A DNA stretch of 64,000 nt. Source: Methanosarcinales archaeon Methan_01. Its GTDB lineage: Archaea > Halobacteriota > Methanosarcinia > Methanotrichales > Methanotrichaceae. Positions 1-64,000 of the stretch are shown here, piece after piece. The position numbers were made by a program, and so were the translations under genes. Below the pieces are notes generated by a model. The model searched no databases, was not told where the DNA came from, and worked only from the letters and a program-made list of their open reading frames with translations. Location: NCBI GenBank assembly GCA_001602645.1, contig LUYE01000036.1, forward strand, positions 62,001 to 126,000. Direction: 5' to 3'. The number at the start of each line of letters is the position of its first letter. Positions within the stretch are counted from its first letter, which is position 1.

Positions 1-457
1 GGCAGAAACCTATCAGGTTGACCGATCGTTCGACGACACCACGTTCCTTCATCAAAGACCCAAGCTTTAGGAGGGCATCTTCGTACCCGTCTCTCATGGA
101 GCCACTGTAACCTGCAGCCTCCAACCACAGCACATCTTCGTCCGACGAAACTGAATCGATCACCGCCTGAACGTCATCGCCTATTATGGATGGGACGTCC
201 CCAGATATGACCACCAACAGCGATCTATCATAAATTTCGTCTGCAAGGGCGAGGGCCTTTTTCAACGCCTCTTCGCCACCAAAGACGATCTCCCGCTCAT
301 GGACTACGGTGCAGGCGTGCCTGATATCTGGCTGGTTGGAGAAGTTGTTGAAGATGCCAGTCCCCCAGTTGCATCCCACAGGAGCGTGACTGAGCACCAC
401 GGCATCGGTTATTCCAGAGAACGCCCTAAAGGCCCCAAAGAATCTCCCTCCATCCAT
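1..457 (-). CDS. Nitrogenase component 1-like protein, C-terminus beyond the window
   Basis: My own translation of the minus strand gives 152 residues starting at the ATG at 457-455, one base after the TAG (461-459) of the upstream gene, so the two are probably translationally coupled. The N-terminus carries the nitrogenase alpha/beta fold signature: SHAPVGCNW (Cys29), RHACTVVHEREIVFGGEE (Cys49, then the typical E-x-x-I-V-F-G-G), and VISGDVPSIIGDDV at the position of the third P-cluster cysteine. That third Cys is absent (Gly/Asp instead), which is reminiscent of the Asp ligand in BchB of the dark protochlorophyllide reductase. Members of this superfamily reduce N2, tetrapyrroles or thioethers with a NifH-like partner, which is not visible here. 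The function of this branch is unknown; it is probably one half of a heterodimer with the gene at 459-2066. Confidence 0.85.
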   Translation of the reverse strand, partial: MDGGRFFGAFRAFSGITDAVVLSHAPVGCNWGTGIFNNFSNQPDIRHACTVVHEREIVFGGEEALKKALALADEIYDRSLLVVISGDVPSIIGDDVQAVIDSVSSDEDVLWLEAAGYSGSMRDGYEDALLKLGSLMKERGVVERSVNLIGFC

Positions 458-458
458 T

Positions 459-2066
459 CTAGCTGCCCCCCCTCATGGAATTGGCCCTCCATATGCCATG
501 CCACATGCTTATGGAGGACGTAATTCTAGAGTCCTTCAACATCGGGTAATAAGGAGAATCATAATCGAATCTGGACACAATTAGATGACGTTTATTACGC
601 CCGGGGCTATTTGTCATTCGGACCAAACGTCTGCCAAGTTCGACAATGATGCCGAAGCTGGTCCGATAAAGCAGGTCGGAGAGGGGAGTGACGTCCAATA
701 TGGGAATTTCATCCGCTTTTTCGTAGACCGGTGAAGTGATGAACTCGCCCAAAACGTAGTCGACTTTCTTCGCAACGTTGTGTAACTCCTCTGCAGAGGG
801 GTCCATCAGAACCTGGAAATTTGAATCCAACTCCTCGAACATGCTATTCATGTTCTTGATCATCATATTTCGTGTAGCCTGAGATACTTTAAGGCGGTTC
901 AGCACACGAGAATCGATGCAGATGTATTTCAGGGGGACCCTCAAATCTTCGAGGTAGACTTTTGCACGGTAGGGATTGAATACTAAATTTTGGGACGTGA
1001 TGGCAAAGTCGTACGCGGAGAGAATCTGCCTGATCTTGGCCAGCTCTTCGGAAACTCGCTTCTTTTCTCCATCAATCGCCTCTTCAGCTTCGCCGTCCAG
1101 ACCCAGCTTGGACCCCAGATCCAAGAAAAAACTTCCTATGCCATCTATTCCGGAGTGATGTGGCCACTTCTTAATCTGATCTATCCCAAATTCGTCCCTC
1201 ATATGATCTGCCCACCGGGGGGTGCGAGATCTCACCACGTTCAGCTGAGCAGCAGGAGCCCGTTTTATCCATTCAACGGTGCTGGTGGGGATAACGGCAT
1301 TTATGCTGGTCCCCATCTTGGCCAATATGCGCCGATACTCCTGGATCTCCAGGTTGAAGCCATAGGTGTATCTCCCAGTCGATTCCAGATTAACCGAGTT
1401 CTCGATTACATCCTGCTCTTCCATCAGCTGTTCTGCAATAGCTTTCAACGCATCCACCTGGCCGCAACCCCTGAAATCAAATTCCTTTGACGTCTTTTTC
1501 CAGGAAGTAGCTACATACTGCATTATAGAGTCGATCGAATCGCGGTCTCGATGGGCAAACCCTTCCGAAGGTACGTAAACTACGTTGCAGGGGAGGGTCT
1601 GCTCGACGTCTTTAGCCACGCTCAATACATCTTCTCCCATCAGCCCGGATATACACGTGGGCAAAACGACGATCAAAGACGGTTGATATCGATTGTATAC
1701 CTCACATATGCTCCGTCTCAGCTTTGCTTCTCCGCCGTAGATGATATCCCCCTCCTCCAGGTTGGTGCATGCCATATTATAGACAGGAGAATGGAGCTTA
1801 CGCGGGCTCAGACGCTGGTGAAACGCGCAGCTTCGAGGTCCGTGTATTAGGGGGACGGCACCATCGATCTCTGAGACGACGTAGACTGAACCTGATAGCT
1901 TACAATTGATCCCATGATAGTGAGCGGACCTTGATATGCTATCATAGATGCCCAAAAAGGTCCGATCTAACATGAGATTATAATATATGCCATCAAAAAC
2001 ACCGTCCCCTCCCGAGATGTCATCTTTACCATCGCCAGATATGCACAAATCAGCTCCTTCCATCAA
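459..2066 (-). CDS. Nitrogenase component 1-like protein (group IV type, function unknown)
   Basis: This 535-residue protein belongs to the oxidoreductase/nitrogenase component 1 superfamily. All three P-cluster-type cysteines are in place: Cys80 in LIHGPRSC, Cys100 in YNMACTNLEEGDIIYGG, and Cys138 in LPTCISGLMGED. The start is supported by GGTGAT a few bases before the ATG at 2066. The residues that anchor FeMo cofactor in NifD cannot be recognised, so dinitrogen reduction is not supported. It is followed after one base by a second, shorter-headed homologue, and preceded on the same strand by periplasmic metal-chelate-type binding proteins. Uncharacterised nitrogenase-like pairs next to Fe/cobalamin-type uptake genes are known in anaerobes; a tetrapyrrole or other metal-linked reduction is an inference. 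Confidence 0.85.
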   Translation of the reverse strand: MMEGADLCISGDGKDDISGGDGVFDGIYYNLMLDRTFLGIYDSISRSAHYHGINCKLSGSVYVVSEIDGAVPLIHGPRSCAFHQRLSPRKLHSPVYNMACTNLEEGDIIYGGEAKLRRSICEVYNRYQPSLIVVLPTCISGLMGEDVLSVAKDVEQTLPCNVVYVPSEGFAHRDRDSIDSIMQYVATSWKKTSKEFDFRGCGQVDALKAIAEQLMEEQDVIENSVNLESTGRYTYGFNLEIQEYRRILAKMGTSINAVIPTSTVEWIKRAPAAQLNVVRSRTPRWADHMRDEFGIDQIKKWPHHSGIDGIGSFFLDLGSKLGLDGEAEEAIDGEKKRVSEELAKIRQILSAYDFAITSQNLVFNPYRAKVYLEDLRVPLKYICIDSRVLNRLKVSQATRNMMIKNMNSMFEELDSNFQVLMDPSAEELHNVAKKVDYVLGEFITSPVYEKADEIPILDVTPLSDLLYRTSFGIIVELGRRLVRMTNSPGRNKRHLIVSRFDYDSPYYPMLKDSRITSSISMWHGIWRANSMRGGS

Positions 2067-2109
2067 ATCACCATGAAATATGTCTCCGACCTTCCGCTTT
2101 TATAAAGGG

Positions 2110-2138
2110 TGAAAAGGGCTATTTCAATGCCCTTTTCA
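2110..2138. terminator. Intergenic stem-loop between binding-protein gene and nitrogenase-like gene
   Basis: GAAAAGGGC (2111-2119) and GCCCTTTTC (2129-2137) form a perfect 9-base inverted repeat with a 9-base loop, extendable by one T-A pair. It lies in the 83-base gap between the stop of the dockerin binding protein and the start of the nitrogenase-like gene, both on the minus strand. It could end or process the upstream message so that the two genes reach different levels. There is no long U-run, so classical termination is uncertain. Confidence 0.4.
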
Positions 2139-2149
2139 ATAGCTTAGAA

Positions 2150-3379
2150 TTATGCCGTATATACGAATGCTCCCTGCTGGTACACATCGAAGTCCAATCC
2201 CGGGCAGTATCCATCTACGTACTCTTGATGCATCGCCTGTGGGTCCAAATCTTCGAATAGCTCCGGATGCGTCCACTTGGCCATATATGCGACCGCTATG
2301 GGATAATTGAACCCGTAAGAGAGGTTTTCATATATCACATAAACCCGGCCGTTCTTGACCGCCGAAACATCGGCTAGTTCAGGTCGGTTCATGATCTCCT
2401 CTCTTGTGGCCTCCATCGCCCCCAAATCGTCCACAGAATATCCTGCATCAGATCTCTGGTGCTTGATTATGATATCCGGGTTCTTCACCATCACAGCTTC
2501 AGGATCTGCTTCGAAGTAAAGGGGGAAGTCCTCAAAGATGTTCTCGCCGCCGGTAATCTCTATGTAGGTCTGAGCCCCAGAGCCGTTACCGCCATATGCC
2601 TTGTATTCTCCAAAGGAAGATTCTACGTATACTCTGGGCTTATCCCCGTCAGAAAGATCTTCTGTCCGAGACTTGATGGTTGCGAGATACTTGTCGTGGA
2701 AGTTATTCAGATAATCGCGGGCCTCATCTCTCCGGTTCATGATGTAGCCCAGCTTAATGGTCTCCTCGGCGAACTCGTTGGGGGTATGAGACATGAAGTC
2801 AAGGCCAACTACGGGGATGTCGCCGGGCATCTCGTCGTAGAGGAGCTTGGTCCAACTGGTGGCCCCCAGCACCATATCTGGCTGGAAGCTGAATATCGTC
2901 TCTTTATCTGGAGGATAGCCTCCGATGGATGGTAAGTCGAGCATCTGCGGGAAGTATACGGGCGCCTTCTGAGGATCGTTGACGGCGACCACCTTGTCCA
3001 TATCTCCAAAGATCCTCAAAGCTTCATTGCAATAAATAGACATGGATACAATATGTTGTACGGGCTTTTTGATCGTCACCGTCCAGTTATAGCTGTCGAT
3101 GATGGTCAGCTCCTCCTCGTCTCCAGCTATGATCATCTCGATCTGGGATATATCCTCCTCATCAATGTTGCCGTCACAATTTGCGTCTGCCAGCTTCGTA
3201 GGTCCGCTTACTCCCGCAATTATGTCTCTCACGTATTCTATGTCGCTCTCATCTACGACGTCGTCCATGTTGGCATTTCCGAAGATGCCTAACGTGTAAT
3301 CCGCAGCAACGACGGTGGTGAGCGCCAAAGGCGAACAAAACGCCAGAATCACCATGAACCGATAAAACTTCCTCGTCAC
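2150..3379 (-). CDS. Dockerin-containing ABC-type substrate-binding protein (TroA/BtuF-like)
   Basis: The protein has 409 residues. Residues 1-26 form a signal peptide ending near VVAA. Residues 31-87 hold two EF-hand-like dockerin segments (GNANMDDVVDESDI and DANCDGNIDEEDI). The rest is a periplasmic binding domain of the Fe-siderophore/cobalamin class (KPVQHIVSMSIYCNEALRIFG near the start, and ...PDIIIKH, GRVYVIYENLSYGFNYP later). The start is a GTG with GAGGTGA seven bases upstream. Such proteins capture metal chelates or corrinoids outside the membrane for an ABC importer; no permease or ATPase is in the window. The dockerin implies docking to a cohesin-bearing surface protein. It resembles the protein at 28620-29858, sharing GNANMDDVVDE. 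The ligand cannot be read from sequence. Confidence 0.88.
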   Translation of the reverse strand: MTRKFYRFMVILAFCSPLALTTVVAADYTLGIFGNANMDDVVDESDIEYVRDIIAGVSGPTKLADANCDGNIDEEDISQIEMIIAGDEEELTIIDSYNWTVTIKKPVQHIVSMSIYCNEALRIFGDMDKVVAVNDPQKAPVYFPQMLDLPSIGGYPPDKETIFSFQPDMVLGATSWTKLLYDEMPGDIPVVGLDFMSHTPNEFAEETIKLGYIMNRRDEARDYLNNFHDKYLATIKSRTEDLSDGDKPRVYVESSFGEYKAYGGNGSGAQTYIEITGGENIFEDFPLYFEADPEAVMVKNPDIIIKHQRSDAGYSVDDLGAMEATREEIMNRPELADVSAVKNGRVYVIYENLSYGFNYPIAVAYMAKWTHPELFEDLDPQAMHQEYVDGYCPGLDFDVYQQGAFVYTA

Positions 3380-3432
3380 TCTCCAGTCACCTCACATAGA
3401 TCAAATTCACTTTTCCTTAGACAAACTCATTT

Positions 3433-3448
3433 GATTATATAACTTACG
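3433..3448 (-). promoter_or_regulatory. Probable TATA element of the dockerin binding-protein gene
   Basis: On the minus strand this reads CGTAAGTTATATAATC, about 55-70 bases before the GTG at 3379. Nearly the same string (CGCAAGTTATATTAATC) lies upstream of the binding-protein pair at 5816-5832. Its AT-rich core suits an archaeal TATA box, and the shared flank suggests a common regulator site. Confidence 0.5.
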
Positions 3449-3677
3449 CTTTTAGGATTTTGATTATCGTCGTGTCTATCGTCCAAATCCAAGCATTCCT
3501 TAACTATAATATTTAAAATTTTGATAATTAAATGAATCTCGTGATAATCCTCAGTCAACACTGTTTATAATTGGTGTTTATGAGAAAAAAAGATGGCTGG
3601 GTGGTATTTTTACTGGCGCAGCTCGCATTATTACCCCCTCGCCTCGAATCCATCAATGCGTCATCAAAGGCTCCGAC

Positions 3678-4703
3678 TTATGGGTAGACGTACACACCTT
3701 CCAGCTCCAGGCCGAAGAACTCCTGGACCAGCTCTTCGTGCACCTCCTCTGGATCGATATCCTCGAAGAGGTCGGGATGGAACCACTTGGCGAAATATAG
3801 ATCGCTGATGATGGAGGGCGCCCCGCCCATTACGCCAGAGGTGACCACGTAAACCCGGCGATCTTTGACGGCGCCGACGTCGCTCAATCCGGGCCGGGAG
3901 AGGATTTCGTTCCTCGTCTCCTCCAGCCCCTCCAGGGTGTGATTCTTGCCGGATTTCTGGAATATTATTACATCAGGGTCCTTCTCTGCTACCCATTCCG
4001 AGCTGACCACTATGTACGAACCCGGCGTTTCGTCGGCTGCGATGCTGATTCCTCCAGCAGCCGCGATTTTATCGCCGAAACCCGTTCCGGGGGTGGCAGC
4101 GTTCCAGGGGCTGGCCCATTCACCGAGGACGACGGGCTTATCTTCTTCATCCAGATCTGCAGTGCGCTCCTCTACAATGGTGTGGTAACGATCGATAAAG
4201 GCGACGAGCTCGTCTGCCCGCTCGTTTTTGTCCAGTATGGTCCCCAGATCTCTTATGATGGCCATGGTTCTCTCCGGGTCACCAGAACGGATCACGATCA
4301 CAGGTACGCCTCCGCTTTCGATCTTTTCGCGGTTATCGTCGGAGAGCATGGTATCTGCGATCACCACATCCGGATCGAGCTCGAGAATGAGCTCTATGGT
4401 CGGACTATAGGAGCTCTGCCCCACGATCGGCACATCTTCGAGATCTGGTGGATAGGTGGAATAGGAGTCACGTCCGATGATCTTATCTCCACCATCCAGG
4501 GCGCATAGTATCTCAGAGGCGTAGGAGGAGAGGCTGATCACCGTCTCCACGGGAGATGGTACCTCTAAGGATTTTCCCGTATAATCTACGATGGTAACCG
4601 ACTCTGACGATGCAGCTGCCGCTTCGCCACACCCTGTGAAGGATAGAACGGCGAGGAGGCAGAGAAAGACGAATACTCGCGTTTTTCTTAGGGTTTTGTT
4701 CAT
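3678..4703 (-). CDS. Periplasmic binding protein, BtuF/FepB-like lipoprotein
   Basis: I place the start at the ATG at 4703 (MNKTLRKTR), seven codons inside the longest frame, because AGGTGAT lies four bases before it. The N-terminus has a lipoprotein-type signal (LAVLSFTGCGEA, lipid-anchor Cys). The mature part is a TroA-like helical-backbone binding domain beginning VTIVDYTGKSLEVPSPVETV, with SLSSYASEILCAL and ELDPDVVIADTM as in BtuF/FepB proteins. It is a close tandem paralogue of the next gene upstream (4746-5768), 42 bases away, so both are probably co-transcribed. It lacks the dockerin found in its neighbour at 2150-3379. The likely cargo is a metal chelate, corrinoid or haem-like compound; which one is unknown. 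Confidence 0.87.
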   Translation of the reverse strand: MNKTLRKTRVFVFLCLLAVLSFTGCGEAAAASSESVTIVDYTGKSLEVPSPVETVISLSSYASEILCALDGGDKIIGRDSYSTYPPDLEDVPIVGQSSYSPTIELILELDPDVVIADTMLSDDNREKIESGGVPVIVIRSGDPERTMAIIRDLGTILDKNERADELVAFIDRYHTIVEERTADLDEEDKPVVLGEWASPWNAATPGTGFGDKIAAAGGISIAADETPGSYIVVSSEWVAEKDPDVIIFQKSGKNHTLEGLEETRNEILSRPGLSDVGAVKDRRVYVVTSGVMGGAPSIISDLYFAKWFHPDLFEDIDPEEVHEELVQEFFGLELEGVYVYP

Positions 4704-4745
4704 ATGAATCACCTGTTTAATCAACTTCTTTCGCTACGATGCAGC

Positions 4746-5768
4746 TCATGGGTAGACGTACACCCCTTCCAGCTCTAGGCCAAGGAATTTCTGGAGAAGT
4801 TCTCTGTGTACAGCCTCGGGATCGATATCCTCGAAGAGGTTCGGATGGAACCACCTGGCGAGGTAGAGATCCCCGATGACCGAGGGCGCTCCGCCCACTA
4901 TGCCAGAAGTGATGATGTAAACCCGATCATCTTTGACCGCCTTCACGTCGCCCAATCCGGGCCGGGAGAGGATTTCATTTCTGGTCTCCTCCATCTCCTC
5001 CGGCGTGGGGGGGACCTTGCCAAAGACTTGGAAGACGATAATATCCGGGTTCCTCTCTGCCACCCATTCTGAGCTGACCACTACGTACTGCCCTGGCGTT
5101 TCGTCGGCAGCGATGCTGGTTCCTCCGGCAGCAATGATTTTGTTGCCATAACTTGTTCCAGGCGTGGCCACCTTCCAGGCGCTGCCCCACTCACAGAGGA
5201 CAATCGGCTTATCTTCTTCCTCTAGGCCAGATACGCGCTCCTCTATGATGGTTTGATAATGCTCAATAAAATCAGCAAGCTCCTCCGCTCGCTCTTCTTT
5301 GCCCAGTATCAGCCCCAGATTTCTTATATTTTCGATGGTTCTATCGGGGTCGCTAAAACGGTCCACAATCACCGGAATGCCAGCGCTTTCTATCTTCTCT
5401 CGGCCGTCATCTGATATCATCGTATCAGCGACCACCACATCCGGGTCTAACTGCAGGATCAGCTCGATATTTGGCGTATAGGAGCTCTCTCCCACCACCG
5501 GCACATCTTCGAGATTCGGTGGAAAGGTGGAAGAGGCGCCGCGCCCGATGATCTTATCCCCACCTTCCAGGGCACACAGGATCTCAGAGGCGTGAGATGA
5601 GAGGCTGATCACCGTCTCCACGGGAGATGGTACCTCCATGGATTTTCCAGTATAATCGACGATGGTGACCATCCCTCGCGATGATGGAACCGCCGCCTCA
5701 GAGCCTCCCATCAAGGAGAGAAGCAACGAAGCCATTAGCACCCAGGTTGTTATCCGAGTTTGATTCAT
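4746..5768 (-). CDS. Periplasmic binding protein, BtuF/FepB-like (tandem paralogue)
   Basis: This 340-residue protein has a signal peptide (residues 1-26, ending SEAA) and the same TroA-like fold as the gene at 3678-4703, with long identical stretches such as VTIVDYTGKSMEVPSPVETV and the C-terminal LGLELEGVYVYP. A GAGGT ribosome site stands seven bases before the ATG at 5768. It has no lipobox Cys, so it may be soluble or anchored another way. The pair looks like a recent duplication, possibly for different ligands. A palindromic promoter region sits just upstream (5805-5830). No permease or ATPase partner is visible in the window. Confidence 0.86.
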   Translation of the reverse strand: MNQTRITTWVLMASLLLSLMGGSEAAVPSSRGMVTIVDYTGKSMEVPSPVETVISLSSHASEILCALEGGDKIIGRGASSTFPPNLEDVPVVGESSYTPNIELILQLDPDVVVADTMISDDGREKIESAGIPVIVDRFSDPDRTIENIRNLGLILGKEERAEELADFIEHYQTIIEERVSGLEEEDKPIVLCEWGSAWKVATPGTSYGNKIIAAGGTSIAADETPGQYVVVSSEWVAERNPDIIVFQVFGKVPPTPEEMEETRNEILSRPGLGDVKAVKDDRVYIITSGIVGGAPSVIGDLYLARWFHPNLFEDIDPEAVHRELLQKFLGLELEGVYVYP

Positions 5769-5804
5769 CTGCTCTACCTCTAATAAGATTAATTTGAGTT
5801 AAAT

Positions 5805-5830
5805 CAAGTTATATTGATTAATATAACTTG
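5805..5830 (-). promoter_or_regulatory. Palindromic promoter/operator of the binding-protein pair
   Basis: CAAGTTATATT (5805-5815) and AATATAACTTG (5820-5830) form a perfect 11-base inverted repeat around GATT, 37 bases before the ATG at 5768. The arms contain the TATA-like core, so a dimeric repressor bound here would cover the promoter. The half-site AAGTTATAT recurs in the promoter of the dockerin binding protein (3433-3448). Confidence 0.5.
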
Positions 5831-5934
5831 CGGTCCCTCTGATCAAGACGTTGAAGTATGGCAATTGCCAAGTCGAACAATAGGGGGGATCTGCGGGGAA
5901 CTCAATGCCGGCTAACGCTTCCAGCCCGGATTCT

Positions 5935-6290
5935 ATATGATGTTCGCCCTCATCCTCAACGCCGTCAACCCCCGGATTGGGGGCGTGCTGATAAGGGGCG
6001 ACAAAGGAACCGCCAAATCGGCCGCCGTCTCTGCCCTGGGCCGCCCTCCCGGACGAGATCCCCGCTAGTGGAAGGCTGCCCCTTCAACTGCAATCCTCAT
6101 AACCCAAAGGAGATCTGCGACCTCTGCTACGGGCGCGGCCAGGCGGGCTCGCTGGAGGCGACAGCCTGCAGGACCTCAGTGGTCGATCTGCTCCTGGGGG
6201 CGACGGAAGGCAAGGTCTTGGGGTCTCTTGACGTCGAGAGGGCGATCAAGGAGGGGAGAGACATCGCCATCGATGCCTACTTCGCCGACT
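5935..6290 (+). pseudogene. Remnant of ChlI/BchI-type chelatase AAA+ ATPase
   Basis: Two reading frames together give recognisable ChlI sequence. The first (about 5935-6040) reads [20 protein letters not shown] then [11 protein letters not shown], which includes the Walker A loop. The second, after a frameshift near 6040-6070, reads VEGCPFNCNPHNPKEICDLC, and later VVDLLLGATEGKVLGSLDVE and RAIKEG. The normal N-terminus and everything after the ERAIKEG segment (Walker B, sensor regions) are missing. ChlI partners ChlD and CobN/ChlH in inserting Mg, Co or similar metals into tetrapyrroles. Here it is a decayed fragment next to metal-chelate-type binding proteins, so the locus may once have carried a chelatase. 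Confidence 0.75.
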
Positions 6291-6417
6291 CGAGATCGAA
6301 GGGCCCGAAGGGCGGAACACGTACGCAGCAAAACAGATACCGTGCCCGCAATGACGGCGCGGAAAGGACGGCGAAGGGGAAGGATTTTTGCCGGGTCGGG
6401 TCTGAGGCCCTCTCACT

Positions 6418-6921
6418 TTGAGGACGAGACAACGACCTCGGACCGGCACGAGCGGCCGGGAGCTGTGGCGGCTCTGGCGCGACCAGTTCGACGACGACCT
6501 CGCGGCCCTGGCCGAGGCGATCTGGGCCGCAAACAAGCTGGTCAAGACGGAGCCCCCTGAGGCGAGGGATCGGTTCTACGCCATAAAGGACGAGTTCATC
6601 CTCAGGTACGCGACGAGCGGTCGGCGGGTTCGGGACGAGCCTCCGCCGCCCTGGTATCAGGGCGTCCACGGGTCGGTCCGCACCCTCTACTGTTACCGGA
6701 TCCCTATAGGCGATAGGGTATATCGGCTCCACAGCTACCTCCGCCCCCCGGAGGTGGAGGCGGCCCTCGCCGAGGATGGTGAGAAGGGGGGCGGCTCCGC
6801 CGTCGACGAGTGGTCGTGGCTACCGATCTCTTTCGACGAATTCTATAAGATGCTAGCAAGTTACGCCAGAGACCATTGGGGCTTCTCGGAGCGGCGGGCC
6901 GCATCCGGCGGGAGGAAGTGA
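6418..6921 (+). CDS. Unknown 167-residue protein
   Basis: A frame of 167 codons starts at TTG 6418, just after a TGA at 6403, with no clear ribosome site; the true start may be inside, or the gene may be truncated. The protein is rich in charged and aromatic residues (ELWRLWRDQFDDDLAALAEA, WYQGVHGSVRTLYCYRIPIG, WSWLPISFDEFYKMLASYA) and looks like a soluble globular protein. I recognise no family. It follows directly on the chelatase remnant, so this stretch may be a site of rearrangement. Confidence 0.55.
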   Translation: MRTRQRPRTGTSGRELWRLWRDQFDDDLAALAEAIWAANKLVKTEPPEARDRFYAIKDEFILRYATSGRRVRDEPPPPWYQGVHGSVRTLYCYRIPIGDRVYRLHSYLRPPEVEAALAEDGEKGGGSAVDEWSWLPISFDEFYKMLASYARDHWGFSERRAASGGRK

Positions 6922-6992
6922 GCTGGACCCATCTTCACCAAATGGAATAGATTCAAAGAGGGGTACGGTAGCTCTGGGGGCCCCCAGCTCGC

Positions 6993-7799
6993 CTAGGTGA
7001 CGTATATTCTGATCGTATCGCTGTAGTCATAGCTGTCATCTATCCTGTATCTCAAGAGATGAGATCCTTCACTATCGGAGTACTTCCAGAACCGATACTG
7101 GTGGACGGCACTGACATATCCGAGATTGTAGTATCTGATCTCTCCGTCGGGACCCATCTCCTCGAGGTTCAGCTCTCCAGAGGTGGATGGGATGATGAGC
7201 AGTCTTGCATAGTGATAAAGAGGCATCTCCATCGACCCCCAATTTCTGCTGCCGTCTATAGAGGCTACCCTCAGGACGTTCTGGCCTTCAACGACGGTTG
7301 ATGAGACCGCCATGGAATATTGATATGACTCCGATTCGTCTACCAGGATTCCAGGAGCTTCAGCGATCTGGCCGGAATAATATGATACATCCCATTGGCC
7401 ACTCATCGACCAGCTGTCTGAATTCATCCAGCTGGCCAAGTTCTGCCACCATAATTCGCAATCATCACCGCCATCACAATCGCGACAACACTTTCGACAG
7501 TCATCACAAATAAGACGCCCTTTTCGGTCGGGCGGCTTTTCTTCGTCCGTTTTCTCATGAGGCTTCTCTTCGTCCGGTTTCTCAAGTTGGTTCAACTGAT
7601 CTGGTTTCTCAGGTTGGTTATGGGACGGGTTTTTCGATGCGTCCTCCCTCGGGGCGCTCATGTTTCCCTGGTGTTGCCGCCTCTCTTGATCACCACCATC
7701 GTGGTCGTCGTTTTGAGCCTGAGAGGTGCAGGTGCAGATTGCAGCAAGAGAAATCATCACTAAAATTACGATGGCTCCTGATACTTTTATAATATTCAT
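6993..7799 (-). CDS. Secreted or lipid-anchored protein of unknown function
   Basis: The protein has 268 residues. Residues 1-29 are a signal peptide with a possible lipobox (LAAIC). Residues 30-95 are a hydrophilic linker with repeated KPDE/EKP motifs. A short Cys cluster follows (CDDCRKCCRDC, about residues 98-108), then a Trp/Tyr/Ser-rich C-terminal domain likely to be beta-rich. Its ATG overlaps the stop of the upstream gene by four bases (ATGA at 7799-7796), so the two are translationally coupled. The cysteine cluster could hold a metal or disulfides. I do not recognise the family. Confidence 0.7.
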   Translation of the reverse strand: MNIIKVSGAIVILVMISLAAICTCTSQAQNDDHDGGDQERRQHQGNMSAPREDASKNPSHNQPEKPDQLNQLEKPDEEKPHEKTDEEKPPDRKGRLICDDCRKCCRDCDGGDDCELWWQNLASWMNSDSWSMSGQWDVSYYSGQIAEAPGILVDESESYQYSMAVSSTVVEGQNVLRVASIDGSRNWGSMEMPLYHYARLLIIPSTSGELNLEEMGPDGEIRYYNLGYVSAVHQYRFWKYSDSEGSHLLRYRIDDSYDYSDTIRIYVT

Positions 7800-8296
7800 G
7801 GAAATCGTCTTCCTGCGGACGCGTTCAGCTGTACGGTGTACTCTCCGGCGAAGATCCCCTGATTTATATCGAGCCGGCCCTTGGCGGTCCCTCCACTATC
7901 TACCGTCTCGATCTCTCCGATGACCTCGGCTATGGGCCCGGAGCCTGGGTGGCCTTCATCGTCTTCTCGAACGTCGGCCAAATTGGCTTTGAAGTACGTA
8001 TACGTGTCTTGGCGTCTGAAACTCACCTCCACAAGCCTGTAGCATGCATTTTCGATCCGGATCTCCCCCCAATATCGGTAATAGGGGGTCGTCTCCCCTT
8101 CGATCTGGGTCATGTTCTCTTCGATCCCCTTCCCTTTCTGCAGGAGTTCTCTGATCTGGGCTGGGCTGAGGGAGATCGTCCCTTCGATCTCTATCCTGAG
8201 GGGACGGGCCGACTTGAAGAAGGACCCCTCTGGTCCCAGGGCGTAGCCGCTCTTGACGCAGACGATCTTCATCGGTGCGGAGGTCGAGTCGATCAT
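7796..8296 (-). CDS. Unknown protein, copy A of a duplicated family
   Basis: This 166-residue protein has no signal peptide or membrane segment. It is a clear paralogue of the protein at 10911-11441: both contain GP-x-GSFFKS, a following ...EIEG... segment, IRIEN-x-x-YRLV, KA-x-LAD, GGTA-x-GRL and a C-terminal (I)F/YAGEY-like end. Predicted character is mixed alpha/beta. It overlaps the next gene by four bases. AGGAG stands about 11 bases before the ATG, so the internal ATG at Met9 is an alternative start. Function is unknown; the duplication together with neighbouring secreted proteins suggests an accessory envelope role. Confidence 0.72.
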   Translation of the reverse strand: MIDSTSAPMKIVCVKSGYALGPEGSFFKSARPLRIEIEGTISLSPAQIRELLQKGKGIEENMTQIEGETTPYYRYWGEIRIENACYRLVEVSFRRQDTYTYFKANLADVREDDEGHPGSGPIAEVIGEIETVDSGGTAKGRLDINQGIFAGEYTVQLNASAGRRFP

Positions 8297-8429
8297 GGGG
8301 TTTGGAACTCCTCCTCATCTCACCGTTTCTGACCCATTCTGTCTCGGGGCGAGGGCCGTCTATCGGCCCGCACCTTCTCCGAGACTATCTGACTGTTGAT
8401 ACAACCGGGCCTGTTGGCTTTCAGATCAT

Positions 8430-8453
8430 GCCGCGGGCCCGAAGGCCCGCGGC
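8430..8453. terminator. Strong GC-rich hairpin between two minus-strand genes
   Basis: GCCGCGGGCC and GGCCCGCGGC pair perfectly around the loop CGAA. The element lies in the 210-base gap between the Met-rich protein gene (8507-9106) and the duplicated-family gene (7796-8296). It probably stabilises the end of the upstream message or reduces read-through; no U-run follows on the minus strand. Confidence 0.45.
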
Positions 8454-8506
8454 TCTTAGAGACCTGATTTAATCGGGGATATCTCCTCGAAAAAGCCTCC
8501 TCCCCG

Positions 8507-9106
8507 TTACGGTCTGAAGCCCATCGAGTCAGAGCCGGGGGCGTTCATCGATCCCGCTCCCATCCCCTGCTGCGGGGCGTCGGCACCGCCCATTCCGTTC
8601 ATCTTCGCCTGAGGACCCATGCCGCAGTTCATGTTGCATCCATCAGCACCAGCCATTCCGGGCATGTTTGCCTGAGGACCCATGCCGCGGTTCATGTTGC
8701 ACCCACCGGCACTGCTCATTCCGTTCATCTTCTCCTGAGGACCCATGCCGCAGTTCATGTTGCATCCCCCGGCACCGCCCATTCCGGGCATGTTTGCCTG
8801 GGGACCCATGCCGCGGTTCATGTTGCCTCCCTCGGCATCAGCCATCCCCGGCATGCTCGCCTGAGGACCCATGCCGCGGTTCATGTTGAACCCACCGACA
8901 TCCCTCGATCCGGGCTGATCCTTCTGATCCTTCGATAGACGATCTTTCAGCTCACCCAGGGTCATGGTTGCCTTCTCCTCATCCGTCAGCCCCAGCTGGT
9001 CGAAGACGCCTCCTCTACCGGCATCGCCGTCCATGGGCATGGCTAGGGCTGGCACCGCCAGAAGGCAGGCCAGCGCCAGGGTTATTAACGGCTTAACGTG
9101 TCTCAT
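8507..9106 (-). CDS. Secreted Met/Gly/Cys-rich repeat protein
   Basis: The protein has 199 residues. Residues 1-22 form a signal peptide (MRHVKPLITLALACLLAVPA). Residues 35-60 are a charged helical segment (LTDEEKATMTLGELKDRLSK). Residues 74-178 are five tandem 21-residue repeats of the form NMN(R/C)GMGPQ-x-x-M-x-GM, alternating R and C at position 4. It ends in SMGFRP. The dense Met with occasional Cys resembles Met-rich copper- or silver-binding motifs, but that is only an analogy. The N-terminus is echoed in the decayed gene at 11448-11579, and the FRP end in the protein at 12159-12482. The leader has a stem-loop (9125-9162). Confidence 0.75.
   Translation of the reverse strand: MRHVKPLITLALACLLAVPALAMPMDGDAGRGGVFDQLGLTDEEKATMTLGELKDRLSKDQKDQPGSRDVGGFNMNRGMGPQASMPGMADAEGGNMNRGMGPQANMPGMGGAGGCNMNCGMGPQEKMNGMSSAGGCNMNRGMGPQANMPGMAGADGCNMNCGMGPQAKMNGMGGADAPQQGMGAGSMNAPGSDSMGFRP
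8573..8887 (-). repeat. Five tandem 63-base coding repeats
   Basis: The repeats encode residues 74-178 of the secreted Met-rich protein, five units of 21 codons in register with no frame breaks. Units 1, 2 and 4 carry NMNRGMGPQ; units 3 and 5 carry NMNCGMGPQ. The near-identical bases suggest expansion by slippage or recombination, so copy number may differ between strains. Confidence 0.85.
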
Positions 9107-9124
9107 TTCCTATACCTCACTGTA

Positions 9125-9162
9125 GAGGACGGCATTGCTGCAGTTTCTGCAGCGCCATCCTC
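9125..9162 (-). promoter_or_regulatory. Leader stem-loop of the Met-rich protein gene
   Basis: GAGGACGGC...GCTGCAG pairs with CTGCAGC...GCCATCCTC around TTT, with a small internal bulge. It falls 19-56 bases before the ATG at 9106, inside the probable 5' leader. It could affect translation or message stability. Confidence 0.4.
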
Positions 9163-9176
9163 TCGAGCCTCCTCCG

Positions 9177-9300
9177 GCGTGAACGGTAATTAAAATTAGA
9201 ACCGAAACATCCCGAACGATGAACGTTTCAAGACCGTTTATCCGCCAAAAAACGTTCAGATTCGGATAAACTATGATTTAAACGTTTTATATTCTATAAA
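9177..9300 (-). promoter_or_regulatory. Upstream region A, duplicated at 11647-11785
   Basis: Plus-strand reading contains GAACGGTAATTAAAATTAG, then several AACGTT/ACCGTTT boxes (near 9227, 9233, 9255, 9277) and GTTCAGATTCGG. The same order of elements recurs upstream of the second gene module (GAACGATAGTTAAGATTAG, then CGTTTAACCGTT and CCGTTCAGATTCAG). On the minus strand TTCTAATTTTAATTACC (about 9187-9203) is the best TATA candidate for the gene at 9106. The repeated CGTT boxes look like binding sites for one regulator. Confidence 0.5.
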
Positions 9301-9685
9301 AATTCTTATTCGCGCTTTTTTTGTTGCTCAGTTCCCTTTTATTCCGCATATACCTGACGTATCCCCTTCCCGCGGTGATGGCTTCGCCGATCTCATCGAG
9401 GTCTTGCGCCAGATCTCTTCGGAATTCACCTCGCTTGCCATCAAAACTTGCGTCCTCTGTTGGAGGATCAGCGAGCTTGGACAGCATGCCCATAGCCAGG
9501 ATCGTCATCCATCTCGGCGTGCCCTCGAACCTCCAGCCAGATCCCGGTGCCTCCTCATCCCCTCTCCCCTTCGACTTCCCCCGAGCCTCCTCCTCTCCCC
9601 TCCACCAATCAGCCCAGCGACCGGGTCGCCGCAGCCGATCGTCGTTCCCCAGCTCTCCATCGAACCCTCTCGGTTCTGGGTCCAT
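9287..9685 (-). CDS. Possible small protein, unknown
   Basis: A frame of 132 codons. The C-terminal half (MTILAMGMLSKLADPPTEDA onward, with RRDLAQDLDEIGEAITAGRG) reads like real helical protein; the N-terminal half is Arg/Gly-rich low complexity and may not be translated. No strong ribosome site is visible. Its last codons run into the conserved upstream region A. I regard it as uncertain. Confidence 0.35.
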   Translation of the reverse strand: MDPEPRGFDGELGNDDRLRRPGRWADWWRGEEEARGKSKGRGDEEAPGSGWRFEGTPRWMTILAMGMLSKLADPPTEDASFDGKRGEFRRDLAQDLDEIGEAITAGRGYVRYMRNKRELSNKKSANKNFYRI

Positions 9686-9905
9686 CGAAAGGTTGGAGCT
9701 GTCGGCTGTTCCTCCGGTCGAGGGTGGGAGGGGGCCCCGATCTCGGAAAGAGGGAAGATCGTCAGGAAGTTCGGCACTCTCCGCGACCTTAAAAGAGCCT
9801 TGCCTTCGGCGGCATAGCCGGCGATCCCAGCCGTAAGAATGGCGGGTCCAAGAAATAAAAACTGAATATAAAATTAAAATAGTTCAGCGGATGCGGCCCC
9901 AGGCC

Positions 9906-10601
9906 TCACTCAGTCCAGAGCTCCTGGGCCCTGGCGTAGGCCTCCTCCGCCTCGGTGGTCCTGCCAAGGGCTTCTAGGGCGATTCCTAGGTTGTTCCAAG
10001 CATAGGCATATTCGGGATCCAGGCTGAGGGCCCCATAGTAGGCCTCGATCGCCCCATCGTAATCTTCCAGGGAATGTAGAGCGTTGCCTTTGTTATACCA
10101 GGCGGTGGTCATCTCGGGGTTCAGGTCCAGGGCCTCATCGTAGGCCTCGATCGCCCCATCGTAATCTTCCAGGGAATACAGAGCGTTGCCCTTGTTGTTC
10201 CAGGCATCGGCGTATTCGGGGTCGAGGCTTATCGCCTCTTCGTAAGCCTGGTCGGCCTCTTCGTAATCACCCTGGTAATAGTGAGCGATTCCTAGGTTGT
10301 TCCAGGCCATGGCAAACTCGGCGTCGAGGCTTATTGCCTCTTCGAAGGCCAGAAGGGCTTCCTCGTAGTCCCCTTGGATATTGAGGACGTTGCCTTTATT
10401 GTTCCAGGCCAGAGGATACTCGGGGTTTAGGCTTATCGCCTCTTCGAAGGCCAGAAGGGCCTCCTCGTAATTCCCCTCAATATAAAGAGCATTGCCTTCT
10501 TCCAGCCATCCTTCGGCCGTCTCCTGGCCATGTGCCGGAATGGATATCGCTGCCATCAGCAACAGGGTCAAAATCGTCTTCATTCTCATCTCAGTCGCCA
10601 T
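9906..10601 (-). CDS. Exported tetratricopeptide-repeat protein
   Basis: The protein has 231 residues: a signal peptide (MKTILTLLLMAAISIPAHG), then six consecutive 34-residue TPR units with the W-x-x-x-G-x-x-L/A pattern, for example AWNNKGNALYSLEDYDGAIE. TPR arrays bind other proteins; an extracellular or membrane-side scaffold is the likely role. The start may be the internal MKTILT (10583) rather than 10601, because GAGG touches the first ATG. It lies on the same strand as the duplicated-family gene 310 bases upstream. Repeat units at the base level are similar enough to recombine. Confidence 0.85.
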   Translation of the reverse strand: MATEMRMKTILTLLLMAAISIPAHGQETAEGWLEEGNALYIEGNYEEALLAFEEAISLNPEYPLAWNNKGNVLNIQGDYEEALLAFEEAISLDAEFAMAWNNLGIAHYYQGDYEEADQAYEEAISLDPEYADAWNNKGNALYSLEDYDGAIEAYDEALDLNPEMTTAWYNKGNALHSLEDYDGAIEAYYGALSLDPEYAYAWNNLGIALEALGRTTEAEEAYARAQELWTE

Positions 10602-10910
10602 CCTCTTGTTCAGGGTAAGATCTCCATAGACGGAACGTGTTTCGATCTTCAGCGGCCCAGCGCCGCAGTCCCGGCTCCCCGGCGCGGTCCGGCAAGGGTG
10701 ATGAGGAAGACCGATGCTGGACTATTCTGCGAGGGAGCTTTCGGGGCGGGGCTGGGGGTTGCGGCCGCGATTCCGCCCCCTCGGCGAAGGAGTGGCGGGA
10801 CGGTTTTTCAGCCCCATACCATCTAGGCCTCCGAAATGGGGAGGCATTGGGCCGGACCTTCTTCAAAAAGGGCGGGAAGGTGCGCCTGCGTGGACTCTTC
10901 ACCGAGATCA
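10602..10910. other. Intergenic stretch without a convincing gene
   Basis: The open frames here are Arg/Pro-rich and have no family resemblance or ribosome site. The stretch is GC-rich with several short inverted repeats. I see no RNA gene. Confidence 0.5.
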
Positions 10911-11441
10911 TCAATATCGAGCCTCCCAGGAATCTTCCAGGCGGACGGCATACCTGCCGCTATAGATGCCCCGGCTCAGGAAGAGGCGGCCATTGGCGGT
11001 CCCGCCGACCTCTTTCACCTCGATCTGTCCGATGAAGTCGTCTTCGGCATCGGTGTACAGTAGACCCTCATCCCTATCGAGAGGATCTGCCAGGTCGGCC
11101 TTCAGGGTTCTCCCGGATTCCTGGCGACTGAGATCGACGTTCACCAGCCTGTAGTAGGAGTTCTCGATCCGGATATTGCCCCGGCATATGTAAGTGGGGT
11201 CCGCCTCCTCTTCGATCAGCATCTTGACCTCCTCGAGGCAACGTCTGCTGTGAAGGAGGTCCTCGATCTGGGAGGGGTTCAGAAGCCTCAGCCCTTCGAT
11301 CTCCACCATGATGGGATGGTTCGACTTGAAGAACGATCCCGCCGGTCCCTGGGCAAAGCCCCTCATGACGGAGATGGTCCTCGCCGGAGCGAAGCTCTGG
11401 CCGACGACCTGGGTTTTAGGAATTGTCATGGTCTTTATCAT
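10911..11441 (-). CDS. Unknown protein, copy B of the duplicated family
   Basis: This 176-residue protein is paralogous to 7796-8296: it shares GPAGSFFKS, (M)VEIEGL, NIRIENSYYRLVNV, LKADLADP, GGTANGRL and a GRYAV end. GGTGAGG lies four bases before the ATG at 11441, a strong start. There is no signal peptide. The order upstream (a MR-x-VKPL secreted-protein start, then this family) repeats the order of module A, which supports a segmental duplication. Here the downstream Cys-cluster partner gene is missing. Function unknown. Confidence 0.72.
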   Translation of the reverse strand: MIKTMTIPKTQVVGQSFAPARTISVMRGFAQGPAGSFFKSNHPIMVEIEGLRLLNPSQIEDLLHSRRCLEEVKMLIEEEADPTYICRGNIRIENSYYRLVNVDLSRQESGRTLKADLADPLDRDEGLLYTDAEDDFIGQIEVKEVGGTANGRLFLSRGIYSGRYAVRLEDSWEARY

Positions 11442-11447
11442 CTATCC

Positions 11448-11579
11448 TCACCCCAGGTTCCGTTGGCTTTGGGCTCCGCCATGCCTTCGGACGGGATCGC
11501 CGTCCTGGGGAAAGGCCCTGGCCAGCGCCTTCAGTTGGCGAGCCAGCGCCAGGATCTTCAAAGGCTTTACAAATCTCAT
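11448..11579 (-). pseudogene. Truncated relative of the Met-rich secreted protein
   Basis: The frame begins MRFVKPLKILALARQLKALA and continues to ...FPQDGD, matching MRHVKPLITLALACLLAVPA...MPMDGD of the gene at 9106. A GGAGG ribosome site precedes the ATG at 11579. The signal peptide core is spoiled by Arg, Gln and Lys, the repeats are absent and the frame stops after 43 codons, six bases before the copy B gene. It is probably a decayed copy whose leader still serves the downstream gene. Confidence 0.6.
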
Positions 11580-11646
11580 ATCTGCACTCCTCCATCTGGG
11601 GCGGCCCACCATCCATCGCTGGCGCCGTCCCACTGATCCCCCCTCA

Positions 11647-11785
11647 CCCCGAACGATAGTTAAGATTAGAGCCGGACCTGGGGACGAAACGTCCGGAATG
11701 GAGGGTTCAGATGATCGTTTAACCGTTCGAAACCGTTCAGATTCAGCCAAAAATGAATTCAATCGTTTAATATAATCAAAAAATG
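11647..11785 (-). promoter_or_regulatory. Upstream region B, duplicate of 9177-9300
   Basis: GAACGATAGTTAAGATTAGA, GATCGTTTAACCGTTCG, AACCGTTCAGATTCAG and ATCGTTTAATATAATC follow in the same order as in region A. The conservation in non-coding DNA upstream of two paralogous modules points to a shared control region. Confidence 0.5.
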
Positions 11786-12158
11786 TGTAATCGATCTCAT
11801 TCCAGCGTTTAAGGCCGGATTCGTTCACATCGGTCTTTCGGGTCCCGGGAAGGTGCCGCCCGGTTCGCTGGTTACCCCTGGCTCCGATCCTGACCTATCC
11901 CGGCAATCTCGCGCCCGACCTTTAGATCCAATATGAGATCGCAATAAAGACAGTGGACGGGGGATCGTCGTCCGGATATAGGTGGCGAAAGAAAAGCCTC
12001 TGTGGATAATGACAAAAAAAAGAGCAGCTCCCAGCCTATCGATCCCGCGTCCGACGGCTCCCTGAGACCGCCGACGGATCCTCGACGGGGTCGTCGTCCC
12101 GCTCATCCCCGTCTGAGCGGGGCGCGATCGCCGTCTCGTTCGCCCTTCCCTCTAATCT
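11786..12158. other. Intergenic stretch without a convincing gene
   Basis: A 93-codon minus-strand frame (11825-12106) is low complexity with Arg/Gly bias and no ribosome site; I do not accept it. No RNA gene or clear repeat is visible. Confidence 0.5.
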
Positions 12159-12482
12159 CTAAGGTCTGAAGCCGAAGACCGCCCTCGCCAGGTTGAACCT
12201 TTCTTGATGAGCCCTCACCATCTCGACGAAGCTCGGCTCGGGCCCCAGACCTCCGCCGATGGAGACCCATCTGTCGAGGCCGAAGGAGTAAGCATGGCCT
12301 CCACGATAGTCGTCGTACCTCAGGGTCGGTCCGGAGACGCCTTCGAACCTCTCCCCTCCAACGGCCCCGCCGTAATACAGCCCGGGGCCGCTCACCCCTT
12401 CGAACATCGCCGATGCGGCCGGAGTCAGCAACGCCAGCGCCAGCATCGTAAAGGCAATTTTGTATCCCATCACCAGCATCAT
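12159..12482 (-). CDS. Small secreted protein with internal repeat and GFRP end
   Basis: The protein has 107 residues: a signal peptide (MGYKIAFTMLALALLTPAAS, cleavage near ASA), then two copies of a FEGVSGP-x-L-x-Y unit (FEGVSGPGLYYGG and FEGVSGPTLRYDD), and a C-terminal helix ending ARAVFGFRP. The GFRP end matches the Met-rich protein at 8507-9106. The start is one of three close Met codons after AAAGAGG. Unknown function; probably part of the same secreted-protein set. Confidence 0.65.
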   Translation of the reverse strand: MMLVMGYKIAFTMLALALLTPAASAMFEGVSGPGLYYGGAVGGERFEGVSGPTLRYDDYRGGHAYSFGLDRWVSIGGGLGPEPSFVEMVRAHQERFNLARAVFGFRP

Positions 12483-12640
12483 CCTCTTTATTTTTCGCTA
12501 AATCGATCCGACGGACGATTCTCGATATCCCACCAGTGCCTTATGATCATCTCACGCGGATTCGATCCGGTCGGCTCATTATCTCTCTTATGGCGGCGGG
12601 ATAGACCAAAAACGTTTCGATACATCCAGGGACCCAACCC

Positions 12641-12646
12641 TTATAA
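12641..12646 (+). promoter_or_regulatory. TATA box of ribBA
   Basis: TTATAA stands 27-32 bases before the ATG at 12673 and there is no ribosome site in between, so transcription probably starts at or just before the ATG (leaderless message). Confidence 0.5.
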
Positions 12647-12672
12647 CCGCCGAGGCCCAAACCCCATCTCGT

Positions 12673-13890
12673 ATGCCGTTCTGCAGCGTAGAAGAGGCGA
12701 TCGAAGAGGTGAGGGCCGGCCGGTTCATCCTCATCCTCGACGACGAGGGGCGGGAGAACGAGGGCGACCTCGTGATGGCGGCGGAGAAGGTGACTCCGGA
12801 GGCGATCAACTTCATGGCAAAGCACGCATGCGGCCTCATATGCGTCCCGCTATCCGGCGAGCGGGTCGACGAGCTGGGCCTCCCCCTCATGACCCAGAAC
12901 AACACCGAGAAGATGGGGACCGCCTTCACCATCTCCGTCGACGCCAAGGGCCGGGGCGTTACGACCGGGATCTCCGCCTTCGACCGGGCCGAGACGGTCA
13001 GGGCCCTCATCGACCCTGGGGCGACCTTAAACGACCTCGTCATGCCGGGCCACACCTTCCCGCTGCGGGCCCAGGAGGGGGGCGTCCTCCGCCGGGCGGG
13101 CCACACCGAGGCCTCCGTCGATCTGGCGAGGATGGCAGGACTGTACCCTGCGGCCGTCATCTGCGAGGTGATGGCCGAGGACGGGACGATGGCGAGGCTT
13201 CCTGAGCTGGAGCGTTTCGCAGAAGAGCACGGCATCAAGATGCTCACCATCGACCGGCTGATCAAGAGGAGGATGCGGAGCGAGAAATTGGTGAGACGGA
13301 TCGCTGAGGTCTGCCTCCCGACGGATCAAGGCGACTTTGTCGCCATCGGATACGAGAGCCTCGTCGACGGCCAGTGCCACCTCGCCCTCGTCGCCGGAGA
13401 CCCCTCCTCCGGCGACGCCCTCGTCCGGGTCCACTCCGAGTGCCTCACCGGGGACGTCTTCGGGTCGAGGCGGTGCGACTGCGGCGACCAGCTCCACCTC
13501 GCCATGAGGCTGATCCGGGAGAACGGGAACGGCGTCCTCCTCTACATGCGCCAGGAGGGGAGGGGGATCGGCCTCGCGAACAAGCTCCGGGCCTACGCCC
13601 TCCAGGAACGGGGTTACGACACCGTCGAGGCTAACCACCGGCTGGGCTACCCCGCCGACCTGCGGGACTACGGCGTCGGAGCCCAGATCCTCGTCGACCT
13701 CGGGATCAAAAAGATGCGGCTTCTCACCAACAACCCTCGAAAGATCATCGGCCTGGAGGGCTACGGCCTGGAGATCGTCGACCGGGTGGCGATCGAGATC
13801 CAGCCCAACGACGAAAATAGAAGATACCTGGAGACGAAGAGGGACAAGCTCCACCACCTCTTGCTCCAGGAAAGTTCAGGCGGCGAGTAA
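12673..13890 (+). CDS. ribBA: RibBA: DHBP synthase / GTP cyclohydrolase II
   Basis: The protein has 405 residues and two enzyme domains. Residues 1-200 are 3,4-dihydroxy-2-butanone-4-phosphate synthase ([31 protein letters not shown]). Residues 205-400 are GTP cyclohydrolase II with the zinc site [20 protein letters not shown] and the RQEGRGIGL loop. Together they start both branches of riboflavin synthesis: ribulose-5-phosphate to the four-carbon unit, and GTP to the pyrimidine. Length is typical of bacterial RibBA. Most methanogens use separate RibB and the unrelated GTP cyclohydrolase III, so this looks like a gene of bacterial origin. Convergent with the Hsp20 gene, nine bases apart. Confidence 0.95.
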
Positions 13891-13899
13891 GAGTGCGAA

Positions 13900-14415
13900 C
13901 TACTCGATCTTCACCTTCTTTCGAGCCGTCACAGCTACCTTCGGGAGGTGAACCTCGAGGACGCCGTCTTTTAGGCTCGCCTTGGCCTCATCCGCCTTCA
14001 CCTCGGCCGGGAGCTTGAGGCTCCTTTCGCACCTGGCAAAGGTCCTCTCTTTCCGGTAGAACTCCTCTTCCTTCTCCTCTTTTTCGGCCTTCCTCTCGGC
14101 CTTCACCTCGAGGGTGTCCTCAGTGACGTTGATCTCGATATCTCCCTTATCCATGCCGGGAAGGTCCATCGTCACGATGACCTCTTCGTCGGTCTCCTTG
14201 ACGTCGGCGAGGGGCTTCATCACGTCCCCGAAGGCTCCTGCCGCTGTTGGCGACTCGGCCATGAAGTCGTCGATCAGCTGGTTCATCTTGTCCTGGATCT
14301 TTCTCACCTCAGGCATGTACCTCGCCTCCGCGTCGGAGATCCCGAACTCCTCGAGGAGCCGGTTCATCCTGTTCTGGAGGCGCTTGAAGTCGTCTCTTGG
14401 AACTAACCCTGTCAT
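13900..14415 (-). CDS. Small heat-shock protein, Hsp20/alpha-crystallin family
   Basis: The protein has 171 residues with a helical N-terminus (residues 1-65) and an alpha-crystallin domain (about 70-165: PLADVKETDEEVIVTMDLPG, then LKDGVLEVHLPK). The A-x-x-x-(n)-G-V-L motif is present as ASLKDGVLEV. The C-terminal I-x-I anchor is represented only by VKIE. It holds unfolding proteins in soluble form in the cytoplasm. Tail to tail with ribBA; no heat-shock promoter motif was recognised. Confidence 0.93.
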   Translation of the reverse strand: MTGLVPRDDFKRLQNRMNRLLEEFGISDAEARYMPEVRKIQDKMNQLIDDFMAESPTAAGAFGDVMKPLADVKETDEEVIVTMDLPGMDKGDIEINVTEDTLEVKAERKAEKEEKEEEFYRKERTFARCERSLKLPAEVKADEAKASLKDGVLEVHLPKVAVTARKKVKIE

Positions 14416-14449
14416 GTTCTATCACCGCCAGTAGCTCTGACTCCAAAAC

Positions 14450-14953
14450 TCAAATATCTTGCGATAGATACTCCGCCTGGATCGCCACGACCTCAGTGCT
14501 ATCTTTCGCCGCAGCGTACTCCGCCAGAGGCTCTTGGTTCAGCTCCTGAAAGGTGTGACCCCAGGAGAACTTCGCCAGGATCTCCTCCGCCTGGGGCCCC
14601 TCGCCCAGGATCACCAGGGCGGCGGCGAAGGCCTCGACGGTCGAGAGCTTGAACGGCTTTCCGAAGTTGACGGGGTTTGCGGCGACGAGGAAGGGGAGGG
14701 CCCTCGCCTTGAGGCGGAGGTGGCCGAAGACCTCCTCGGCGTGGGCCCAGGAGCAGTCGAGGGCCGCAAGGCCTCTGCCCACCTCCATCTTGTCGGCGGG
14801 AGAGAGGGCCCTCTCGGAGAAGGGGCTGAGGACGAGACGGCCCCTGAGGTTGTTCCACCTTCTGGTGGACCGGGCGAGGCCGAACCGCTCCATCTTCCTT
14901 CCGGTGCACCTCTTGGGATCGCACTGGTTTGCGGTGTAGATGAGGAGATCCAT
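14450..14953 (-). CDS. tsr3: Tsr3-like 18S/16S rRNA aminocarboxypropyltransferase
   Basis: This 167-residue protein begins with the Tsr3 hallmark [15 protein letters not shown], followed by [16 protein letters not shown] and [15 protein letters not shown]. Tsr3 moves the 3-amino-3-carboxypropyl group from S-adenosylmethionine to a pseudouridine-derived base in small-subunit rRNA. Length fits archaeal members. It is divergent from valS; the start codons are about 95 bases apart, so the promoters share that gap. Confidence 0.92.
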
Positions 14954-15047
14954 GGTCCGATCTTCTACCGATAATCCTATTAACGTTGTTTGCCACCTCT
15001 CCCCCCATCACGCCTATATCGAAAGAATGAACCCAGAGGCCATCCCG

Positions 15048-17636
15048 ATGAGCGAGATCTCCAAGGAGTACGACTTTAAGCAGATCGAAGAGAGGTGGGT
15101 CGGCGCCTGGGACGAGTCGATCTACTATTTCGACTGGAACTCCAGCGCGCCCCAGTACATAATCGACACGCCACCGCCTTATCCCACCGGCAACTTCCAC
15201 ATAGGAAACGCCCTCAACTGGTGCTACATCGACTTCATCGCCCGGTACAAGAGGATGAGGGGCTACAACGTCATGTTCCCCCAGGGGTGGGACTGCCACG
15301 GCCTTCCCACCGAGGTGAAGGTGGAGGAGATCCACGGCATCACCAAAAACGAGGTCGCGAGGGAGGAGTTCCGCCGCCTCTGCGAGGAGCTGACGGCCAA
15401 AAACATCGCCAAGATGAGGGTGACGATGAAGAGGCTCGGCTTCTCCAACGACTGGTCGAACGAGTACGTCACGATGATGCCGGAGTACTACTCCAAGACC
15501 CAGCGCTCCTTCGTCCGGATGTTCGAGAAGGGGATGATCTATCGGGAAGACCACCCGGTCAACTGGTGCCCCCGCTGCGGCACCGCCATCGCCTTCGCCG
15601 AGGTGGAGTACGACTCTCGGACGACGACCTTGAACTACCTCCGATTTGGCTCGGAGCTGGGAGATCTGGAGATCGCCACCAGCCGTCCCGAGCTTCTCGC
15701 GGCTTGCGTTGCCGTCGCCGTCCATCCCGAGGACGAGAAGAACCGAAAGTACATCGGAACCGAGGTGAGGGTTCCTGTATTCGACTACAGCGTCCCGGTC
15801 ATAGCCGACGAGGTCGTCGACCCAGCCTTCGGCACCGGGGTCGTCATGATCTGCACCTTCGGAGACAAGCAGGACGTCCGATGGTGGGTGGAGCACCACC
15901 TCCCTCTCCGCCAGGCCATCGACCGCGCCGGGAGGATGACGGAGGCGGCGGGGAAGTTCGCCGGCCTGAAGATCTCGGAGTGCAAGGACGCCATCATCGA
16001 GGAGATGAGGTCGTTGGGGATCATCTACAAAGAGGAGCCCCTCGACCAGAACGTAGGCCTCTGCTGGAGGTGCAAGACTCCAATCGAGATCCTCTCCGAG
16101 AGGCAGTGGTTCGTAAAGATAGACCCCGACGAGATCATCAAAACCTCCGCCGAGATCCGGTGGGTCCCCGATCACATGGAGACGAGGCTCTTGAACTGGA
16201 CGGGGACGATGGACTGGGACTGGTGCATATCGAGGCAGAGGATCTTTGCGACGCCGATCCCCGTCTGGTACTGCCGGGCCTGCGGCGAGCCCCTCGTTGC
16301 GAAGGAGGAGTGGCTTCCCCTAGACCCGAACCAGACGAAGCCCCTGAGACCCTGCCCCGCCTGCGGCTCCGAGGAGTTCGAGCCCGAGACCGACGTCCTC
16401 GACACCTGGATGGACAGCTCCATATCCGTTTTAAACGTTACCGGATGGCTGAGCGGCCACGAACCCCGCTACCCCGCCCAGCTCCGCCCCCAGGGCCACG
16501 ACATCATCAGGACCTGGGCCTTCTACACCATCCTCAGGGCGAGGGCCCTGGTGGGGACGAGGCCCTGGGACTCGATCCTCGTCAACGGGATGGTCCTGGG
16601 AGAGGATGGCCACAAGATGTCCAAGTCGCTGAACAACTTCATAGCCCCCGAGGAGGTGGTGGCGAAGTACGGCGCTGACGCCTTCCGCCAGTGGGCGGCC
16701 GTAGGCGGAAGCCCCGGAAGCGACGTGATGTTCCGGTGGAAGGACGTCGTCTCCGGCGGCAGATTCCTCCAGAAGCTATGGAGCATGTACCGGTTCGCTG
16801 CCCCCCATGCCAAAAGGTCCGACGACGTAGCCCCAAACCAGGTCGACCGATGGCTCCTCTTCGAGCTCTACCTGACGATAGAGGCCGTCACCGAGGCGAT
16901 GGAGAGGTTCGCCTTTGACGAGGCCTTCAGGGCGATCAGGTCCTTCGCCTGGGACGAGTTCGCCGACAACTACATCGAGCTCGTCAAGGCCCGGCTCTAC
17001 GGCCCCGATGGCTCCGAGAAGAGGGCGGCCCAGACGACGATTTATGCAGCGATCGAGGCTCTGACAAGCCTTCTCGCCCCCTTCACCCCCTTCATCGCCG
17101 AGGAGATCCGAACGAGCCTATCCGGCGAGTCGGTCCACGCCGCCTCATGGCCGGAGCCTCTCTTCATCGGACCCCAGCCGGAGGGGTCCCTGATCAAGGA
17201 GGTGGCGGCGGCCGTCAGGAGGTACAAGTCCGATCGGGGGATGGCCCTGAACGCCCCCCTCGCCGGCATAGAGGTCTACTCGGAGCTGGAGCTGGAGACG
17301 GCGGACCTTGCGGGCTCCACCAGCTCGACGGTGGCGGTGAAGCGCGGCCTCCCCGAGATCGAGACGCGGGCCGTCGAGGTGAAGCCCCAGATGAAGACGA
17401 TCGGCCCCGTCTTCAAGGAGAAGAGCGGCGATATCATCCGAAGGCTGAAGGAGATGGACCCGGAGGAGGTCGCCCGGATGGCGGGGGCTGGGAAGGTCCT
17501 CGTCGATCTCGGCGGAGAGGTCGCAGAGCTCGCCCCCGAGGCGGTAAAGATCGCCACTGAGACCCTCTCCGCCGGTAGGGCCGTCGATATGATCCGCCTT
17601 CCGGCCGCCACAGTCCTCATCCGGACGGGCTCATGA
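15048..17636 (+). CDS. valS: Valyl-tRNA synthetase
   Basis: A class I aminoacyl-tRNA synthetase of about 862 residues charging tRNA-Val. The HIGH box appears as [13 protein letters not shown] and the KMSKS box as [11 protein letters not shown]. The editing (CP1) domain lies between, with zinc-type pairs CPRCG, CWRC and the CRACG/CPACG pair. The C-terminal helical domain and a final basic segment follow. I choose ATG 15048 ([11 protein letters not shown]), with GAGG eight bases upstream; ATG 15027 is an alternative, while the frame open from 14940 extends into the tsr3 promoter. It overlaps the next gene by four bases. Confidence 0.96.
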
Positions 17637-18145
17637 TCGAGGTGGAGGTGAAGGCCCGGGCACCGCCCGGAATCGAGGATAAGATCTTCGGCTTGGGGGG
17701 CGTCAGGGCCGGTGCCGAGGCCCAGCTCGACCTCTACTTCAGCTCAAAATCCCGCAACTTCGCAAAAACCGACGAGGCCCTCCGGATCCGGTTAAAGGAG
17801 GCTGGGGCCTATCTCACCTACAAGGGCCCCAAGCTCGACTCCGAGACCAAGTCCCGTCGGGAGCTGACCGTCCGGGTAGACGACCCCCAGGCGATCGAGT
17901 CGATCTTGGAGTCCCTGGGCTTCTTCAGGGCCGCCGTCGTCAAAAAGAGGAGGATCAAGTACTCCCTGGGGAGGGCCACCCTCTGCCTGGACGAGGTGGA
18001 GGGGCTCGGGACCTTCGTCGAGGTCGAGCTGACCGGCGGCGAGGACTGGGAGGAGGAGAAGAGGGGAGCCCTGGACATTATGGCGCGGCTTGGCATATCG
18101 GATTTGATCCGATCCTCCTACCTGGAGCTTCTCGCGGAGCGGTGA
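17633..18145 (+). CDS. cyaB: CYTH-domain protein, class IV adenylate cyclase (CyaB) type
   Basis: The protein has 170 residues with the E-x-E-x-K signature at residues 3-7 (EVEVK), [13 protein letters not shown] and the late acidic strand [17 protein letters not shown] enzymes act on triphosphates in a metal-lined beta tunnel: cyclic AMP synthesis, thiamine triphosphate or polyphosphate cleavage. The archaeal activity cannot be told from sequence. The ATG overlaps the valS stop (ATGA), and the next gene starts one base after this stop, so all three may be in one transcript. Confidence 0.88.
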
Positions 18146-18146
18146 T

Positions 18147-19028
18147 ATGCCCTCAGAGCCCTTCGCAGAGCGGGTCGTCCCCATGGCGGGGATGATGGTC
18201 TTGGTGTTGGCGGTCCAGCTCCTCTCCCTAGCCCTGATGCCATCCCTCTCGGAGACGGAGGTGAGGGTCTTCGAGGACCCCGAGTCCGCCGCGAACCCCT
18301 TCAGCTACATCATCCTCGTCCTGGGTTTCACTGTATTTCTGCTGATGGCCATGAGGCTGAAGAAGGGCTGGATCGTCACCTGGGTGGTCCTGCTGGCGAT
18401 GGCAATGGGGGTCTACTACGTCATCTCCGCCTTCGCTCCTCCCCTGCCGTCCCTCCTCCTCTCCCTCGGGGTCCTCGCCCTCCTCCACCTTCACCCGGAG
18501 TGGTACGTCATCGACTTATTCGGCTTCCTCGTCTCCGCCGGCGTTGGGACCCTCTTCGGCCTCAGCATGACCCCCATCCCCGCCATGATCCTCCTTCTGG
18601 TCCTCGCCGCCTACGATGCCATCTCCGTCTACAAGACCCGGCACATGGTGACCCTCGCCGAGGGGGTGATGGAGATGAGGGCTCCCCTCCTCTTCGTCAT
18701 ACCGCGGAGGAGAAGTTACAGCTTCCGCCGGGAGGGGCTCGGGTCCGGTGAGGATCGGGGCGCCTACTTCCTCGGCCTGGGGGATGCCATCATCCCCACC
18801 GTCTTGGTGATCTCGGCCAACTGGTCCCTTGATATGCCGGCGTTTGAGGTCCTGGGGGTCGGGGCGAACCTGGCCGCCCTGGGGGCGATCCTGGGGACGG
18901 CCTTGGGCTTTCTCCTCCTATCCATCACCTCCAGAGATAAGCCCCAGGCGGGTCTACCCTTCCTCAACGGAGGCGCCATCCTCGGATTTCTCCTCGCGGT
19001 CCTCGTCGCTGGGACGTCGGCCTTCTGA
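18147..19028 (+). CDS. Presenilin-like intramembrane aspartyl protease (PSH, family A22)
   Basis: The protein has 293 residues with about nine hydrophobic segments. The two catalytic aspartates are Asp157 in the YD motif (LAAYDAISVYKTRH) and Asp213 in the G-x-G-D motif (YFLGLGDAIIP). A PAL-like loop is seen as QAGLPFLNGG, so the strict P-A-L is changed to G-L-P. Archaeal presenilin/SPP homologues cut transmembrane helices inside the membrane. The basic loop between the two Asp helices (PRRRSYSFRREG) is cytoplasmic. It lies one base after the CYTH gene. Substrates are unknown. Confidence 0.9.
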   Translation: MPSEPFAERVVPMAGMMVLVLAVQLLSLALMPSLSETEVRVFEDPESAANPFSYIILVLGFTVFLLMAMRLKKGWIVTWVVLLAMAMGVYYVISAFAPPLPSLLLSLGVLALLHLHPEWYVIDLFGFLVSAGVGTLFGLSMTPIPAMILLLVLAAYDAISVYKTRHMVTLAEGVMEMRAPLLFVIPRRRSYSFRREGLGSGEDRGAYFLGLGDAIIPTVLVISANWSLDMPAFEVLGVGANLAALGAILGTALGFLLLSITSRDKPQAGLPFLNGGAILGFLLAVLVAGTSAF

Positions 19029-19087
19029 GGGTCCGACGACAGCTTTTTTTGGCGGCAGGGCCATCCTTTCTCCAGGAGGTAAAAGAG

Positions 19088-19285
19088 GTGGACGATAACG
19101 ACGTCGTTTTGGAGGAGCAATTTGTGCCCTTCTGCCCCAAGTGCGGTACCGAGTGCGAGCCCCGGGAGCTGAGACGGGCCCTCGACTCGGACAACTGGAA
19201 GAAGATCGTGGTGGAGGCGATCTACTACTGCCCCAGATGCGACAACTACTGGAGCGAGGGGCTGGTGGAGAAAGGGTACCAGTGA
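19088..19285 (+). CDS. Small zinc-ribbon protein
   Basis: I place the start at GTG 19088, eight bases after AGGAGGT (19074-19080), giving 65 residues. Two CxxC knuckles (FCPKCG and YYCPRCD), about 34 residues apart, form a probable zinc ribbon, with an acidic N-terminus. It is immediately upstream of trm1 (4-base gap), so they are co-transcribed. Small zinc ribbons of this kind often serve as nucleic-acid or subunit adaptors; no specific role can be assigned. Confidence 0.8.
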   Translation: MDDNDVVLEEQFVPFCPKCGTECEPRELRRALDSDNWKKIVVEAIYYCPRCDNYWSEGLVEKGYQ

Positions 19286-19289
19286 GCTG

Positions 19290-20369
19290 ATGCCGCGGAT
19301 GGTGGTGGAGGGGGCTGTCACCCTCAACGTCGATGGTGCTTTCTACAACCCCAGGATGAGGCTTAACCGGGACGTGGGGGTGGCGATGGCAAGGGCCTTA
19401 GAGGTAACCGATTACCTGGACGCCCTCGCCGCCAGCGGAGCCCGGGGCTTGAGGGTGGCGAAGGAGGCGGGGGTATCCTCCGTCGCCTTGAACGACGTCA
19501 GCCCCAGGGCCGTCGCCCTCATCAAAGAGAACGCGAGGCTGAACGGCCGTGAGGGGTGTGAGATCCTCTCGTCCAACGCCAACGTCCTCCTCCACCAGAG
19601 GCACTTCGAGGCCGTCGACCTCGACCCCTTCGGCTCCCCCGCCCCCTTCATCGCGGCGGCGGCGCGATCGGCTCAAAGCTACCTCTTCATCACCGCGACG
19701 GACACTGCTCCCCTCTGCGGAGCCCATCTCAAAAGCGGGATTCGAAAGTACATGGCCGTACCTGTCAAGGCCGAGCACCACCGGGAGATGGGGGCGAGGA
19801 TCCTCCTCGGCGCCGTCGCGAGGGAGCTCGCCCGGGTCGACAAGGGGATGCGCCCCCTCCTCACCCACGCCTCCGACCATTACGTCCGGACATACCTCGG
19901 GGTCGAAAGGGGGGCGAAGAGTGCCGACAGAACCCTCGAATCTATGGGGTATATCGAGCAGTGTCGCAGTTGCGGATTGTGGCGAACGGTTTTGGGTATG
20001 GGTTGCCGCTCGTCGGGAGAATGCTCCTTTTGCGGCGGGAGGGCGGATATGGCGGGCCCTCTCTGGCTCGGTCCTATCCAGGATCGCGGAGTGATAGAAA
20101 AGGCCCTCGCGGCGATGGAGGGGTCGGCGGCCCAGTCCGATCGCGGGATCAAAATTCTCCAATTGTGTAAGGACGAGATAGACCTGCCGATGTACTACGA
20201 CCAGCACAGGCTCTGCAGAAAATTCAAGGCGACGCCCGGGACTGCCGAAGATCTCGTCCAGGGACTCCAGTCCCTCGGCTGGAGGGCCTCCAGGACCCAC
20301 TTCAGCGGCGTTGGGATCAAAACCGATGCACCCATCGAGGTCCTGAGGGGTCTTCTCAGCACCCTATGA
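19290..20369 (+). CDS. trm1: tRNA (guanine26-N2)-dimethyltransferase Trm1
   Basis: The protein has 359 residues. The N-terminus binds tRNA (AFYNPRMRLNRDVGVAMARA). The Rossmann methyltransferase core follows (DALAASGARGLRVAKEAG as motif I, AVDLDPFGSPAPFI as the catalytic D-P-F-G, ITATDTAPLCG). A zinc-type cluster lies at CRSCG...CSFCGG, and the C-terminal domain ends in HFSGVGIKTDAP. Trm1 dimethylates G26 at the hinge of many archaeal tRNAs using S-adenosylmethionine. It forms an operon with the zinc-ribbon protein. Confidence 0.96.
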   Translation: MPRMVVEGAVTLNVDGAFYNPRMRLNRDVGVAMARALEVTDYLDALAASGARGLRVAKEAGVSSVALNDVSPRAVALIKENARLNGREGCEILSSNANVLLHQRHFEAVDLDPFGSPAPFIAAAARSAQSYLFITATDTAPLCGAHLKSGIRKYMAVPVKAEHHREMGARILLGAVARELARVDKGMRPLLTHASDHYVRTYLGVERGAKSADRTLESMGYIEQCRSCGLWRTVLGMGCRSSGECSFCGGRADMAGPLWLGPIQDRGVIEKALAAMEGSAAQSDRGIKILQLCKDEIDLPMYYDQHRLCRKFKATPGTAEDLVQGLQSLGWRASRTHFSGVGIKTDAPIEVLRGLLSTL

Positions 20370-20729
20370 GGCTCCGGGGGCGAGGTCCTGGTGGCACCAG
20401 GAAGGCACCCCATCCCCCAATGGACCCGAAAGTTAATATGGGATAAGAGACATATTCTCGGACGGCCAAAGCCATGTGGGCTAAGGCTTAGTGGCACGAG
20501 ATGATGAAATATTACCCCCTTCATTGCTACTCCCTTACGTCACCTCGTGCCAACCCTTCATTGAAGCAGCAACAATAGTTCCGATGAGCATTATGTATAT
20601 CTATATTCACCGTTGGCTATTATGATTGATTTTTCTGATAAAGCATCTACACGTATTAATAAACATTATTTATAAATATATGAATATTGCGAAATGATGA
20701 AATAGTATGACCTCATACGCCCCCTTCCT
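20370..20729. other. Intergenic region with two inverted repeats and an AT-rich promoter
   Basis: CCTGGTG-G-CACCAGG (20387-20401) is a perfect short hairpin just after trm1 and may end that transcript. TGGCACGAG (20492-20500) and CTCGTGCCA (20544-20552) form a second stem around a 43-base loop. A long AT-rich stretch ends in TTTATAAATATATG (about 20669-20682), the likely TATA region of the reductase gene at 20730. No tRNA or protein gene is visible. Confidence 0.5.
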
Positions 20730-21434
20730 ATGAAGATCGCGATTGTTGGAGGCACTGGTGATTTCGGACAGGGGCTTGTCATGCGCTGGGCGGACGAGCA
20801 TGAGATTATCATAGGGTCGCGAGAAGCAGATAGGGCAGAGACATCCGCCCAAGAGATGAGCTCGATGCTGCGGGGGAGGGGCATTGAAGCCAGGATAAGA
20901 GGCATGGAGAACTGCGATGCGATCGAGGAGAGCGAACTCGTGGTCTTGAGCTTACCTTACAAGCACGCAAGGCCGATGGTCGTTGATATGAAGGATAGCT
21001 TCGGAGATCAGATAGTGGTATCTCCGGTCGTCCCCATGTCCCGCGTTGGAAAGCGGTTTGATTATACCCCTCCGGCTGAGGGGAGCGCTGCTCTCATGTT
21101 CAGGGATCTTCTACCCCCTTCGGTCAAGGTGGTCGCAGCCTTTCACACCATATCCGCTTCATCTCTCCAGAACCTGGACAGGACGCTTGAAGGCGATGTC
21201 CTCATTGCTGGCGACGACTCCTCCTCCAAACAGGTCGTAGCTGATCTCGTCAGGATCATAGAGCATCTTCGCCCCCTTGATGCGGGGGACCTGAAGGTCT
21301 CAACCCAGATAGAAGGTCTTACACCGCTCCTTCTGAACTTGAGCAAGGTGGATGGCAACGGCATCAAGTGTCCGGGAATCGCCATTGTTCTGAGCTGCCC
21401 GACAGAAAAGAAGATCGAAAGTTGCCATTCGTGA
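20730..21434 (+). CDS. fno: F420-dependent NADP reductase (Fno)
   Basis: The protein has 234 residues. The dinucleotide-binding N-terminus reads MKIAIVGGTGDFGQGL with SREADRAE at the NADP 2'-phosphate site. Further family motifs are LSLPYKHA, SPVVPM and AAFHTISA, and IEGLTPLLLNL near the end. It transfers hydride between reduced F420 and NADP+, making NADPH for biosynthesis. The last ~20 residues (VLSCPTEKKIESCHS) are unusual and may be an extension. It faces the NuoEF/FrhB operon tail to tail, 137 bases apart, so two different routes linking F420 and pyridine nucleotides sit together. Confidence 0.92.
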   Translation: MKIAIVGGTGDFGQGLVMRWADEHEIIIGSREADRAETSAQEMSSMLRGRGIEARIRGMENCDAIEESELVVLSLPYKHARPMVVDMKDSFGDQIVVSPVVPMSRVGKRFDYTPPAEGSAALMFRDLLPPSVKVVAAFHTISASSLQNLDRTLEGDVLIAGDDSSSKQVVADLVRIIEHLRPLDAGDLKVSTQIEGLTPLLLNLSKVDGNGIKCPGIAIVLSCPTEKKIESCHS

Positions 21435-21571
21435 AAGTTGACTCTTTTTGGGGTTGGATGGGCCCAAATCCACCGGTCTAAAGGAGGCACGCTGGCTTTA
21501 GCATCTGGGCGGCATGGGTGGCCTATTCAAGCTACCACCCTACCTGTAAAATCCCGTCCGGGAGGATGGTA

Positions 21572-22993
21572 TCAGACCTCTTCCATTCCTGAGCCATCGA
21601 TGATCCTATTGAATTGCTTCTCCGCTCTTCGCCGCTTGATGGCCGAGAGCTTGGCGATCTCCTTCTTGGCGACACCCATCTCAGAGCCCTCCATCGCCTC
21701 CAGGAGCCTCCTACCACGGTCGGATCGGATGATCACCGTGGAGTATCCCTCTGGGCTTCCCACCGACCCGACCGATATATCGGCCAGCCGGGATGAGAAA
21801 TCATTGCAGAATCGACAGCCTTCCCTCACATAATCTTCCAGGTCTGAGATATTGCAGGAGCGCTCTTCACCCCCGATGAAGATCGAGAATCTACCCCTTG
21901 TGATCTGTATCCGTTCCGCTTCATCAAGATCTACGGCCAGGGTATCCTGAAGATGTTTCTTCAAGCCCAGATGGTCGAAGCTCTCAAAACAGAAGAGGCC
22001 GATGAGGGTTACCTCTGCTTCTGGAAAGTGATCTCTCAGATATCCGCCGAGTTCCAGCTTCCTTACGACCCTGATCTGACAGGGTGTCCCCACCACCGCG
22101 AGCCTCCTCTTGCCGCCCCGCAGCGCCTCCAATAGCTGATTGATGACCGAGACTCGCACGAATTTAGTTCCCCGGGAGGCCATTATGGCTTCAACCTCCT
22201 CTGCTATGGTCGCATATCCTCTGTAGCCATCGCCGCGAAGGACGACGATGGCGGCATCGATGGCCCCTTTCTCGACCGCCGAGGCGAGGAGGGAGGTGAC
22301 GGCCCCGCCATCCTGTCCTTCTCCATGGGCTCGACATCCGATAATTTCGCTATATACCCCGATCTCTTCATCGATCTCTCCTCGGAGGAAACGGCTCTCG
22401 ATCTCTTTCGTCTCCTCGGGAGTTATGGGGTAGATGTTCATCATTTTTTTAATAGCCGTCGTCGGACAGACCAGGGCGCAGGCGCCGCAGGCGATGCAGT
22501 CCTCAGAAAAATCTCTATATGGGGCGTCTATGGCTCGCTCGATCCCCCGAGAGATGGGGCTCAAGGCAGATACCCCCACCACCTCCTGGCAGACTCGGGC
22601 GCACAACCCGCAGAGGATGCAGCTCTCATCCGCGAGGCTGAACCTCGGGGACGAGACCCCGTACTCCTCCGCGAGGCCGACGATCTTCGCCTCATGGGGG
22701 CACCTCGCCAGCAGTAGCTCGAGGATCATCGCCCGAAGATCGAGGATCTCTGGAGACGAAGTTCTGACCTTCAGCCCCTCTTCTGCGGGGTAATTGCAGG
22801 CGGTCACAACCTTCCTTCTGCCATTTTTTTCTATCTCCACCGAACATAGCCTGCAGGCTCCGATGGGCTCCAATGCGGGGTGATGGCATAGGGTGGGTAT
22901 GCTAAAGCCTGCCCCCATCGCAGCTTCCAGAAGGGTCTTGCCATCATCGGTCTCGACATCCAGATCGTCTATCCTCAATCTCACCTTCGCCAT
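21572..22993 (-). CDS. NuoG/HoxU-type ferredoxin domain fused to FrhB (F420-binding) domain
   Basis: The protein has 473 residues. Residues 1-80 are a plant-type [2Fe-2S] domain (Cys36, 47, 50, 66) as in HoxU, NuoG and HydA. Residues 120-180 carry two [4Fe-4S] motifs (Cys125/128/131/135 and 166/169/172/176). Residues 205-473 are an FrhB/FpoF-like flavoprotein domain that docks F420 (GQDGGAVTSLLASA, VGTPCQIR, GLFCFES, CRFCNDFSSRLADISVG). In bifurcating hydrogenases the same N-terminal modules lead into the H-cluster domain; here that position is taken by FrhB. It is the last gene of an operon and overlaps the NuoF-like gene by 13 bases. Predicted role: passing electrons between F420 and the NuoEF module. 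The NuoG third cluster motif is missing. Confidence 0.9.
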   Translation of the reverse strand: MAKVRLRIDDLDVETDDGKTLLEAAMGAGFSIPTLCHHPALEPIGACRLCSVEIEKNGRRKVVTACNYPAEEGLKVRTSSPEILDLRAMILELLLARCPHEAKIVGLAEEYGVSSPRFSLADESCILCGLCARVCQEVVGVSALSPISRGIERAIDAPYRDFSEDCIACGACALVCPTTAIKKMMNIYPITPEETKEIESRFLRGEIDEEIGVYSEIIGCRAHGEGQDGGAVTSLLASAVEKGAIDAAIVVLRGDGYRGYATIAEEVEAIMASRGTKFVRVSVINQLLEALRGGKRRLAVVGTPCQIRVVRKLELGGYLRDHFPEAEVTLIGLFCFESFDHLGLKKHLQDTLAVDLDEAERIQITRGRFSIFIGGEERSCNISDLEDYVREGCRFCNDFSSRLADISVGSVGSPEGYSTVIIRSDRGRRLLEAMEGSEMGVAKKEIAKLSAIKRRRAEKQFNRIIDGSGMEEV

Positions 22994-24942
22994 CCTGAAT
23001 CACCTCCCAACGCCTTATCGATCGCAGTCTCATGGGATGGATCCGACGACTTCCCGGAGACCCTGACTACCGCCCTCACCTTCGACGGACAGACGTGATA
23101 GCATATCCCACACCGGGAGCATCTGGATTGGTCGATGACCATGAAGGGATCTTTCCCCTCTTCTATCGGCTCCCCTTCGGATATCGCCCCTTGCGGGCAG
23201 TTCTCCCTGCAACGGCCGCACGCTATGCAGAGTTCTGGACGGATGAAATAAGATACCAGCCGCTCACATACCAGAGCAGGACATCTCTGCTCCCGGATGT
23301 GGGCGAGATACTCCTCTTCGAAATGACGGATGGTGCTCAATACGGGGTTTGCTGCGGTCCTGCCGAGGGCACAGAGAGATGCGGCCGTCATAAGCCCCGC
23401 GATCTCCCGAAGGGTCTTCAGATCCTCCGCCTTCCCCCTTCCTGCGACGATCTCGTTGAGGATATCTCTCATCTGCCTCAGCCCCTCCCGGCAGGGAACG
23501 CATTTTCCGCACGACTCATCGCAGAGAAAGTCCACGAAGTAGCGGGCCAGGTCCACGGCGCAGGTATCCTCATCCAGGACTATTATGCTCCCAGATCCCA
23601 TCATGGACCCGAGGCTGATCAGCTCGTCGAAGTCCACCAGCGTATCCAGGTGCTCTTCGGGGATAATGCCGCCGGAGGGCCCACCGGTCTGGACCCCCTT
23701 CACCTTCTTCCCTCCTGGAATTCCGCCTCCGATATCGAATATGATCTCCCTCAGGGTCATCCCCATGGGAACTTCCACAAGGCCAGTGTTGTTTACTTTC
23801 CCCACCAAAGAGAAGATCTTCGTTCCCTTGCTCCGATCCGTGCCGATGGAGCTGAACCATCCGGCACCTCTATTGATTATCAGGGGGATGTTGGCCCAGG
23901 TCTCCACGTTGTTTAGGAGGCTCGGACGGTTCCACAGCCCCCTCTCGGAGGTGTGGACGTATTTGGGCTTTGGCTCTCCGACCTTTCCCTCCAGGGCGTT
24001 CATCAGAGCCGTCGACTCCCCCGAGACGAAGGCCCCTGCCCCCCTGTGAAGTCTCACATCGAAATCAAACCCGGACCCGAGGATCTCCTCCCCCAAGAGG
24101 CCGTGCTCCCTCGCCTGGACTATGGAGGTCCTCGCGTTCTCCACCGCCAGAGGATATTCAGCCCGGACGTAGATAAAGCCCTCCCGGGCCCCGATGGCGT
24201 AGGCGCCTATCAATAGCCCCTCCAGGACGGAGTGGGGATTTCCCTCCATCAGCGCCCGGTCCATGAAGGCGCCGGGATCTCCCTCATCGCAGTTCACGAT
24301 CACATACTTGGGGACGCCCGACGCCGCCCTCGCCGAGTCCCACTTCAATCCGGTGGGAAAGCCCCCGCCCCCCCGGCCCCTGAGGCCAGACCTCTTCACC
24401 TCTTCGATCACATCTCGGGGCGTCATGGCGGATAATGCCCGGGCCAGGGCGCGATACCCCCCCAGGGCGATATAATCGGAGATATTTTTAGGATCAATCT
24501 TTATGTTATCGTTAATCAAATGCCTCGTCTGATGCTTATAGAAGGGGATCTCATCCTCGTGGACGCCCCTCGCCCCGGTGACGGGGTCCACGTAAAGAAG
24601 ACGATCCATCAGTCTCCTCTTTATTATGGTCTCTTCTATTATATCCGGCACATCTCCCGGAGAGACCTTCACATAGTGGACCCCCTCAGGGTATACCACT
24701 ACTATAGGTCCCTTTTCACAAAATCCGGGGCATCCGGTCTCTTTCAGCTGGACTGCCTCGGCCATACCCCTCTTCTTCAGCTCCTCCTTGAAGGCATCGA
24801 TCACCTTTCGGGCGCCCAGAGCGAGGCATCCCGTGCCCGCACAGACCGCAACCCAGGGAGTTCCAGACTCGATGGGATCCCCCCGAGACGTCAGCCCTCT
24901 TCTCATATCCTGGAGGTCCCGAACTGAGGTAAGCCTGGGCAT
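22981..24942 (-). CDS. NuoF/HydB-like flavoprotein subunit, NAD(P)H site
   Basis: The protein has 653 residues. Residues 28-95 are a thioredoxin-like [2Fe-2S] domain (Cys34, 39, 71, 75). Residues 140-560 are the NuoF core: GLRGRGGGGFPTGLKW for NAD(H), CDEGDPGAFMDR for FMN, and the cluster segment SCGKCVPCREG. Residues 590-645 hold two extra [4Fe-4S] motifs (CIACGRCRENCP, CSRCGICYHVCP). This layout is that of HydB/HndC in electron-bifurcating hydrogenases rather than complex I alone. With the NuoE-like and FrhB-fusion subunits it should form a soluble NAD(P)-F420 oxidoreductase; ferredoxin may be a third partner (inference). Confidence 0.93.
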   Translation of the reverse strand: MPRLTSVRDLQDMRRGLTSRGDPIESGTPWVAVCAGTGCLALGARKVIDAFKEELKKRGMAEAVQLKETGCPGFCEKGPIVVVYPEGVHYVKVSPGDVPDIIEETIIKRRLMDRLLYVDPVTGARGVHEDEIPFYKHQTRHLINDNIKIDPKNISDYIALGGYRALARALSAMTPRDVIEEVKRSGLRGRGGGGFPTGLKWDSARAASGVPKYVIVNCDEGDPGAFMDRALMEGNPHSVLEGLLIGAYAIGAREGFIYVRAEYPLAVENARTSIVQAREHGLLGEEILGSGFDFDVRLHRGAGAFVSGESTALMNALEGKVGEPKPKYVHTSERGLWNRPSLLNNVETWANIPLIINRGAGWFSSIGTDRSKGTKIFSLVGKVNNTGLVEVPMGMTLREIIFDIGGGIPGGKKVKGVQTGGPSGGIIPEEHLDTLVDFDELISLGSMMGSGSIIVLDEDTCAVDLARYFVDFLCDESCGKCVPCREGLRQMRDILNEIVAGRGKAEDLKTLREIAGLMTAASLCALGRTAANPVLSTIRHFEEEYLAHIREQRCPALVCERLVSYFIRPELCIACGRCRENCPQGAISEGEPIEEGKDPFMVIDQSRCSRCGICYHVCPSKVRAVVRVSGKSSDPSHETAIDKALGGDSGWRR

Positions 24943-24951
24943 GGTATCCCT

Positions 24952-25413
24952 TCAACTCAGATTCTTCAGGATCTTCTCAGCCCCTTCCAGGTTTACTCCG
25001 CCGTGGTATACCTCGTCCACCGTCATCACGGGACCCATCGAGCAGCAACCCAGGCAGTTGACCTTCTTGAGGCTGAATGCGAGGTCAGATGTCGTCTCCT
25101 CTGGCTTTATCTTCAGCCTTGAGGCGGTGAAGTCCAGGACTTTATGCGCCCCCCGGACCTGGCAGGCCGTCCCCATGCAGACCTGGATTACGTGCCTGCC
25201 CACAGGGTTCAGGTTGATGACTTTGTAGAAGCTGGCTATCCTGTAGATCTGGCTTTTTGGGACTCTCAACCTCTCGCTCAAGTGGGAGATCACCTCCCTC
25301 GGTATCCAGTTCAGCTCGCTCTGCAGGTCCAAAAGCAATTGAATCAAGATGCCTTCTTGACCCCGATATCTATCAATTATCTCATCCACCTTATCCAGAT
25401 CAGCCGCATCCAT
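24952..25413 (-). CDS. NuoE/HydC-like [2Fe-2S] subunit
   Basis: The protein has 153 residues: a helical N-terminus (residues 1-70) and a thioredoxin-like ferredoxin domain with Cys79-x4-Cys84 (CMGTAC) and Cys120-x3-Cys124 (CLGCC). This matches NuoE, HndA and HydC in length and motif. It carries electrons to or from the NuoF flavin. It is the first gene of the three-gene operon; the NuoF-like gene starts nine bases after its stop. A TATA box for the operon was not clear in the gap upstream. Confidence 0.93.
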   Translation of the reverse strand: MDAADLDKVDEIIDRYRGQEGILIQLLLDLQSELNWIPREVISHLSERLRVPKSQIYRIASFYKVINLNPVGRHVIQVCMGTACQVRGAHKVLDFTASRLKIKPEETTSDLAFSLKKVNCLGCCSMGPVMTVDEVYHGGVNLEGAEKILKNLS

Positions 25414-25929
25414 GCCACTACCCGCCCTTGTTCTCTTTCTCCAACGTCGACTTCATCTCTCCTCGGCTATCAAAGGTCACGTCATTCACGACGACGCGCA
25501 TCGCCCTAGATATGTGTGATGACCGGGCAAGATGCAGATCTTCACATCACAGGGTGATTGTCGGCCCTTTGGGAGCCTGCCCCGAGGATAAGCTGGCCCG
25601 TGACCCATGAGGTCCCCCAGGGTCTATTCATAAATCGGATCTCAACTCGCTCAAAGAGATTTATCTGATCATACCAGCACCGAGGTCGAGATGGAATTGG
25701 GAAGAGAAGTAGTTTACGGGGGATATGGCTGATCCATCCTGGAAGTGATCCGATGTAGTGATATTAGGAAGACTTGAAATAGATTTATCGCATAAAACGT
25801 GATAAAAATTATTGAGTATGTACTCTCTCTCGGACAACGTGGTGCGGGTGGAGGGCGGAAGCGCCTGGGGGATATCAGCTTCTGCGCCCTTCTCTTTCAT
25901 CATCGAATCCGGGGGAGATGGACGGGTCT
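25414..25929. other. Intergenic region, one doubtful small frame
   Basis: An 80-codon minus-strand frame (25661-25903) lacks a ribosome site and family resemblance, and its codon use differs from its neighbours; I do not accept it as a gene. TGTGATG and CATCACA (about 25515-25555) form a short spaced inverted repeat upstream of the NuoE-like gene and could be a control site. Confidence 0.4.
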
Positions 25930-27189
25930 CTAGAGGATCCCGCCGACGAGGTCCTCGGGGCTCACCCCTGACATCCGGAGGATAAGATAAGCCCCCAGGA
26001 TCGTCCCCGCCATGCTCCCGACGTTGGCGAGGGCGGCGACCAGGATCACCCGGAAGAGAGGGATGGCCATCAGCTCCTTGAAGGTCTCGGCCTCGGCGAG
26101 CTTCTTCGTGTCGGCCATCGTCGGCTTCCTCTTCCAGGCCTCGACGATCCCAGCAAACCAGCCCGCCGCCATCAATGGATTCAAGCTCGTCAGCCAGGCG
26201 ATCAGGAAGGCGGTGAGGGCCGAGAGGGGGTGGCCCCGGGCCAGGACGACGCCCGCGGCGCTGAGGGCACCGTTGACCAGAAACCAGATCTTGAGGGCGG
26301 ATACGATCTTATAGCTATCGATTCCGGCGATCAGGACGGCGGCGATCGTCACGAGGACGAGGAGCATCAGGAGGCCTCCGAAGAGCTTTGGGGCCGAGAC
26401 CCTCTTCTTGGCCGGGCGGGCCATCTCCTCCATGGGGGGTATCTTCTCGGGGTGGTCGAGGTATCTCTTTATCCCCTCCCGGTGGCCGGCGCCGACCACC
26501 GCCAGGACCCTCCCCGTCCTTCCTAGGCGGAGGAGGTTCCGGGCGATGTAGGCGTCTCTCTCGTCGATGAGGACCTGGGCTGCCCGGGGAGATACCTCTC
26601 GAAACTCGTCTATTATGGCGGAGACTACGTCCTCCTCGGTCACCTTATCGATGTCGATCTCCTCCCCCTTACCGAAGGCGGCGGGGATCATCGAGAGGAC
26701 GAGCTTCGCCTTCTCGAGGAAGCTCATGGAAGACCAGAACCTCTGGATGGTGACGGCTATGTCCCTATCCACCAGGGCGACCCTCGCCCCAGCGGCCTCG
26801 GCGGCCTCGATGGCGGCGATCATCTCCGACCCCGGCTTCACCCCCAGGTCCGATCCGATCTTCTTCTGGACGTAGGCGAGGAACCACTGGACCAGGAGGA
26901 GGTAGAGCTTTCCGCCCTTCAGGATCTCCTTTATCTCAAGCTCTCCCGTATCCTCCTGCCCCGTGAGGGCGCGGTACCTCCCCTGGCAGAGCTCCACGGC
27001 GACGACGTCGGGGCGGAGCTCCTCAATCGCCCGCCTCACCTCCTGGACGCTCTTTTCAGATACGTGGGCCGTCCCCACGATCACGATCTCGCCCCTCTCC
27101 CCCTCTGGGGGCATAGGCAGGTCTTCCGCCCATCTCGCGCCGCCCGAATCCATCTCTTCCAAGTAGATCGCCTCGCCGTTGGCCTCCAC
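25930..27189 (-). CDS. TraB/PrgY family membrane protein
   Basis: The protein has 419 residues. Residues 30-235 are the soluble TraB domain (IVGTAHVSEKSVQEVRRAI with the G-T-x-H motif, DVVAVELCQGRY, VVGAGHREGI). Residues 260-410 contain about four membrane helices, including LLMLLVLVTIAAVLIAGI. Enterococcal TraB/PrgY proteins limit sex-pheromone activity, and the fold is related to TIKI and haem-uptake-type hydrolases; a metal-dependent protease-like role is proposed for some members. In archaea the function is unknown. It is 42 bases downstream of the site-2 protease gene and probably co-transcribed with it, which may hint at a joint membrane-protein role. Confidence 0.9.
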   Translation of the reverse strand: MEANGEAIYLEEMDSGGARWAEDLPMPPEGERGEIVIVGTAHVSEKSVQEVRRAIEELRPDVVAVELCQGRYRALTGQEDTGELEIKEILKGGKLYLLLVQWFLAYVQKKIGSDLGVKPGSEMIAAIEAAEAAGARVALVDRDIAVTIQRFWSSMSFLEKAKLVLSMIPAAFGKGEEIDIDKVTEEDVVSAIIDEFREVSPRAAQVLIDERDAYIARNLLRLGRTGRVLAVVGAGHREGIKRYLDHPEKIPPMEEMARPAKKRVSAPKLFGGLLMLLVLVTIAAVLIAGIDSYKIVSALKIWFLVNGALSAAGVVLARGHPLSALTAFLIAWLTSLNPLMAAGWFAGIVEAWKRKPTMADTKKLAEAETFKELMAIPLFRVILVAALANVGSMAGTILGAYLILRMSGVSPEDLVGGIL

Positions 27190-27231
27190 AGGGACGCCCC
27201 CCCTAAAAACCCTTTGTGCACCCGTTGGCCG

Positions 27232-28362
27232 TCACCAGCCAGAGCAGATCTCTATCGCCCGGAGGAGGTCTGACCTGGAGACTATCCCGACTAGCTGGCC
27301 GTCCTCCATGACGGGGAGCCTCCGGATCTGCCGCTCCATCATCTTTTTCATCGCCTCGGCGGCATCGGAATTCGGTTCGATGACGTATATCGCCTTCACC
27401 ATGACGTCCCCCACGACGGCGGTGGCCCTCCTATCCTCGGGGACCTTCTGGACGTCGGATATGGTCACGATCCCCGCGAGCCGTCCCCCCTCCATCACCG
27501 GGTATCCCCGGTGCTTCTCTCGGAACATGAGGTTCATGATCTCAGGGAGGGTCGTCTCGGGGGATACGACACGAAGCTCCCTGGACATTATGTCTCTTAC
27601 TTTCACCCCCTCCAGGGGAACGACGATCGCCGTCGACCTCTCCTCGTCGGAGGCGGCGATGTAGACGAAGATGGCCACGATCACGAGGAGGATTCCACCT
27701 CCGAAGAGCCCCAGAAATCCCATGACTATGGCGAAGAGCTTGCCTATGTTCGCAGCCTGCCTCGTCGCCTCGACGTAGGGCATCCTGGAAGCAAGCCAGG
27801 CCCGGAGGACCCGACCCCCATCCATGGGGAAGGCGGGGAGGAGGTTGAAGATCATCAGGACGATGTTGATGACCCCCAGGGTCCAGAGGAGGGTGGTGAG
27901 GGGGTGGGCCCCGCCCAGGAGGAAGGCCGATTGGACGCTCAATAGGGTGGATCCAGCGCCGATGATCCCGCTGACCCCGGGCCCCGCCACCGCCATCCTC
28001 GCCTCCATCCCCGGGTCCCGGGGGATGTCCTCCATCGAGGCTACCCCGCCGAAGATGTAGAGGGTAATGCTCCTGATCTTTATGCCGTAGCGCATCGCGA
28101 CGAAGGAATGGCCCAGCTCGTGGAGGGCGACGCAGAGGAAGAGGAGGATGGCAAAGGCGAAGGAGTAGGCCCATCTCGCCGCCGGGGGTTCGACGGCCCC
28201 AAACCCGTAGGAGAGGCTGTATACCTCGCCTAGGAGGGAGATGCTGGTGGACTGGGTGAAGGTCGAAAATATGTAGGCAACAAAGGGTATGATCGCGAGG
28301 AAGGTGATGTGGAGCCGGATGGGGATTCCTGCGATCCTCCCGATCTGGAAGGCGGAGCTCAT
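27232..28362 (-). CDS. Site-2 protease (M50) with two CBS domains
   Basis: The protein has 376 residues. The zinc site is H81-E82-L-G-H85 within membrane helix CVALHELGHSFVAM, with the third ligand in NLLPAFPMDGGRVLRA. About six hydrophobic segments span residues 10-235. Residues 250-370 hold two CBS motifs (VRDIMSRELRVVSPETTLPE and VVGDVMVKAIYVIEP...), which bind adenine nucleotides or similar ligands and may gate proteolysis. Site-2 proteases cut membrane-bound regulators within the bilayer. The arrangement is a standard archaeal one. Confidence 0.94.
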   Translation of the reverse strand: MSSAFQIGRIAGIPIRLHITFLAIIPFVAYIFSTFTQSTSISLLGEVYSLSYGFGAVEPPAARWAYSFAFAILLFLCVALHELGHSFVAMRYGIKIRSITLYIFGGVASMEDIPRDPGMEARMAVAGPGVSGIIGAGSTLLSVQSAFLLGGAHPLTTLLWTLGVINIVLMIFNLLPAFPMDGGRVLRAWLASRMPYVEATRQAANIGKLFAIVMGFLGLFGGGILLVIVAIFVYIAASDEERSTAIVVPLEGVKVRDIMSRELRVVSPETTLPEIMNLMFREKHRGYPVMEGGRLAGIVTISDVQKVPEDRRATAVVGDVMVKAIYVIEPNSDAAEAMKKMMERQIRRLPVMEDGQLVGIVSRSDLLRAIEICSGW

Positions 28363-28513
28363 GACCTCGAACTCTCCCTGCCCGTTAATATCTTTTTTGA
28401 GGGGTGGGATAGAGGTCGCTGCTGATCGGCGTCTGGGACCCCACCTCTCTTCGGTTTCTAACGCCTATTGGGCAAGGTGGCTGATAGCACACACTTCGCA
28501 TATTTCGTGACCT

Positions 28514-28545
28514 TTTGTATTAACCAGATAGATATAGTTATAACC
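28514..28545 (+). promoter_or_regulatory. Promoter region of the second dockerin binding protein
   Basis: TTTGTATTAACCAGAT (28514-28529) is identical to a 16-base string in the cfbA promoter (63362-63377). TATTAACC (28518-28525) and TTATAACC (28538-28545) are direct repeats 20 bases apart. TATAGTTATAACC may also serve as the TATA element; the ATG is at 28620. Confidence 0.4.
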
Positions 28546-28619
28546 AATCGACTAATTTAGGTGTTCATGGCGGCGACCGATCATCCCTCGGCTGACTGCC
28601 CAAAAGGAGAATTGAGATC

Positions 28620-29858
28620 ATGAAGACCACCATATCAGCCCTGATGCTTTCGTCGCTTCTCTTGCTGGCGATGCCGTCGATGGTGACGGCCTATACCCTC
28701 CCTATCTTCGGGAACGCCAACATGGACGACGTCGTAGATGAGAAGGACCTGGACCTCCTCCAGGCGATGATCAACGGCTCCGAGAGCGAGTCGGAGCTCG
28801 CCGACGCCGACGCCGACGGCGATATCGACGGTGACGACCTGGTTAGGGTGGAGGAGATAATTCGGGGCGATCCGACGAAGATCACCCTCAACGACTCGGC
28901 CGGCCGGATCGTGACGGTGGACGTCCCCGTCGAGAGGGTAATTCCCCTCAATATGCGCCACGCTACCGCCATCATCGTCCTCGGTGGCAAGGATAAGATC
29001 GTCGGCGTCGATACCACAGTCCGGGATCGAGAACTCCTATTCGGCGACCTAAGCGCGAGAGAGCCCGTCGGAGTCACCAAGGAGCCGGACATCGAGGCGA
29101 TCGTCGCCCTTGAGCCAGACCTGGTCGTCACCTTCACCCATCTAGGGCCCCAGGACCTTTTGGACGAAAAGCTTCCGCCGGAGGTCGCCCTAGTCCGGTT
29201 CGACCTATCTCGGGCCGAAAGCCTGAAAGAGGAGATGATGATGCTCGGCTACCTCATCGGCGATAGAGATGCTGTGAGGGACTATGAGACGTGGTACGAC
29301 CAATACGTGGAAACTGTCGAGGAACGGGTTTCGGCCATCCTCGAAGAGGAGAGGCCGAGGGTCTTCATGGAGCGGGAGAGCACCGACAAGGAGGCCTCCG
29401 TCCGATGGGCCTACGCCAGCGATACTGGGTATACCGACCTCTGCGAGGTTGCAGGAGGCGTGAACATAGGAAAGGAGAAGATCGATTACAATGGGGACGT
29501 CGAGGCGGAGTGGGTGATGGAGGAAAACCCCGCTGTGATCATCGGCCTCTCTTACAGCGGTGGCTACCAGGCAGAAAACGGCTCTCTCCTCAAAGCGTAC
29601 TGGGACGGGATCAAGGGCGCTCCAGGCCTCTCCCTCGTCGACGCCGTAAAAGAGGATCGGGTCTACATAATCTCCGGTGACTTCTCCCTGGGGCCCCAGA
29701 TGACGATCGGAACCGTCGTCGTCGCCAAGTGGCTCTATCCCGAGCTCTTCGCCGACCTCGACCCCGAGGCGATCCACCAGGAGTTTCTGAGGGAGTTCAT
29801 GCACGTCGACTACGATCTCGCCGAGCACGGGGCCTTCGTCTACCCGCCGATGGGGTGA
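28620..29858 (+). CDS. Dockerin-containing ABC-type substrate-binding protein
   Basis: The protein has 412 residues: a signal peptide (1-24), a dockerin with two calcium-type loops at residues 29-84 (GNANMDDVVDEKDLDLL and DADADGDIDGDDLVRVEEII), then a TroA/BtuF-like binding domain (VERVIPLNMRHATAIIVLGG, LEPDLVVTFTHLGPQDL). Organisation and motifs match the protein at 2150-3379. The start has GGAG ten bases upstream. It is alone on this strand, with no ABC permease nearby. Metal-chelate or corrinoid capture, attached to the cell surface through the dockerin, is an inference. Confidence 0.9.
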   Translation: MKTTISALMLSSLLLLAMPSMVTAYTLPIFGNANMDDVVDEKDLDLLQAMINGSESESELADADADGDIDGDDLVRVEEIIRGDPTKITLNDSAGRIVTVDVPVERVIPLNMRHATAIIVLGGKDKIVGVDTTVRDRELLFGDLSAREPVGVTKEPDIEAIVALEPDLVVTFTHLGPQDLLDEKLPPEVALVRFDLSRAESLKEEMMMLGYLIGDRDAVRDYETWYDQYVETVEERVSAILEEERPRVFMERESTDKEASVRWAYASDTGYTDLCEVAGGVNIGKEKIDYNGDVEAEWVMEENPAVIIGLSYSGGYQAENGSLLKAYWDGIKGAPGLSLVDAVKEDRVYIISGDFSLGPQMTIGTVVVAKWLYPELFADLDPEAIHQEFLREFMHVDYDLAEHGAFVYPPMG

Positions 29859-29925
29859 TCCTGGCGAGTCGCGCAAATGGGGGGATCATGGCAGTGGCTG
29901 GGCGACCCAACCCCCTCCCATTTTA

Positions 29926-30474
29926 TCATCCGACGTTGACGAGCCTTCTTATCATGGCGCTGTGCTCCACCATGCAGGCGACGACGTAGGCCTCCTCGAG
30001 GGTTCTGCCGACGGCGAAGACCCCGTGACCCCGGACGATGCAGGCTCTGCTCCCTTTGAGCGCGTTCGATGCGTTTCGGGCCAGCTCAGAGCTTCCCATC
30101 TCCCCCTCGATGATGGGAACGGTCCCTAGGAACTTTGCCCCCTCGCCGTCCATCGGCTCGAAGGGCCCTTCCTCCAGGATCGAGGTGGCGACGGCGTAGG
30201 GGGAATGGGTGTGGATCACCGCCGCAGCCGTCGTCTTCCCGTAGATAGCCCGGTGGACGACGGTCTCACAGCTCGCCAGGGCGTCCTCAGGGCATGGGGC
30301 TGAGGGGGTGACGGCGATCATCAGGTCATCGGTCAATTCGTCCAGCATCGACCCCGTCGAGGTGATAAAGATCATCCCATCCGAGAGAAGGCTGATGTTT
30401 CCAAAATGGGCGTAAGTGAGGCCGGACGATACGAGCTTTCTTCCGAACTTGGATATCTCCGCCTTTGGGTCCAA
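29926..30474 (-). CDS. Class II aldolase/adducin family protein (fuculose-phosphate aldolase type)
   Basis: The protein has 182 residues with the zinc site residues of the family: AAVIHTHSPYAVA (two His), RGHGVFAVG (His), and a later VEHSAMI. GNISLLSDGMIFITSTGSML near the N-terminus binds the phosphate. Archaeal members split or form sugar phosphates with dihydroxyacetone phosphate or lactaldehyde, and some act in salvage of 5'-deoxyadenosine products. The exact substrate is not evident. The stop of the subtilase gene is 11 bases downstream in the opposite sense of transcription order: subtilase (upstream) then aldolase on the minus strand. Confidence 0.88.
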   Translation of the reverse strand: MDPKAEISKFGRKLVSSGLTYAHFGNISLLSDGMIFITSTGSMLDELTDDLMIAVTPSAPCPEDALASCETVVHRAIYGKTTAAAVIHTHSPYAVATSILEEGPFEPMDGEGAKFLGTVPIIEGEMGSSELARNASNALKGSRACIVRGHGVFAVGRTLEEAYVVACMVEHSAMIRRLVNVG

Positions 30475-30485
30475 TGGTCAACACC

Positions 30486-32360
30486 TCAAGAGACGACGAT
30501 GGGGCGGGCCTTAGACCCCACCCCCCCAAAAGGGTCCATCGCATCTACCTTTATAGTATAATCTCCTGGATCCCAGAACCTCGTCTCCCATCGGCCGGTG
30601 TAGACTCCGTTTCCGTCGATATCTCCCATGGGGATTCTGATATCCCGGTCCTGGCCTATGATCTGGGCCTCGACGGAGGCCACGTCTCCTGATACCTCTG
30701 CCTCGATGGTTACGGGATCCCCGACAGTGGCCTCCTCCCTGCTGAGGGAGAGGCTGAGGACATCGGGGCCGTCCGGATCTTCCTCGAGGAGGGAGATGGC
30801 GCGGGAGAGGTTGAGGGAGCCGTATCCGAAGGTGTTGTCGGGGCCCGATGGCCCGATGTCGTCGGCGGACCTCAAAAGGGACCGCTTCACTCCGGCGGGG
30901 TCGAGGCTCGGCTGCTTCTCCAGGATCACCGCGCAGGCCCCCGCCACCTGGGGTGCCGCCATGGATGTCCCGCACATGACTTCTTCTCCGTGGAGCGTCC
31001 CCAACTTGGCGGAGGTGACGTTCACCCCCACCGCCACCAGGTCGGGCTTCACCCGGTTGTCGGGGGTGGGTCCCCGGGAAGACATCGAGAATATAGTCCC
31101 CTCGGGGTCTGTGGCGCCTACGGTGATCACCTTCTCGGCGGTGCCGGGGGTGACGATCGATCCCGTGGCGGGACCCGCGTTCCCGGCGGCGACGCAGGTT
31201 ACTATCCCCGCCTCCACCATCCTGTCGCAGGCCTCATCCAGGAGGGTGGCCCCATCGCTGGGCCCCTCACCGCCGACGCTGAAGGAGAGGACATCTATCC
31301 TCAGGTCATCCTGGTTTTCAAGACACCAGTCGAGGGCGGTGAGGGCGTCGGAGAGGTAGCAGACCCCGTCCTTGTCCATCACCTTGATTACCACAAGCCT
31401 CGCCCCCGGCGCGACCCCGCCGGCGACCCCGGTCCCAGCGATCAGGCTCGCGCAGTGGGTCCCGTGGCCGTGGTCGTCGTAGATCTCCTCTCTCTCGTTG
31501 ACGAAGTCCTTGAAGGCCGCGATCTTGAGGTCGTCGGTGAAGAGGTCGTCGTCCATGTCGTCGAGGGATCGGTGGTTTGCGTCGGCTCCGGTGTCGAGGA
31601 TCGCCACGGTAATGCCCTTGCCGTAGTAATCCTCGACGGCAAAGCGGGGGTCGGTCCTGGGGCTGTACCCCACCGACGGCTCTCCCAGAATCTTGAGCTT
31701 CTTGTCCTCATAAACCCCCTTCACCCCCGCCGTCCCAGCGAGGCTTGCCAGCTTCTCTTTCGGGACGACCATGGAGGCTCCGGGAAGGATCCTGAACTCG
31801 TCCGCCCCCCCCTCCAGGGTGGCGTTCTCCTCGACGAGGACTATCACCCTCAATTCCTCATCCTCCGAATCCTCGAGGGTGTCCTCGATCCGGTTGGAGT
31901 TGAGGTCCCGGTGGTCGAGGACCTTCAGGACCAGGTCGGCGTTCCTGACGGCGTTCCCGGCCCTGTCGACGGCGATGATATCGATCCTGTAGTCGCCTGG
32001 GGGGAGGTTCGAGCTGCACCGGCCCGCGTACCTGCCGGTCCTGGAGAGGTCGATCATCGGTATGAACCGGCCCCCCACCTCGGCGTAGACCGTCTCCACC
32101 GCCACGTCGTCGTCAACCCAGGCGCTGATCTCGACCTGGGGGTCCCCCCGCTTCATTATCTCCGGCAAGACGTGGGCATACTGGATCGTCGGAGGCTCGA
32201 CATCGTCTTCCGGGTTGAGGACCGAGTTCAACCTCTGGAGGAACCAGGGGGGTGGGACCTCCTGGGGCTCGGGGACGGAGATGGAGATGGCCGCGCCGCT
32301 GGTGGCTGTCCCGACGATCGCCGCCAGGGCGAGAAAAAGGAGGGGGCTATGCCGGCTCAT
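30486..32360 (-). CDS. Secreted subtilisin-like serine protease (S8)
   Basis: The protein has 624 residues: a signal peptide (1-23), an N-terminal beta domain (about 50-150), a propeptide-like segment, and the catalytic domain (about 245-510). The triad is Asp256 (VAILDTGAD), His299 (DDHGHGTHCASL) and Ser466 (GTSMAAPQVAGA), with Asn394 (AAGNAG) for the oxyanion hole. The C-terminal ~100 residues are a beta-sandwich resembling the N-terminal one (paired AQIIGQDRDIRIPMGD and AEVGGRFIPMIDLS). It is probably active outside the cell. Neighbouring genes also encode exported proteins. Confidence 0.95.
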   Translation of the reverse strand: MSRHSPLLFLALAAIVGTATSGAAISISVPEPQEVPPPWFLQRLNSVLNPEDDVEPPTIQYAHVLPEIMKRGDPQVEISAWVDDDVAVETVYAEVGGRFIPMIDLSRTGRYAGRCSSNLPPGDYRIDIIAVDRAGNAVRNADLVLKVLDHRDLNSNRIEDTLEDSEDEELRVIVLVEENATLEGGADEFRILPGASMVVPKEKLASLAGTAGVKGVYEDKKLKILGEPSVGYSPRTDPRFAVEDYYGKGITVAILDTGADANHRSLDDMDDDLFTDDLKIAAFKDFVNEREEIYDDHGHGTHCASLIAGTGVAGGVAPGARLVVIKVMDKDGVCYLSDALTALDWCLENQDDLRIDVLSFSVGGEGPSDGATLLDEACDRMVEAGIVTCVAAGNAGPATGSIVTPGTAEKVITVGATDPEGTIFSMSSRGPTPDNRVKPDLVAVGVNVTSAKLGTLHGEEVMCGTSMAAPQVAGACAVILEKQPSLDPAGVKRSLLRSADDIGPSGPDNTFGYGSLNLSRAISLLEEDPDGPDVLSLSLSREEATVGDPVTIEAEVSGDVASVEAQIIGQDRDIRIPMGDIDGNGVYTGRWETRFWDPGDYTIKVDAMDPFGGVGSKARPIVVS

Positions 32361-32385
32361 CTCCTCGCTCTACGTCTCTATCGGA

Positions 32386-34119
32386 TTAATAACTTCCCAG
32401 CTTTCTGATGCCGTCGGTGGCGGCTGCCGTCGTCGCCGTCTCCTGAACGGGTGCGGAGCTGTCTATCTCTATCGTCAGGACGTCCTCGAAGTAGGAGGTC
32501 TTCCCGCCGGCCGCCGCCGCCAGGGTGACGACGTAGATCCCGTTGGGGGCTCCGGTGGCGTCCCAGGTTCCCAGGTGCTCGTTGCTGAGGGTGGGGGAGA
32601 GCTCGATGGTGGCCATCACCTCCCCTTCAGAGTCCTGGATCAGGGCACCAGCGGCGGTGATCGGCGCGAGGGTGGTGCTTCCTACCGACCCGAGCTTGAC
32701 GCCGCCGGTGATCTCCGAGGGGTTGGACCCCGAGGCGTATAGGGCGACGGGATCGAAGCATGCGACGCATCCCATCGTCTTCGCCGTCGGCTTCTCCATG
32801 GAGGTGGCGTTGGAGATCATATCCTCGATCTCCTCAACGGTGACGATCGACTCGTTCGTCTCATCGGGGATGCCTCCGACCTCGTCGATCGTCCCGTTCT
32901 CCGAGACGGCTCCTTCGGCCGCCATCTTCACCTCATCGGCGCCCTCAGCCTCGGAGATCTCCATCCCGGATTCGTCCTCGTCGGGGACGACCTCGAAGGC
33001 GGCGTATATCTTGACGGGCCCAGGCCGGGAGGGGTTCGGGTCCGCCCTGGCGCCTTTCAGGATCGCTTTGACGGGGGGCCTCTTCGCCTCCCAGTCGTTG
33101 AAGGAGTAGACGCTCGAATCGTATCCCATCAGCTGGAGGGCGTACCAGACCATGGCGGCCCTGGCGCCGGCGTAGGAGTAGACGACGATCGGCTCGTCCT
33201 CGTCGAGGCCGGCGAAGACCCTGGTGAGGTCGTCGCTCCCCTTCATCCTGTCGTTGGTCTGAACCTCGTCGTAGTCGATGTGGATGGCGCCCGCTATCTT
33301 GTCGGCGGAGAAGTCCTGGAGGGTTCTGGCGTCGACGAGCTGGCGCTCGCCGCTCGAGACCTCCTCATAGTCGGCCAAGAGGCTGGACCTGACCCGAGGC
33401 GTGTAGACGACGGCTGCCCTCGAGTTCGCCCTCTTCTCCGTAGGGAGTCCGGCGTCCGTCCAGGCGTCCAGACCGCCGTCCAGGACCTGGACTGAGTCGT
33501 GACCGAGGTATCTCATCGCCCAGAAGACGAAGGGGGCGACGGATATCCCGTCGCATGACTCGCAGCTGCCGTAGATCACCACCGAGTCGTCGGGGGATAT
33601 GCCGGCGTTCCCGAAGATCTCGGCCATCTCTGCGGCGGGCCTGGGGTTGTTCTCGTCGTCCAATAGCTCCTCCCAGTAGAGGGGGATCGCCCCCTCGATG
33701 TGGACCGCGTCATAGTCGGAGCCGACGTCCAGGATCACGTTTGCTCTGTTGGCATCTTCGACGGAGGCGAGAAACTCGCCGTGGACGTACCCTCCTCCGG
33801 CGCTGGCCTCAGCGGCTTCCATCGCGGCCCGGGCCCTCTGGGCGCTGGAGCGGTCATCCGTCGCCATTGCCGTCGGATCGTACCCCAGGAATTCGAACAT
33901 CGCAAGATCGGGCCTCGTATCGCCCTTGCAGGCGGGGCAGTCCCACTTGTCCAGCTTCTCCTGAGGTATGTCCAACCCGTTCGCGATCGGATAGAACGCG
34001 AGGAGCATAATCAGAGCCAGGGTCCAGGCTGTCGTTTTAGCTCTGGCCCTGGGACTTGTAGAGTCGGACCAGTTGCTGGTCCGACTTAAGGAATTGCCTC
34101 TTTTTCTAACCCCTAACAT
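32386..34119 (-). CDS. Exported tandem rhodanese protein
   Basis: I take ATG 34119 (MLGVRKRG), with GGGG eight bases upstream, giving 577 residues. A membrane or signal segment lies at about 30-48 (AWTLALIMLLAFYPIANG), followed by a CPAC motif. Rhodanese domain 1 keeps its loop cysteine (VVIYGSCESCDG, Cys186). Domain 2 has VVYSYAGARAAM, where the catalytic Cys is lost. After an acidic linker comes a C-terminal beta domain (GTWDATGAPNGIYVVTLAAA). Rhodaneses move sulfane sulfur, for example from thiosulfate. The inactive second domain resembles the usual active/inactive pairing, with the order reversed. A surface sulfur-handling role is inferred. Confidence 0.88.
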   Translation of the reverse strand: MLGVRKRGNSLSRTSNWSDSTSPRARAKTTAWTLALIMLLAFYPIANGLDIPQEKLDKWDCPACKGDTRPDLAMFEFLGYDPTAMATDDRSSAQRARAAMEAAEASAGGGYVHGEFLASVEDANRANVILDVGSDYDAVHIEGAIPLYWEELLDDENNPRPAAEMAEIFGNAGISPDDSVVIYGSCESCDGISVAPFVFWAMRYLGHDSVQVLDGGLDAWTDAGLPTEKRANSRAAVVYTPRVRSSLLADYEEVSSGERQLVDARTLQDFSADKIAGAIHIDYDEVQTNDRMKGSDDLTRVFAGLDEDEPIVVYSYAGARAAMVWYALQLMGYDSSVYSFNDWEAKRPPVKAILKGARADPNPSRPGPVKIYAAFEVVPDEDESGMEISEAEGADEVKMAAEGAVSENGTIDEVGGIPDETNESIVTVEEIEDMISNATSMEKPTAKTMGCVACFDPVALYASGSNPSEITGGVKLGSVGSTTLAPITAAGALIQDSEGEVMATIELSPTLSNEHLGTWDATGAPNGIYVVTLAAAAGGKTSYFEDVLTIEIDSSAPVQETATTAAATDGIRKLGSY

Positions 34120-34169
34120 ATTTCTTCCCCTGAATGAATCGTACATGTGATCGCATGGATGTGGTTGGA

Positions 34170-35663
34170 TTAATGTGGTTGGGTGAGGGCCTCATCGAAG
34201 CTCCATCCAGCCCTCGGGATGAGCTCCAGCTCTCCTATCTTCTCCTCCAGCTCGTACCCCTTCGAGTCCTTCGCCGTCAGGATTATCTCGTACCTCCCCT
34301 CCTCCATCAGGGCGGTCTGAAGGGTGCCGAAGTAGACGCCGTCACCGCTGCGGTCTATCCTGATGTAGCTCGCCCGGTCGGAGGACTTTAGGACGCTCCT
34401 CGTCCGAGCGGATACCTGGGCGACCCCATATTTGGAGTCGAGGACCGCCTTCACCGTCACCTGGGCTCCGATCGAGGCCCGGGCGGGATCGATGGAGGCG
34501 TCGACGAGCTTTAGGGGTAGGACCGACTCGCCCATGACGGGATAGAAGTCCCTAGCCCTCTCGTTGATGACGTAGGGGAGGTCTGCAAAGCCGTCGCTCC
34601 CCGAGACGTTCTGGCCGGGGCCACCGAACTCGTCGGCCCCGATGTAGTTGCCCCAGAAGTTTCCGCCCTCGGGGTAGGCTGCGTACCACTGGTTGACCCC
34701 TCTGTCCTCGGCGGGGATGACGCAGTCGAAGATCCTGTTCTTGTATATGTGGTTTCCGTTGGTGTTGACGAAGATGCCCCGTTGGCTTTCCGAGATGTTG
34801 TTCTCGAGGATGGTGTTGTTTCCGGCGGGCCCCTCCTGAATCTGGATCCCGAACTTCGAGTTATCCGCGATCTCGTTGCCTCGGATCAGGTTGTAACCCG
34901 ACCCCCTCTGGAGGAATATCCCCACGACGACGTTCTCATTGATCTCGTTCTCCAGGATCTGGTTCTTTGAGCAGCCGTTGATCATCTTGATCCCGGAGTT
35001 CAGGTTATGGGCGAGCCGGTTCTTATGGATCAGGTTCTCGGCGCAGTCGGTGAACATGTAGATGCCGTAGTCGTTCCCCTCCGCCACGTTATCCCGGATG
35101 ACGTTCTCAGAGCAGCTTGGAAATAGGGCGATCCCGTACTCGCCGTTGAAGCTCGCCTCGTTCCCCTGGATGAGGTTGCGGTGGGAGCCGGAGAGGTATA
35201 TGCCGTACCAGCCCTCGCCGCCGAGGCCGTTGTAGTTCGCGACGTTGTTCTCTATCCTGTTCTCGTCGGAGGATATGAGGCCGATCCCCCACTGGACGCA
35301 ACCGGTGACGGTATTATCGGAGATGGTGCAGTTTCTGGAGTTGACGAGGTGGATCCCGTAAAAACCCCCCTCTACGGTGAAGCCCGAGACGGTGGCGTCT
35401 TCCGCCTGAATCCTGATCCCCATCGTCCGATCCCCCGCTTCGATCCGCGCGCCGTCGCCGACGAGGTTGATGCTCTTGGTGATCTCCAGGCCGCCGTAGG
35501 TCCCGGGAGCCGCGACGACGGTGTCGCCTGGCATCGCCTGGTTTATCGCCGCCTGGAGGTCGGGGCCCGCCTGGATCGTCGCCGCCGAGGCGGTCGTCAT
35601 CAGCAGAAGCGCCAAGATCCCCGTCGCTCCCAGGAAGGGGCCGAGATCCGCTGAACGATTCAA
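34170..35663 (-). CDS. Secreted NosD-like right-handed beta-helix protein
   Basis: The protein has 497 residues: a signal peptide (1-27, ending TTASA), then DLQAAINQAMPGDTVVAAPG, the standard opening of archaeal NosD/PbH1 proteins. About 12 beta-helix turns follow with the N-x-I-x-x-N-x-(I/V) pattern (for example NCTISDNTVTGCVQWGIGL). A C-terminal beta-sandwich (about 405-485) ends before WSFDEALTQPH. Such proteins are found in methanogen envelopes, some with carbohydrate-related roles; a catalytic site is not evident. A sister protein lies at 52211-53512. Confidence 0.9.
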   Translation of the reverse strand: MNRSADLGPFLGATGILALLLMTTASAATIQAGPDLQAAINQAMPGDTVVAAPGTYGGLEITKSINLVGDGARIEAGDRTMGIRIQAEDATVSGFTVEGGFYGIHLVNSRNCTISDNTVTGCVQWGIGLISSDENRIENNVANYNGLGGEGWYGIYLSGSHRNLIQGNEASFNGEYGIALFPSCSENVIRDNVAEGNDYGIYMFTDCAENLIHKNRLAHNLNSGIKMINGCSKNQILENEINENVVVGIFLQRGSGYNLIRGNEIADNSKFGIQIQEGPAGNNTILENNISESQRGIFVNTNGNHIYKNRIFDCVIPAEDRGVNQWYAAYPEGGNFWGNYIGADEFGGPGQNVSGSDGFADLPYVINERARDFYPVMGESVLPLKLVDASIDPARASIGAQVTVKAVLDSKYGVAQVSARTRSVLKSSDRASYIRIDRSGDGVYFGTLQTALMEEGRYEIILTAKDSKGYELEEKIGELELIPRAGWSFDEALTQPH

Positions 35664-35845
35664 TCTAACCCACCGGGCTAAAGGAGGATCTTCAGTTAAT
35701 AAAGCTAACGTGGGCCCATCCCCGGCCTTGAGACGAAAACCTTCAAGGCCGACCTACGCGAGGCTTCTGTAGGGTTCACGTAGGTCAGAGATGAAGAAAA
35801 GTCTTTTTATTCACCCCGATTCTATAGCGTATTGAGGTGTTCACT

Positions 35846-36439
35846 TTGAGATATCCGTTAAAACTGGGCCTTGCCCTGGCGTGCGCCATCCTGATGGTGG
35901 GAGCGGTCGCGGCGATGAGCTGGTCCAGCGAGAAGGTTCTGATAGGCGACTCGTACATCGACAAAGACGCCGAGGACGAAAACTTCGGCACCGAGGAGAC
36001 CCTCTGGGTCTCCTCCGAAGCTGACGAGCCGGTGAAGGAGGCTTGGCTCTACTTCGAAACAGACGATATAAGAGAGGCTCTGGCCATAGAATCTGCCGAC
36101 GAGGTCGCCTCGGCGACCCTGAAGATATACGCCAAAGATGTAGAGGCCGAAGGAAAGGTGGAGCTCCACTTCTATAACGAAGGCTTCTATGAAGATACCA
36201 TCGTCTGGGAAGGTAAACCCGACTACGACGAAGAGGTCGATGCCGTCATCGAGGTCTCCGAAGAGGGCTGGTACGAGTTTGACGCCACCAGCATCGTTAA
36301 GAAGGCGATCGAGGAGTGCACGACTTGTCCCTTCTCGATGGTCATGGTGGCAGAGGGGGACGCTTCCATCGGCTTTGCCTCCAAGGAGGACTCCGACGGG
36401 AACGTCCCGGAGCTGACCGTTGATACCGGCGACGAGTAA
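35846..36439 (+). CDS. Secreted DNRLRE-domain protein
   Basis: I start at TTG 35846, six bases after GAGGTG; a GTG at 35837 is possible. The product of about 197 residues has a signal peptide (LKLGLALACAILMVGAVAAM) and a beta-sandwich domain of the DNRLRE/disaggregatase-related type: SYIDKDAEDENFGTEETLWV, KEAWLYFETDDI, ATLKIYAKD, YEFDATSIVKKAI. These domains are common on methanogen surface proteins and in disaggregatase. This one is a single stand-alone domain. A TATA-like TTTTTATT lies near 35802. Confidence 0.82.
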   Translation: MRYPLKLGLALACAILMVGAVAAMSWSSEKVLIGDSYIDKDAEDENFGTEETLWVSSEADEPVKEAWLYFETDDIREALAIESADEVASATLKIYAKDVEAEGKVELHFYNEGFYEDTIVWEGKPDYDEEVDAVIEVSEEGWYEFDATSIVKKAIEECTTCPFSMVMVAEGDASIGFASKEDSDGNVPELTVDTGDE

Positions 36440-36529
36440 CTCCTCTTCTGCCGAGGATGGTGGAGCAGTCCGGAGTTCGGGCCGCTCCAAATTAACTTTT
36501 TATACGCCCTTGCCCGTCTCCCTCCTCTG

Positions 36530-37678
36530 ATGACCCCCCCTCTATCTGGATTCCGAACATGGCGGGTTCCAAAAGCTCTGGCCCTCTACATAGCCGCAGT
36601 CCTGATCCTCGTCCTCCCCCCAGCCGCCGGCTCTGAGGACTTGATCCTTATATCGTCGCCGGGCTGCACAAAGTGCGCCGCCGCCGAGAGGACCCTGGAG
36701 CTGATCCTCGCGGATCATCCGGGGGTCGAGCTCACCGTCTACGACGTCTACTCCGAGGAGGGGCGGAATGTCATAAGGGAGCACCGTCTCAAGGGCGGAG
36801 TGCCTTCTATCGTGGTCATGAACCTCTCGATAGCCTACAGGGATTATGACGGCGACCAGAAGCTTCTGGAGGAGATGGTCCGGGCGGCCCTCGCCACGGT
36901 GCCCTCCGGCGGCGCGATCTCCTCCGCCAATGGCCCGGTGGAGGATGGGCCGGCGGATCCATCTCCGGCGGGAGGCGTCGGTTCTGAGAAGGAGATCGAC
37001 GTCACCTCCCTCTCGATGATGACGGTCTTCGTGGCGGGGTTCCTCGCCGGGTTCAACCCCTGCCTCTTGGGGATCCTGGCGTTTCTCGCCACCGTCGTCA
37101 TCTCCAGCTCCGGCCGCCGCCGAGACCTGGTCCTGATGGTCGCCTTCTTCTCCTTCGGAATCTTCTCGATGTACTACCTATTCGGGGTGGGATTCCTCCG
37201 GACCCTCCACGCTGGGGCGGTAGCCTCCCATCTCAGGATCTCCCTTACGATCCTCCTCCTCGTTCTGGGGCTCGTTCATATCGAGGACGGGAGGCGCCTT
37301 TTGGCCGGCGGCCGATCCCTCTTCAAGGAGAGCTGGTCCCAGAGGTACGTCGAGGGGGCTCTCGCCAGGGGGCGGTTCAGCTCTTACTTCCTTCTCGGCG
37401 CCCTCTTCTCCCTGGTGAAGGCCCCTTGCGTCGGCGCCGTCTACATCGCCATCTTAGGGCTGATCGCCGAGGAGGGCTACTCCTCGGGGGCCGTCTACCT
37501 CCTCATCTACAACCTGGGGGTGATCCTCCCCATCCTGGTCCTGGGGGTGGTCATCGCCCTGGGCATGAGCCCCGCGAGGGTCGACAGCTTCCGGAAGGAC
37601 CACCGGGCCGCAATCAGGTTTGCTACGGGCCTGACCCTCCTCCTCCTCGCCCCCCTCATCTACTGGCAGGTGATCTGA
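36530..37678 (+). CDS. Thioredoxin-like domain fused to CcdA/DsbD membrane domain
   Basis: The protein has 382 residues. A signal-anchor (15-33) precedes an extracytoplasmic thioredoxin-like domain with Cys46-T-K-Cys49 (SSPGCTKCAAAE) and a VPS-type cis-Pro. A linker (125-155) leads to six or more membrane helices of the CcdA/DsbD family with the redox pair Cys178 (GFNPCLLG) and Cys300 (VKAPCVGA). It should carry reducing electrons from cytoplasmic thioredoxin across the membrane to exported proteins. The fused order, thioredoxin first, makes a self-contained relay. TTTTTATA lies about 30 bases before the ATG, suggesting a leaderless message. Cys-rich exported proteins nearby are possible clients. 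Confidence 0.88.
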   Translation: MTPPLSGFRTWRVPKALALYIAAVLILVLPPAAGSEDLILISSPGCTKCAAAERTLELILADHPGVELTVYDVYSEEGRNVIREHRLKGGVPSIVVMNLSIAYRDYDGDQKLLEEMVRAALATVPSGGAISSANGPVEDGPADPSPAGGVGSEKEIDVTSLSMMTVFVAGFLAGFNPCLLGILAFLATVVISSSGRRRDLVLMVAFFSFGIFSMYYLFGVGFLRTLHAGAVASHLRISLTILLLVLGLVHIEDGRRLLAGGRSLFKESWSQRYVEGALARGRFSSYFLLGALFSLVKAPCVGAVYIAILGLIAEEGYSSGAVYLLIYNLGVILPILVLGVVIALGMSPARVDSFRKDHRAAIRFATGLTLLLLAPLIYWQVI

Positions 37679-37766
37679 GGGTCCGCGCCCGGAGGCGGCC
37701 GCCACCTTCCGGCCTGTGCAAAAAGATTAATACAGGCACGAAGTCTCTCGTTTTTGAGGTGAACGC

Positions 37767-38957
37767 TTGTTTTTGATAGGAGAGGCGCTGATGGGGGACG
37801 AGCCCGAACTCGCTCATATTGATCTGCTGATCGGTGACAAAGATGGACCTGTAGGCACGGCCTTCGCGAGCGGCCTTGCCCAGCTCTCGGCGGGACACAC
37901 CCCGCTCCTTTCAGTGATAAGGCCCAACCTGCCGCCGAAGCCCGCGACCTTGATCGTCCCGAAGGTGACGGTCAAGAACATGGAGCAGGCCGCTGCCATA
38001 TTTGGCCCGGCCCAGAACGCCGTAGCCAAGGCGGTGGCCGACTCCGTCGCCGAGGGGGTGATCCCGAAGGCCGAGGTCGAGAACCTGGTGGTGATCGCGA
38101 GCGTCTTCATCCACCCCCAGGCCCGGGACTACGACGCCATTTATCGATACAACTACGGCGCCACGAAGCTCGCGGTCAAAAGGGCGATGGAGGGCTTCCC
38201 GGACATAGATACCGTCCTCTTTGAGAAGGACAGGTCGACGCACCCGATCATGGGATTCCGGGTCATCAGGCTCTGGGACCCCCCCTACCTCCAGGTTGCC
38301 TTGGACCTGGTGGACCTCGCCGTCGTCCGAAGGGTCCTCTCCCAGCTACCGGATAGCGACCATCTCCTGATCGAGGTGGGGACGCCCCTCGTCAAGAAGT
38401 TCGGGGCCTCGGTGGTGAAGGAGATCAGAACCGTCAGGCCCAGCTCCTTTGTCGTCCTGGACCTCAAGACCCTCGACACTGGGAACCTGGAGGTGCGCCT
38501 CGCCGCCGACGCCACCGCCGACGCCGTCGTCATATCGGGGCTCGCCCCCAAGAAGACCCTGGAGCTCGCGATCCAGGAGGCGAGGAAGACCGGGATCTAC
38601 TCGGTGATCGACATGCTGAACGTCCCCGACCCCCTGGCCGTCCTCCGGTCCCTATCGGCCCTGCCGGACGTGGTCGAGATGCACCGGGCGATCGATCAGG
38701 AGGCGGAGCGGCACAACTGGGAGGCGATAGCCGAGATCAAGAGGATGGCTGCCACCTCCGACCGGAAGATCCTGGTGGCCGTAGCCGGCGGGATCCGGGT
38801 CGATACCGTCGCCTCGGCCCTCAGCTCCGGGGCCGACATCGTCGTCTCCGGCCGGGCGATCACCGGATCCAAGGACGTCAAGGACGCTGCCGAGCAGTTC
38901 CTCTCCGAGCTGAAGCAGACGGAGATAGATCAGTACAGGGTGATGACAGACTTCTGA
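37767..38957 (+). CDS. fae-hps: Bifunctional formaldehyde-activating enzyme / 3-hexulose-6-phosphate synthase
   Basis: The protein has 396 residues. Residues 1-165 are Fae (IDLLIGDKDGPVGTAFASGL, with the active His in SAGHTPLLSV), which condenses formaldehyde with tetrahydromethanopterin. Residues 170-396 are Hps (LQVALDLVDL, LLIEVGTPLVKKFG, VVLDLKTLDTG, VAGGIRV), which joins formaldehyde and ribulose-5-phosphate. The fusion is typical of methanogens, where it releases ribulose-5-phosphate for nucleotide synthesis and detoxifies or supplies formaldehyde. The start is TTG 37767 with GAGGTGA four bases upstream. A phosphatase-like gene follows after one base. Confidence 0.96.
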   Translation: MFLIGEALMGDEPELAHIDLLIGDKDGPVGTAFASGLAQLSAGHTPLLSVIRPNLPPKPATLIVPKVTVKNMEQAAAIFGPAQNAVAKAVADSVAEGVIPKAEVENLVVIASVFIHPQARDYDAIYRYNYGATKLAVKRAMEGFPDIDTVLFEKDRSTHPIMGFRVIRLWDPPYLQVALDLVDLAVVRRVLSQLPDSDHLLIEVGTPLVKKFGASVVKEIRTVRPSSFVVLDLKTLDTGNLEVRLAADATADAVVISGLAPKKTLELAIQEARKTGIYSVIDMLNVPDPLAVLRSLSALPDVVEMHRAIDQEAERHNWEAIAEIKRMAATSDRKILVAVAGGIRVDTVASALSSGADIVVSGRAITGSKDVKDAAEQFLSELKQTEIDQYRVMTDF

Positions 38958-38958
38958 G

Positions 38959-40314
38959 ATGCGCCTCCTCTTCGCCCTCCTACTCCTCCTGGCTCTGGCA
39001 GGACCGGCCCGCCCCACCACCGACGTCTCGACGGGAGATGGCGACGACCCCAGGGGTGCCGTCATCCTTGTCGTCGACGGGATGGGGTCGGCTTACGTCT
39101 ACCCGGAGCTATCGCCTCGGGCGATCGACGGCTCTCCTCTGCCAAAGGCCTGCCTCTTCAACCTGACCGGCAGGGGTGCCCGGGTTCTGAATGTGACGGT
39201 CCCCGTCCCGTCGACCGGACCAAGCCACTCGGTCCTGACGACGGGCTGCTCCTGGATGGACCCCGCCATCCTGGGTACTCCGGGAGCTACGATCTTCGAT
39301 GCGGCCAGGGCGAGAGGTCTCTTATGCCTCGCCATCCTCCAGCGGGGCGACTCGATCAGCATGGTCCTGGAGCAGGACGGAGTCCTCTTCTTCGACGACA
39401 ACGCCCTCTGGGGTGCCGATCCCCTGGCGGGCTCCGGTCCGTCCCTCCCTCCGGACCTGGCCGACCTCCTCCAGAGCTGGAGGGATAAATTTCCCTCATA
39501 CAACCGGGAGCGGGGCGTCCCCGGCTACGTGGCGTACAACGCCTGGGCGCTGGACGTGGCTTCCGATCTCGTGACGGTGATGGGAGATCGCCCCTTCCTC
39601 ATGATCGTCAACGTCGGGGCCGTCGACAGCGCCGGCCATAACCTCGGCCCCACGGGGTACGTCGAGACGATCTCGGGCCTCGACCTCCCCCTGGGGCGGC
39701 TCGTCGAGGCCTGCGAGAACGGCGGAGCCCTTCTTCTCATCACCGCCGACCACGGCATGTCCTTCTCCTCCGCCGGGGCCAAGGGAGGCCACTCCTCTGC
39801 CCCTTACTCGAGCCAGCGGGAGTCGCTCCTGATTCCCGCGGTCTATCTGGGGCCGGGGATCGACGATATCGTCATGACCGGAAACTGGTCGGAGGTGGAC
39901 CTGGCGCCGACCTTCCTCGACCTTCTGGGCTTGAGGCCGGATCTGCCCCTATCCGAGGGGCAGGTGATCCCGATCTCAAAACGATCCGACCTGGTCGTCG
40001 ACGCCGGAGAGGTGGCGGAGGTCGAGGTCCGGCGGGGTGGGGTCCTGGTGGCAAAGGCCACCGGCGATTCATGCTACGTTTTCAGGAACCTCGATCGAGG
40101 GACCTACTCAGTGGAGTCAGGAGGGAGGGTGGCAGACGTCCGCATAGCCGGCGACCAGACCCTCGACCTCTCCGCCGATCGCCCCCCGAGCATCGGAGAA
40201 CTCCTAAACCCGATCTCTGAGCCGCAGAATAGGAGGTACGTTGCTGCCGTCCTGATACTGATGATCAACGTCCTTGGAGCCGTTCTGATCTTCAGGATAA
40301 TCAGGGGACGATGA
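38959..40314 (+). CDS. Membrane-anchored alkaline phosphatase-superfamily protein
   Basis: The protein has 451 residues: a signal peptide (1-19), a metalloenzyme domain of the alkaline phosphatase/phosphopentomutase class (AVILVVDGMGSAYVYPEL for the first metal site, VPSTGPSHSVLTTGCSW with a candidate nucleophile Ser/Thr, VGAVDSAGHNLGP, LLLITADHGMSFSS), a small beta domain (about 345-415), and a C-terminal membrane helix (VAAVLILMINVLGAVLIF) with basic tail. It probably hydrolyses phosphate or sulfate esters outside the cell; the substrate is unknown. It is one base after fae-hps, so the pair is co-transcribed. Confidence 0.83.
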   Translation: MRLLFALLLLLALAGPARPTTDVSTGDGDDPRGAVILVVDGMGSAYVYPELSPRAIDGSPLPKACLFNLTGRGARVLNVTVPVPSTGPSHSVLTTGCSWMDPAILGTPGATIFDAARARGLLCLAILQRGDSISMVLEQDGVLFFDDNALWGADPLAGSGPSLPPDLADLLQSWRDKFPSYNRERGVPGYVAYNAWALDVASDLVTVMGDRPFLMIVNVGAVDSAGHNLGPTGYVETISGLDLPLGRLVEACENGGALLLITADHGMSFSSAGAKGGHSSAPYSSQRESLLIPAVYLGPGIDDIVMTGNWSEVDLAPTFLDLLGLRPDLPLSEGQVIPISKRSDLVVDAGEVAEVEVRRGGVLVAKATGDSCYVFRNLDRGTYSVESGGRVADVRIAGDQTLDLSADRPPSIGELLNPISEPQNRRYVAAVLILMINVLGAVLIFRIIRGR

Positions 40315-40444
40315 TATTTTCATATGGCTCCCCCGCCGACTTTAGCTGCCACCTGCTCTCGACAAAAGTCAACGCCTATAAAAATAGAATTGGAGCTGAT
40401 GGGATCGGAGGATGGAGGCATCCCATCGCCCATGGGGACGAAGA

Positions 40445-40909
40445 TCATCCTCCGACGAGCCCCGCAAAGAACCTGATCGCCGAGGAGCTGGCCAGGGCCG
40501 CCGCCACCTTCGCCTTCGCCGACCAGGTGGTGCCGGTGATTGTTATCTCGCCCCGGTCTCTCGCCTCCTGGAAGGCCGCTGCCGGGTCATCGGATTCGTA
40601 GATCCTTTTGATCGCATCCTCCCTCGCCTCCACCACGATCGTCGGGTTATTTATTTCGCCGGCCGTCAAATTGACGACGACGGCCTTCTCTGTCTCGAGG
40701 CCGGCCACGAGGGCGGTCCCGTCAGGCCTGGTGACCTCTATCTGGATCCTCTCATCACCCAGGAGCGTCTTGACGACCCCCGGCGCGTTCTCCATCCCCG
40801 AGTTGTAAAGGTCTACACCATGCTGAAGGCTTTCGAAGGTTAGAGCGGAGGCCGGGGCTGAAGCCGCCAGCGCCAGCGTTAATATGAGGACAAATTTGAA
40901 GGGCAACAT
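40445..40909 (-). CDS. Small secreted protein, faint SCP2-like character
   Basis: The protein has 154 residues: a signal peptide (1-22, ending PASA), then a compact alpha/beta domain. The segment NNPTIVVEAREDAIKRIYES followed by DDPAAAFQEARDRGEITITG has the shape of an SCP2/sterol-carrier end, where a helix precedes a G-x-(I/L)-x-(I/V)-x-G strand. That would imply a hydrophobic-ligand pocket. The likeness is weak and by eye only. The C-terminus is an Ala-rich helix. It faces the phosphatase gene tail to tail. Confidence 0.65.
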   Translation of the reverse strand: MLPFKFVLILTLALAASAPASALTFESLQHGVDLYNSGMENAPGVVKTLLGDERIQIEVTRPDGTALVAGLETEKAVVVNLTAGEINNPTIVVEAREDAIKRIYESDDPAAAFQEARDRGEITITGTTWSAKAKVAAALASSSAIRFFAGLVGG

Positions 40910-41111
40910 GTTCAGTCATATAAGATTCTGTAGATATATATCTTTGTTCGTTTCGAGATCTGTCTCTTCACTGGGCCTCATATTTTAAATGCCTCGCCCC
41001 GAAGGCGGGTATCAGAATGCTATTTATTGAATAAAATTAACATGTGACCTCTCTTCCCCACCCTCCGCAAGTTTAATTAGTCGAGAGAGAATACTGCTTT
41101 GAGGGGTGCTA

Positions 41112-41786
41112 ATGATGAAAGCTGAGATTATGATGGTCTTTCTGGCTCTGCTACTTATTCCTGCCCATATCATGGCCGAGGAGGCTGAAACTCCGGAAGA
41201 TTCTCTTCAGACTTTGGTGGCCACCAACTGCTGCCTGGACTATCAGGAGGTCTGCCTCGAAGTCGCGTGCCATGAGGCGTGCACAGACTGGGGAAACAGA
41301 TGTCGGACCGACTGTGGCCAGCGCTGCCAATGGAATTGTCTGGAGTGGGGCTATGGCTGCTACGAATGTTGTGAGCTCTTAAACGAATCCGAGTGCGAGA
41401 TGGGTGAGGATGGATCCTTGAACTGCCTGAACGGCTCCTCGGCAGCCAACTGCACAGAATGCTGCGATGACTATGAGTGCGTGGGGGGATGGAACGAGAC
41501 ATGCACCGACAGCTGCATGACCGAGTGTGATAAGATCTGCCTCGTCAAGGGCCAGGTATGCGAATGTACGAAAAAGGCCTGGAGATGCGACCGATGGGGT
41601 CCGTGTTATGTTCCGGAAGGGCGGATAGCTGGTGGGCTGAACGCATCCGGGGAGGAAGATGCAGCTGAAGCCGTTTACGCTGATGGCAACCAGTCGGCGG
41701 AGGTCTCAAACGAGACCGTGATCCTTGAGCCACCAGATCTCTTGGATGAAAACGGTGGATCTCCGGCAGATGCCGCATCGGAATGA
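41112..41786 (+). CDS. Secreted cysteine-rich protein
   Basis: From ATG 41112 (GGGGTG just upstream) the product has about 224 residues: a signal peptide (through HIMA), then a region of about 140 residues with 26 cysteines in patterns such as C-x3-C, CC and C-x2-CC (CCLDYQEVCLEVACHEAC, YGCYECCELL, CTDSCMTECDKIC). The tail of about 60 residues is acidic and Cys-free. The pattern suggests many disulfides or metal sites outside the cell. No known family was recognised. A TTTAATTA box lies about 40 bases before the start. Confidence 0.78.
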   Translation: MMKAEIMMVFLALLLIPAHIMAEEAETPEDSLQTLVATNCCLDYQEVCLEVACHEACTDWGNRCRTDCGQRCQWNCLEWGYGCYECCELLNESECEMGEDGSLNCLNGSSAANCTECCDDYECVGGWNETCTDSCMTECDKICLVKGQVCECTKKAWRCDRWGPCYVPEGRIAGGLNASGEEDAAEAVYADGNQSAEVSNETVILEPPDLLDENGGSPADAASE

Positions 41787-42025
41787 AACGTTATCCCGCC
41801 ATCAGCAGCCATCGTCAGAACGGTAGCCATCAAGTTCCATTTGTCGGCAAAATGGATGGGTTAGCTGAGGCAGCCCATCTCCCGCGGCTGGGCTATTCAG
41901 CGACCTCTGGGAGGGGGGCATCAGCCAGTTGGATGCTTATATCATCGCCTTCTCTCGCCGTCGTCGATCAAACTCTTCTGTTCCGGCGAATCTTTAAGTA
42001 CGTTCTTATCCGTATGTAGGGTGGT

Positions 42026-43120
42026 ATGGAGATCCTGGTGCTCTGCATCGACAGAGACGACGACCTGGGCCGGAAGGCCGGGGTCGAGAGCCCCGTCGTC
42101 GGAAGGGCTGCCAACGTCGAGGCGACCCTAAGCCTCGGCCTCGCAGACCCAGAGGACTCGGACGTCAACACCATCCTCGGCGGGATCCAGGTCTACGACG
42201 ACCTCACCTCCCAGGGTAGGGCCGTCGAGATCGCCTCGGTGGCAGGAGACCCCAACGTCGGCCTCGTCTCCGACGGGAAGATCGCCCATCAGATCGACGG
42301 CCTCCTGGAGAGGTTCAGGCCTGAGGGGGTGGTGGTCGTCTCCGACGGCGCCGAGGACGAGGCGATCCTCCCGATCATCCAGTCCCGGGTGAAGGTCGAG
42401 GGTGTAAAGAGGGTCCTCGTCAAGCAGAGCCACAACCTGGAGAGCACCTACTACCTCTTAAAGCAGGTCTTCAGGGACCCGAAGATCAGCCACACCTTCT
42501 TCATACCCATAGGCCTCGCCCTCCTCATCTACTCGACCTTCAGCTTTCTGGGGAGGTCGGACTTCGCCGTCGTCGCCATCCTCGCCGCCGTGGGGGTCTA
42601 CCTCCTCTTCCGGGGCCTGGGGCTCGACGACTTCATCGATAGCACCAAGGAGACCTTCAAGGGGAACCTCTACCGAGGAAAGGTCGCCTTCGTCACCTAC
42701 GTCCTGGCGGCGGTCCTGGTCCTGATCGCCACGATCCAGGGGTCCGCCAGGTTCTGGGACTACTACACCGGGGACATATGGTACGGGTACATCGTCCTCG
42801 TCATGGTCTTCGTCAACTACAGCGTCTGGTGGTACGTCGCCGCCGCGATCTGTGTCAACCTCGGCAAGATCCTGGACCTCTACCTCGAGGGCGGGAGGGA
42901 CGAGCGGTCCTACACCTATCACTCCTACCCCTTCTTCATCTTCGCCACCGGCCTGATCTTCTGGTCCGCCAGCGCCTTCATCCTGGTCAACAGCGCCGGG
43001 GTCGCCTTCCCCCTCATATCGGGGCAGAGCACCCAGTACCTCGCGGCCTCCGCCATCCTCGCCATCATCATCGCCCTCGTCGGGGTGAAGATATCAAAAA
43101 GGGTGGTGGCGAGGAGATGA
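42026..43120 (+). CDS. DUF373 family membrane protein
   Basis: The protein has 364 residues. Residues 1-140 are a soluble domain typical of DUF373 (ILVLCIDRDDDLGRKAGVES, GRAANVEATLSLGLADPEDS, VVVVSDGAEDEAILPIIQSR). Seven or so membrane helices follow. DUF373 proteins are widespread in archaea and of unknown function; the N-terminal domain has a nucleotide-binding look. The gene ends 25 bases before the FwdC-like gene and may be co-transcribed with it. Confidence 0.92.
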   Translation: MEILVLCIDRDDDLGRKAGVESPVVGRAANVEATLSLGLADPEDSDVNTILGGIQVYDDLTSQGRAVEIASVAGDPNVGLVSDGKIAHQIDGLLERFRPEGVVVVSDGAEDEAILPIIQSRVKVEGVKRVLVKQSHNLESTYYLLKQVFRDPKISHTFFIPIGLALLIYSTFSFLGRSDFAVVAILAAVGVYLLFRGLGLDDFIDSTKETFKGNLYRGKVAFVTYVLAAVLVLIATIQGSARFWDYYTGDIWYGYIVLVMVFVNYSVWWYVAAAICVNLGKILDLYLEGGRDERSYTYHSYPFFIFATGLIFWSASAFILVNSAGVAFPLISGQSTQYLAASAILAIIIALVGVKISKRVVARR

Positions 43121-43145
43121 GGCCGATCGGTCTGGGGACCGCCCC

Positions 43146-44036
43146 ATGATCGAGATCGACGCCCATGGCGAGAGCTGCCTCTGCGACTTCACCTTCGACT
43201 TCTACTGGCAGCACCAGGGCTCCCGCCTCGACCCCGACGGGGCCATCTCCGGCGCCACCACCTGGAGGGGCCTGGTGGAGGCCTTGAGGCGGGGCGAGGC
43301 CGTGCGGGTCCGGGGGGACGTCGGCGGCCGCCTCGGGTCGAGCCTAGGGGTCGACCTCGCGAGCTTCGGCGGGTCGGGGGCGCCCATCGAGGCGACCGGC
43401 TCCGTCGTCGTCGACGGGGACGTCGGACCCAGGATGGGGATCAGCATGGTTCGGGGCTCGATCTACGTCAGCGGCACCGTCTGCGAGCCCCTGGGAAACG
43501 TCGTCGAGGTCGAGTCGGATCTGACCGGCTACCGTAAGTACCGATCGATAACCGAGGTCCTGGAGCGGGGCGGCCTCGTCCTGGATCCTAACCGCATCGA
43601 CGGGGGCGATCTCTTCCTGAAGGACGGCCTCCTCCGGGAGACGTTGGCGGCGAGGTCCAGATCTGGCAGGATGCTTACGGTGGAGGGGGACGCCGGGATG
43701 AGCGCCGGGATCCTGATGCGCTCGGGCTCTCTAGAAATAATGGGCGACGCCGGGAGGAACGCGGGAGTCCTGATGAGGGGGGGGAGGCTTGTCGTCCTCG
43801 GAAGGTGCGACGACTTCACCGCCGCCGAGATGAGGGGGGGCGAGATCTTCGTCGCCGGCGATGCCGCCGGCTTCATCTGCGCCAAGATGACCGGGGGCGC
43901 CGTCTACGCTCCGAAGGGGAGACCGATCCCCCCCGCCGGGGGCCGGCCGGTGAGGGGGGACGAGGCCGCCCTGGTCTCAAAGGTCCTGGGCGTCAGCTCC
44001 TTTTCGGCGATGACCTACAGGCGGTTCGGGGTGTGA
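43146..44036 (+). CDS. Stand-alone FwdC/GltB-C-like beta-helix (GXGXG) protein
   Basis: The protein has 296 residues with two sets of Gly-rich right-handed beta-helix turns (VVVDGDVGPRMGISMVRGSI; then MLTVEGDAGMSAGILMRSGS, LEIMGDAGRNAGVLMRGGRL, IFVAGDAAGFICAKMTGGAV). This is the fold of formylmethanofuran dehydrogenase subunit C and the glutamate synthase C-terminal domain. It has no other fwd or glt gene beside it. It may be a paralogue that supports assembly of, or replaces FwdC in, a formylmethanofuran or related enzyme; that is inference. It follows DUF373. Confidence 0.83.
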   Translation: MIEIDAHGESCLCDFTFDFYWQHQGSRLDPDGAISGATTWRGLVEALRRGEAVRVRGDVGGRLGSSLGVDLASFGGSGAPIEATGSVVVDGDVGPRMGISMVRGSIYVSGTVCEPLGNVVEVESDLTGYRKYRSITEVLERGGLVLDPNRIDGGDLFLKDGLLRETLAARSRSGRMLTVEGDAGMSAGILMRSGSLEIMGDAGRNAGVLMRGGRLVVLGRCDDFTAAEMRGGEIFVAGDAAGFICAKMTGGAVYAPKGRPIPPAGGRPVRGDEAALVSKVLGVSSFSAMTYRRFGV

Positions 44037-44057
44037 TTACTTCGGGAGCGCAGAGGG

Positions 44058-44097
44058 TCACGAATACCCCAACCTTTAGGTTGGGGATGAAGTGAAC
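44058..44097 (+). mobile_element. IS200/IS605-type end hairpin (first)
   Basis: CCCCAACC (44067-44074) and GGTTGGGG (44079-44086) form a perfect stem around TTTA, in the context GAATACCCC...GGGGATGAAGTG, which resembles ends of IS605-group elements. No transposase or TnpB frame follows, so this is probably a remnant or a non-autonomous copy. Confidence 0.5.
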
Positions 44098-44223
44098 CCT
44101 CGCCCGGTTTTCATTAGATGGATTAACAAGGCTCCTCCAGTTGCCGAAAGCAGAGTCACGATAATTTCGAGGAGGAGATTTGGGCAAACGAAGACTCGGC
44201 GATTTCGGATTCCGTCAAACCGG

Positions 44224-44273
44224 GCGCGCGGCCCGAAGCATACCCCGCCCTTTAGGGCGGGGTGGCCGCGCGC
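44224..44273 (+). mobile_element. IS200/IS605-type end hairpin (second, nested)
   Basis: CCCCGCCC (44243-44250), loop TTTA, GGGCGGGG (44255-44262), enclosed by a perfect outer stem GCGCGCGGCC (44224-44233) / GGCCGCGCGC (44264-44273). The shape and TTTA loop match the hairpin 175 bases upstream, suggesting the two mark ends of a small element or two insertions. Confidence 0.5.
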
Positions 44274-44668
44274 AGTTTGATTCGAAAACCCCTCAGTTCT
44301 GTTCCGGGTGTTTTGCCGCAGTTAGACTTTAATAGTCGTGGCGATGTATTGCAGCGTGGTTATGGGGCGTTTGGCCGATGTCACACAAACCGGCTGTTGG
44401 CAAGGATCTGTTGCCAAGCTAACCCAAGCTAACTGTGTTGCAGTAGATGCGGCGCGGTTCCAGCTCTCGATAAAGCCAATAATAAAATGCAAACTTCGGG
44501 CGATATTAGAATGGTATATAAACATAATCTCCGTAACACGCTTATGCCGTCGCGCAAAACACGCGGGTCTCAGGCAGAAACTAGCTCAATTAACGATCCA
44601 ACCATAAAAATTTTATAGTTGATTCATACATCTTTATATAACACTGCATTTCACCTTAGAACGATCAG
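44274..44668. other. Non-coding stretch in the mobile island
   Basis: Short frames here on both strands show no family resemblance. TTTATATAAC (about 44633-44642) is a good TATA box for the gene starting at 44669, which would then be nearly leaderless. Base composition turns AT-rich from here to the IS110 element. Confidence 0.5.
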
Positions 44669-44914
44669 ATGAGGAGCGAATCTAAGATGGCAGGAGAGGG
44701 AGGGCAGAAAACGATCTTTTTCGAGGAGAAGTATGGGGTAGATATAGCTCGATTTAGGTCGATCACGGATGTAGATTCTTTTGTGGAAGAGAGACTGGGG
44801 AGAAAATTGGAGGTGAAACAAATTAACTCCAATATAGTCTCCAAAAGCGGCAACCTATTTGGCATAATCAAATATGACGTGCAGCGCAAATTTCGACGTA
44901 TGCTTGGGATCTGA
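44669..44914 (+). CDS. Small protein of unknown function, first gene of AT-rich pair
   Basis: The protein has 81 residues, charged and soluble in character (FFEEKYGVDIARFRSITDVD, VEERLGRKLEVKQINSN), with no membrane segment. TTTATATAAC about 30 bases upstream supports the start; ATG 44687 is an alternative. It is nine bases before the next gene. Codon use is more AT-rich than in the surrounding genome and mobile DNA lies on both sides, so it was probably acquired. No family recognised; an antitoxin- or regulator-like size is only suggestive. Confidence 0.65.
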   Translation: MRSESKMAGEGGQKTIFFEEKYGVDIARFRSITDVDSFVEERLGRKLEVKQINSNIVSKSGNLFGIIKYDVQRKFRRMLGI

Positions 44915-44923
44915 GAATCTTTC

Positions 44924-45568
44924 ATGAGCGCAGAGGGCGATTCGTCGGACGGTATTTCACAATCAGAAGACCGTCCCGTCAATAGGCTTTATGAATTTTT
45001 TGAGTACTATAGATCTGAGTTTATTCCTGCATATGCAGATGTACTTGCATTTCTGAACAAAAAACCGGATGAAACTCTTTATGAAATTGAACAAATACTT
45101 TCACATATTGATAAGGTTTTTGATCCTACCTTAGATGAAAAACTCAGAATAGCAAATGTTGATAAAGCGATAGGGCATCTAGAACGTGCCATTTTAGATT
45201 GCGTTAAGATAATCTGGATAGAACTTAATAATAAAATAGGCTTAATATATAACGATACTCCTCGGAGGAGGTATTGTGTAAATATGAGTGAACGCGAATT
45301 TACAAAAAAATATTTAGAATATAATGAATTGTTATCAGCAGCAAGACGTACTGAGTTGGAATCAGTAGGCATATCTCCATCAAAATCTATACCAGAATAC
45401 AAAAAAGCCATCCTGCTCGGGAAAGAGCTACTTGAAAGTATTGATAGTGATAAACTTAATAATTTTAGCTTCTTCAGTCGTATTCTCTCCTTAAAATCAC
45501 ACGCAATATCTTTTGCCCTAGGGTGCGCTGCTAGCTTATTCGCCACGTATTTATACGCCCGTTTTTAA
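44924..45568 (+). CDS. C-terminally membrane-anchored protein, second gene of AT-rich pair
   Basis: The protein has 214 residues: a largely helical cytoplasmic part (RLYEFFEYYRSEFIPAYADV; IEQILSHIDKVFDPTLDEK) and one hydrophobic C-terminal helix (ISFALGCAASLFATYLYARF) as a tail anchor. Codon use is strongly AT-rich. It follows the 81-residue gene by nine bases. The pair, one small soluble and one tail-anchored helical protein in an island beside an IS110 element, has the look of an accessory (defence- or toxin-like) unit, but no domain proves it. Confidence 0.7.
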   Translation: MSAEGDSSDGISQSEDRPVNRLYEFFEYYRSEFIPAYADVLAFLNKKPDETLYEIEQILSHIDKVFDPTLDEKLRIANVDKAIGHLERAILDCVKIIWIELNNKIGLIYNDTPRRRYCVNMSEREFTKKYLEYNELLSAARRTELESVGISPSKSIPEYKKAILLGKELLESIDSDKLNNFSFFSRILSLKSHAISFALGCAASLFATYLYARF

Positions 45569-45656
45569 GCAAGGTCGCCCATTTCATTCGAATACTTGCA
45601 ACACTGCCGCGGGTTGCGTCGTCGCAATTTCGCATGAAAACCCACGGAAATCCAAT

Positions 45657-46907
45657 TCAACCTGATCGCCCTCTGCTATCACTTTTCGTTACAACATAGC
45701 CTGCCCTAACGATGCAATCAATCATCTCTTGGATCGGCATTTCAATGGATGAAGGCGAAACTATGGTTTTTCTGCGCGTGTTCTTCTTATCTTCATCTTC
45801 CTGATACATTTCTTGATTTATGAGGAGATGATGAAGAATGCAGAGGACCTTTCTTGCCAGGGCAACTGCTGCTACTTTAGATCCCTTTTTGGCTTGAATC
45901 CTCAAGAAGAATCTCTTTAACTTGGATTTCTTGGTTCTGGATATGGCATAGGCGATCTGGATCAGCATTCTTCGAATATGCTTGGAACCTTGTTTGGTTA
46001 TTCCTCCCAGCACGACCTTTTCTGCTGATTGATAAAGAGAGGGGACAAGCCCGCACCATGCAGCGAGCTTTTCGGAATTCTCAAAATCAGTGTAGTCACC
46101 GATTTCTGCGAGAATAGCAGTCGCAGAAATAAAACCCATCCCAGGTATGGACATGGCGATGGCCAGATCATTTTTGCGTCTCTGGATTCTCGCGCTAATC
46201 TCTCCATCCAATTCGTTTATCCTCTCCTGAATTGATCTCATCAAGCATAGAGATCCACGAATTAAGATAATCTGTGAGATCTCCAGATGACTTTTGATCG
46301 CTTCTTTGATCTGATCTGCCTTTTTCTTGAGTCGACTAGAGGGAATTCCTTCAACAATCTCGTCGATGTCTTTTCCTTCTAGAATGCTGTTCAAGAGATA
46401 CATCCCGGATTTGCCAAATATATCAGAGACAACTGAGGCAAGCTTGATGCATGCTGAATCAAGAGAATGATGGATCTTGTTCTTTTCCTGGGTCATCTGT
46501 TTGACGTAGCCCTCTCTTGCCCTTGTCAACCTCCTCAGCTCTCTGTCATCTTTGGGAAAGATCCTCGATGGCTCAATCATACCATTGAGACAAAGTTCAG
46601 CGATCCACTCTGAGTCGCTGATGTCGGTCTTCCTTCCAGGGGTGTGCTTGATCTTGTAGGCATTTGCCACTATCAAGTCGATCTTTCCTTCTAAAACAGC
46701 ATGTACGGGATGCCAATAGATTCCAGTTGATTCGATGGCCGCTTGCTCACATCCATTTTCGATAAGCCAATCTCTGAAAGTCAAGAGATCTTCAAGGGTT
46801 GCGCTGAAGCGCCGGATTTCCTTTGTACCGTTTCTAGAAAGAATAGTAGCTATCAGAAACCGTTTATGTACATCTATGCCACAAACCTTATTCATCTGCG
46901 GTTCCAT
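45657..46907 (-). CDS. IS110-family transposase (DEDD recombinase)
   Basis: The protein has 416 residues. The N-terminal DEDD RuvC-like domain shows Asp12 (CGIDVHKRF), Glu59 (AAIESTGIYW), and Asp95/Asp98 (GRKTDISDSEW). The C-terminal Transposase_20 domain has SIPGMGFISATAILAEIGD and the catalytic-Ser region VLGGITKQGSKHIRRML. All frames are intact, so it may be active. IS110 enzymes act with a bridge RNA from the element's non-coding end. GGGG precedes the ATG by six bases. Codon use is more AT-rich than in the neighbouring suf genes. Confidence 0.96.
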   Translation of the reverse strand: MEPQMNKVCGIDVHKRFLIATILSRNGTKEIRRFSATLEDLLTFRDWLIENGCEQAAIESTGIYWHPVHAVLEGKIDLIVANAYKIKHTPGRKTDISDSEWIAELCLNGMIEPSRIFPKDDRELRRLTRAREGYVKQMTQEKNKIHHSLDSACIKLASVVSDIFGKSGMYLLNSILEGKDIDEIVEGIPSSRLKKKADQIKEAIKSHLEISQIILIRGSLCLMRSIQERINELDGEISARIQRRKNDLAIAMSIPGMGFISATAILAEIGDYTDFENSEKLAAWCGLVPSLYQSAEKVVLGGITKQGSKHIRRMLIQIAYAISRTKKSKLKRFFLRIQAKKGSKVAAVALARKVLCILHHLLINQEMYQEDEDKKNTRRKTIVSPSSIEMPIQEMIDCIVRAGYVVTKSDSRGRSG

Positions 46908-46921
46908 GGTCGTCCCCGTCC

Positions 46922-47066
46922 TGATATGGGCGGATAACTTAATCCTCGATGGGTGCTCATTCGCATTCGCGTTCTAACGACGCATTCTTGCATCCGCGGG
47001 ATTTGGCCAGTTTGACTACCGGGGTCTATGCCCCTAAATTGCGGACTGCCTTCACCGCCCATATCA
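46922..47066 (-). ncRNA. Candidate bridge RNA of the IS110 element
   Basis: TGATATGGGCGG (46922-46933) and CCGCCCATATCA (47055-47066) form a perfect 12-base inverted repeat enclosing about 120 bases just upstream of the transposase start, on the transposase strand. Inside are a hairpin GGGGCATAGACCCC and other short stems. Position (non-coding left end) and size fit the bridge RNAs known for IS110-group elements. Assignment is inferred from location and foldability only. Confidence 0.5.
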
Positions 47067-47255
47067 AGCGAATCAATTGCTCAGCAATTATATTAGGTTT
47101 TCATAATTCTTGCATGAGCAATGTGTTCATGTGGGTTTGACTAACTTTGGCGACCTTTCTGCGATAACATAACTTCTCTGTTCAACCGGCGGCCCTTCCA
47201 AAGGGAAGCTCCTCCAAGGGGAAGCCGTTATTAGTGAAGGCGGCGATATCGGTGG

Positions 47256-48032
47256 ATGAGAACTCCGCATCGGTCATCCGAAGCGGCTCCAGGAGGCGGT
47301 TCGACGTTAGAAATTGATGATCTCTGGGTGAGGATAGGGGATAAGCAGGTCCTGAAGGGGGTCGACATGAGCGTGGGGAAGGGGGAGACCCACGCCCTCT
47401 TCGGCCCCAACGGCTGCGGCAAGACGACGCTCCTCAGCACCATAGCGGGGATCCCCCGGTACGTGGTGGAGAGCGGCACGATCACCTTCAAGGGCGTCGA
47501 CATAACTCACCTGTCGATGCACGAGCGGGCGCGGCTTGGGATCGGGATCGCCTTCCAGCACCCGCCCACCATAAGGGGGCTGAAGGTCTTGGACATGATC
47601 AAGCTCTGTAACCCCCAGGCGGACGCCGAGAAGATCCTCGAGGACCTGGACTTCACCGAGTTTGCCGACCGGGAGGTGAACAAGGGCTTCTCCGGCGGCG
47701 AGGTGAAGCGGTCGGAGATGGTCCAGCTCCTCGCCCAGGAGCCGGACTTCGTGATGCTCGACGAGCCCGACTCCGGGGTGGACCTGGAGAACATCAAGGT
47801 GATCGGCCGGGCGATCAACATCCTCACCCAGAAGGACGCGAAGCCCTCCCTGAGGACGAAGTCGGGGGTTATCATCACCCACTTCGGCCACATCCTCGAC
47901 TACATGGCGACGGACAAGGCCCACGTCATGATCGAGGGGACGATCGTCTGCTCGGGAAGCCCGAAGGAGATCCTGGAACAGATCAAGGCCAACGGATACG
48001 AGGGGTGCGCCGCATGTCTATGTCCCGTCTAG
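47256..48032 (+). CDS. sufC: SufC, ATPase of the iron-sulfur cluster assembly system
   Basis: The protein has 258 residues with an ABC ATPase domain: Walker A GPNGCGKTTLL, Q-loop AFQHPPTIRG, signature FSGGEVKRSE, Walker B VMLDEPDSGVD, and H-loop ITHFGHIL. SufC energises SufB in scaffold assembly of Fe-S clusters, needed in large amounts in methanogens. The ATG at 47256 has a poor ribosome site; an AGGAGG at about 47289 has no good start after it. It overlaps sufB by 19 bases. The IS110 element ends about 100 bases upstream, in what should be the suf promoter region. Confidence 0.95.
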   Translation: MRTPHRSSEAAPGGGSTLEIDDLWVRIGDKQVLKGVDMSVGKGETHALFGPNGCGKTTLLSTIAGIPRYVVESGTITFKGVDITHLSMHERARLGIGIAFQHPPTIRGLKVLDMIKLCNPQADAEKILEDLDFTEFADREVNKGFSGGEVKRSEMVQLLAQEPDFVMLDEPDSGVDLENIKVIGRAINILTQKDAKPSLRTKSGVIITHFGHILDYMATDKAHVMIEGTIVCSGSPKEILEQIKANGYEGCAACLCPV

Positions 48033-49231
48033 AGGAGAAGGCGAAGAAGGCCGCCGATAAGAAGGCAGCCCTGGGGACGGATATCGATATAGAGAGCTAC
48101 GAGGCGGAGGCCGAGGAGTTTGGCGAGATCGAGGCCCTGGAGATGCTCCCCGCAGACGTCCAGACCGCCGCCCTCAGCGCCGGGGTGAGCCTCACCGGCG
48201 AGGCGGCGGGGGACTACTTCCAGGTGGACCAGTCCCCCGTCCACAGGGGCTCTGCGGTGGAGGGGGTCGAGGTGATGGACATCGCCTCCGCCCTCAAAGA
48301 GCACAGCTACCTCGCCGACTACTTCTGGAGGCTCGTCCCCATCGACGCCGACAAGTACACCGCCGACGTGGGGATGCACCCGCCGGCCGGCTACTTCATC
48401 CGCGCCAGGCCCGGCACCAAGACCATCTTCCCCCTCAAGACGTGTCTATTCATGGGGGGCAAAAACAAAAGGCAGCGCGTCCACAACGTCGTCATCGCCG
48501 AGGAGGGGTCCGAGCTTCACATCATCACCGGCTGCACCACCCCCTCCCACGCCGGGAGAGGCCTCCACCTGGGGGTCTCCGAGGTATACGTCAAAAAGGG
48601 GGCTCACGTCACCTTCACCATGGTCCACAACTGGGGCGAGGAGGTGGAGGTGAGGCCGAGGGGCGCAAGCCTCGTCGAGGCCGGAGGGTCGATCTCCGAG
48701 AACTACATCACCCTCACCCCCGTCAAGAGCCTCCAGGCCTTCCCATCGGCGACCCTGGCTGGGGAGGGGGCCGTCGCCACCTTCAGCACCATCATGTACG
48801 CCCGCCGGGGAAAGATCGACATCGGAAACCAGACGATATTGGAGGCGCCGAAGACCAGCGCCGAGTCGATATCCAGGGTCGTATCCACCGGCGGCGAGAT
48901 CATCAACCGGGGCCGGATGGTCGGGAAGGTCCCCGACGTCAGGGCCCACGTCGAGTGCACCGGCCTGATCCTCACGGAGAAGGGCCGGATCTACTCCATA
49001 CCGGAGCTGGACGGCTGGTGCGGTGGCCTCGACATGTCCCACGAGGCGGCGGTCGGGAAGATCTCCCAGCAGGAATTGGAGTACCTGATGGCCCGGGGCC
49101 TCTCTCCTGACGAGGCGACGAGCGTCATCGTCCGGGGCTTCCTCGACGTCGAGATCAAGGGGCTTCCTCCGGCCCTCAAAGAGGAGATCCAGAAGATCAC
49201 GAAGCTCGAGGAGATCCACGGCGGCTCCTGA
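48014..49231 (+). CDS. sufB: SufB/SufD-family Fe-S scaffold protein
   Basis: I use ATG 48014 with GAGGGG eight bases upstream; a GTG at 48005 is possible. The protein of about 405 residues has the helical N-terminus and long beta-helix of SufB (KTCLFMGGKNKRQRVHNVVI, GCTTPSHAGRGLHLGVSEVY, SAESISRVVSTGGEIINRG, CTGLILTEKGRIYSIPELDG, MSHEAAVGKISQQELEYLMA, RGLSPDEATSVIVRGFL). With SufC it assembles Fe-S clusters on the conserved core. No separate sufD, sufS or sufU is in the window, the common minimal archaeal layout. Confidence 0.95.
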   Translation: MSMSRLEEKAKKAADKKAALGTDIDIESYEAEAEEFGEIEALEMLPADVQTAALSAGVSLTGEAAGDYFQVDQSPVHRGSAVEGVEVMDIASALKEHSYLADYFWRLVPIDADKYTADVGMHPPAGYFIRARPGTKTIFPLKTCLFMGGKNKRQRVHNVVIAEEGSELHIITGCTTPSHAGRGLHLGVSEVYVKKGAHVTFTMVHNWGEEVEVRPRGASLVEAGGSISENYITLTPVKSLQAFPSATLAGEGAVATFSTIMYARRGKIDIGNQTILEAPKTSAESISRVVSTGGEIINRGRMVGKVPDVRAHVECTGLILTEKGRIYSIPELDGWCGGLDMSHEAAVGKISQQELEYLMARGLSPDEATSVIVRGFLDVEIKGLPPALKEEIQKITKLEEIHGGS

Positions 49232-49249
49232 GGCGGAAGCTTCAGGGCC

Positions 49250-49723
49250 TCATCTCGGCGGCGCCCTCACCGGGAAGCAGTCCTGGCTCACCGAGGCGAC
49301 GACGAAGAGCCGAAGCTCCTCTCGAATTAGCTTTGCCAGGGGTTGCCGGGAGTTCAGGGCGACGACGGCTAGGATCGGCTTATCGGAGTCGAGGGCCGCC
49401 TCCACCGCTCCGACGAACTCCTCGGAGAGGAGCTCCATCGGCCCCACCTCGTCGATGACCACCAGCTCCGCCTCCCGGACCGCCCTCGCTCCCACCTCCT
49501 CCAGGTTGGCTAGGTGGACCCGGTACCTCCCGACCTTCGGCTCCGGCCCATCGACGGAGGCGAGGGTCCCGACCTATCCCGTGAGCAGGTCGCAGATCTC
49601 AAAGCCGATCCTTCTCCCGCCGATCCGGACCTCTCGAGCGGATATGCCTCCGGCCCGTCCGACGATCCGGTCTATTACCCTCTCCACCAGGGTCGATTTG
49701 CCGACGCCGGGAACGCCGGTCAC
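49250..49723 (-). pseudogene. THEP1-type NTPase interrupted by an in-frame TAG
   Basis: The frame begins at GTG 49723, overlapping the Toprim stop (GTGA), and would give 157 residues. Walker A is TGVPGVGKSTL and Walker B VVIDEVGPMEL, with RYRVHLANLEEVGARA between. Codon 50 (49576-49574) is TAG within DLLTG-stop-VGTLASVDGPEP; the family commonly has Glu-Arg before G-x-LA, so a single GAG to TAG change explains it. The rest is intact. THEP1 enzymes are archaeal nucleoside triphosphatases. It is either a very young pseudogene, a sequencing error, or a read-through gene. Confidence 0.8.
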
Positions 49724-50175
49724 GGCAACTCTTCTGGCGATATCTCAGACCTCACCCGCTCGACGAACCCGCTGAGGCTCTCGACGTCTTTTATCTCGCG
49801 GCGGACCATCCGCTTCAGCCGCTCCCTCGTATCGAGGTCGACCCTCGCCCCCGCCGACCGAAGGTGACCCTCCATCCTCCTCGCCAGCTCCTCCCCCCCC
49901 CGGTCCCAGTCGGTGAGGATGATGACATTGCCATATTCCAGGGCCGCCTCCTCCGCCACCTCCAGCGCCGGCCACCGGGCGGCCCTGAGGATCGGCCCCG
50001 TCACCCCCAGCTCTCGGAGGGATCGCTCGTCCCTCTCTCCCTCGACGACGATCGCTGTCCCCTCCTTCGAGGCCTCGACGAGGGATGAGACCAGCTCCTC
50101 CAGGGCATCGGGGTCTACCCCGGCCCGCCTGCCCCTATCCTCCCGGCCCCACCGGGAGCTTCCGCTCCTTCTCAT
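49720..50175 (-). CDS. Small Toprim-domain protein
   Basis: The protein has 151 residues. The Toprim core is visible: AIVVEGERDERSLRELGVTG (conserved Glu), VIILTDWDRGGEELARRMEG (the D-x-D motif). It matches the small archaeal Toprim proteins related to RNase M5 and DnaG. These bind Mg2+ and act in nucleic-acid cleavage or joining; the archaeal role is not settled. It starts in a four-base overlap with DUF167 and overlaps the NTPase, so the three form one operon. Confidence 0.88.
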   Translation of the reverse strand: MRRSGSSRWGREDRGRRAGVDPDALEELVSSLVEASKEGTAIVVEGERDERSLRELGVTGPILRAARWPALEVAEEAALEYGNVIILTDWDRGGEELARRMEGHLRSAGARVDLDTRERLKRMVRREIKDVESLSGFVERVRSEISPEELP

Positions 50176-50507
50176 GGTACCGAGGTCTCCCCGCCCCCCA
50201 GCCGCCTTTTTGCCTCCTCCGCGCCGACCCCCAAGATGATGACGGTCTTCCGGGAGCTCTTCTGGCCAGCGACGACCTGGACTCGGTCCCTGGGAATTTC
50301 GAAGAGGTCGGCTATTGTCGATTCGAGCTGATGGTTCGCCCTCCCTTTCTCGGGCCTCTCGGTGAGCTTCGCCTCCAAGGCCTTCCGCCAGGGGTTATAG
50401 CCTGAGGGGACGAGGAGCCTCGCCGACCCCGGAGCCACCTCGAACCGGATGAGAACCCCCCGGGGGTGAGGATCTATCGCTTCCTGGACGTCGTCGGGGG
50501 CGTTCAT
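50172..50507 (-). CDS. DUF167 (YggU) family protein
   Basis: I place the start at ATG 50507 (MNAPDDVQ), with AAATATTTAAG (about 50532-50542) roughly 25-35 bases upstream as a TATA box and a leaderless message. The protein has 111 residues: GVLIRFEVAPGSARLLVPSG, YNPWRKALEAKLTERPEKGR, ANHQLESTIADLF, QVVAGQKSSRKTVII. This matches DUF167. The longer frame upstream is not supported. Function unknown; it is the first gene of the operon with Toprim and NTPase. Confidence 0.9.
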   Translation of the reverse strand: MNAPDDVQEAIDPHPRGVLIRFEVAPGSARLLVPSGYNPWRKALEAKLTERPEKGRANHQLESTIADLFEIPRDRVQVVAGQKSSRKTVIILGVGAEEAKRRLGGGETSVP

Positions 50508-50703
50508 GGAGAGAAGAGCGCCGCCGGGACGACTTAAATATTTGCCCCGCCGATCCGGCCGCCGCCAATTCGCCAAATCCAGTTGGGAAGTAGACGGCCT
50601 CGGGCCGGAGAGGGGGGGGGAGAAATTCACCGTCACTAGCCTCAAAATCGCAAATGAGGGGCAATGTTAAAATAACCTTGAGACCATTACCATCAAGGTT
50701 TTC

Positions 50704-52080
<1,377 letters not shown>

Positions 52081-52210
52081 GCCTGGAACGGATCCGATAG
52101 CCTGGTCGAGGACGATCGGGTCGGCCCCAGCCCGGGCCGTATCGTCGATCCTCGTCTCCATCGCCATCCTCGTCTCCGTCCTGGCGGGGTCGGCCGGGGC
52201 TTCCGAGATA

Positions 52211-53512
52211 TTGGCCTCCGGCGACCTCCAGGCGGCGATCGACGGGGCTAGCCCCGGAGACATCATCGTCGTCCCCGCCGGCGAGTACCAGCCCTTCACC
52301 GTCGACAAGCCCCTCACCATCCGGGGCGAAGGCCGCCCTTCAGCCCGGGCCAAGACCCAGAATCCGGCGATCACCATCAGGGCCGACGGGGTGAGGCTCC
52401 AGGGCTTCGAGGTGGAGGGGGTTCCGAAGAACCAGGAGGACAAGTTCAGGTACTACATGGATATCTCGGTCCGGAAGCCTCAGTACTCGCTGAACCAGCC
52501 GAACTCGGGGATCCTGGTGGACGGCGACGACGTCCTTTTGGAGGAGGTGGAGGTGACGGGATCGGAGGCGGGAATCCTGGCCAAAGATGCTCGGAACTTC
52601 ACCATAAAGAACTCGACCCTCCTGAGATGCGACGCCGGCCTCATGCTTCAGGGGTGCGACGGCGGGAGGATAGAGGGATCCACCCTCCGGGAGTGCAAGA
52701 AGTATGGGGCCTCCATCGAGGGCTCCACCGAGATCTCCTTCGAGAAAAATCAGGTCGTCGGAAACTCCGGCGTCGGGGTGATGGTGAAGGAATCCTCTGG
52801 CTGCCTCGTCCGGGAGAACGCCTTCGTCGAGAACTGGCAGGGGCTCTTCCTATGGAACTCGACCCTATGCGACCTTTTGGAGAACTCCGCCGATAGGAAC
52901 GTCTACTATGGGATGGTGATCGCCTCAGGGTCTAACAACTCGATCCTGAATAACCAGGCGAAAAAGACCGGCGGAGGAGAGTTCGGCCTCCAGGGGATCG
53001 GTATCAGCATCCAGGAGAACAGCACCTACAATCTGGTGGGGGGGAACGTCATCTCCGAGAACCTCAACGGCCTGGACCTGACGAGGGGGTGCAGGTTCAA
53101 CCTCATATTCTCAAACGAGATCCGCGATAACAGCAACGGCATCCGGCTGGACAAGAACGAGAACAACCTCGTCTACAAAAATAACTTCAGGGATAACCTC
53201 ATCACCGGCTACGACAACGCCAGCCACAACTTCTGGAACGGCTCCGTCGGGAACTATTACGACGACTACCGCGGCCAGGACCGGGATGGCGACGGGATCG
53301 GCGACGACCCCTACTGGATCCCCAAGGGCAGCAGCTGCGTCGTCGACTGGCGACCCCTGATCAGCCCCGCCGATGGAGTCGTCGATATAGAGGCGGCCCG
53401 GCTGGACCTCGCCCAATACGCCATCTACAACCCCGAAGACGATCTCCCCTACAGGATGGAGAACAATACCATAGTCATCGGGATAAAGGAGCCCTCCAAG
53501 TGGTGGGATTAG
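52211..53512 (+). CDS. NosD-like right-handed beta-helix protein; start codon unclear
   Basis: The first usual start is TTG 52211, inside [20 protein letters not shown]. But in frame upstream the DNA encodes a good signal peptide ([20 protein letters not shown]), which must belong to the gene. No ATG, GTG or TTG lies in frame between 52079 and 52211; ATA 52097 is one base from ATG and is the best candidate. The mature protein has about 12 PbH1 turns ([20 protein letters not shown]) and ends in a beta segment with [13 protein letters not shown]. It is a sister of 34170-35663. Confidence 0.85.
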
Positions 53513-54321
53513 GTCCCGATCTTGACGGGCTCGACGATAGACCGAAGGGTGGCGATGGCCGAGAGGGCGGCGAGATAGCTGGTCTTGGGGTTCCTCGGCG
53601 ACGGCACGTTCTCGACCCGGGTCGTGATCCGGCCGAAGTTCCCCTCGGCCGTTATCTGGTGGATGTTGACGTCGATTTTGGGATCAGCCACGATCTTGAC
53701 CTTCACCCTTGCTCCCCGGGCGGTGAGGCTCAAAGTCGCCGCGACGTTGACGTTGGCTGGAAAGGCCGAGACCGCCTCCTTGGCAGGCCCCTCGAAGATG
53801 ACCGTCGGCTCAGAGATCGCCGAGAGGTCGATCCCCTTCTCCTCGATGTAGGGAGCCCCCACAAACCCCCTCGGGTTCTTGGTGGTGGTGAGGGTGACGA
53901 GGTCGATCCTTCCTGCGCCCGCGGACTTGAGGCCATCGAGGCCGGATATCGCCCCTGAGGGGAGGTAAACCCTGCAACCGTGCTCTTTTGCGAGATCCTC
54001 CACCATGCTGCGTAGCCGTTCCTCCAGGAGGGCGCCGACGGACATGATCATCAGGTCCCGTCCCCTCTCGAGGGCGGCCCTGGCCACCTCGGGGACGGCC
54101 CTCTGAGATGCCGCCTCCACCACGATATCAGACCGCTCCACCAGATCCTCCAGCTCCAGAAGCTCCGGCTTCGCCTTCAGTCCCTTCACCATATCCACTG
54201 CCCTCTCACCATTCCTATCGAAGACGGCGACCAGTTCCGCCTCGACATCGCCGCGGTCTATCGCCCTTGCGATCTCCATGCCGATCGCGCCGCAGCCCAC
54301 CAGCCCAATCTTCAGAACCAT
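53509..54321 (-). CDS. nadX: L-aspartate dehydrogenase NadX
   Basis: The protein has 270 residues. The Rossmann N-terminus is KIGLVGCGAIGMEIARAI. The catalytic domain has YLPSGAISGLDGLKSA, TTTKNPRGF, FPANVNVAATLSLTA and the near-terminal NPKTSYLAALSAIATL. It oxidises aspartate to iminoaspartate for NAD synthesis, replacing NadB. It is head to head with nadC, which takes the product two steps on, so the NAD branch is clustered. Convergent overlap of four bases with the NosD-like gene. Confidence 0.95.
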   Translation of the reverse strand: MVLKIGLVGCGAIGMEIARAIDRGDVEAELVAVFDRNGERAVDMVKGLKAKPELLELEDLVERSDIVVEAASQRAVPEVARAALERGRDLMIMSVGALLEERLRSMVEDLAKEHGCRVYLPSGAISGLDGLKSAGAGRIDLVTLTTTKNPRGFVGAPYIEEKGIDLSAISEPTVIFEGPAKEAVSAFPANVNVAATLSLTARGARVKVKIVADPKIDVNIHQITAEGNFGRITTRVENVPSPRNPKTSYLAALSAIATLRSIVEPVKIGT

Positions 54322-54361
54322 CGCAGCCTATAAATCGATGGGACAACAAAACTTTTGCGGT

Positions 54362-55177
54362 ATGCTGCCGTCTGACCTGGAGCGGTTCGTGAGAGAAGAC
54401 CTGGGGGCGATGGACGACAACAGCTCGATAGTCCCCGAGGTTGAGGCCAAAGCTGTGATTCTCGTCAAGGAGGATTGCGTCGTTTCCGGGCTCGCGGAGG
54501 CCTTTTCCATCCTCAATTACTTCGGCCTCGAAGGGGTGGGGCTCGTCCCGGAGGGGGCTGAAGTGGCTGCGGGGACCAGGGTTATCGAGGTCCGGGGCCT
54601 GGCGGAGGCGATCCTCCGGGCCGAAAGGCTCGTCCTGAACGTCATGAGCCGGATGAGCGGGATCTCCACCCTCACCCGGCTCTGCGTAGGCCGGGCCGGA
54701 AAGGTGAGGGTCGCAGCCACCAGGAAGACGACGCCGGGGTTCCGCTCCTTCGAGAAGAGGGCAGTGGCGGTGGGTGGGGGAGACCCCCATCGATTCGACC
54801 TCTCCAGCTCCGTCATCATCAAGGACAACCACCTCAAGCTGATGAGCCTGGAAGAGGCCCTCGGAGAGGCGAGGCGAAGAGCGAGCTTCACCAAGAAGAT
54901 CGAGGTGGAGGTGGAAGGGCTGGCGGACGCCGCGAAGGCGGCTCGTCTGGGGGCAGACATAATCATGTTCGACAACATGAGGCCCTCTGAGATCCGGGAG
55001 GGGGTCGAGCTTCTTAGGCGTGAGGGGCTCCGAGACCGGGTAGTCCTGGAGGCCTCGGGAGGGATATCTCCGGAGAATATATCCGAGTACGCCTCCACCG
55101 GGGTGGACGTCGTCTCCCTCGGGGCCCTCACCAGGTCCGCACGATGGATCGACTTCAGCCTGGAGATCGAGGTATGA
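54362..55177 (+). CDS. nadC: Nicotinate-nucleotide (quinolinate) phosphoribosyltransferase
   Basis: I start at ATG 54362 (MLPSDLERFV), about 27 bases after CTATAAAT (54328-54335), giving a leaderless message and about 271 residues; ATG 54338 is an alternative. Motifs include DLGAMDDNSS, RTE-type ATRKTTPGFRSFEKRAVAVG, HRFDLSSSVIIKDNH, IEVEVEGLADA, DIIMFDNM and VVLEASGGISPENI. It joins quinolinate and phosphoribosyl pyrophosphate to form nicotinate mononucleotide with loss of CO2. Confidence 0.95.
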   Translation: MLPSDLERFVREDLGAMDDNSSIVPEVEAKAVILVKEDCVVSGLAEAFSILNYFGLEGVGLVPEGAEVAAGTRVIEVRGLAEAILRAERLVLNVMSRMSGISTLTRLCVGRAGKVRVAATRKTTPGFRSFEKRAVAVGGGDPHRFDLSSSVIIKDNHLKLMSLEEALGEARRRASFTKKIEVEVEGLADAAKAARLGADIIMFDNMRPSEIREGVELLRREGLRDRVVLEASGGISPENISEYASTGVDVVSLGALTRSARWIDFSLEIEV

Positions 55178-55247
55178 TCCAGTCCGGATAGATGGTAAAC
55201 GTTATATCGATCGTTCTATTAACGATATCCGAGTTCGGTGGGGTGTA

Positions 55248-56444
55248 ATGCGACGGATCTATCTCGTGCTGATAGCCATCATGCTCCTGGCCATCCCCTT
55301 CGCTCCTATGGTGGCCGCAGCCTCCGAGGCCGATGAAGAGGTGGAGGAGGAGACTACCATCCGGGATTTCTCCCTCAGAGTGGACGAAGGGGTCAGGATC
55401 GGAGACTACCGGGTGGAGCTCATCAGCGTCATATCTAGGGTGGACGGTCTGATCGAGGTGAAGGTCTGGAAGAGGGTCAGCACCTTCGAGGACTGGAGGG
55501 TGATGGAGATCCTCAGGGATGCCAACTTCGATGAGGGGGCGGACCGCGGCGGCCTCACCATCACGGTGATCGAGATCTTCGACGAAGATACGGTGAGGAT
55601 GAGGGCCAAGTACCGGTCGAGCTACGGATACCCCCAGAAGTATATCACTGAGAGGGGGATGGCCCCCAAGAACCTGCCGGAGCTGGAGGTCACGACAGCC
55701 CTGGACAGGAAGGATGTCAGCGTCGGAGATGAGGTGAAGGTGACGATCACCGTCAATAACATCGGAAACGCCACGGCCCGAGACGTGGCGGTCCAGGACT
55801 CTCCACCCCTGCCGGCGTTCAGGTACGTCGCTGGATACCCTCCCAAGATCAAGAACTCCCTCGAACCCGGGGAGTCGGACGTAGCCGTCTACTCGATGGT
55901 GGCGGCGACGGAGGGCGATGTGACGATACCGGCGACGGTGGCCAGGTACGCCGACTCGAAGTCGAGGGTCTCCTCCGCCAGCTCTCAGCCACAGAGCGTC
56001 ACCATCAAGCCCAAGAGGAAGCCGGATCTGGTCCTTTTGGTCGAGCCTCCCCAGCCGATCAGCTACGGCGGCCGGGGGACGGTCAACGTCACCGTCAAAA
56101 ACCAGGGGGATGCTAGCGCTTATATGGTGGAGGTGAAGTCGAACCTCAAATCCGTCGGCGACGGCCTCGAAGTGGTGGAGGGAAACCTCGATCGGAGCTT
56201 CTTAGAGATTCCGGCGGGAGGATCGGAGAGCTACTCGACGACGATCGAGGGGTCCCGGAGCGGAAGCCGCATCATCGACCTTTTGGCCACCTTCCAGGCC
56301 GATGGGGCGATTTTGCAGAAGGAGACGACCTTCGAGGTGATGGTGCTGGAGAGGGAGCTACGGTTCCTGTATTTCCTGCCGATCGTCCCCGTCCTCATCC
56401 TCGCAGCGTGGCTCTTTAGGCGGTACAAAGAATATAAATATTAA
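55248..56444 (+). CDS. Exported CARDB/S-layer-type membrane-anchored protein
   Basis: The protein has 398 residues: a signal peptide (1-25), an N-terminal beta domain (about 38-125, FSLRVDEGVRIGDYRVELIS), two immunoglobulin-like CARDB/DUF11-type repeats (VSVGDEVKVTITVNNIGNAT; PISYGGRGTVNVTVKNQGDA), and a C-terminal membrane helix (FLYFLPIVPVLILAAWLFRR) with basic tail. It is a surface protein, perhaps adhesive or structural. The N-terminal domain resembles that of the protein at 63501-63980. Confidence 0.8.
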   Translation: MRRIYLVLIAIMLLAIPFAPMVAAASEADEEVEEETTIRDFSLRVDEGVRIGDYRVELISVISRVDGLIEVKVWKRVSTFEDWRVMEILRDANFDEGADRGGLTITVIEIFDEDTVRMRAKYRSSYGYPQKYITERGMAPKNLPELEVTTALDRKDVSVGDEVKVTITVNNIGNATARDVAVQDSPPLPAFRYVAGYPPKIKNSLEPGESDVAVYSMVAATEGDVTIPATVARYADSKSRVSSASSQPQSVTIKPKRKPDLVLLVEPPQPISYGGRGTVNVTVKNQGDASAYMVEVKSNLKSVGDGLEVVEGNLDRSFLEIPAGGSESYSTTIEGSRSGSRIIDLLATFQADGAILQKETTFEVMVLERELRFLYFLPIVPVLILAAWLFRRYKEYKY

Positions 56445-56571
56445 GTCGGAGTGAGATGATACATCTGGTGATACGATCCTTCTGGCCCGGGGGGCCTGAT
56501 GGTGCGACTCTCAAAACGCCGCAGGGCGCCGGTATGACGCCTTTCCATCCAACAAGTCTGGACGGATATAT

Positions 56572-57675
56572 ATGTTGAACGTACTGATGCTGGGGATCGG
56601 CCAATGTGGCAATAGGATCCTGGACGCCGTCAACAGGGAGGCCTTCGGTGGCTCCTCCAGGCTATCCAAGTACTATTCGCGGCAGAAGTTTCCCAGCAGG
56701 GTCGAGACCCTAGCCATCAACACCGCCATCAACGACCTCAAGGAGCTCCGGTTCACCGCCGCCAAGGACAGGCTCCACGTCCCCAACCTCCACGGGGTCG
56801 GAGCCAACCGGGGGATCGGAAAGCAGGGCTTCTGGGAGAACCGCGAGATGATCATGGAGGAGATCGAGCGGAGGGGAGACTTCGACATCGCCTTCGTCAT
56901 GACCTCGGCCTCCGGCGGAACCGGCTCCTCCTTCACGCCCCTCGTCGTCCACGAGCTGAAGGAGAGGTACAAGAAGATCACCGTCATCCCGGTGATGGTC
57001 CTCCCCTTCCGGGAGGAGGGTTCGATATACCTCCAGAACGCCGCCTTCAGCATGAGGGACATCATGGAGGTCGAGTCCGACGGCATAATCCTCGTCGACA
57101 ACCAGTACCTCAAACGGCTGAGCGGCGACATCAAGACCGCCTACGACCGGATCAACGAGATGGTGGCGGAGAGGCTCCTCTTCCTCATCGAGTCCCTGGA
57201 TAGCGAGATGCTCTCAGTCACCGACCTCGGCGACTTCAAGACGGTGATGCGGGGCGGCCTCGGCATGGGGACCCTCGGCTTCTACGAGTCGGACAAGAAG
57301 ACTACGTCGCTGACCTCGGCGATCGAGGGGTCGATCAAGCCCACCGGCCTCCTCTACCCCGCCGACGTCTACGAGGACGCCGCGAGGGCGATGATCATCA
57401 TCCAGGGGTCTAAGGAGTACCTAGAGGTCGATGAGATCACCAAGGCCGTCGAGAAGCTATCGACGAAGATCGGCCAGGTCTTCAAGGGGATCGTCATAAA
57501 GAAGGGGCGGCCGAAGGTCCTCTCCGTCTTCACCCTCAGCCAGGTCCCCGACTTAGAGATGCTCTACGCCCAGGCCGCCCAGGCGATCCAGGATGAGAAG
57601 AGCAAGAAGACCAGGGCCAAAAAGCAGCTCGACGACGCCTTCGCCTACATCGAGGACCTGGAAGAGGTCTACTGA
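56572..57675 (+). CDS. Tubulin/FtsZ-superfamily GTPase (CetZ-like)
   Basis: The protein has 367 residues. The N-terminal nucleotide loop reads LNVLMLGIGQCGNRILDAVN, close to the G-Q-C-G-N of tubulin. The T4 signature is TSASGGTGSSFTPLVVHELK. The T7-like region and C-terminal domain (ARAMIIIQGSKEYLEVDEI) follow. The C-terminal ~35 residues are charged and helical (DEKSKKTRAKKQLDDAFAYI). CetZ proteins polymerise with GTP and affect cell shape in archaea rather than dividing cells. This one lacks the FtsZ-binding C-terminal peptide. No division gene lies nearby. Confidence 0.88.
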   Translation: MLNVLMLGIGQCGNRILDAVNREAFGGSSRLSKYYSRQKFPSRVETLAINTAINDLKELRFTAAKDRLHVPNLHGVGANRGIGKQGFWENREMIMEEIERRGDFDIAFVMTSASGGTGSSFTPLVVHELKERYKKITVIPVMVLPFREEGSIYLQNAAFSMRDIMEVESDGIILVDNQYLKRLSGDIKTAYDRINEMVAERLLFLIESLDSEMLSVTDLGDFKTVMRGGLGMGTLGFYESDKKTTSLTSAIEGSIKPTGLLYPADVYEDAARAMIIIQGSKEYLEVDEITKAVEKLSTKIGQVFKGIVIKKGRPKVLSVFTLSQVPDLEMLYAQAAQAIQDEKSKKTRAKKQLDDAFAYIEDLEEVY

Positions 57676-57836
57676 CCTGCCAATTTTTTGCCGCTTTCTA
57701 TTGACACCCCTCCCCGAGGGCTGTTCGTCTGCTTAAAATATCAGGCTCCTCAGAGACGTGGTGGGGGTCGTGGGCCCGGAGCACTCCGCCCCCGCCAGAG
57801 GAAAGCCATTTACCGTCGCAGGTCGAACCATCGCCT

Positions 57837-58343
57837 ATGATCAGGGGAAAGGCATGGGTCTATGGGGACGACGTCGACACCGACGTCATAATCCCCGGCC
57901 CCTACCTCAGGACCAAGGACGTTCGGGAGCTCGCCTGCCACGCCATGGAGGGGCTGGACCCGGATTTCGCGAAGAAGGTGAGGCCTGGGGACGTCATCGT
58001 CGCCGGGAAGAACTTCGGCTGCGGCTCCTCTCGGGAGCAGGCTCCTCTGGCCCTGCGGGAGGCGGGGGTCGCCTGCGTGGTGGCGAAGTCCTTTGCTCGG
58101 ATATTCTATCGAAACGCCATCAACGTCGGCCTGCCGGTGGTGGAGGCCGACGTCGTCGCCCTTCAGGGGGAGGTGGTGGAGGTGGACCTCTCGGCGGGGA
58201 AGGTGACCGTCGGCGGCGCGACCTATTTGGGGACGAGGCTTCCGGAGTTCCTCCTCGCGATCCTCCAGGATGGCGGCCTCGTCCCCCACCGGAGACGGGA
58301 GATGGAAGGGGCGAAGGATGGGACGAAGGAAGGAGCGGCTTGA
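57837..58343 (+). CDS. Homoaconitase/isopropylmalate isomerase small subunit
   Basis: The protein has 168 residues of the aconitase swivel domain: [50 protein letters not shown]. The specificity loop is Y23-L-R-T26. In Methanocaldococcus, YLRT marks the homoaconitase small subunit (AksE-type, coenzyme B synthesis), while a different loop marks the isopropylmalate enzyme. So homoaconitase, or a dual role, is favoured over LeuD alone. The stop overlaps the next start (TTGA). The large subunit is elsewhere. Confidence 0.93.
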
Positions 58344-59167
58344 TATTCCCTGAGGATTACAAGTACGTCGGGGCCGCCGTCGAGGCGAGGCCCGGAGACC
58401 CCATATACTTCTCTACCCGATACCTGATCCACTACGGCGACGAGATCACCATCTACGCCGTGGAGGTGGAGCCGGGGAAGGGGTTTTTGCGACCCGTGAG
58501 GTCGATGGAGCCGATCGCCGGAGGCGGCGCGATCCTGGAGTATCCGGAGAGGATCGATACCAGGAACCGGGCGCATCTCATCGAGGTCGCCTCCTCCCTC
58601 TGCCGCGGCCGCGTGGATACGGTGATCTTCCGGGGACACGACGAGCACGTCACCTTCGTTCACGAGCCGGATCCTTCTGCCATCACCGAGATCGAGGTCC
58701 TGGACGTCGTTCCTCCCAGGCCCTCGTGGCTTTTCAGCGTCATCGCGGGGCTGGATCGGGCCGGAGCCTTAGGGGACCTGACCCTGAAGTTCCGGGAGCG
58801 GGTCCTAGACCTTTCCAGCTACGAAGGCGCTGACGTCTACTTCCCCTGCAACGCCTCGGGGCTCGGTCGGTCCCTGGACAGAGACCGAGTCGAGGTCGAC
58901 GACCCCCTGATCGTCGGCTGCGAGGTCTCTCGAGATGTCTTCAGGGAGATGTATCCGGGAAAGGACTTCAGGTTTGTGAACACCTGCCCCCTCTCCAACG
59001 ATCAACTGGCGCCCTCGGGCCCCTTCATCACCCGGTGCTGCCGGGCCGAGCGGCGGGGGATCACGAGGTCGAGGGGTCATACTGGCGTCGTTGTCCACTG
59101 GGGGGACGGTGCCCCCAAGATTGCGGAGGCGGTGAGATGTCTTGCAGAGGAGCTGAGAAGAGGGTAG
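58340..59167 (+). CDS. Conserved archaeal protein of unknown function (DUF7714-like)
   Basis: I place the start at TTG 58340, with GGAG about five bases upstream, overlapping the previous stop. The protein has 275 residues; the open frame before 58340 is only a shadow of the isomerase gene. Notable stretches are [54 protein letters not shown], and [22 protein letters not shown]. The Cys and His are numerous enough for a metal site. It is locked between the isomerase and dehydrogenase genes by overlaps, so a role in the same pathway is likely but unknown. The family name is from memory. Confidence 0.7.
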
Positions 59168-60120
59168 CTTTGGTCAAAGGGGACGGCGTCGGGCCGGAGG
59201 TTATTGACGGATCCTTGGCTGTCCTCGCGGCAGCGGGGGCGGATCTGGAGTTCGTCCCCTTGGAGCTGGGGTACGGCCGATGGGAGAGGACGGGGAAGGC
59301 GATCGTCGATGAAGATCTGGAATTGATCAAGACATGTCACTGCGTCTTATTCGGCGCCATAACTACGCCTCCGGACCCCGACTACAGGAGCGTCCTCCTC
59401 GCTTTACGGAAGGAGCTGGACCTCTACGCCAACATCAGGCCCTTCTCGGCTCCGGGCCTCAGTTTCGTCATCGTCCGGGAGAACACCGAGGGGATGTACT
59501 CGGGGGTTGAGAAGCTGGACGAGGAGGAGGCGACGACCCTGCGGGTGATCACCTCTCGGGGTTCTCTCCGGATCGCCGAGAGGGCCTGCGCCATCGCCTC
59601 GAAGAGGGAGCGGCTGACGATCGTCCACAAGTCCAACGTCCTCAAGAGCGACACCCTCTTCTTGAGGATATGCCGGGAGACGGCCCGGCGGTGGGACGTC
59701 CCCTTCGACGATATGCTCGTCGACGCTGCCGGCTACCACCTGGTGACGAAACCCCAAAGGTTCGACGTCATCGTCACGACGAACCTCTTCGGGGACATCC
59801 TCAGCGACGTCGCCGCCGGGGTCGCCGGGGGGCTCGGCCTCTGCCCCAGCGCCAACCTCGGCGACAGGTACGCCCTCTTCGAGCCTATCCATGGGTCCGC
59901 CCCCGACATCGCCGGCCGGGGGATCGCAAACCCCATCGGAGCCATCCGGTCCGCCGCCATGATGCTGGAGTGGTTCGGGGAGGTCGAGAAGGCGCGGATG
60001 ATAGAGGAGGCGGTGGGGTGGACCCTCTCTTGCGGGATCACCACCCCCGACCTGGGGGGGTGCTCCACGACGGAGGAGGTCTCCGAGGCGGTGGCGAGAA
60101 GGCTGGCCTGGTCGGTTTGA
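59137..60120 (+). CDS. 3-isopropylmalate/homoisocitrate dehydrogenase
   Basis: I start at ATG 59137 with GGAGG seven bases upstream, giving 327 residues and a 31-base overlap with the preceding gene. It is a beta-decarboxylating dehydrogenase: [76 protein letters not shown]-type VTTNLFGDILSDVAAG, EPIHGSAPDIAG. R-E-N-T-E-G is shared by methanogen LeuB and AksF. With the YLRT-type small subunit, homoisocitrate (coenzyme B) chemistry is favoured, but leucine synthesis is possible. Confidence 0.92.
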   Translation: MSCRGAEKRVALVKGDGVGPEVIDGSLAVLAAAGADLEFVPLELGYGRWERTGKAIVDEDLELIKTCHCVLFGAITTPPDPDYRSVLLALRKELDLYANIRPFSAPGLSFVIVRENTEGMYSGVEKLDEEEATTLRVITSRGSLRIAERACAIASKRERLTIVHKSNVLKSDTLFLRICRETARRWDVPFDDMLVDAAGYHLVTKPQRFDVIVTTNLFGDILSDVAAGVAGGLGLCPSANLGDRYALFEPIHGSAPDIAGRGIANPIGAIRSAAMMLEWFGEVEKARMIEEAVGWTLSCGITTPDLGGCSTTEEVSEAVARRLAWSV

Positions 60121-60282
60121 TCGGTTGGCGGACTCCCGAGTCTATGTCGAAGGAGGGCGAATCTTCGCGCCAACTCCACCTTCAACGAACTGCGGCGTTG
60201 GGCAGGCCCCAGCTACCATCGGCTAGAAGGCGGTAACGCCGATCGAAATCTTTTTCACCAGGAAGCCCCCTTCGCCCTACGA

Positions 60283-60549
60283 ATGTCAGAAGAGAAGGCT
60301 CAGAACCACAAGAACAAAGTCAACGGCCATAAGAGCGAGCTGGCCGAGAGGCTGGGCGAGATGAACGTGAAGGTCGCCGCCCCCAAGTTCGACTACAAGG
60401 ATTACATCCGAGTGCTGAAGCTGGCGAGGAAGCCCACCCGGGAGGAGTTTCTGCTGATCTCGAAGATCTCTATCTTGGGGATAGCCCTCATCGGGATGCT
60501 CGGCTTCATCATTTACGTCTTCCTGACGGAGCTTCCGAAGGCGCTCTGA
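60283..60549 (+). CDS. secE: SecE/Sec61-gamma translocase subunit
   Basis: The protein has 88 residues. A charged, basic N-terminal half leads to the conserved amphipathic segment YKDYIRVLKLARKPTREEFL, then one membrane helix (ISILGIALIGMLGFIIYVFL). It clamps the SecY channel. There is no ribosome site, and AT-rich CTTTTTCACC lies about 30 bases upstream, so the message may be leaderless. The usual neighbour spt5/nusG is not present after it. Confidence 0.93.
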   Translation: MSEEKAQNHKNKVNGHKSELAERLGEMNVKVAAPKFDYKDYIRVLKLARKPTREEFLLISKISILGIALIGMLGFIIYVFLTELPKAL

Positions 60550-60598
60550 AGAGGAGGCTGGTGGGGCATCCGGCCCCATCCTTCGACCCTTTCTCCCC

Positions 60599-61699
60599 TC
60601 ATCCTACTTCGTTCAGGCCCCGCAGGGTCGCCCCAAACTCCGACTCGACGATGCTGGAGACCCCCATCGTCTTGGGGTGGAGGTCGATCTCCACCATCAC
60701 GTGCTGGTGGCCCAGCTCCCGGAGGGGGCGGACCTGCCGGGGGCCGTTGGTGATGGAGAAGATCTCCATCCCTTTGAGCGAGTTGGTGGGCATGGCGTGG
60801 GGTACGCCGGATATGACGGCGAAGTCGTATTCTTCCTCGCGGGCGAGCCACCTCGCCACCTCCTCTCCTGCCACAGGGTACTCGTCGAGGCCGCCGATGA
60901 TCTGGTCGATGGCAACCCCCATCTCTTCAAGCCCCGACCGGATGTTCTTTGCGTCCCGCCGGACCTTGGCGAGCCCCTTGCCATCGTCGAGGTTTGCCAG
61001 GGTCGAGACCTCAGCGCCCCGGGCCTTGGCCACCTGGGCGACGGCGGCGGTGATGTCGGCGAACATGTAGGCCGTCTCCTTCTTGGCGTTTAGGACGTTT
61101 AATCCCCTCTTCCCCTCGGCCAGAAGGGTGAGGAGCCTCTCGGCGGCCCTGTACTTCAGGTCGCCCCTCTCGGGGGCGAGGTACTCGCTGCTGGCCGCCC
61201 CGTGGAGCCTCTCGACCTCCGTCGCCTTCTCCAGGAGGAACCTCTGCCGTTCGAACTCCTCCCGGTCGATGATCCCCTTCTCCAGGGCCGCCTCCAGGGT
61301 GATGATCACCCCCTTGGTGTTGTCCCGATATCCAGCGTGGACCTCCACCTCGATGACGGGGACGTCGACATCGGCTTCGACGACGGCCTGGTGGAGGTCT
61401 TCGCCTATTATCATGCTGCTGCAGGTCCCTACCACCCCGATCAGCTTCGGGTCGAAGAGCTCCCTCGCCCTCCTGAGGAGTCGAGTGAGCTGCTCCTGGC
61501 CTCCGAAGACGAAACCCGCCTCGTCGAGGGCGGTGGTGAGGGTCCGGACCCCGTCCTCTTCCAGGAGGCGGGCGTGCTTGAAGCAGCAGCCGCTGGGGCC
61601 GTGCATTATGACGACGTCCACCCCCAGGTCTCGGAGGGTGTAAAGGGCCGCAACTATAGAGCTCGGCCTCGGATGAAGTATCTGGACTTCCCTTGCCAT
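60599..61699 (-). CDS. cfbD: CfbD, Ni-sirohydrochlorin a,c-diamide reductive cyclase subunit
   Basis: I start at ATG 61699 (MAREVQIL), seven bases after AGGTGAT; two Met lie just upstream. The protein of 366 residues is nitrogenase component 1-like with Cys38/Cys39 ([11 protein letters not shown]) and Cys93 ([14 protein letters not shown]), plus [11 protein letters not shown]. With CfbC (NifH-like, not here) it reduces and cyclises Ni-sirohydrochlorin diamide on the way to coenzyme F430, the prosthetic group of methyl-coenzyme M reductase. Third gene of the cfbA-cfbE-cfbD operon, nine bases after cfbE. Compare with the uncharacterised relatives at 1-2066. Confidence 0.95.
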
Positions 61700-61707
61700 C
61701 ACCATAA

Positions 61708-62985
61708 TCACCTGAAACATTTGACGCACGAAACTAACCTGTCGCCCCTCTCCAGGGCCGCCTTCGCCCCGGCGAGCCCCGCTTCGAGGTCGGGGGCCGT
61801 CTCGGCCGAGAGGCCGGAGGCGTAGGGGGCGAGCCTCTCCCCCACCAAAATCAGGAGGTCGACCTCCCGGCGGCGGCGGACGAGGAGATTGATCAGAGCG
61901 GGGACGTCCATCCCCTCGCAGACCGTCGCCGCCTCCTCCCCGACGACGAGGGCGAGCCGTCCGCCGCCATCGGCGCTGTCGAGGGCCGCCTCCACTCCTC
62001 CTACCCGGAGGCCCGAGTTGGAGTTGTCGACGAAGAGGATCCCGCCCTCCCGGACGACCTTCATCCTCCCCCCGAGCCCCTCAAACCCCTCCAGGGCGGA
62101 GGCGATCTCTTCGAGGTCGAGGCCTGCCGCCAGGGCAGCCGCCGTCGCTCCGGCGATCGCCGGAGCGTAGCTTCGGAGGTCGAGGCCATCACCGAGGCGG
62201 AGGCGGGCGGTCTCGCCCCCGGCCAGGATCTTTCTCTCCGTGGACCAGACCTGGCCCCTCGGCCCGGGGCCAAAGGTGAAGTCCGCCGAGATCCTCACGT
62301 CCTCTCCGGCGATCAGCTCGAATCCCGGTTTTGCCAGAGAGACCATCTGAAGCTTGGCGGTGCTGGCCCAAAGGGTCTCCCCGGCGATCCTGTAGTCTTC
62401 GGCGAAGCTGGTGAGGATGCCGAAGTCCGCCAGGCCCGTCCCTCCCAGGGAGACCTCTGATACCAGATTGGTTGCGCCGACCTCCTCGGCAGCTTCCCAG
62501 GCCCGGATCACGTTGGCGGGGGCGATGCTCAGCCCTGACGTCACAACCTCGCGTTTGCCGTCCCTCCAGACCTCGATCCCCCGGGTGGTGTGGGATGCGA
62601 CCGTTCCCCTGGCAGAGAGGACCTGGGCCAGGATGAGGGCGGTGGTGGTCTTCCCCCTCGTCCCCGTCACCTCGAAGGCCCGAAAGTCTCCGGTGCCTGC
62701 CAGAAGGTAGCCTACGGCCTGATGATGGGTGATCGGCCTTTTTCCCAGGCGGATAGCCACCTGGTGGGCCGGATTTCCTGGCGGGAGGTGGACCGGGGCG
62801 ACGACGAGGTCGAAGCCCGAGAGGTCCGGGACGTGGTGGTATACCTCGAAGGCTGCGGCGTCAGCCCCCCTCTCCCGCATCCGCTCTGCTATCAACCCGG
62901 CGCCGTGGACTGTGTCGAGGACCGCGACCTTTGGGGCTATTTCAGAGCTTCCTTCGCTCTCCGGTAGGCTAGGGATGCGATACAA
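61708..62985 (-). CDS. cfbE: CfbE, coenzyme F430 synthetase (Mur ligase family)
   Basis: The ligase has the Mur ATP loop [36 protein letters not shown], and [20 protein letters not shown]. It uses ATP to close the last ring of F430 from seco-F430. The start is uncertain: family members begin near [10 protein letters not shown], where the only codon in place is ATA 62940, overlapping the cfbA stop. TTG 62985 is the nearest usual codon and is used here. GTG 63045 has a GGAGG but would overlap cfbA by 108 bases. Second gene of the operon. Confidence 0.93.
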
Positions 62986-63332
62986 TCGTCCACGCCCAGG
63001 GGCTCTGCACACCTGATCTCCACCTCGTTTCCGTTCAGCTGGCACTTGCCCCTCCGCGAATTGGGGTCGATAGAGAGCTCGTTCGGTATATCCACCAGGG
63101 TGTGGACTCCGTGGGCGAGGAAGATGGGGAGGGCGACGATCGTCTTGACCTTCGTCCCCGAGAAGCTCTCAAGGCCAGCCGCGATGTTAGGCTCGTCCAT
63201 GTTCAGAAAGGCGATCCTGACGGGACCGTTATGGTTTTTGCCTAACAGCTCCGCGCACTTTTCCACCATCTCTTTGTTGTACGGCTTGGTGCTGCCGTGT
63301 CCAAGAACCAGAATTCCTACATCGTCGGCCAT
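62937..63332 (-). CDS. cfbA: CfbA, sirohydrochlorin nickelochelatase (CbiX-small)
   Basis: I start at ATG 63332 (MADDVGILVLGHGSTK), with GGTGAA four bases upstream; this gives 131 residues, the usual CbiX-small length. The metal histidines are in LVLGHGS and FLAHGVHT, and LNMDEPNIAAGL is typical. It inserts nickel into sirohydrochlorin as the first F430-specific step. A TATA box (TATATAAAA, 63353-63361 read on the minus strand) lies close upstream, with a palindrome behind it. First gene of the operon. Confidence 0.95.
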   Translation of the reverse strand: MADDVGILVLGHGSTKPYNKEMVEKCAELLGKNHNGPVRIAFLNMDEPNIAAGLESFSGTKVKTIVALPIFLAHGVHTLVDIPNELSIDPNSRRGKCQLNGNEVEIRCAEPLGVDDCIASLAYRRAKEALK

Positions 63333-63365
63333 GAGTTTCACCAATGTTACGTTTTTATATATTTG

Positions 63366-63387
63366 TATTAACCAGATGGGGTTAATA
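63366..63387 (-). promoter_or_regulatory. Palindromic operator of the cfbA-E-D operon
   Basis: TATTAACC (63366-63373), spacer AGATGG, GGTTAATA (63380-63387) is a perfect 8-base inverted repeat. It stands about five bases beyond the TATA box of cfbA (63353-63361), where an archaeal activator or repressor would bind. The left arm and flank (TTTGTATTAACCAGAT) recur before the dockerin binding protein at 28514. Confidence 0.55.
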
Positions 63388-63500
63388 ACTAATAAATCCT
63401 TTCCCGGTGTAAAGGGGTCCTGCGAAAAACCCCTGGATTTTCGCCAGCGGTCTGGGGTTGGCGCATCACCCGGGGTGCAGAACAATTGGGATAAGTCGAT

Positions 63501-63980
63501 ATGAGCCGCATAGCGTATCTCCTGGCATCAGTTCTCTTAGTTATCCAGACAGCCGGAGGAGTGGAGCTTTTGATGTCGACGCGAGAGAGCATAGCCTTCG
63601 CCGAGGATCTGACCCTGGAGGTGATGGATGTGGATCCTGGGGCGGGGGTCGTATGGCTGGAACTCCGGGACGATGGCGGCCTCCTCAAGTCCTCGGTTAT
63701 GGGGACGGGAGAGAGCTTCGCCTACGACGAGAGGGGCGATGGCCTGAACCTGACCGTCACCAGGATCTACGCTGGGGGGGAGAGGGATCTGGTGGACCTG
63801 GAGCTAGTCTCCGGCGAGGTCGTCGAGAGCACCGGCAGCTCCGCACCCGACGACTCGGGCCAGGGCCTGCCTGTAGTGGTGGAGGGGGACTCCTCTCTGG
63901 CGAACTGGGGGCTTGTCGCCCTCCTCGTCCTCCTCCTCGCGGCCTGGGTCTGTTTCGGATCGAGGCCGGGGAGAAGGTGA
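63501..63980 (+). CDS. Small exported membrane-anchored beta-domain protein
   Basis: The protein has 159 residues: a signal peptide (1-20), a beta-rich domain (LTLEVMDVDPGAGVVWLELR, LNLTVTRIYAGGERDLVDLE), a short linker, and a C-terminal membrane helix (WGLVALLVLLLAAWVCFG) with basic tail GRR. The domain resembles the N-terminal domain at 55248-56444 and the S-layer-related domains of methanogen surface proteins. Its role is unknown; it is divergent from cfbA. Confidence 0.75.
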   Translation: MSRIAYLLASVLLVIQTAGGVELLMSTRESIAFAEDLTLEVMDVDPGAGVVWLELRDDGGLLKSSVMGTGESFAYDERGDGLNLTVTRIYAGGERDLVDLELVSGEVVESTGSSAPDDSGQGLPVVVEGDSSLANWGLVALLVLLLAAWVCFGSRPGRR

Positions 63981-64000
63981 GGTCCGACCCCTCCGGAGCC

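What the first reader, a model, noticed from the sequence alone, without database searches (positions are those of the whole stretch)
46922..47066. Candidate bridge RNA upstream of the IS110 transposase
A 12-base perfect inverted repeat encloses a foldable 120-base core in the non-coding left end, on the transposase strand. IS110-group bridge RNAs are found in this position and choose target and donor DNA. Archaeal examples are little studied.
Basis: partly seen in the sequence, partly recalled or inferred. Interest (0 to 1): 0.6.

Follow-up and report, generated by a model that had tools for sequence, protein, structure and literature searches.

The report
Archaeal bridge RNA, swapped guide order
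Upstream of this archaeal jumping gene lies a structured guide RNA whose short stretches spell out the DNA site the element inserted into and the element's own end; it belongs to the recently discovered bridge/seek RNAs but combines features that were thought to separate their two known types.

Summary
In detail: a 12-bp perfect inverted repeat (13-pair helix) at 46921-47067, minus strand, encloses a structured core just upstream of an intact IS110-type recombinase (45657-46907). A covariance model built only from other element families hits exactly 46921-47067 (109 bits, E 5e-26); 12 of 27 pairs show compensatory changes. By sequence the RNA is a bridge/seek RNA. One loop carries TAGTCAAA, identical to the left junction, and TCCGCAATTT, whose complement AAATTGCG is the right junction; together they spell TAGTCAAATTGCGG, the edge of a REP-like repeat found unoccupied in related genomes. 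A second loop carries ATGCGAA, identical to the right end. Across 27-39 related elements each match covaries beyond permuted pairings, also within clades (0 of 10,000). Two features differ from IS621. The target guides come in the order published for IS1111 elements (which carry the RNA downstream), whereas here the RNA is upstream as in IS110. And the 5' donor strand is identical to a left-end segment about 20 nt inside the core; no IS621-like right-donor guide was found. Expression, recombinase binding and activity are untested. Verdict: real; new variant of a known kind.

The parts
45628..47138 (-). IS110-family element (each end uncertain by the 3 bases of the shared AAA core)
   Evidence: Left and right ends delimited by copies at different sites; single copy in this genome
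45657..46907 (-). recombinase, 416 aa, DEDD RuvC-like domain + Transposase_20 domain; catalytic Asp/Glu/Asp/Asp and Ser align with those of IS621; Ser followed by Ala (SA) instead of SG
46921..47067 (-). bridge RNA gene (P1 to P1')
   Evidence: covariance model hit 109 bits, E 4.9e-26; compensatory changes in relatives
47055..47067 (-).
46921..46933 (-). P1, 3' strand CCGCCCATATCAG
   Evidence: relatives change GGGCGG/CCGCCC to GGGCAG/CTGCCC on both sides
47036..47045 (-). right target guide, TCCGCAATTT: 5' side of the target loop, complementary to the top strand of core + right target
   Evidence: rc AAATTGCG(GA) = right junction AAATTGCG; best of 150 RNA windows against the right flank, z 7.3; within-clade permutation 0/10000
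47021..47034 (-). hairpin that caps the target loop (GGGG..CCCC)
   Evidence: helix 3, 3 of 5 pairs changed on both sides in relatives
47010..47018 (-). left target guide TAGTCAAAC: 3' side of the target loop, identical to the left junction
   Evidence: 9 of 9 with the left junction; z 13 in a search form free of boundary choice; within-clade 0/10000
46984..46993 (-). 5' strand of the donor loop, ATGCAAGAAT, identical to the left-end inner segment
   Evidence: z 14.0, best RNA window; within-clade 0/10000. Function inferred
46969..46983 (-). hairpin that caps the donor loop (GCGT..ACGC)
   Evidence: helix 4, 100% paired in relatives
46960..46966 (-). left donor guide ATGCGAA: 3' side of the donor loop, identical to the right end of the element
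   Evidence: three variable bases match in 93-100% of elements against 36-56% expected, 0/20000 permutations
47135..47143 (-). left junction TAGTC + AAA core + first element base C
47106..47115 (-). left-end inner segment ATGCAAGAAT, repeated in the donor loop
47096..47104 (-). subterminal inverted repeat, left copy ATGAAAACC
   Evidence: 9 of 9 with right copy; 8-9 of 9 in nearly all relatives
45634..45642 (-). subterminal inverted repeat, right copy GGTTTTCAT
45631..45633 (-). GCG, the 3-base right extension read by the left donor guide
45623..45630 (-). right junction AAA core + right target TTGCG
   Evidence: complement of the right target guide

Best explanation
46921-47067 (minus strand) encodes the bridge (seek) RNA of the IS110-family element around it. 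The RNA folds into a 13-pair basal stem holding two internal loops, each capped by a hairpin. [quoted passage not shown] together they define TAGTC-AAA-TTGCGG. [quoted passage not shown] The recombinase bound to the RNA would exchange strands within the AAA core, so that the element leaves as a circle and enters REP-like repeats that carry this sequence. Shown: structure conservation and covariation of the guides with junctions and ends. Inferred: transcription, binding by the recombinase, strand exchange, and the role of the 5' donor strand.
For: Covariance model built without the window family hits exactly the region, 109 bits, E 4.9e-26; compensatory pairs 12 of 27, 0 of 500 shuffles. Left target guide against left junction z 13-14, right target guide against right flank z 7.3 and best of 150 RNA windows, left donor guide against right end z 9.6, all 0 of 20000 permutations; all four matches survive permutation within clades. 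Unoccupied target repeats TAGTCAAATTGCGGCGGCGCACCCCGCAGC lie in several relatives, and AAGTCAAATTGCGG in the own genome, with unrelated upstream sequence. Recombinase intact. Tandem copies in a relative (L070) show the right end joined to the left end through one AAAC.
Against: No RNA, binding or transposition data. One copy only in this genome, and no orthologous empty site of this very insertion was found. Exact counts of the 13-base target in the family (20) are not cleanly above the reversed-pattern control (12, most in two genomes). In group C only the left half of the target is shared by the six copies; the right flank hardly matches. No IS621-type right donor guide was found.
Confidence: 0.95

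Rival explanations
1. The structure is a translational or transcriptional control element of the recombinase mRNA (5' leader hairpin) and not a guide RNA.
For: It lies in the 5' leader, P1 ends 13 bases before the start codon; earlier work had proposed such a role for the ends of some members (cited in PMC11208160).
Against: Would not predict loop bases that covary with flanking target DNA outside the element and with the far right end.
Confidence: 0.03
2. The inverted repeat is a DNA-level recombinase binding site or terminal repeat, and the similarities of loops and ends are shared ancestry or duplications within the element.
For: Subterminal inverted repeats do exist; part of the match is inside the element (donor loop against left-end segment).
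Against: The 12-bp repeat is internal and its changes are compensatory; target guides match bases that belong to the site before insertion, shown by unoccupied repeats and by CRISPR repeats in group C; covariation persists within clades.
Confidence: 0.02
3. For the donor side only: the identity of the 5' donor strand with the left-end inner segment is not a DNA-pairing guide but reflects another constraint (for example an RNA-RNA or protein contact, or repeated copying between the two).
For: It has the opposite sense (identity instead of complement) and place (about 20 bases from the core) from the IS621 right donor guide (PMC11208160).
Against: Exact, variable, 7-10 base identity kept in distant clades, and within clades, is most simply explained by pairing with a nucleic acid.
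Confidence: 0.35

Closest known systems
IS110-group bridge RNA (IS621; PMC11208160, PMC11208158; ISEc21 seekRNA, PMC11187229)
   Same: RNA upstream of and on the strand of a DEDD/Ser recombinase; two internal loops, target loop first, donor loop second; bipartite target guides overlapping in a short core; left donor guide reads the right end; targets include REP repeats.
   Different: Target guides in reverse order (top-strand complement first); left donor guide on the 3' side of its loop; no right donor guide at the core, instead identity with an inner left-end segment; AAA-like core instead of CT; 9-bp subterminal repeats; recombinase of 416 aa with SA instead of SG.
IS1111-group seekRNA (ISEc11, ISPa11, ISKpn4; PMC11187229)
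   Same: Order of the target guides (top-strand complement 5' of bottom-strand match); subterminal inverted repeats; 3-base extension on the right.
   Different: RNA is upstream, not downstream; left extension about 31 bases with a palindrome instead of 6-7; recombinase longer than the 330-350 aa of IS1111 and outside the IS1111 anchor IS4321 and its neighbours in the tree (100/100).
Sulfolobus ISC1229 (IS110 family, PMC10883916)
   Same: Archaeal IS110-family element with sequence resembling the 3' end of CRISPR repeats in its 3' flank; group C relatives here insert at that very sequence.
   Different: Its RNA and guides were not examined here; no sequence was on hand.

Membership tests
IS110 family (broad) | DEDD RuvC-like domain + Transposase_20 domain with catalytic Ser | tested here: met
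   PF01548, PF02371, NF033542 above cut-offs; alignment with IS621 keeps the acidic residues and Ser
Bridge/seek RNA | structured non-coding RNA in a long non-coding end | tested here: met
Bridge/seek RNA | two short stretches matching opposite strands of the target, overlapping at the insertion point | tested here: met
Bridge/seek RNA | second loop matching the donor (element ends) | tested here: met
   left donor guide against right end; the right donor part is atypical
Bridge/seek RNA | RNA expressed, bound by the recombinase and needed for transposition | not testable with these tools
   needs RNA and protein
IS110 group (IS621/ISEc21 type) | RNA upstream of the recombinase gene | tested here: met
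IS110 group (IS621/ISEc21 type) | bottom-strand match 5' of the top-strand complement (PMC11187229) | tested here: not met
   order is reversed in the window and its relatives
IS110 group (IS621/ISEc21 type) | right donor guide complementary to the top strand at the core | tested here: not met
   no such window found
IS1111 group | subterminal inverted repeats, 11-13 bp as a rule, with 7 and 3 base extensions | tested here: inconclusive
   9-bp repeats and 3-base right extension present, left extension much longer
IS1111 group | RNA downstream of the recombinase gene | tested here: not met
IS1111 group | recombinase of 330-350 aa grouping with IS1111 members | tested here: not met
   416 aa; separated from IS4321 and neighbours at 100/100; place of IS621 in that tree is unsure, partial sequences and long branches

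The most novel reading that the evidence does not exclude
A third type of bridge RNA system in archaea: upstream RNA with IS1111-ordered target guides and a donor loop that recognises both element ends through the bottom strand, the left end by a segment set back behind a palindrome, instead of the IS621 right donor guide at the core.
Probability: 0.45. Interest if true: 0.7.

Novelty: new variant of a known kind. Interest (0 to 1): 0.55.

Why it matters
The order of the target guides and the side on which the RNA lies were the two traits used to tell IS110 from IS1111 systems, with the suggestion that the mechanisms differ. This archaeal clade uncouples them, and its loops look like circular permutations of the IS621 loops, so it gives a direct test of which parts of the RNA geometry are essential. 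It supplies a covariance model, many natural guide/target pairs, and a recombinase clade from methanogens for programmable recombination, and it indicates that such RNAs steer elements into REP-like repeats and, in one group, into CRISPR repeats.

Tried and rejected
Rfam scan: no meaningful hit. First reading that the left-junction match was a donor guide was dropped when unoccupied repeats and CRISPR repeats showed the bases belong to the target. An orthologous empty site of this insertion was sought in nine genomes of the genus and not found; only the repeat side matched. The exact 13-base target count was compared with a reversed control and is not cleanly enriched, so it is not used as proof; context of the hits is. 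A complementary right donor guide was searched in all RNA windows and not found. Match of TGCGTC in the donor hairpin with the right flank was judged chance, since that hairpin is conserved. The tree cannot place IS621 (partial sequence, long branch). The paper on IS110 origins PMC11930352 is not held.

Full report
Observation. The strand that matters is the minus strand, that of the recombinase ORF 45657-46907 (Pfam DEDD_Tnp_IS110 and Transposase_20; NCBIfam IS110 family RNA-guided transposase). No dinucleotide shuffle folds as well as the real sequence (z -2.9 and -3.7, 200 shuffles each). The element is present once in its genome. Close relatives are in Methanothrix genomes, so the host is an archaeon of that family.

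Relatives and ends. Searches of the family and class and of named genomes gave some 60 distinct upstream regions. Copies at different sites delimit the element: it begins after a left junction of the form NNNNNAAAC and ends with a subterminal repeat copy, three bases, and AAA-like core. In the window: left junction TAGTC-AAA-C (47143-47135), right end GGTTTTCAT-GCG-AAA-TTGCG (45642-45623). The left and right subterminal repeats match in 8-9 of 9 bases in nearly all elements, found without use of the guides.

Structure. Twenty RNAs from other element families were aligned. RNAalifold gives four helices, a 13-pair basal stem P1, P2, and two hairpins. Of 27 pairs 12 have changes on both sides; 96.9% of cells pair against 90.6% shuffled and 26-42% slid; 0 of 500 shuffles reach the covariation score. 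A covariance model of these twenty finds the window copy at 46921-47067 minus with 109.1 bits, E 4.9e-26, and nothing else in the window or genome. It also finds the RNAs of Methanosarcina, Methanoculleus and ANME-type relatives (55-74 bits) and, weakly, a further group (21-27 bits), but not the IS4321, ISShdy1, ISPsy16 and other bacterial loci tried.

Target loop. Inside P2 the 5' strand is TCCGCAATTT (47045-47036) and the 3' strand TAGTCAAAC (47018-47010). The 3' strand equals the left junction in 9 of 9 bases; over 50 elements the own junction scores far above those of other elements in a test that does not depend on a chosen boundary (7.74 against 6.46 of 9, z 13, 0 of 20000), and in the scan of all RNA columns against all left-end positions the top four cells are this diagonal. 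The 5' strand, reverse-complemented, is AAATTGCGGA, and the right flank reads AAATTGCGAC. Of 150 RNA windows this one is the most complementary to the right flank across 27 elements (z 7.3; 0 of 20000). The two guides overlap in AAA, as the IS621 guides overlap in the core (PMC11208160).

The target. Joined flanks were compared with nine genomes of the genus. Several hold TAGTCAAATTGCGGCGGCGCACCCCGCAGC followed by its palindromic half, unoccupied, and the own genome holds AAGTCAAATTGCGG in the same setting. Most of 20 exact hits in the family share the palindromic repeat on the right and nothing on the left, so the guides spell the edge of a REP-like repeat. The bare count is not cleanly above a reversed-pattern control. 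In group C the guide is CGATTGAAAC and all six copies sit at ATTGAAAC; two sit at the 3' end of repeats of a CRISPR array. This shows that the match belongs to the target, not to the element.

Donor loop. The 3' strand ATGCGAA (46966-46960) equals the right end; the three variable bases agree in 100, 96 and 93% of elements against 56, 38 and 36% expected (0 of 20000). The 5' strand ATGCAAGAAT (46993-46984) equals, in the same sense, the left-end segment 47115-47106 beside the subterminal repeat (7.10 against 5.02 of 8, z 14, the best of all windows). No window is convincingly complementary to the left end next to the core. All four relations hold when guides are permuted only within clades (0 of 10000 each), so shared ancestry does not explain them.

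How it most likely works. By analogy with IS621 (PMC11208158) the RNA binds a recombinase dimer pair, holds target and donor side by side, and strands are exchanged in the core. Tandem copies in a relative show right end and left end joined through a single AAAC, as expected of the circle junction. Steps after the base-pairing are inferred.

Comparison. The published contrast is: IS1111, RNA downstream, top-strand complement before bottom-strand match; IS110, RNA upstream, reverse order (PMC11187229). The window element has the upstream RNA of IS110, the order of IS1111, short subterminal repeats as in IS1111, and a recombinase outside the IS1111 anchors (100/100), with SA where both groups mostly have SG. 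It is a bridge/seek RNA system, but strictly neither of the two described types. Searches of the held literature gave no description of such a combination; subscription papers and preprints were not searchable, and the figures of the six further bridge RNAs in PMC11208160 could not be read, so novelty is provisional.

Noticed in passing
L062 (G015:C1:2744893-2750375), also L175: Two copies of a related IS110 element (group C) are inserted at the 3' end of repeats in one CRISPR array (repeat ...GTTCCACGAAAACAAGGATTGAAAC); four other copies sit at ATTGAAAC outside arrays. Sulfolobus ISC1229 is reported to carry CRISPR-repeat-like Cbp1 sites (PMC10883916).
   Followed up: partly
window 45657-46907 and relatives: Recombinases of this archaeal clade have GLxP....SA where IS621 and IS1111 members have SG; in IS621 the Gly contacts D102.
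   Followed up: partly
window 47096-47142: The left end between core and subterminal repeat holds a short palindrome (CATGA...TCATG, up to 8 bp in relatives) of unknown role.
   Followed up: no
L070, L037: Tandem head-to-tail copies whose junction is right end + core + left end, the sequence expected of the circular form.
   Followed up: partly
G000:C65:3900, L149, and genus genomes (L132-L136): REP-like palindromic repeat AGTCAAATTGCGGCGGCGCACCCCGCAGC...GCTGCGGGG in Methanothrix relatives; the repeat family itself is not characterised.
   Followed up: partly
L042 (Clostridiales bin), L044 (Desulfobacteraceae bin): Archaeal-type copies in bins labelled as bacteria: transfer between domains or mis-binning.
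   Followed up: no
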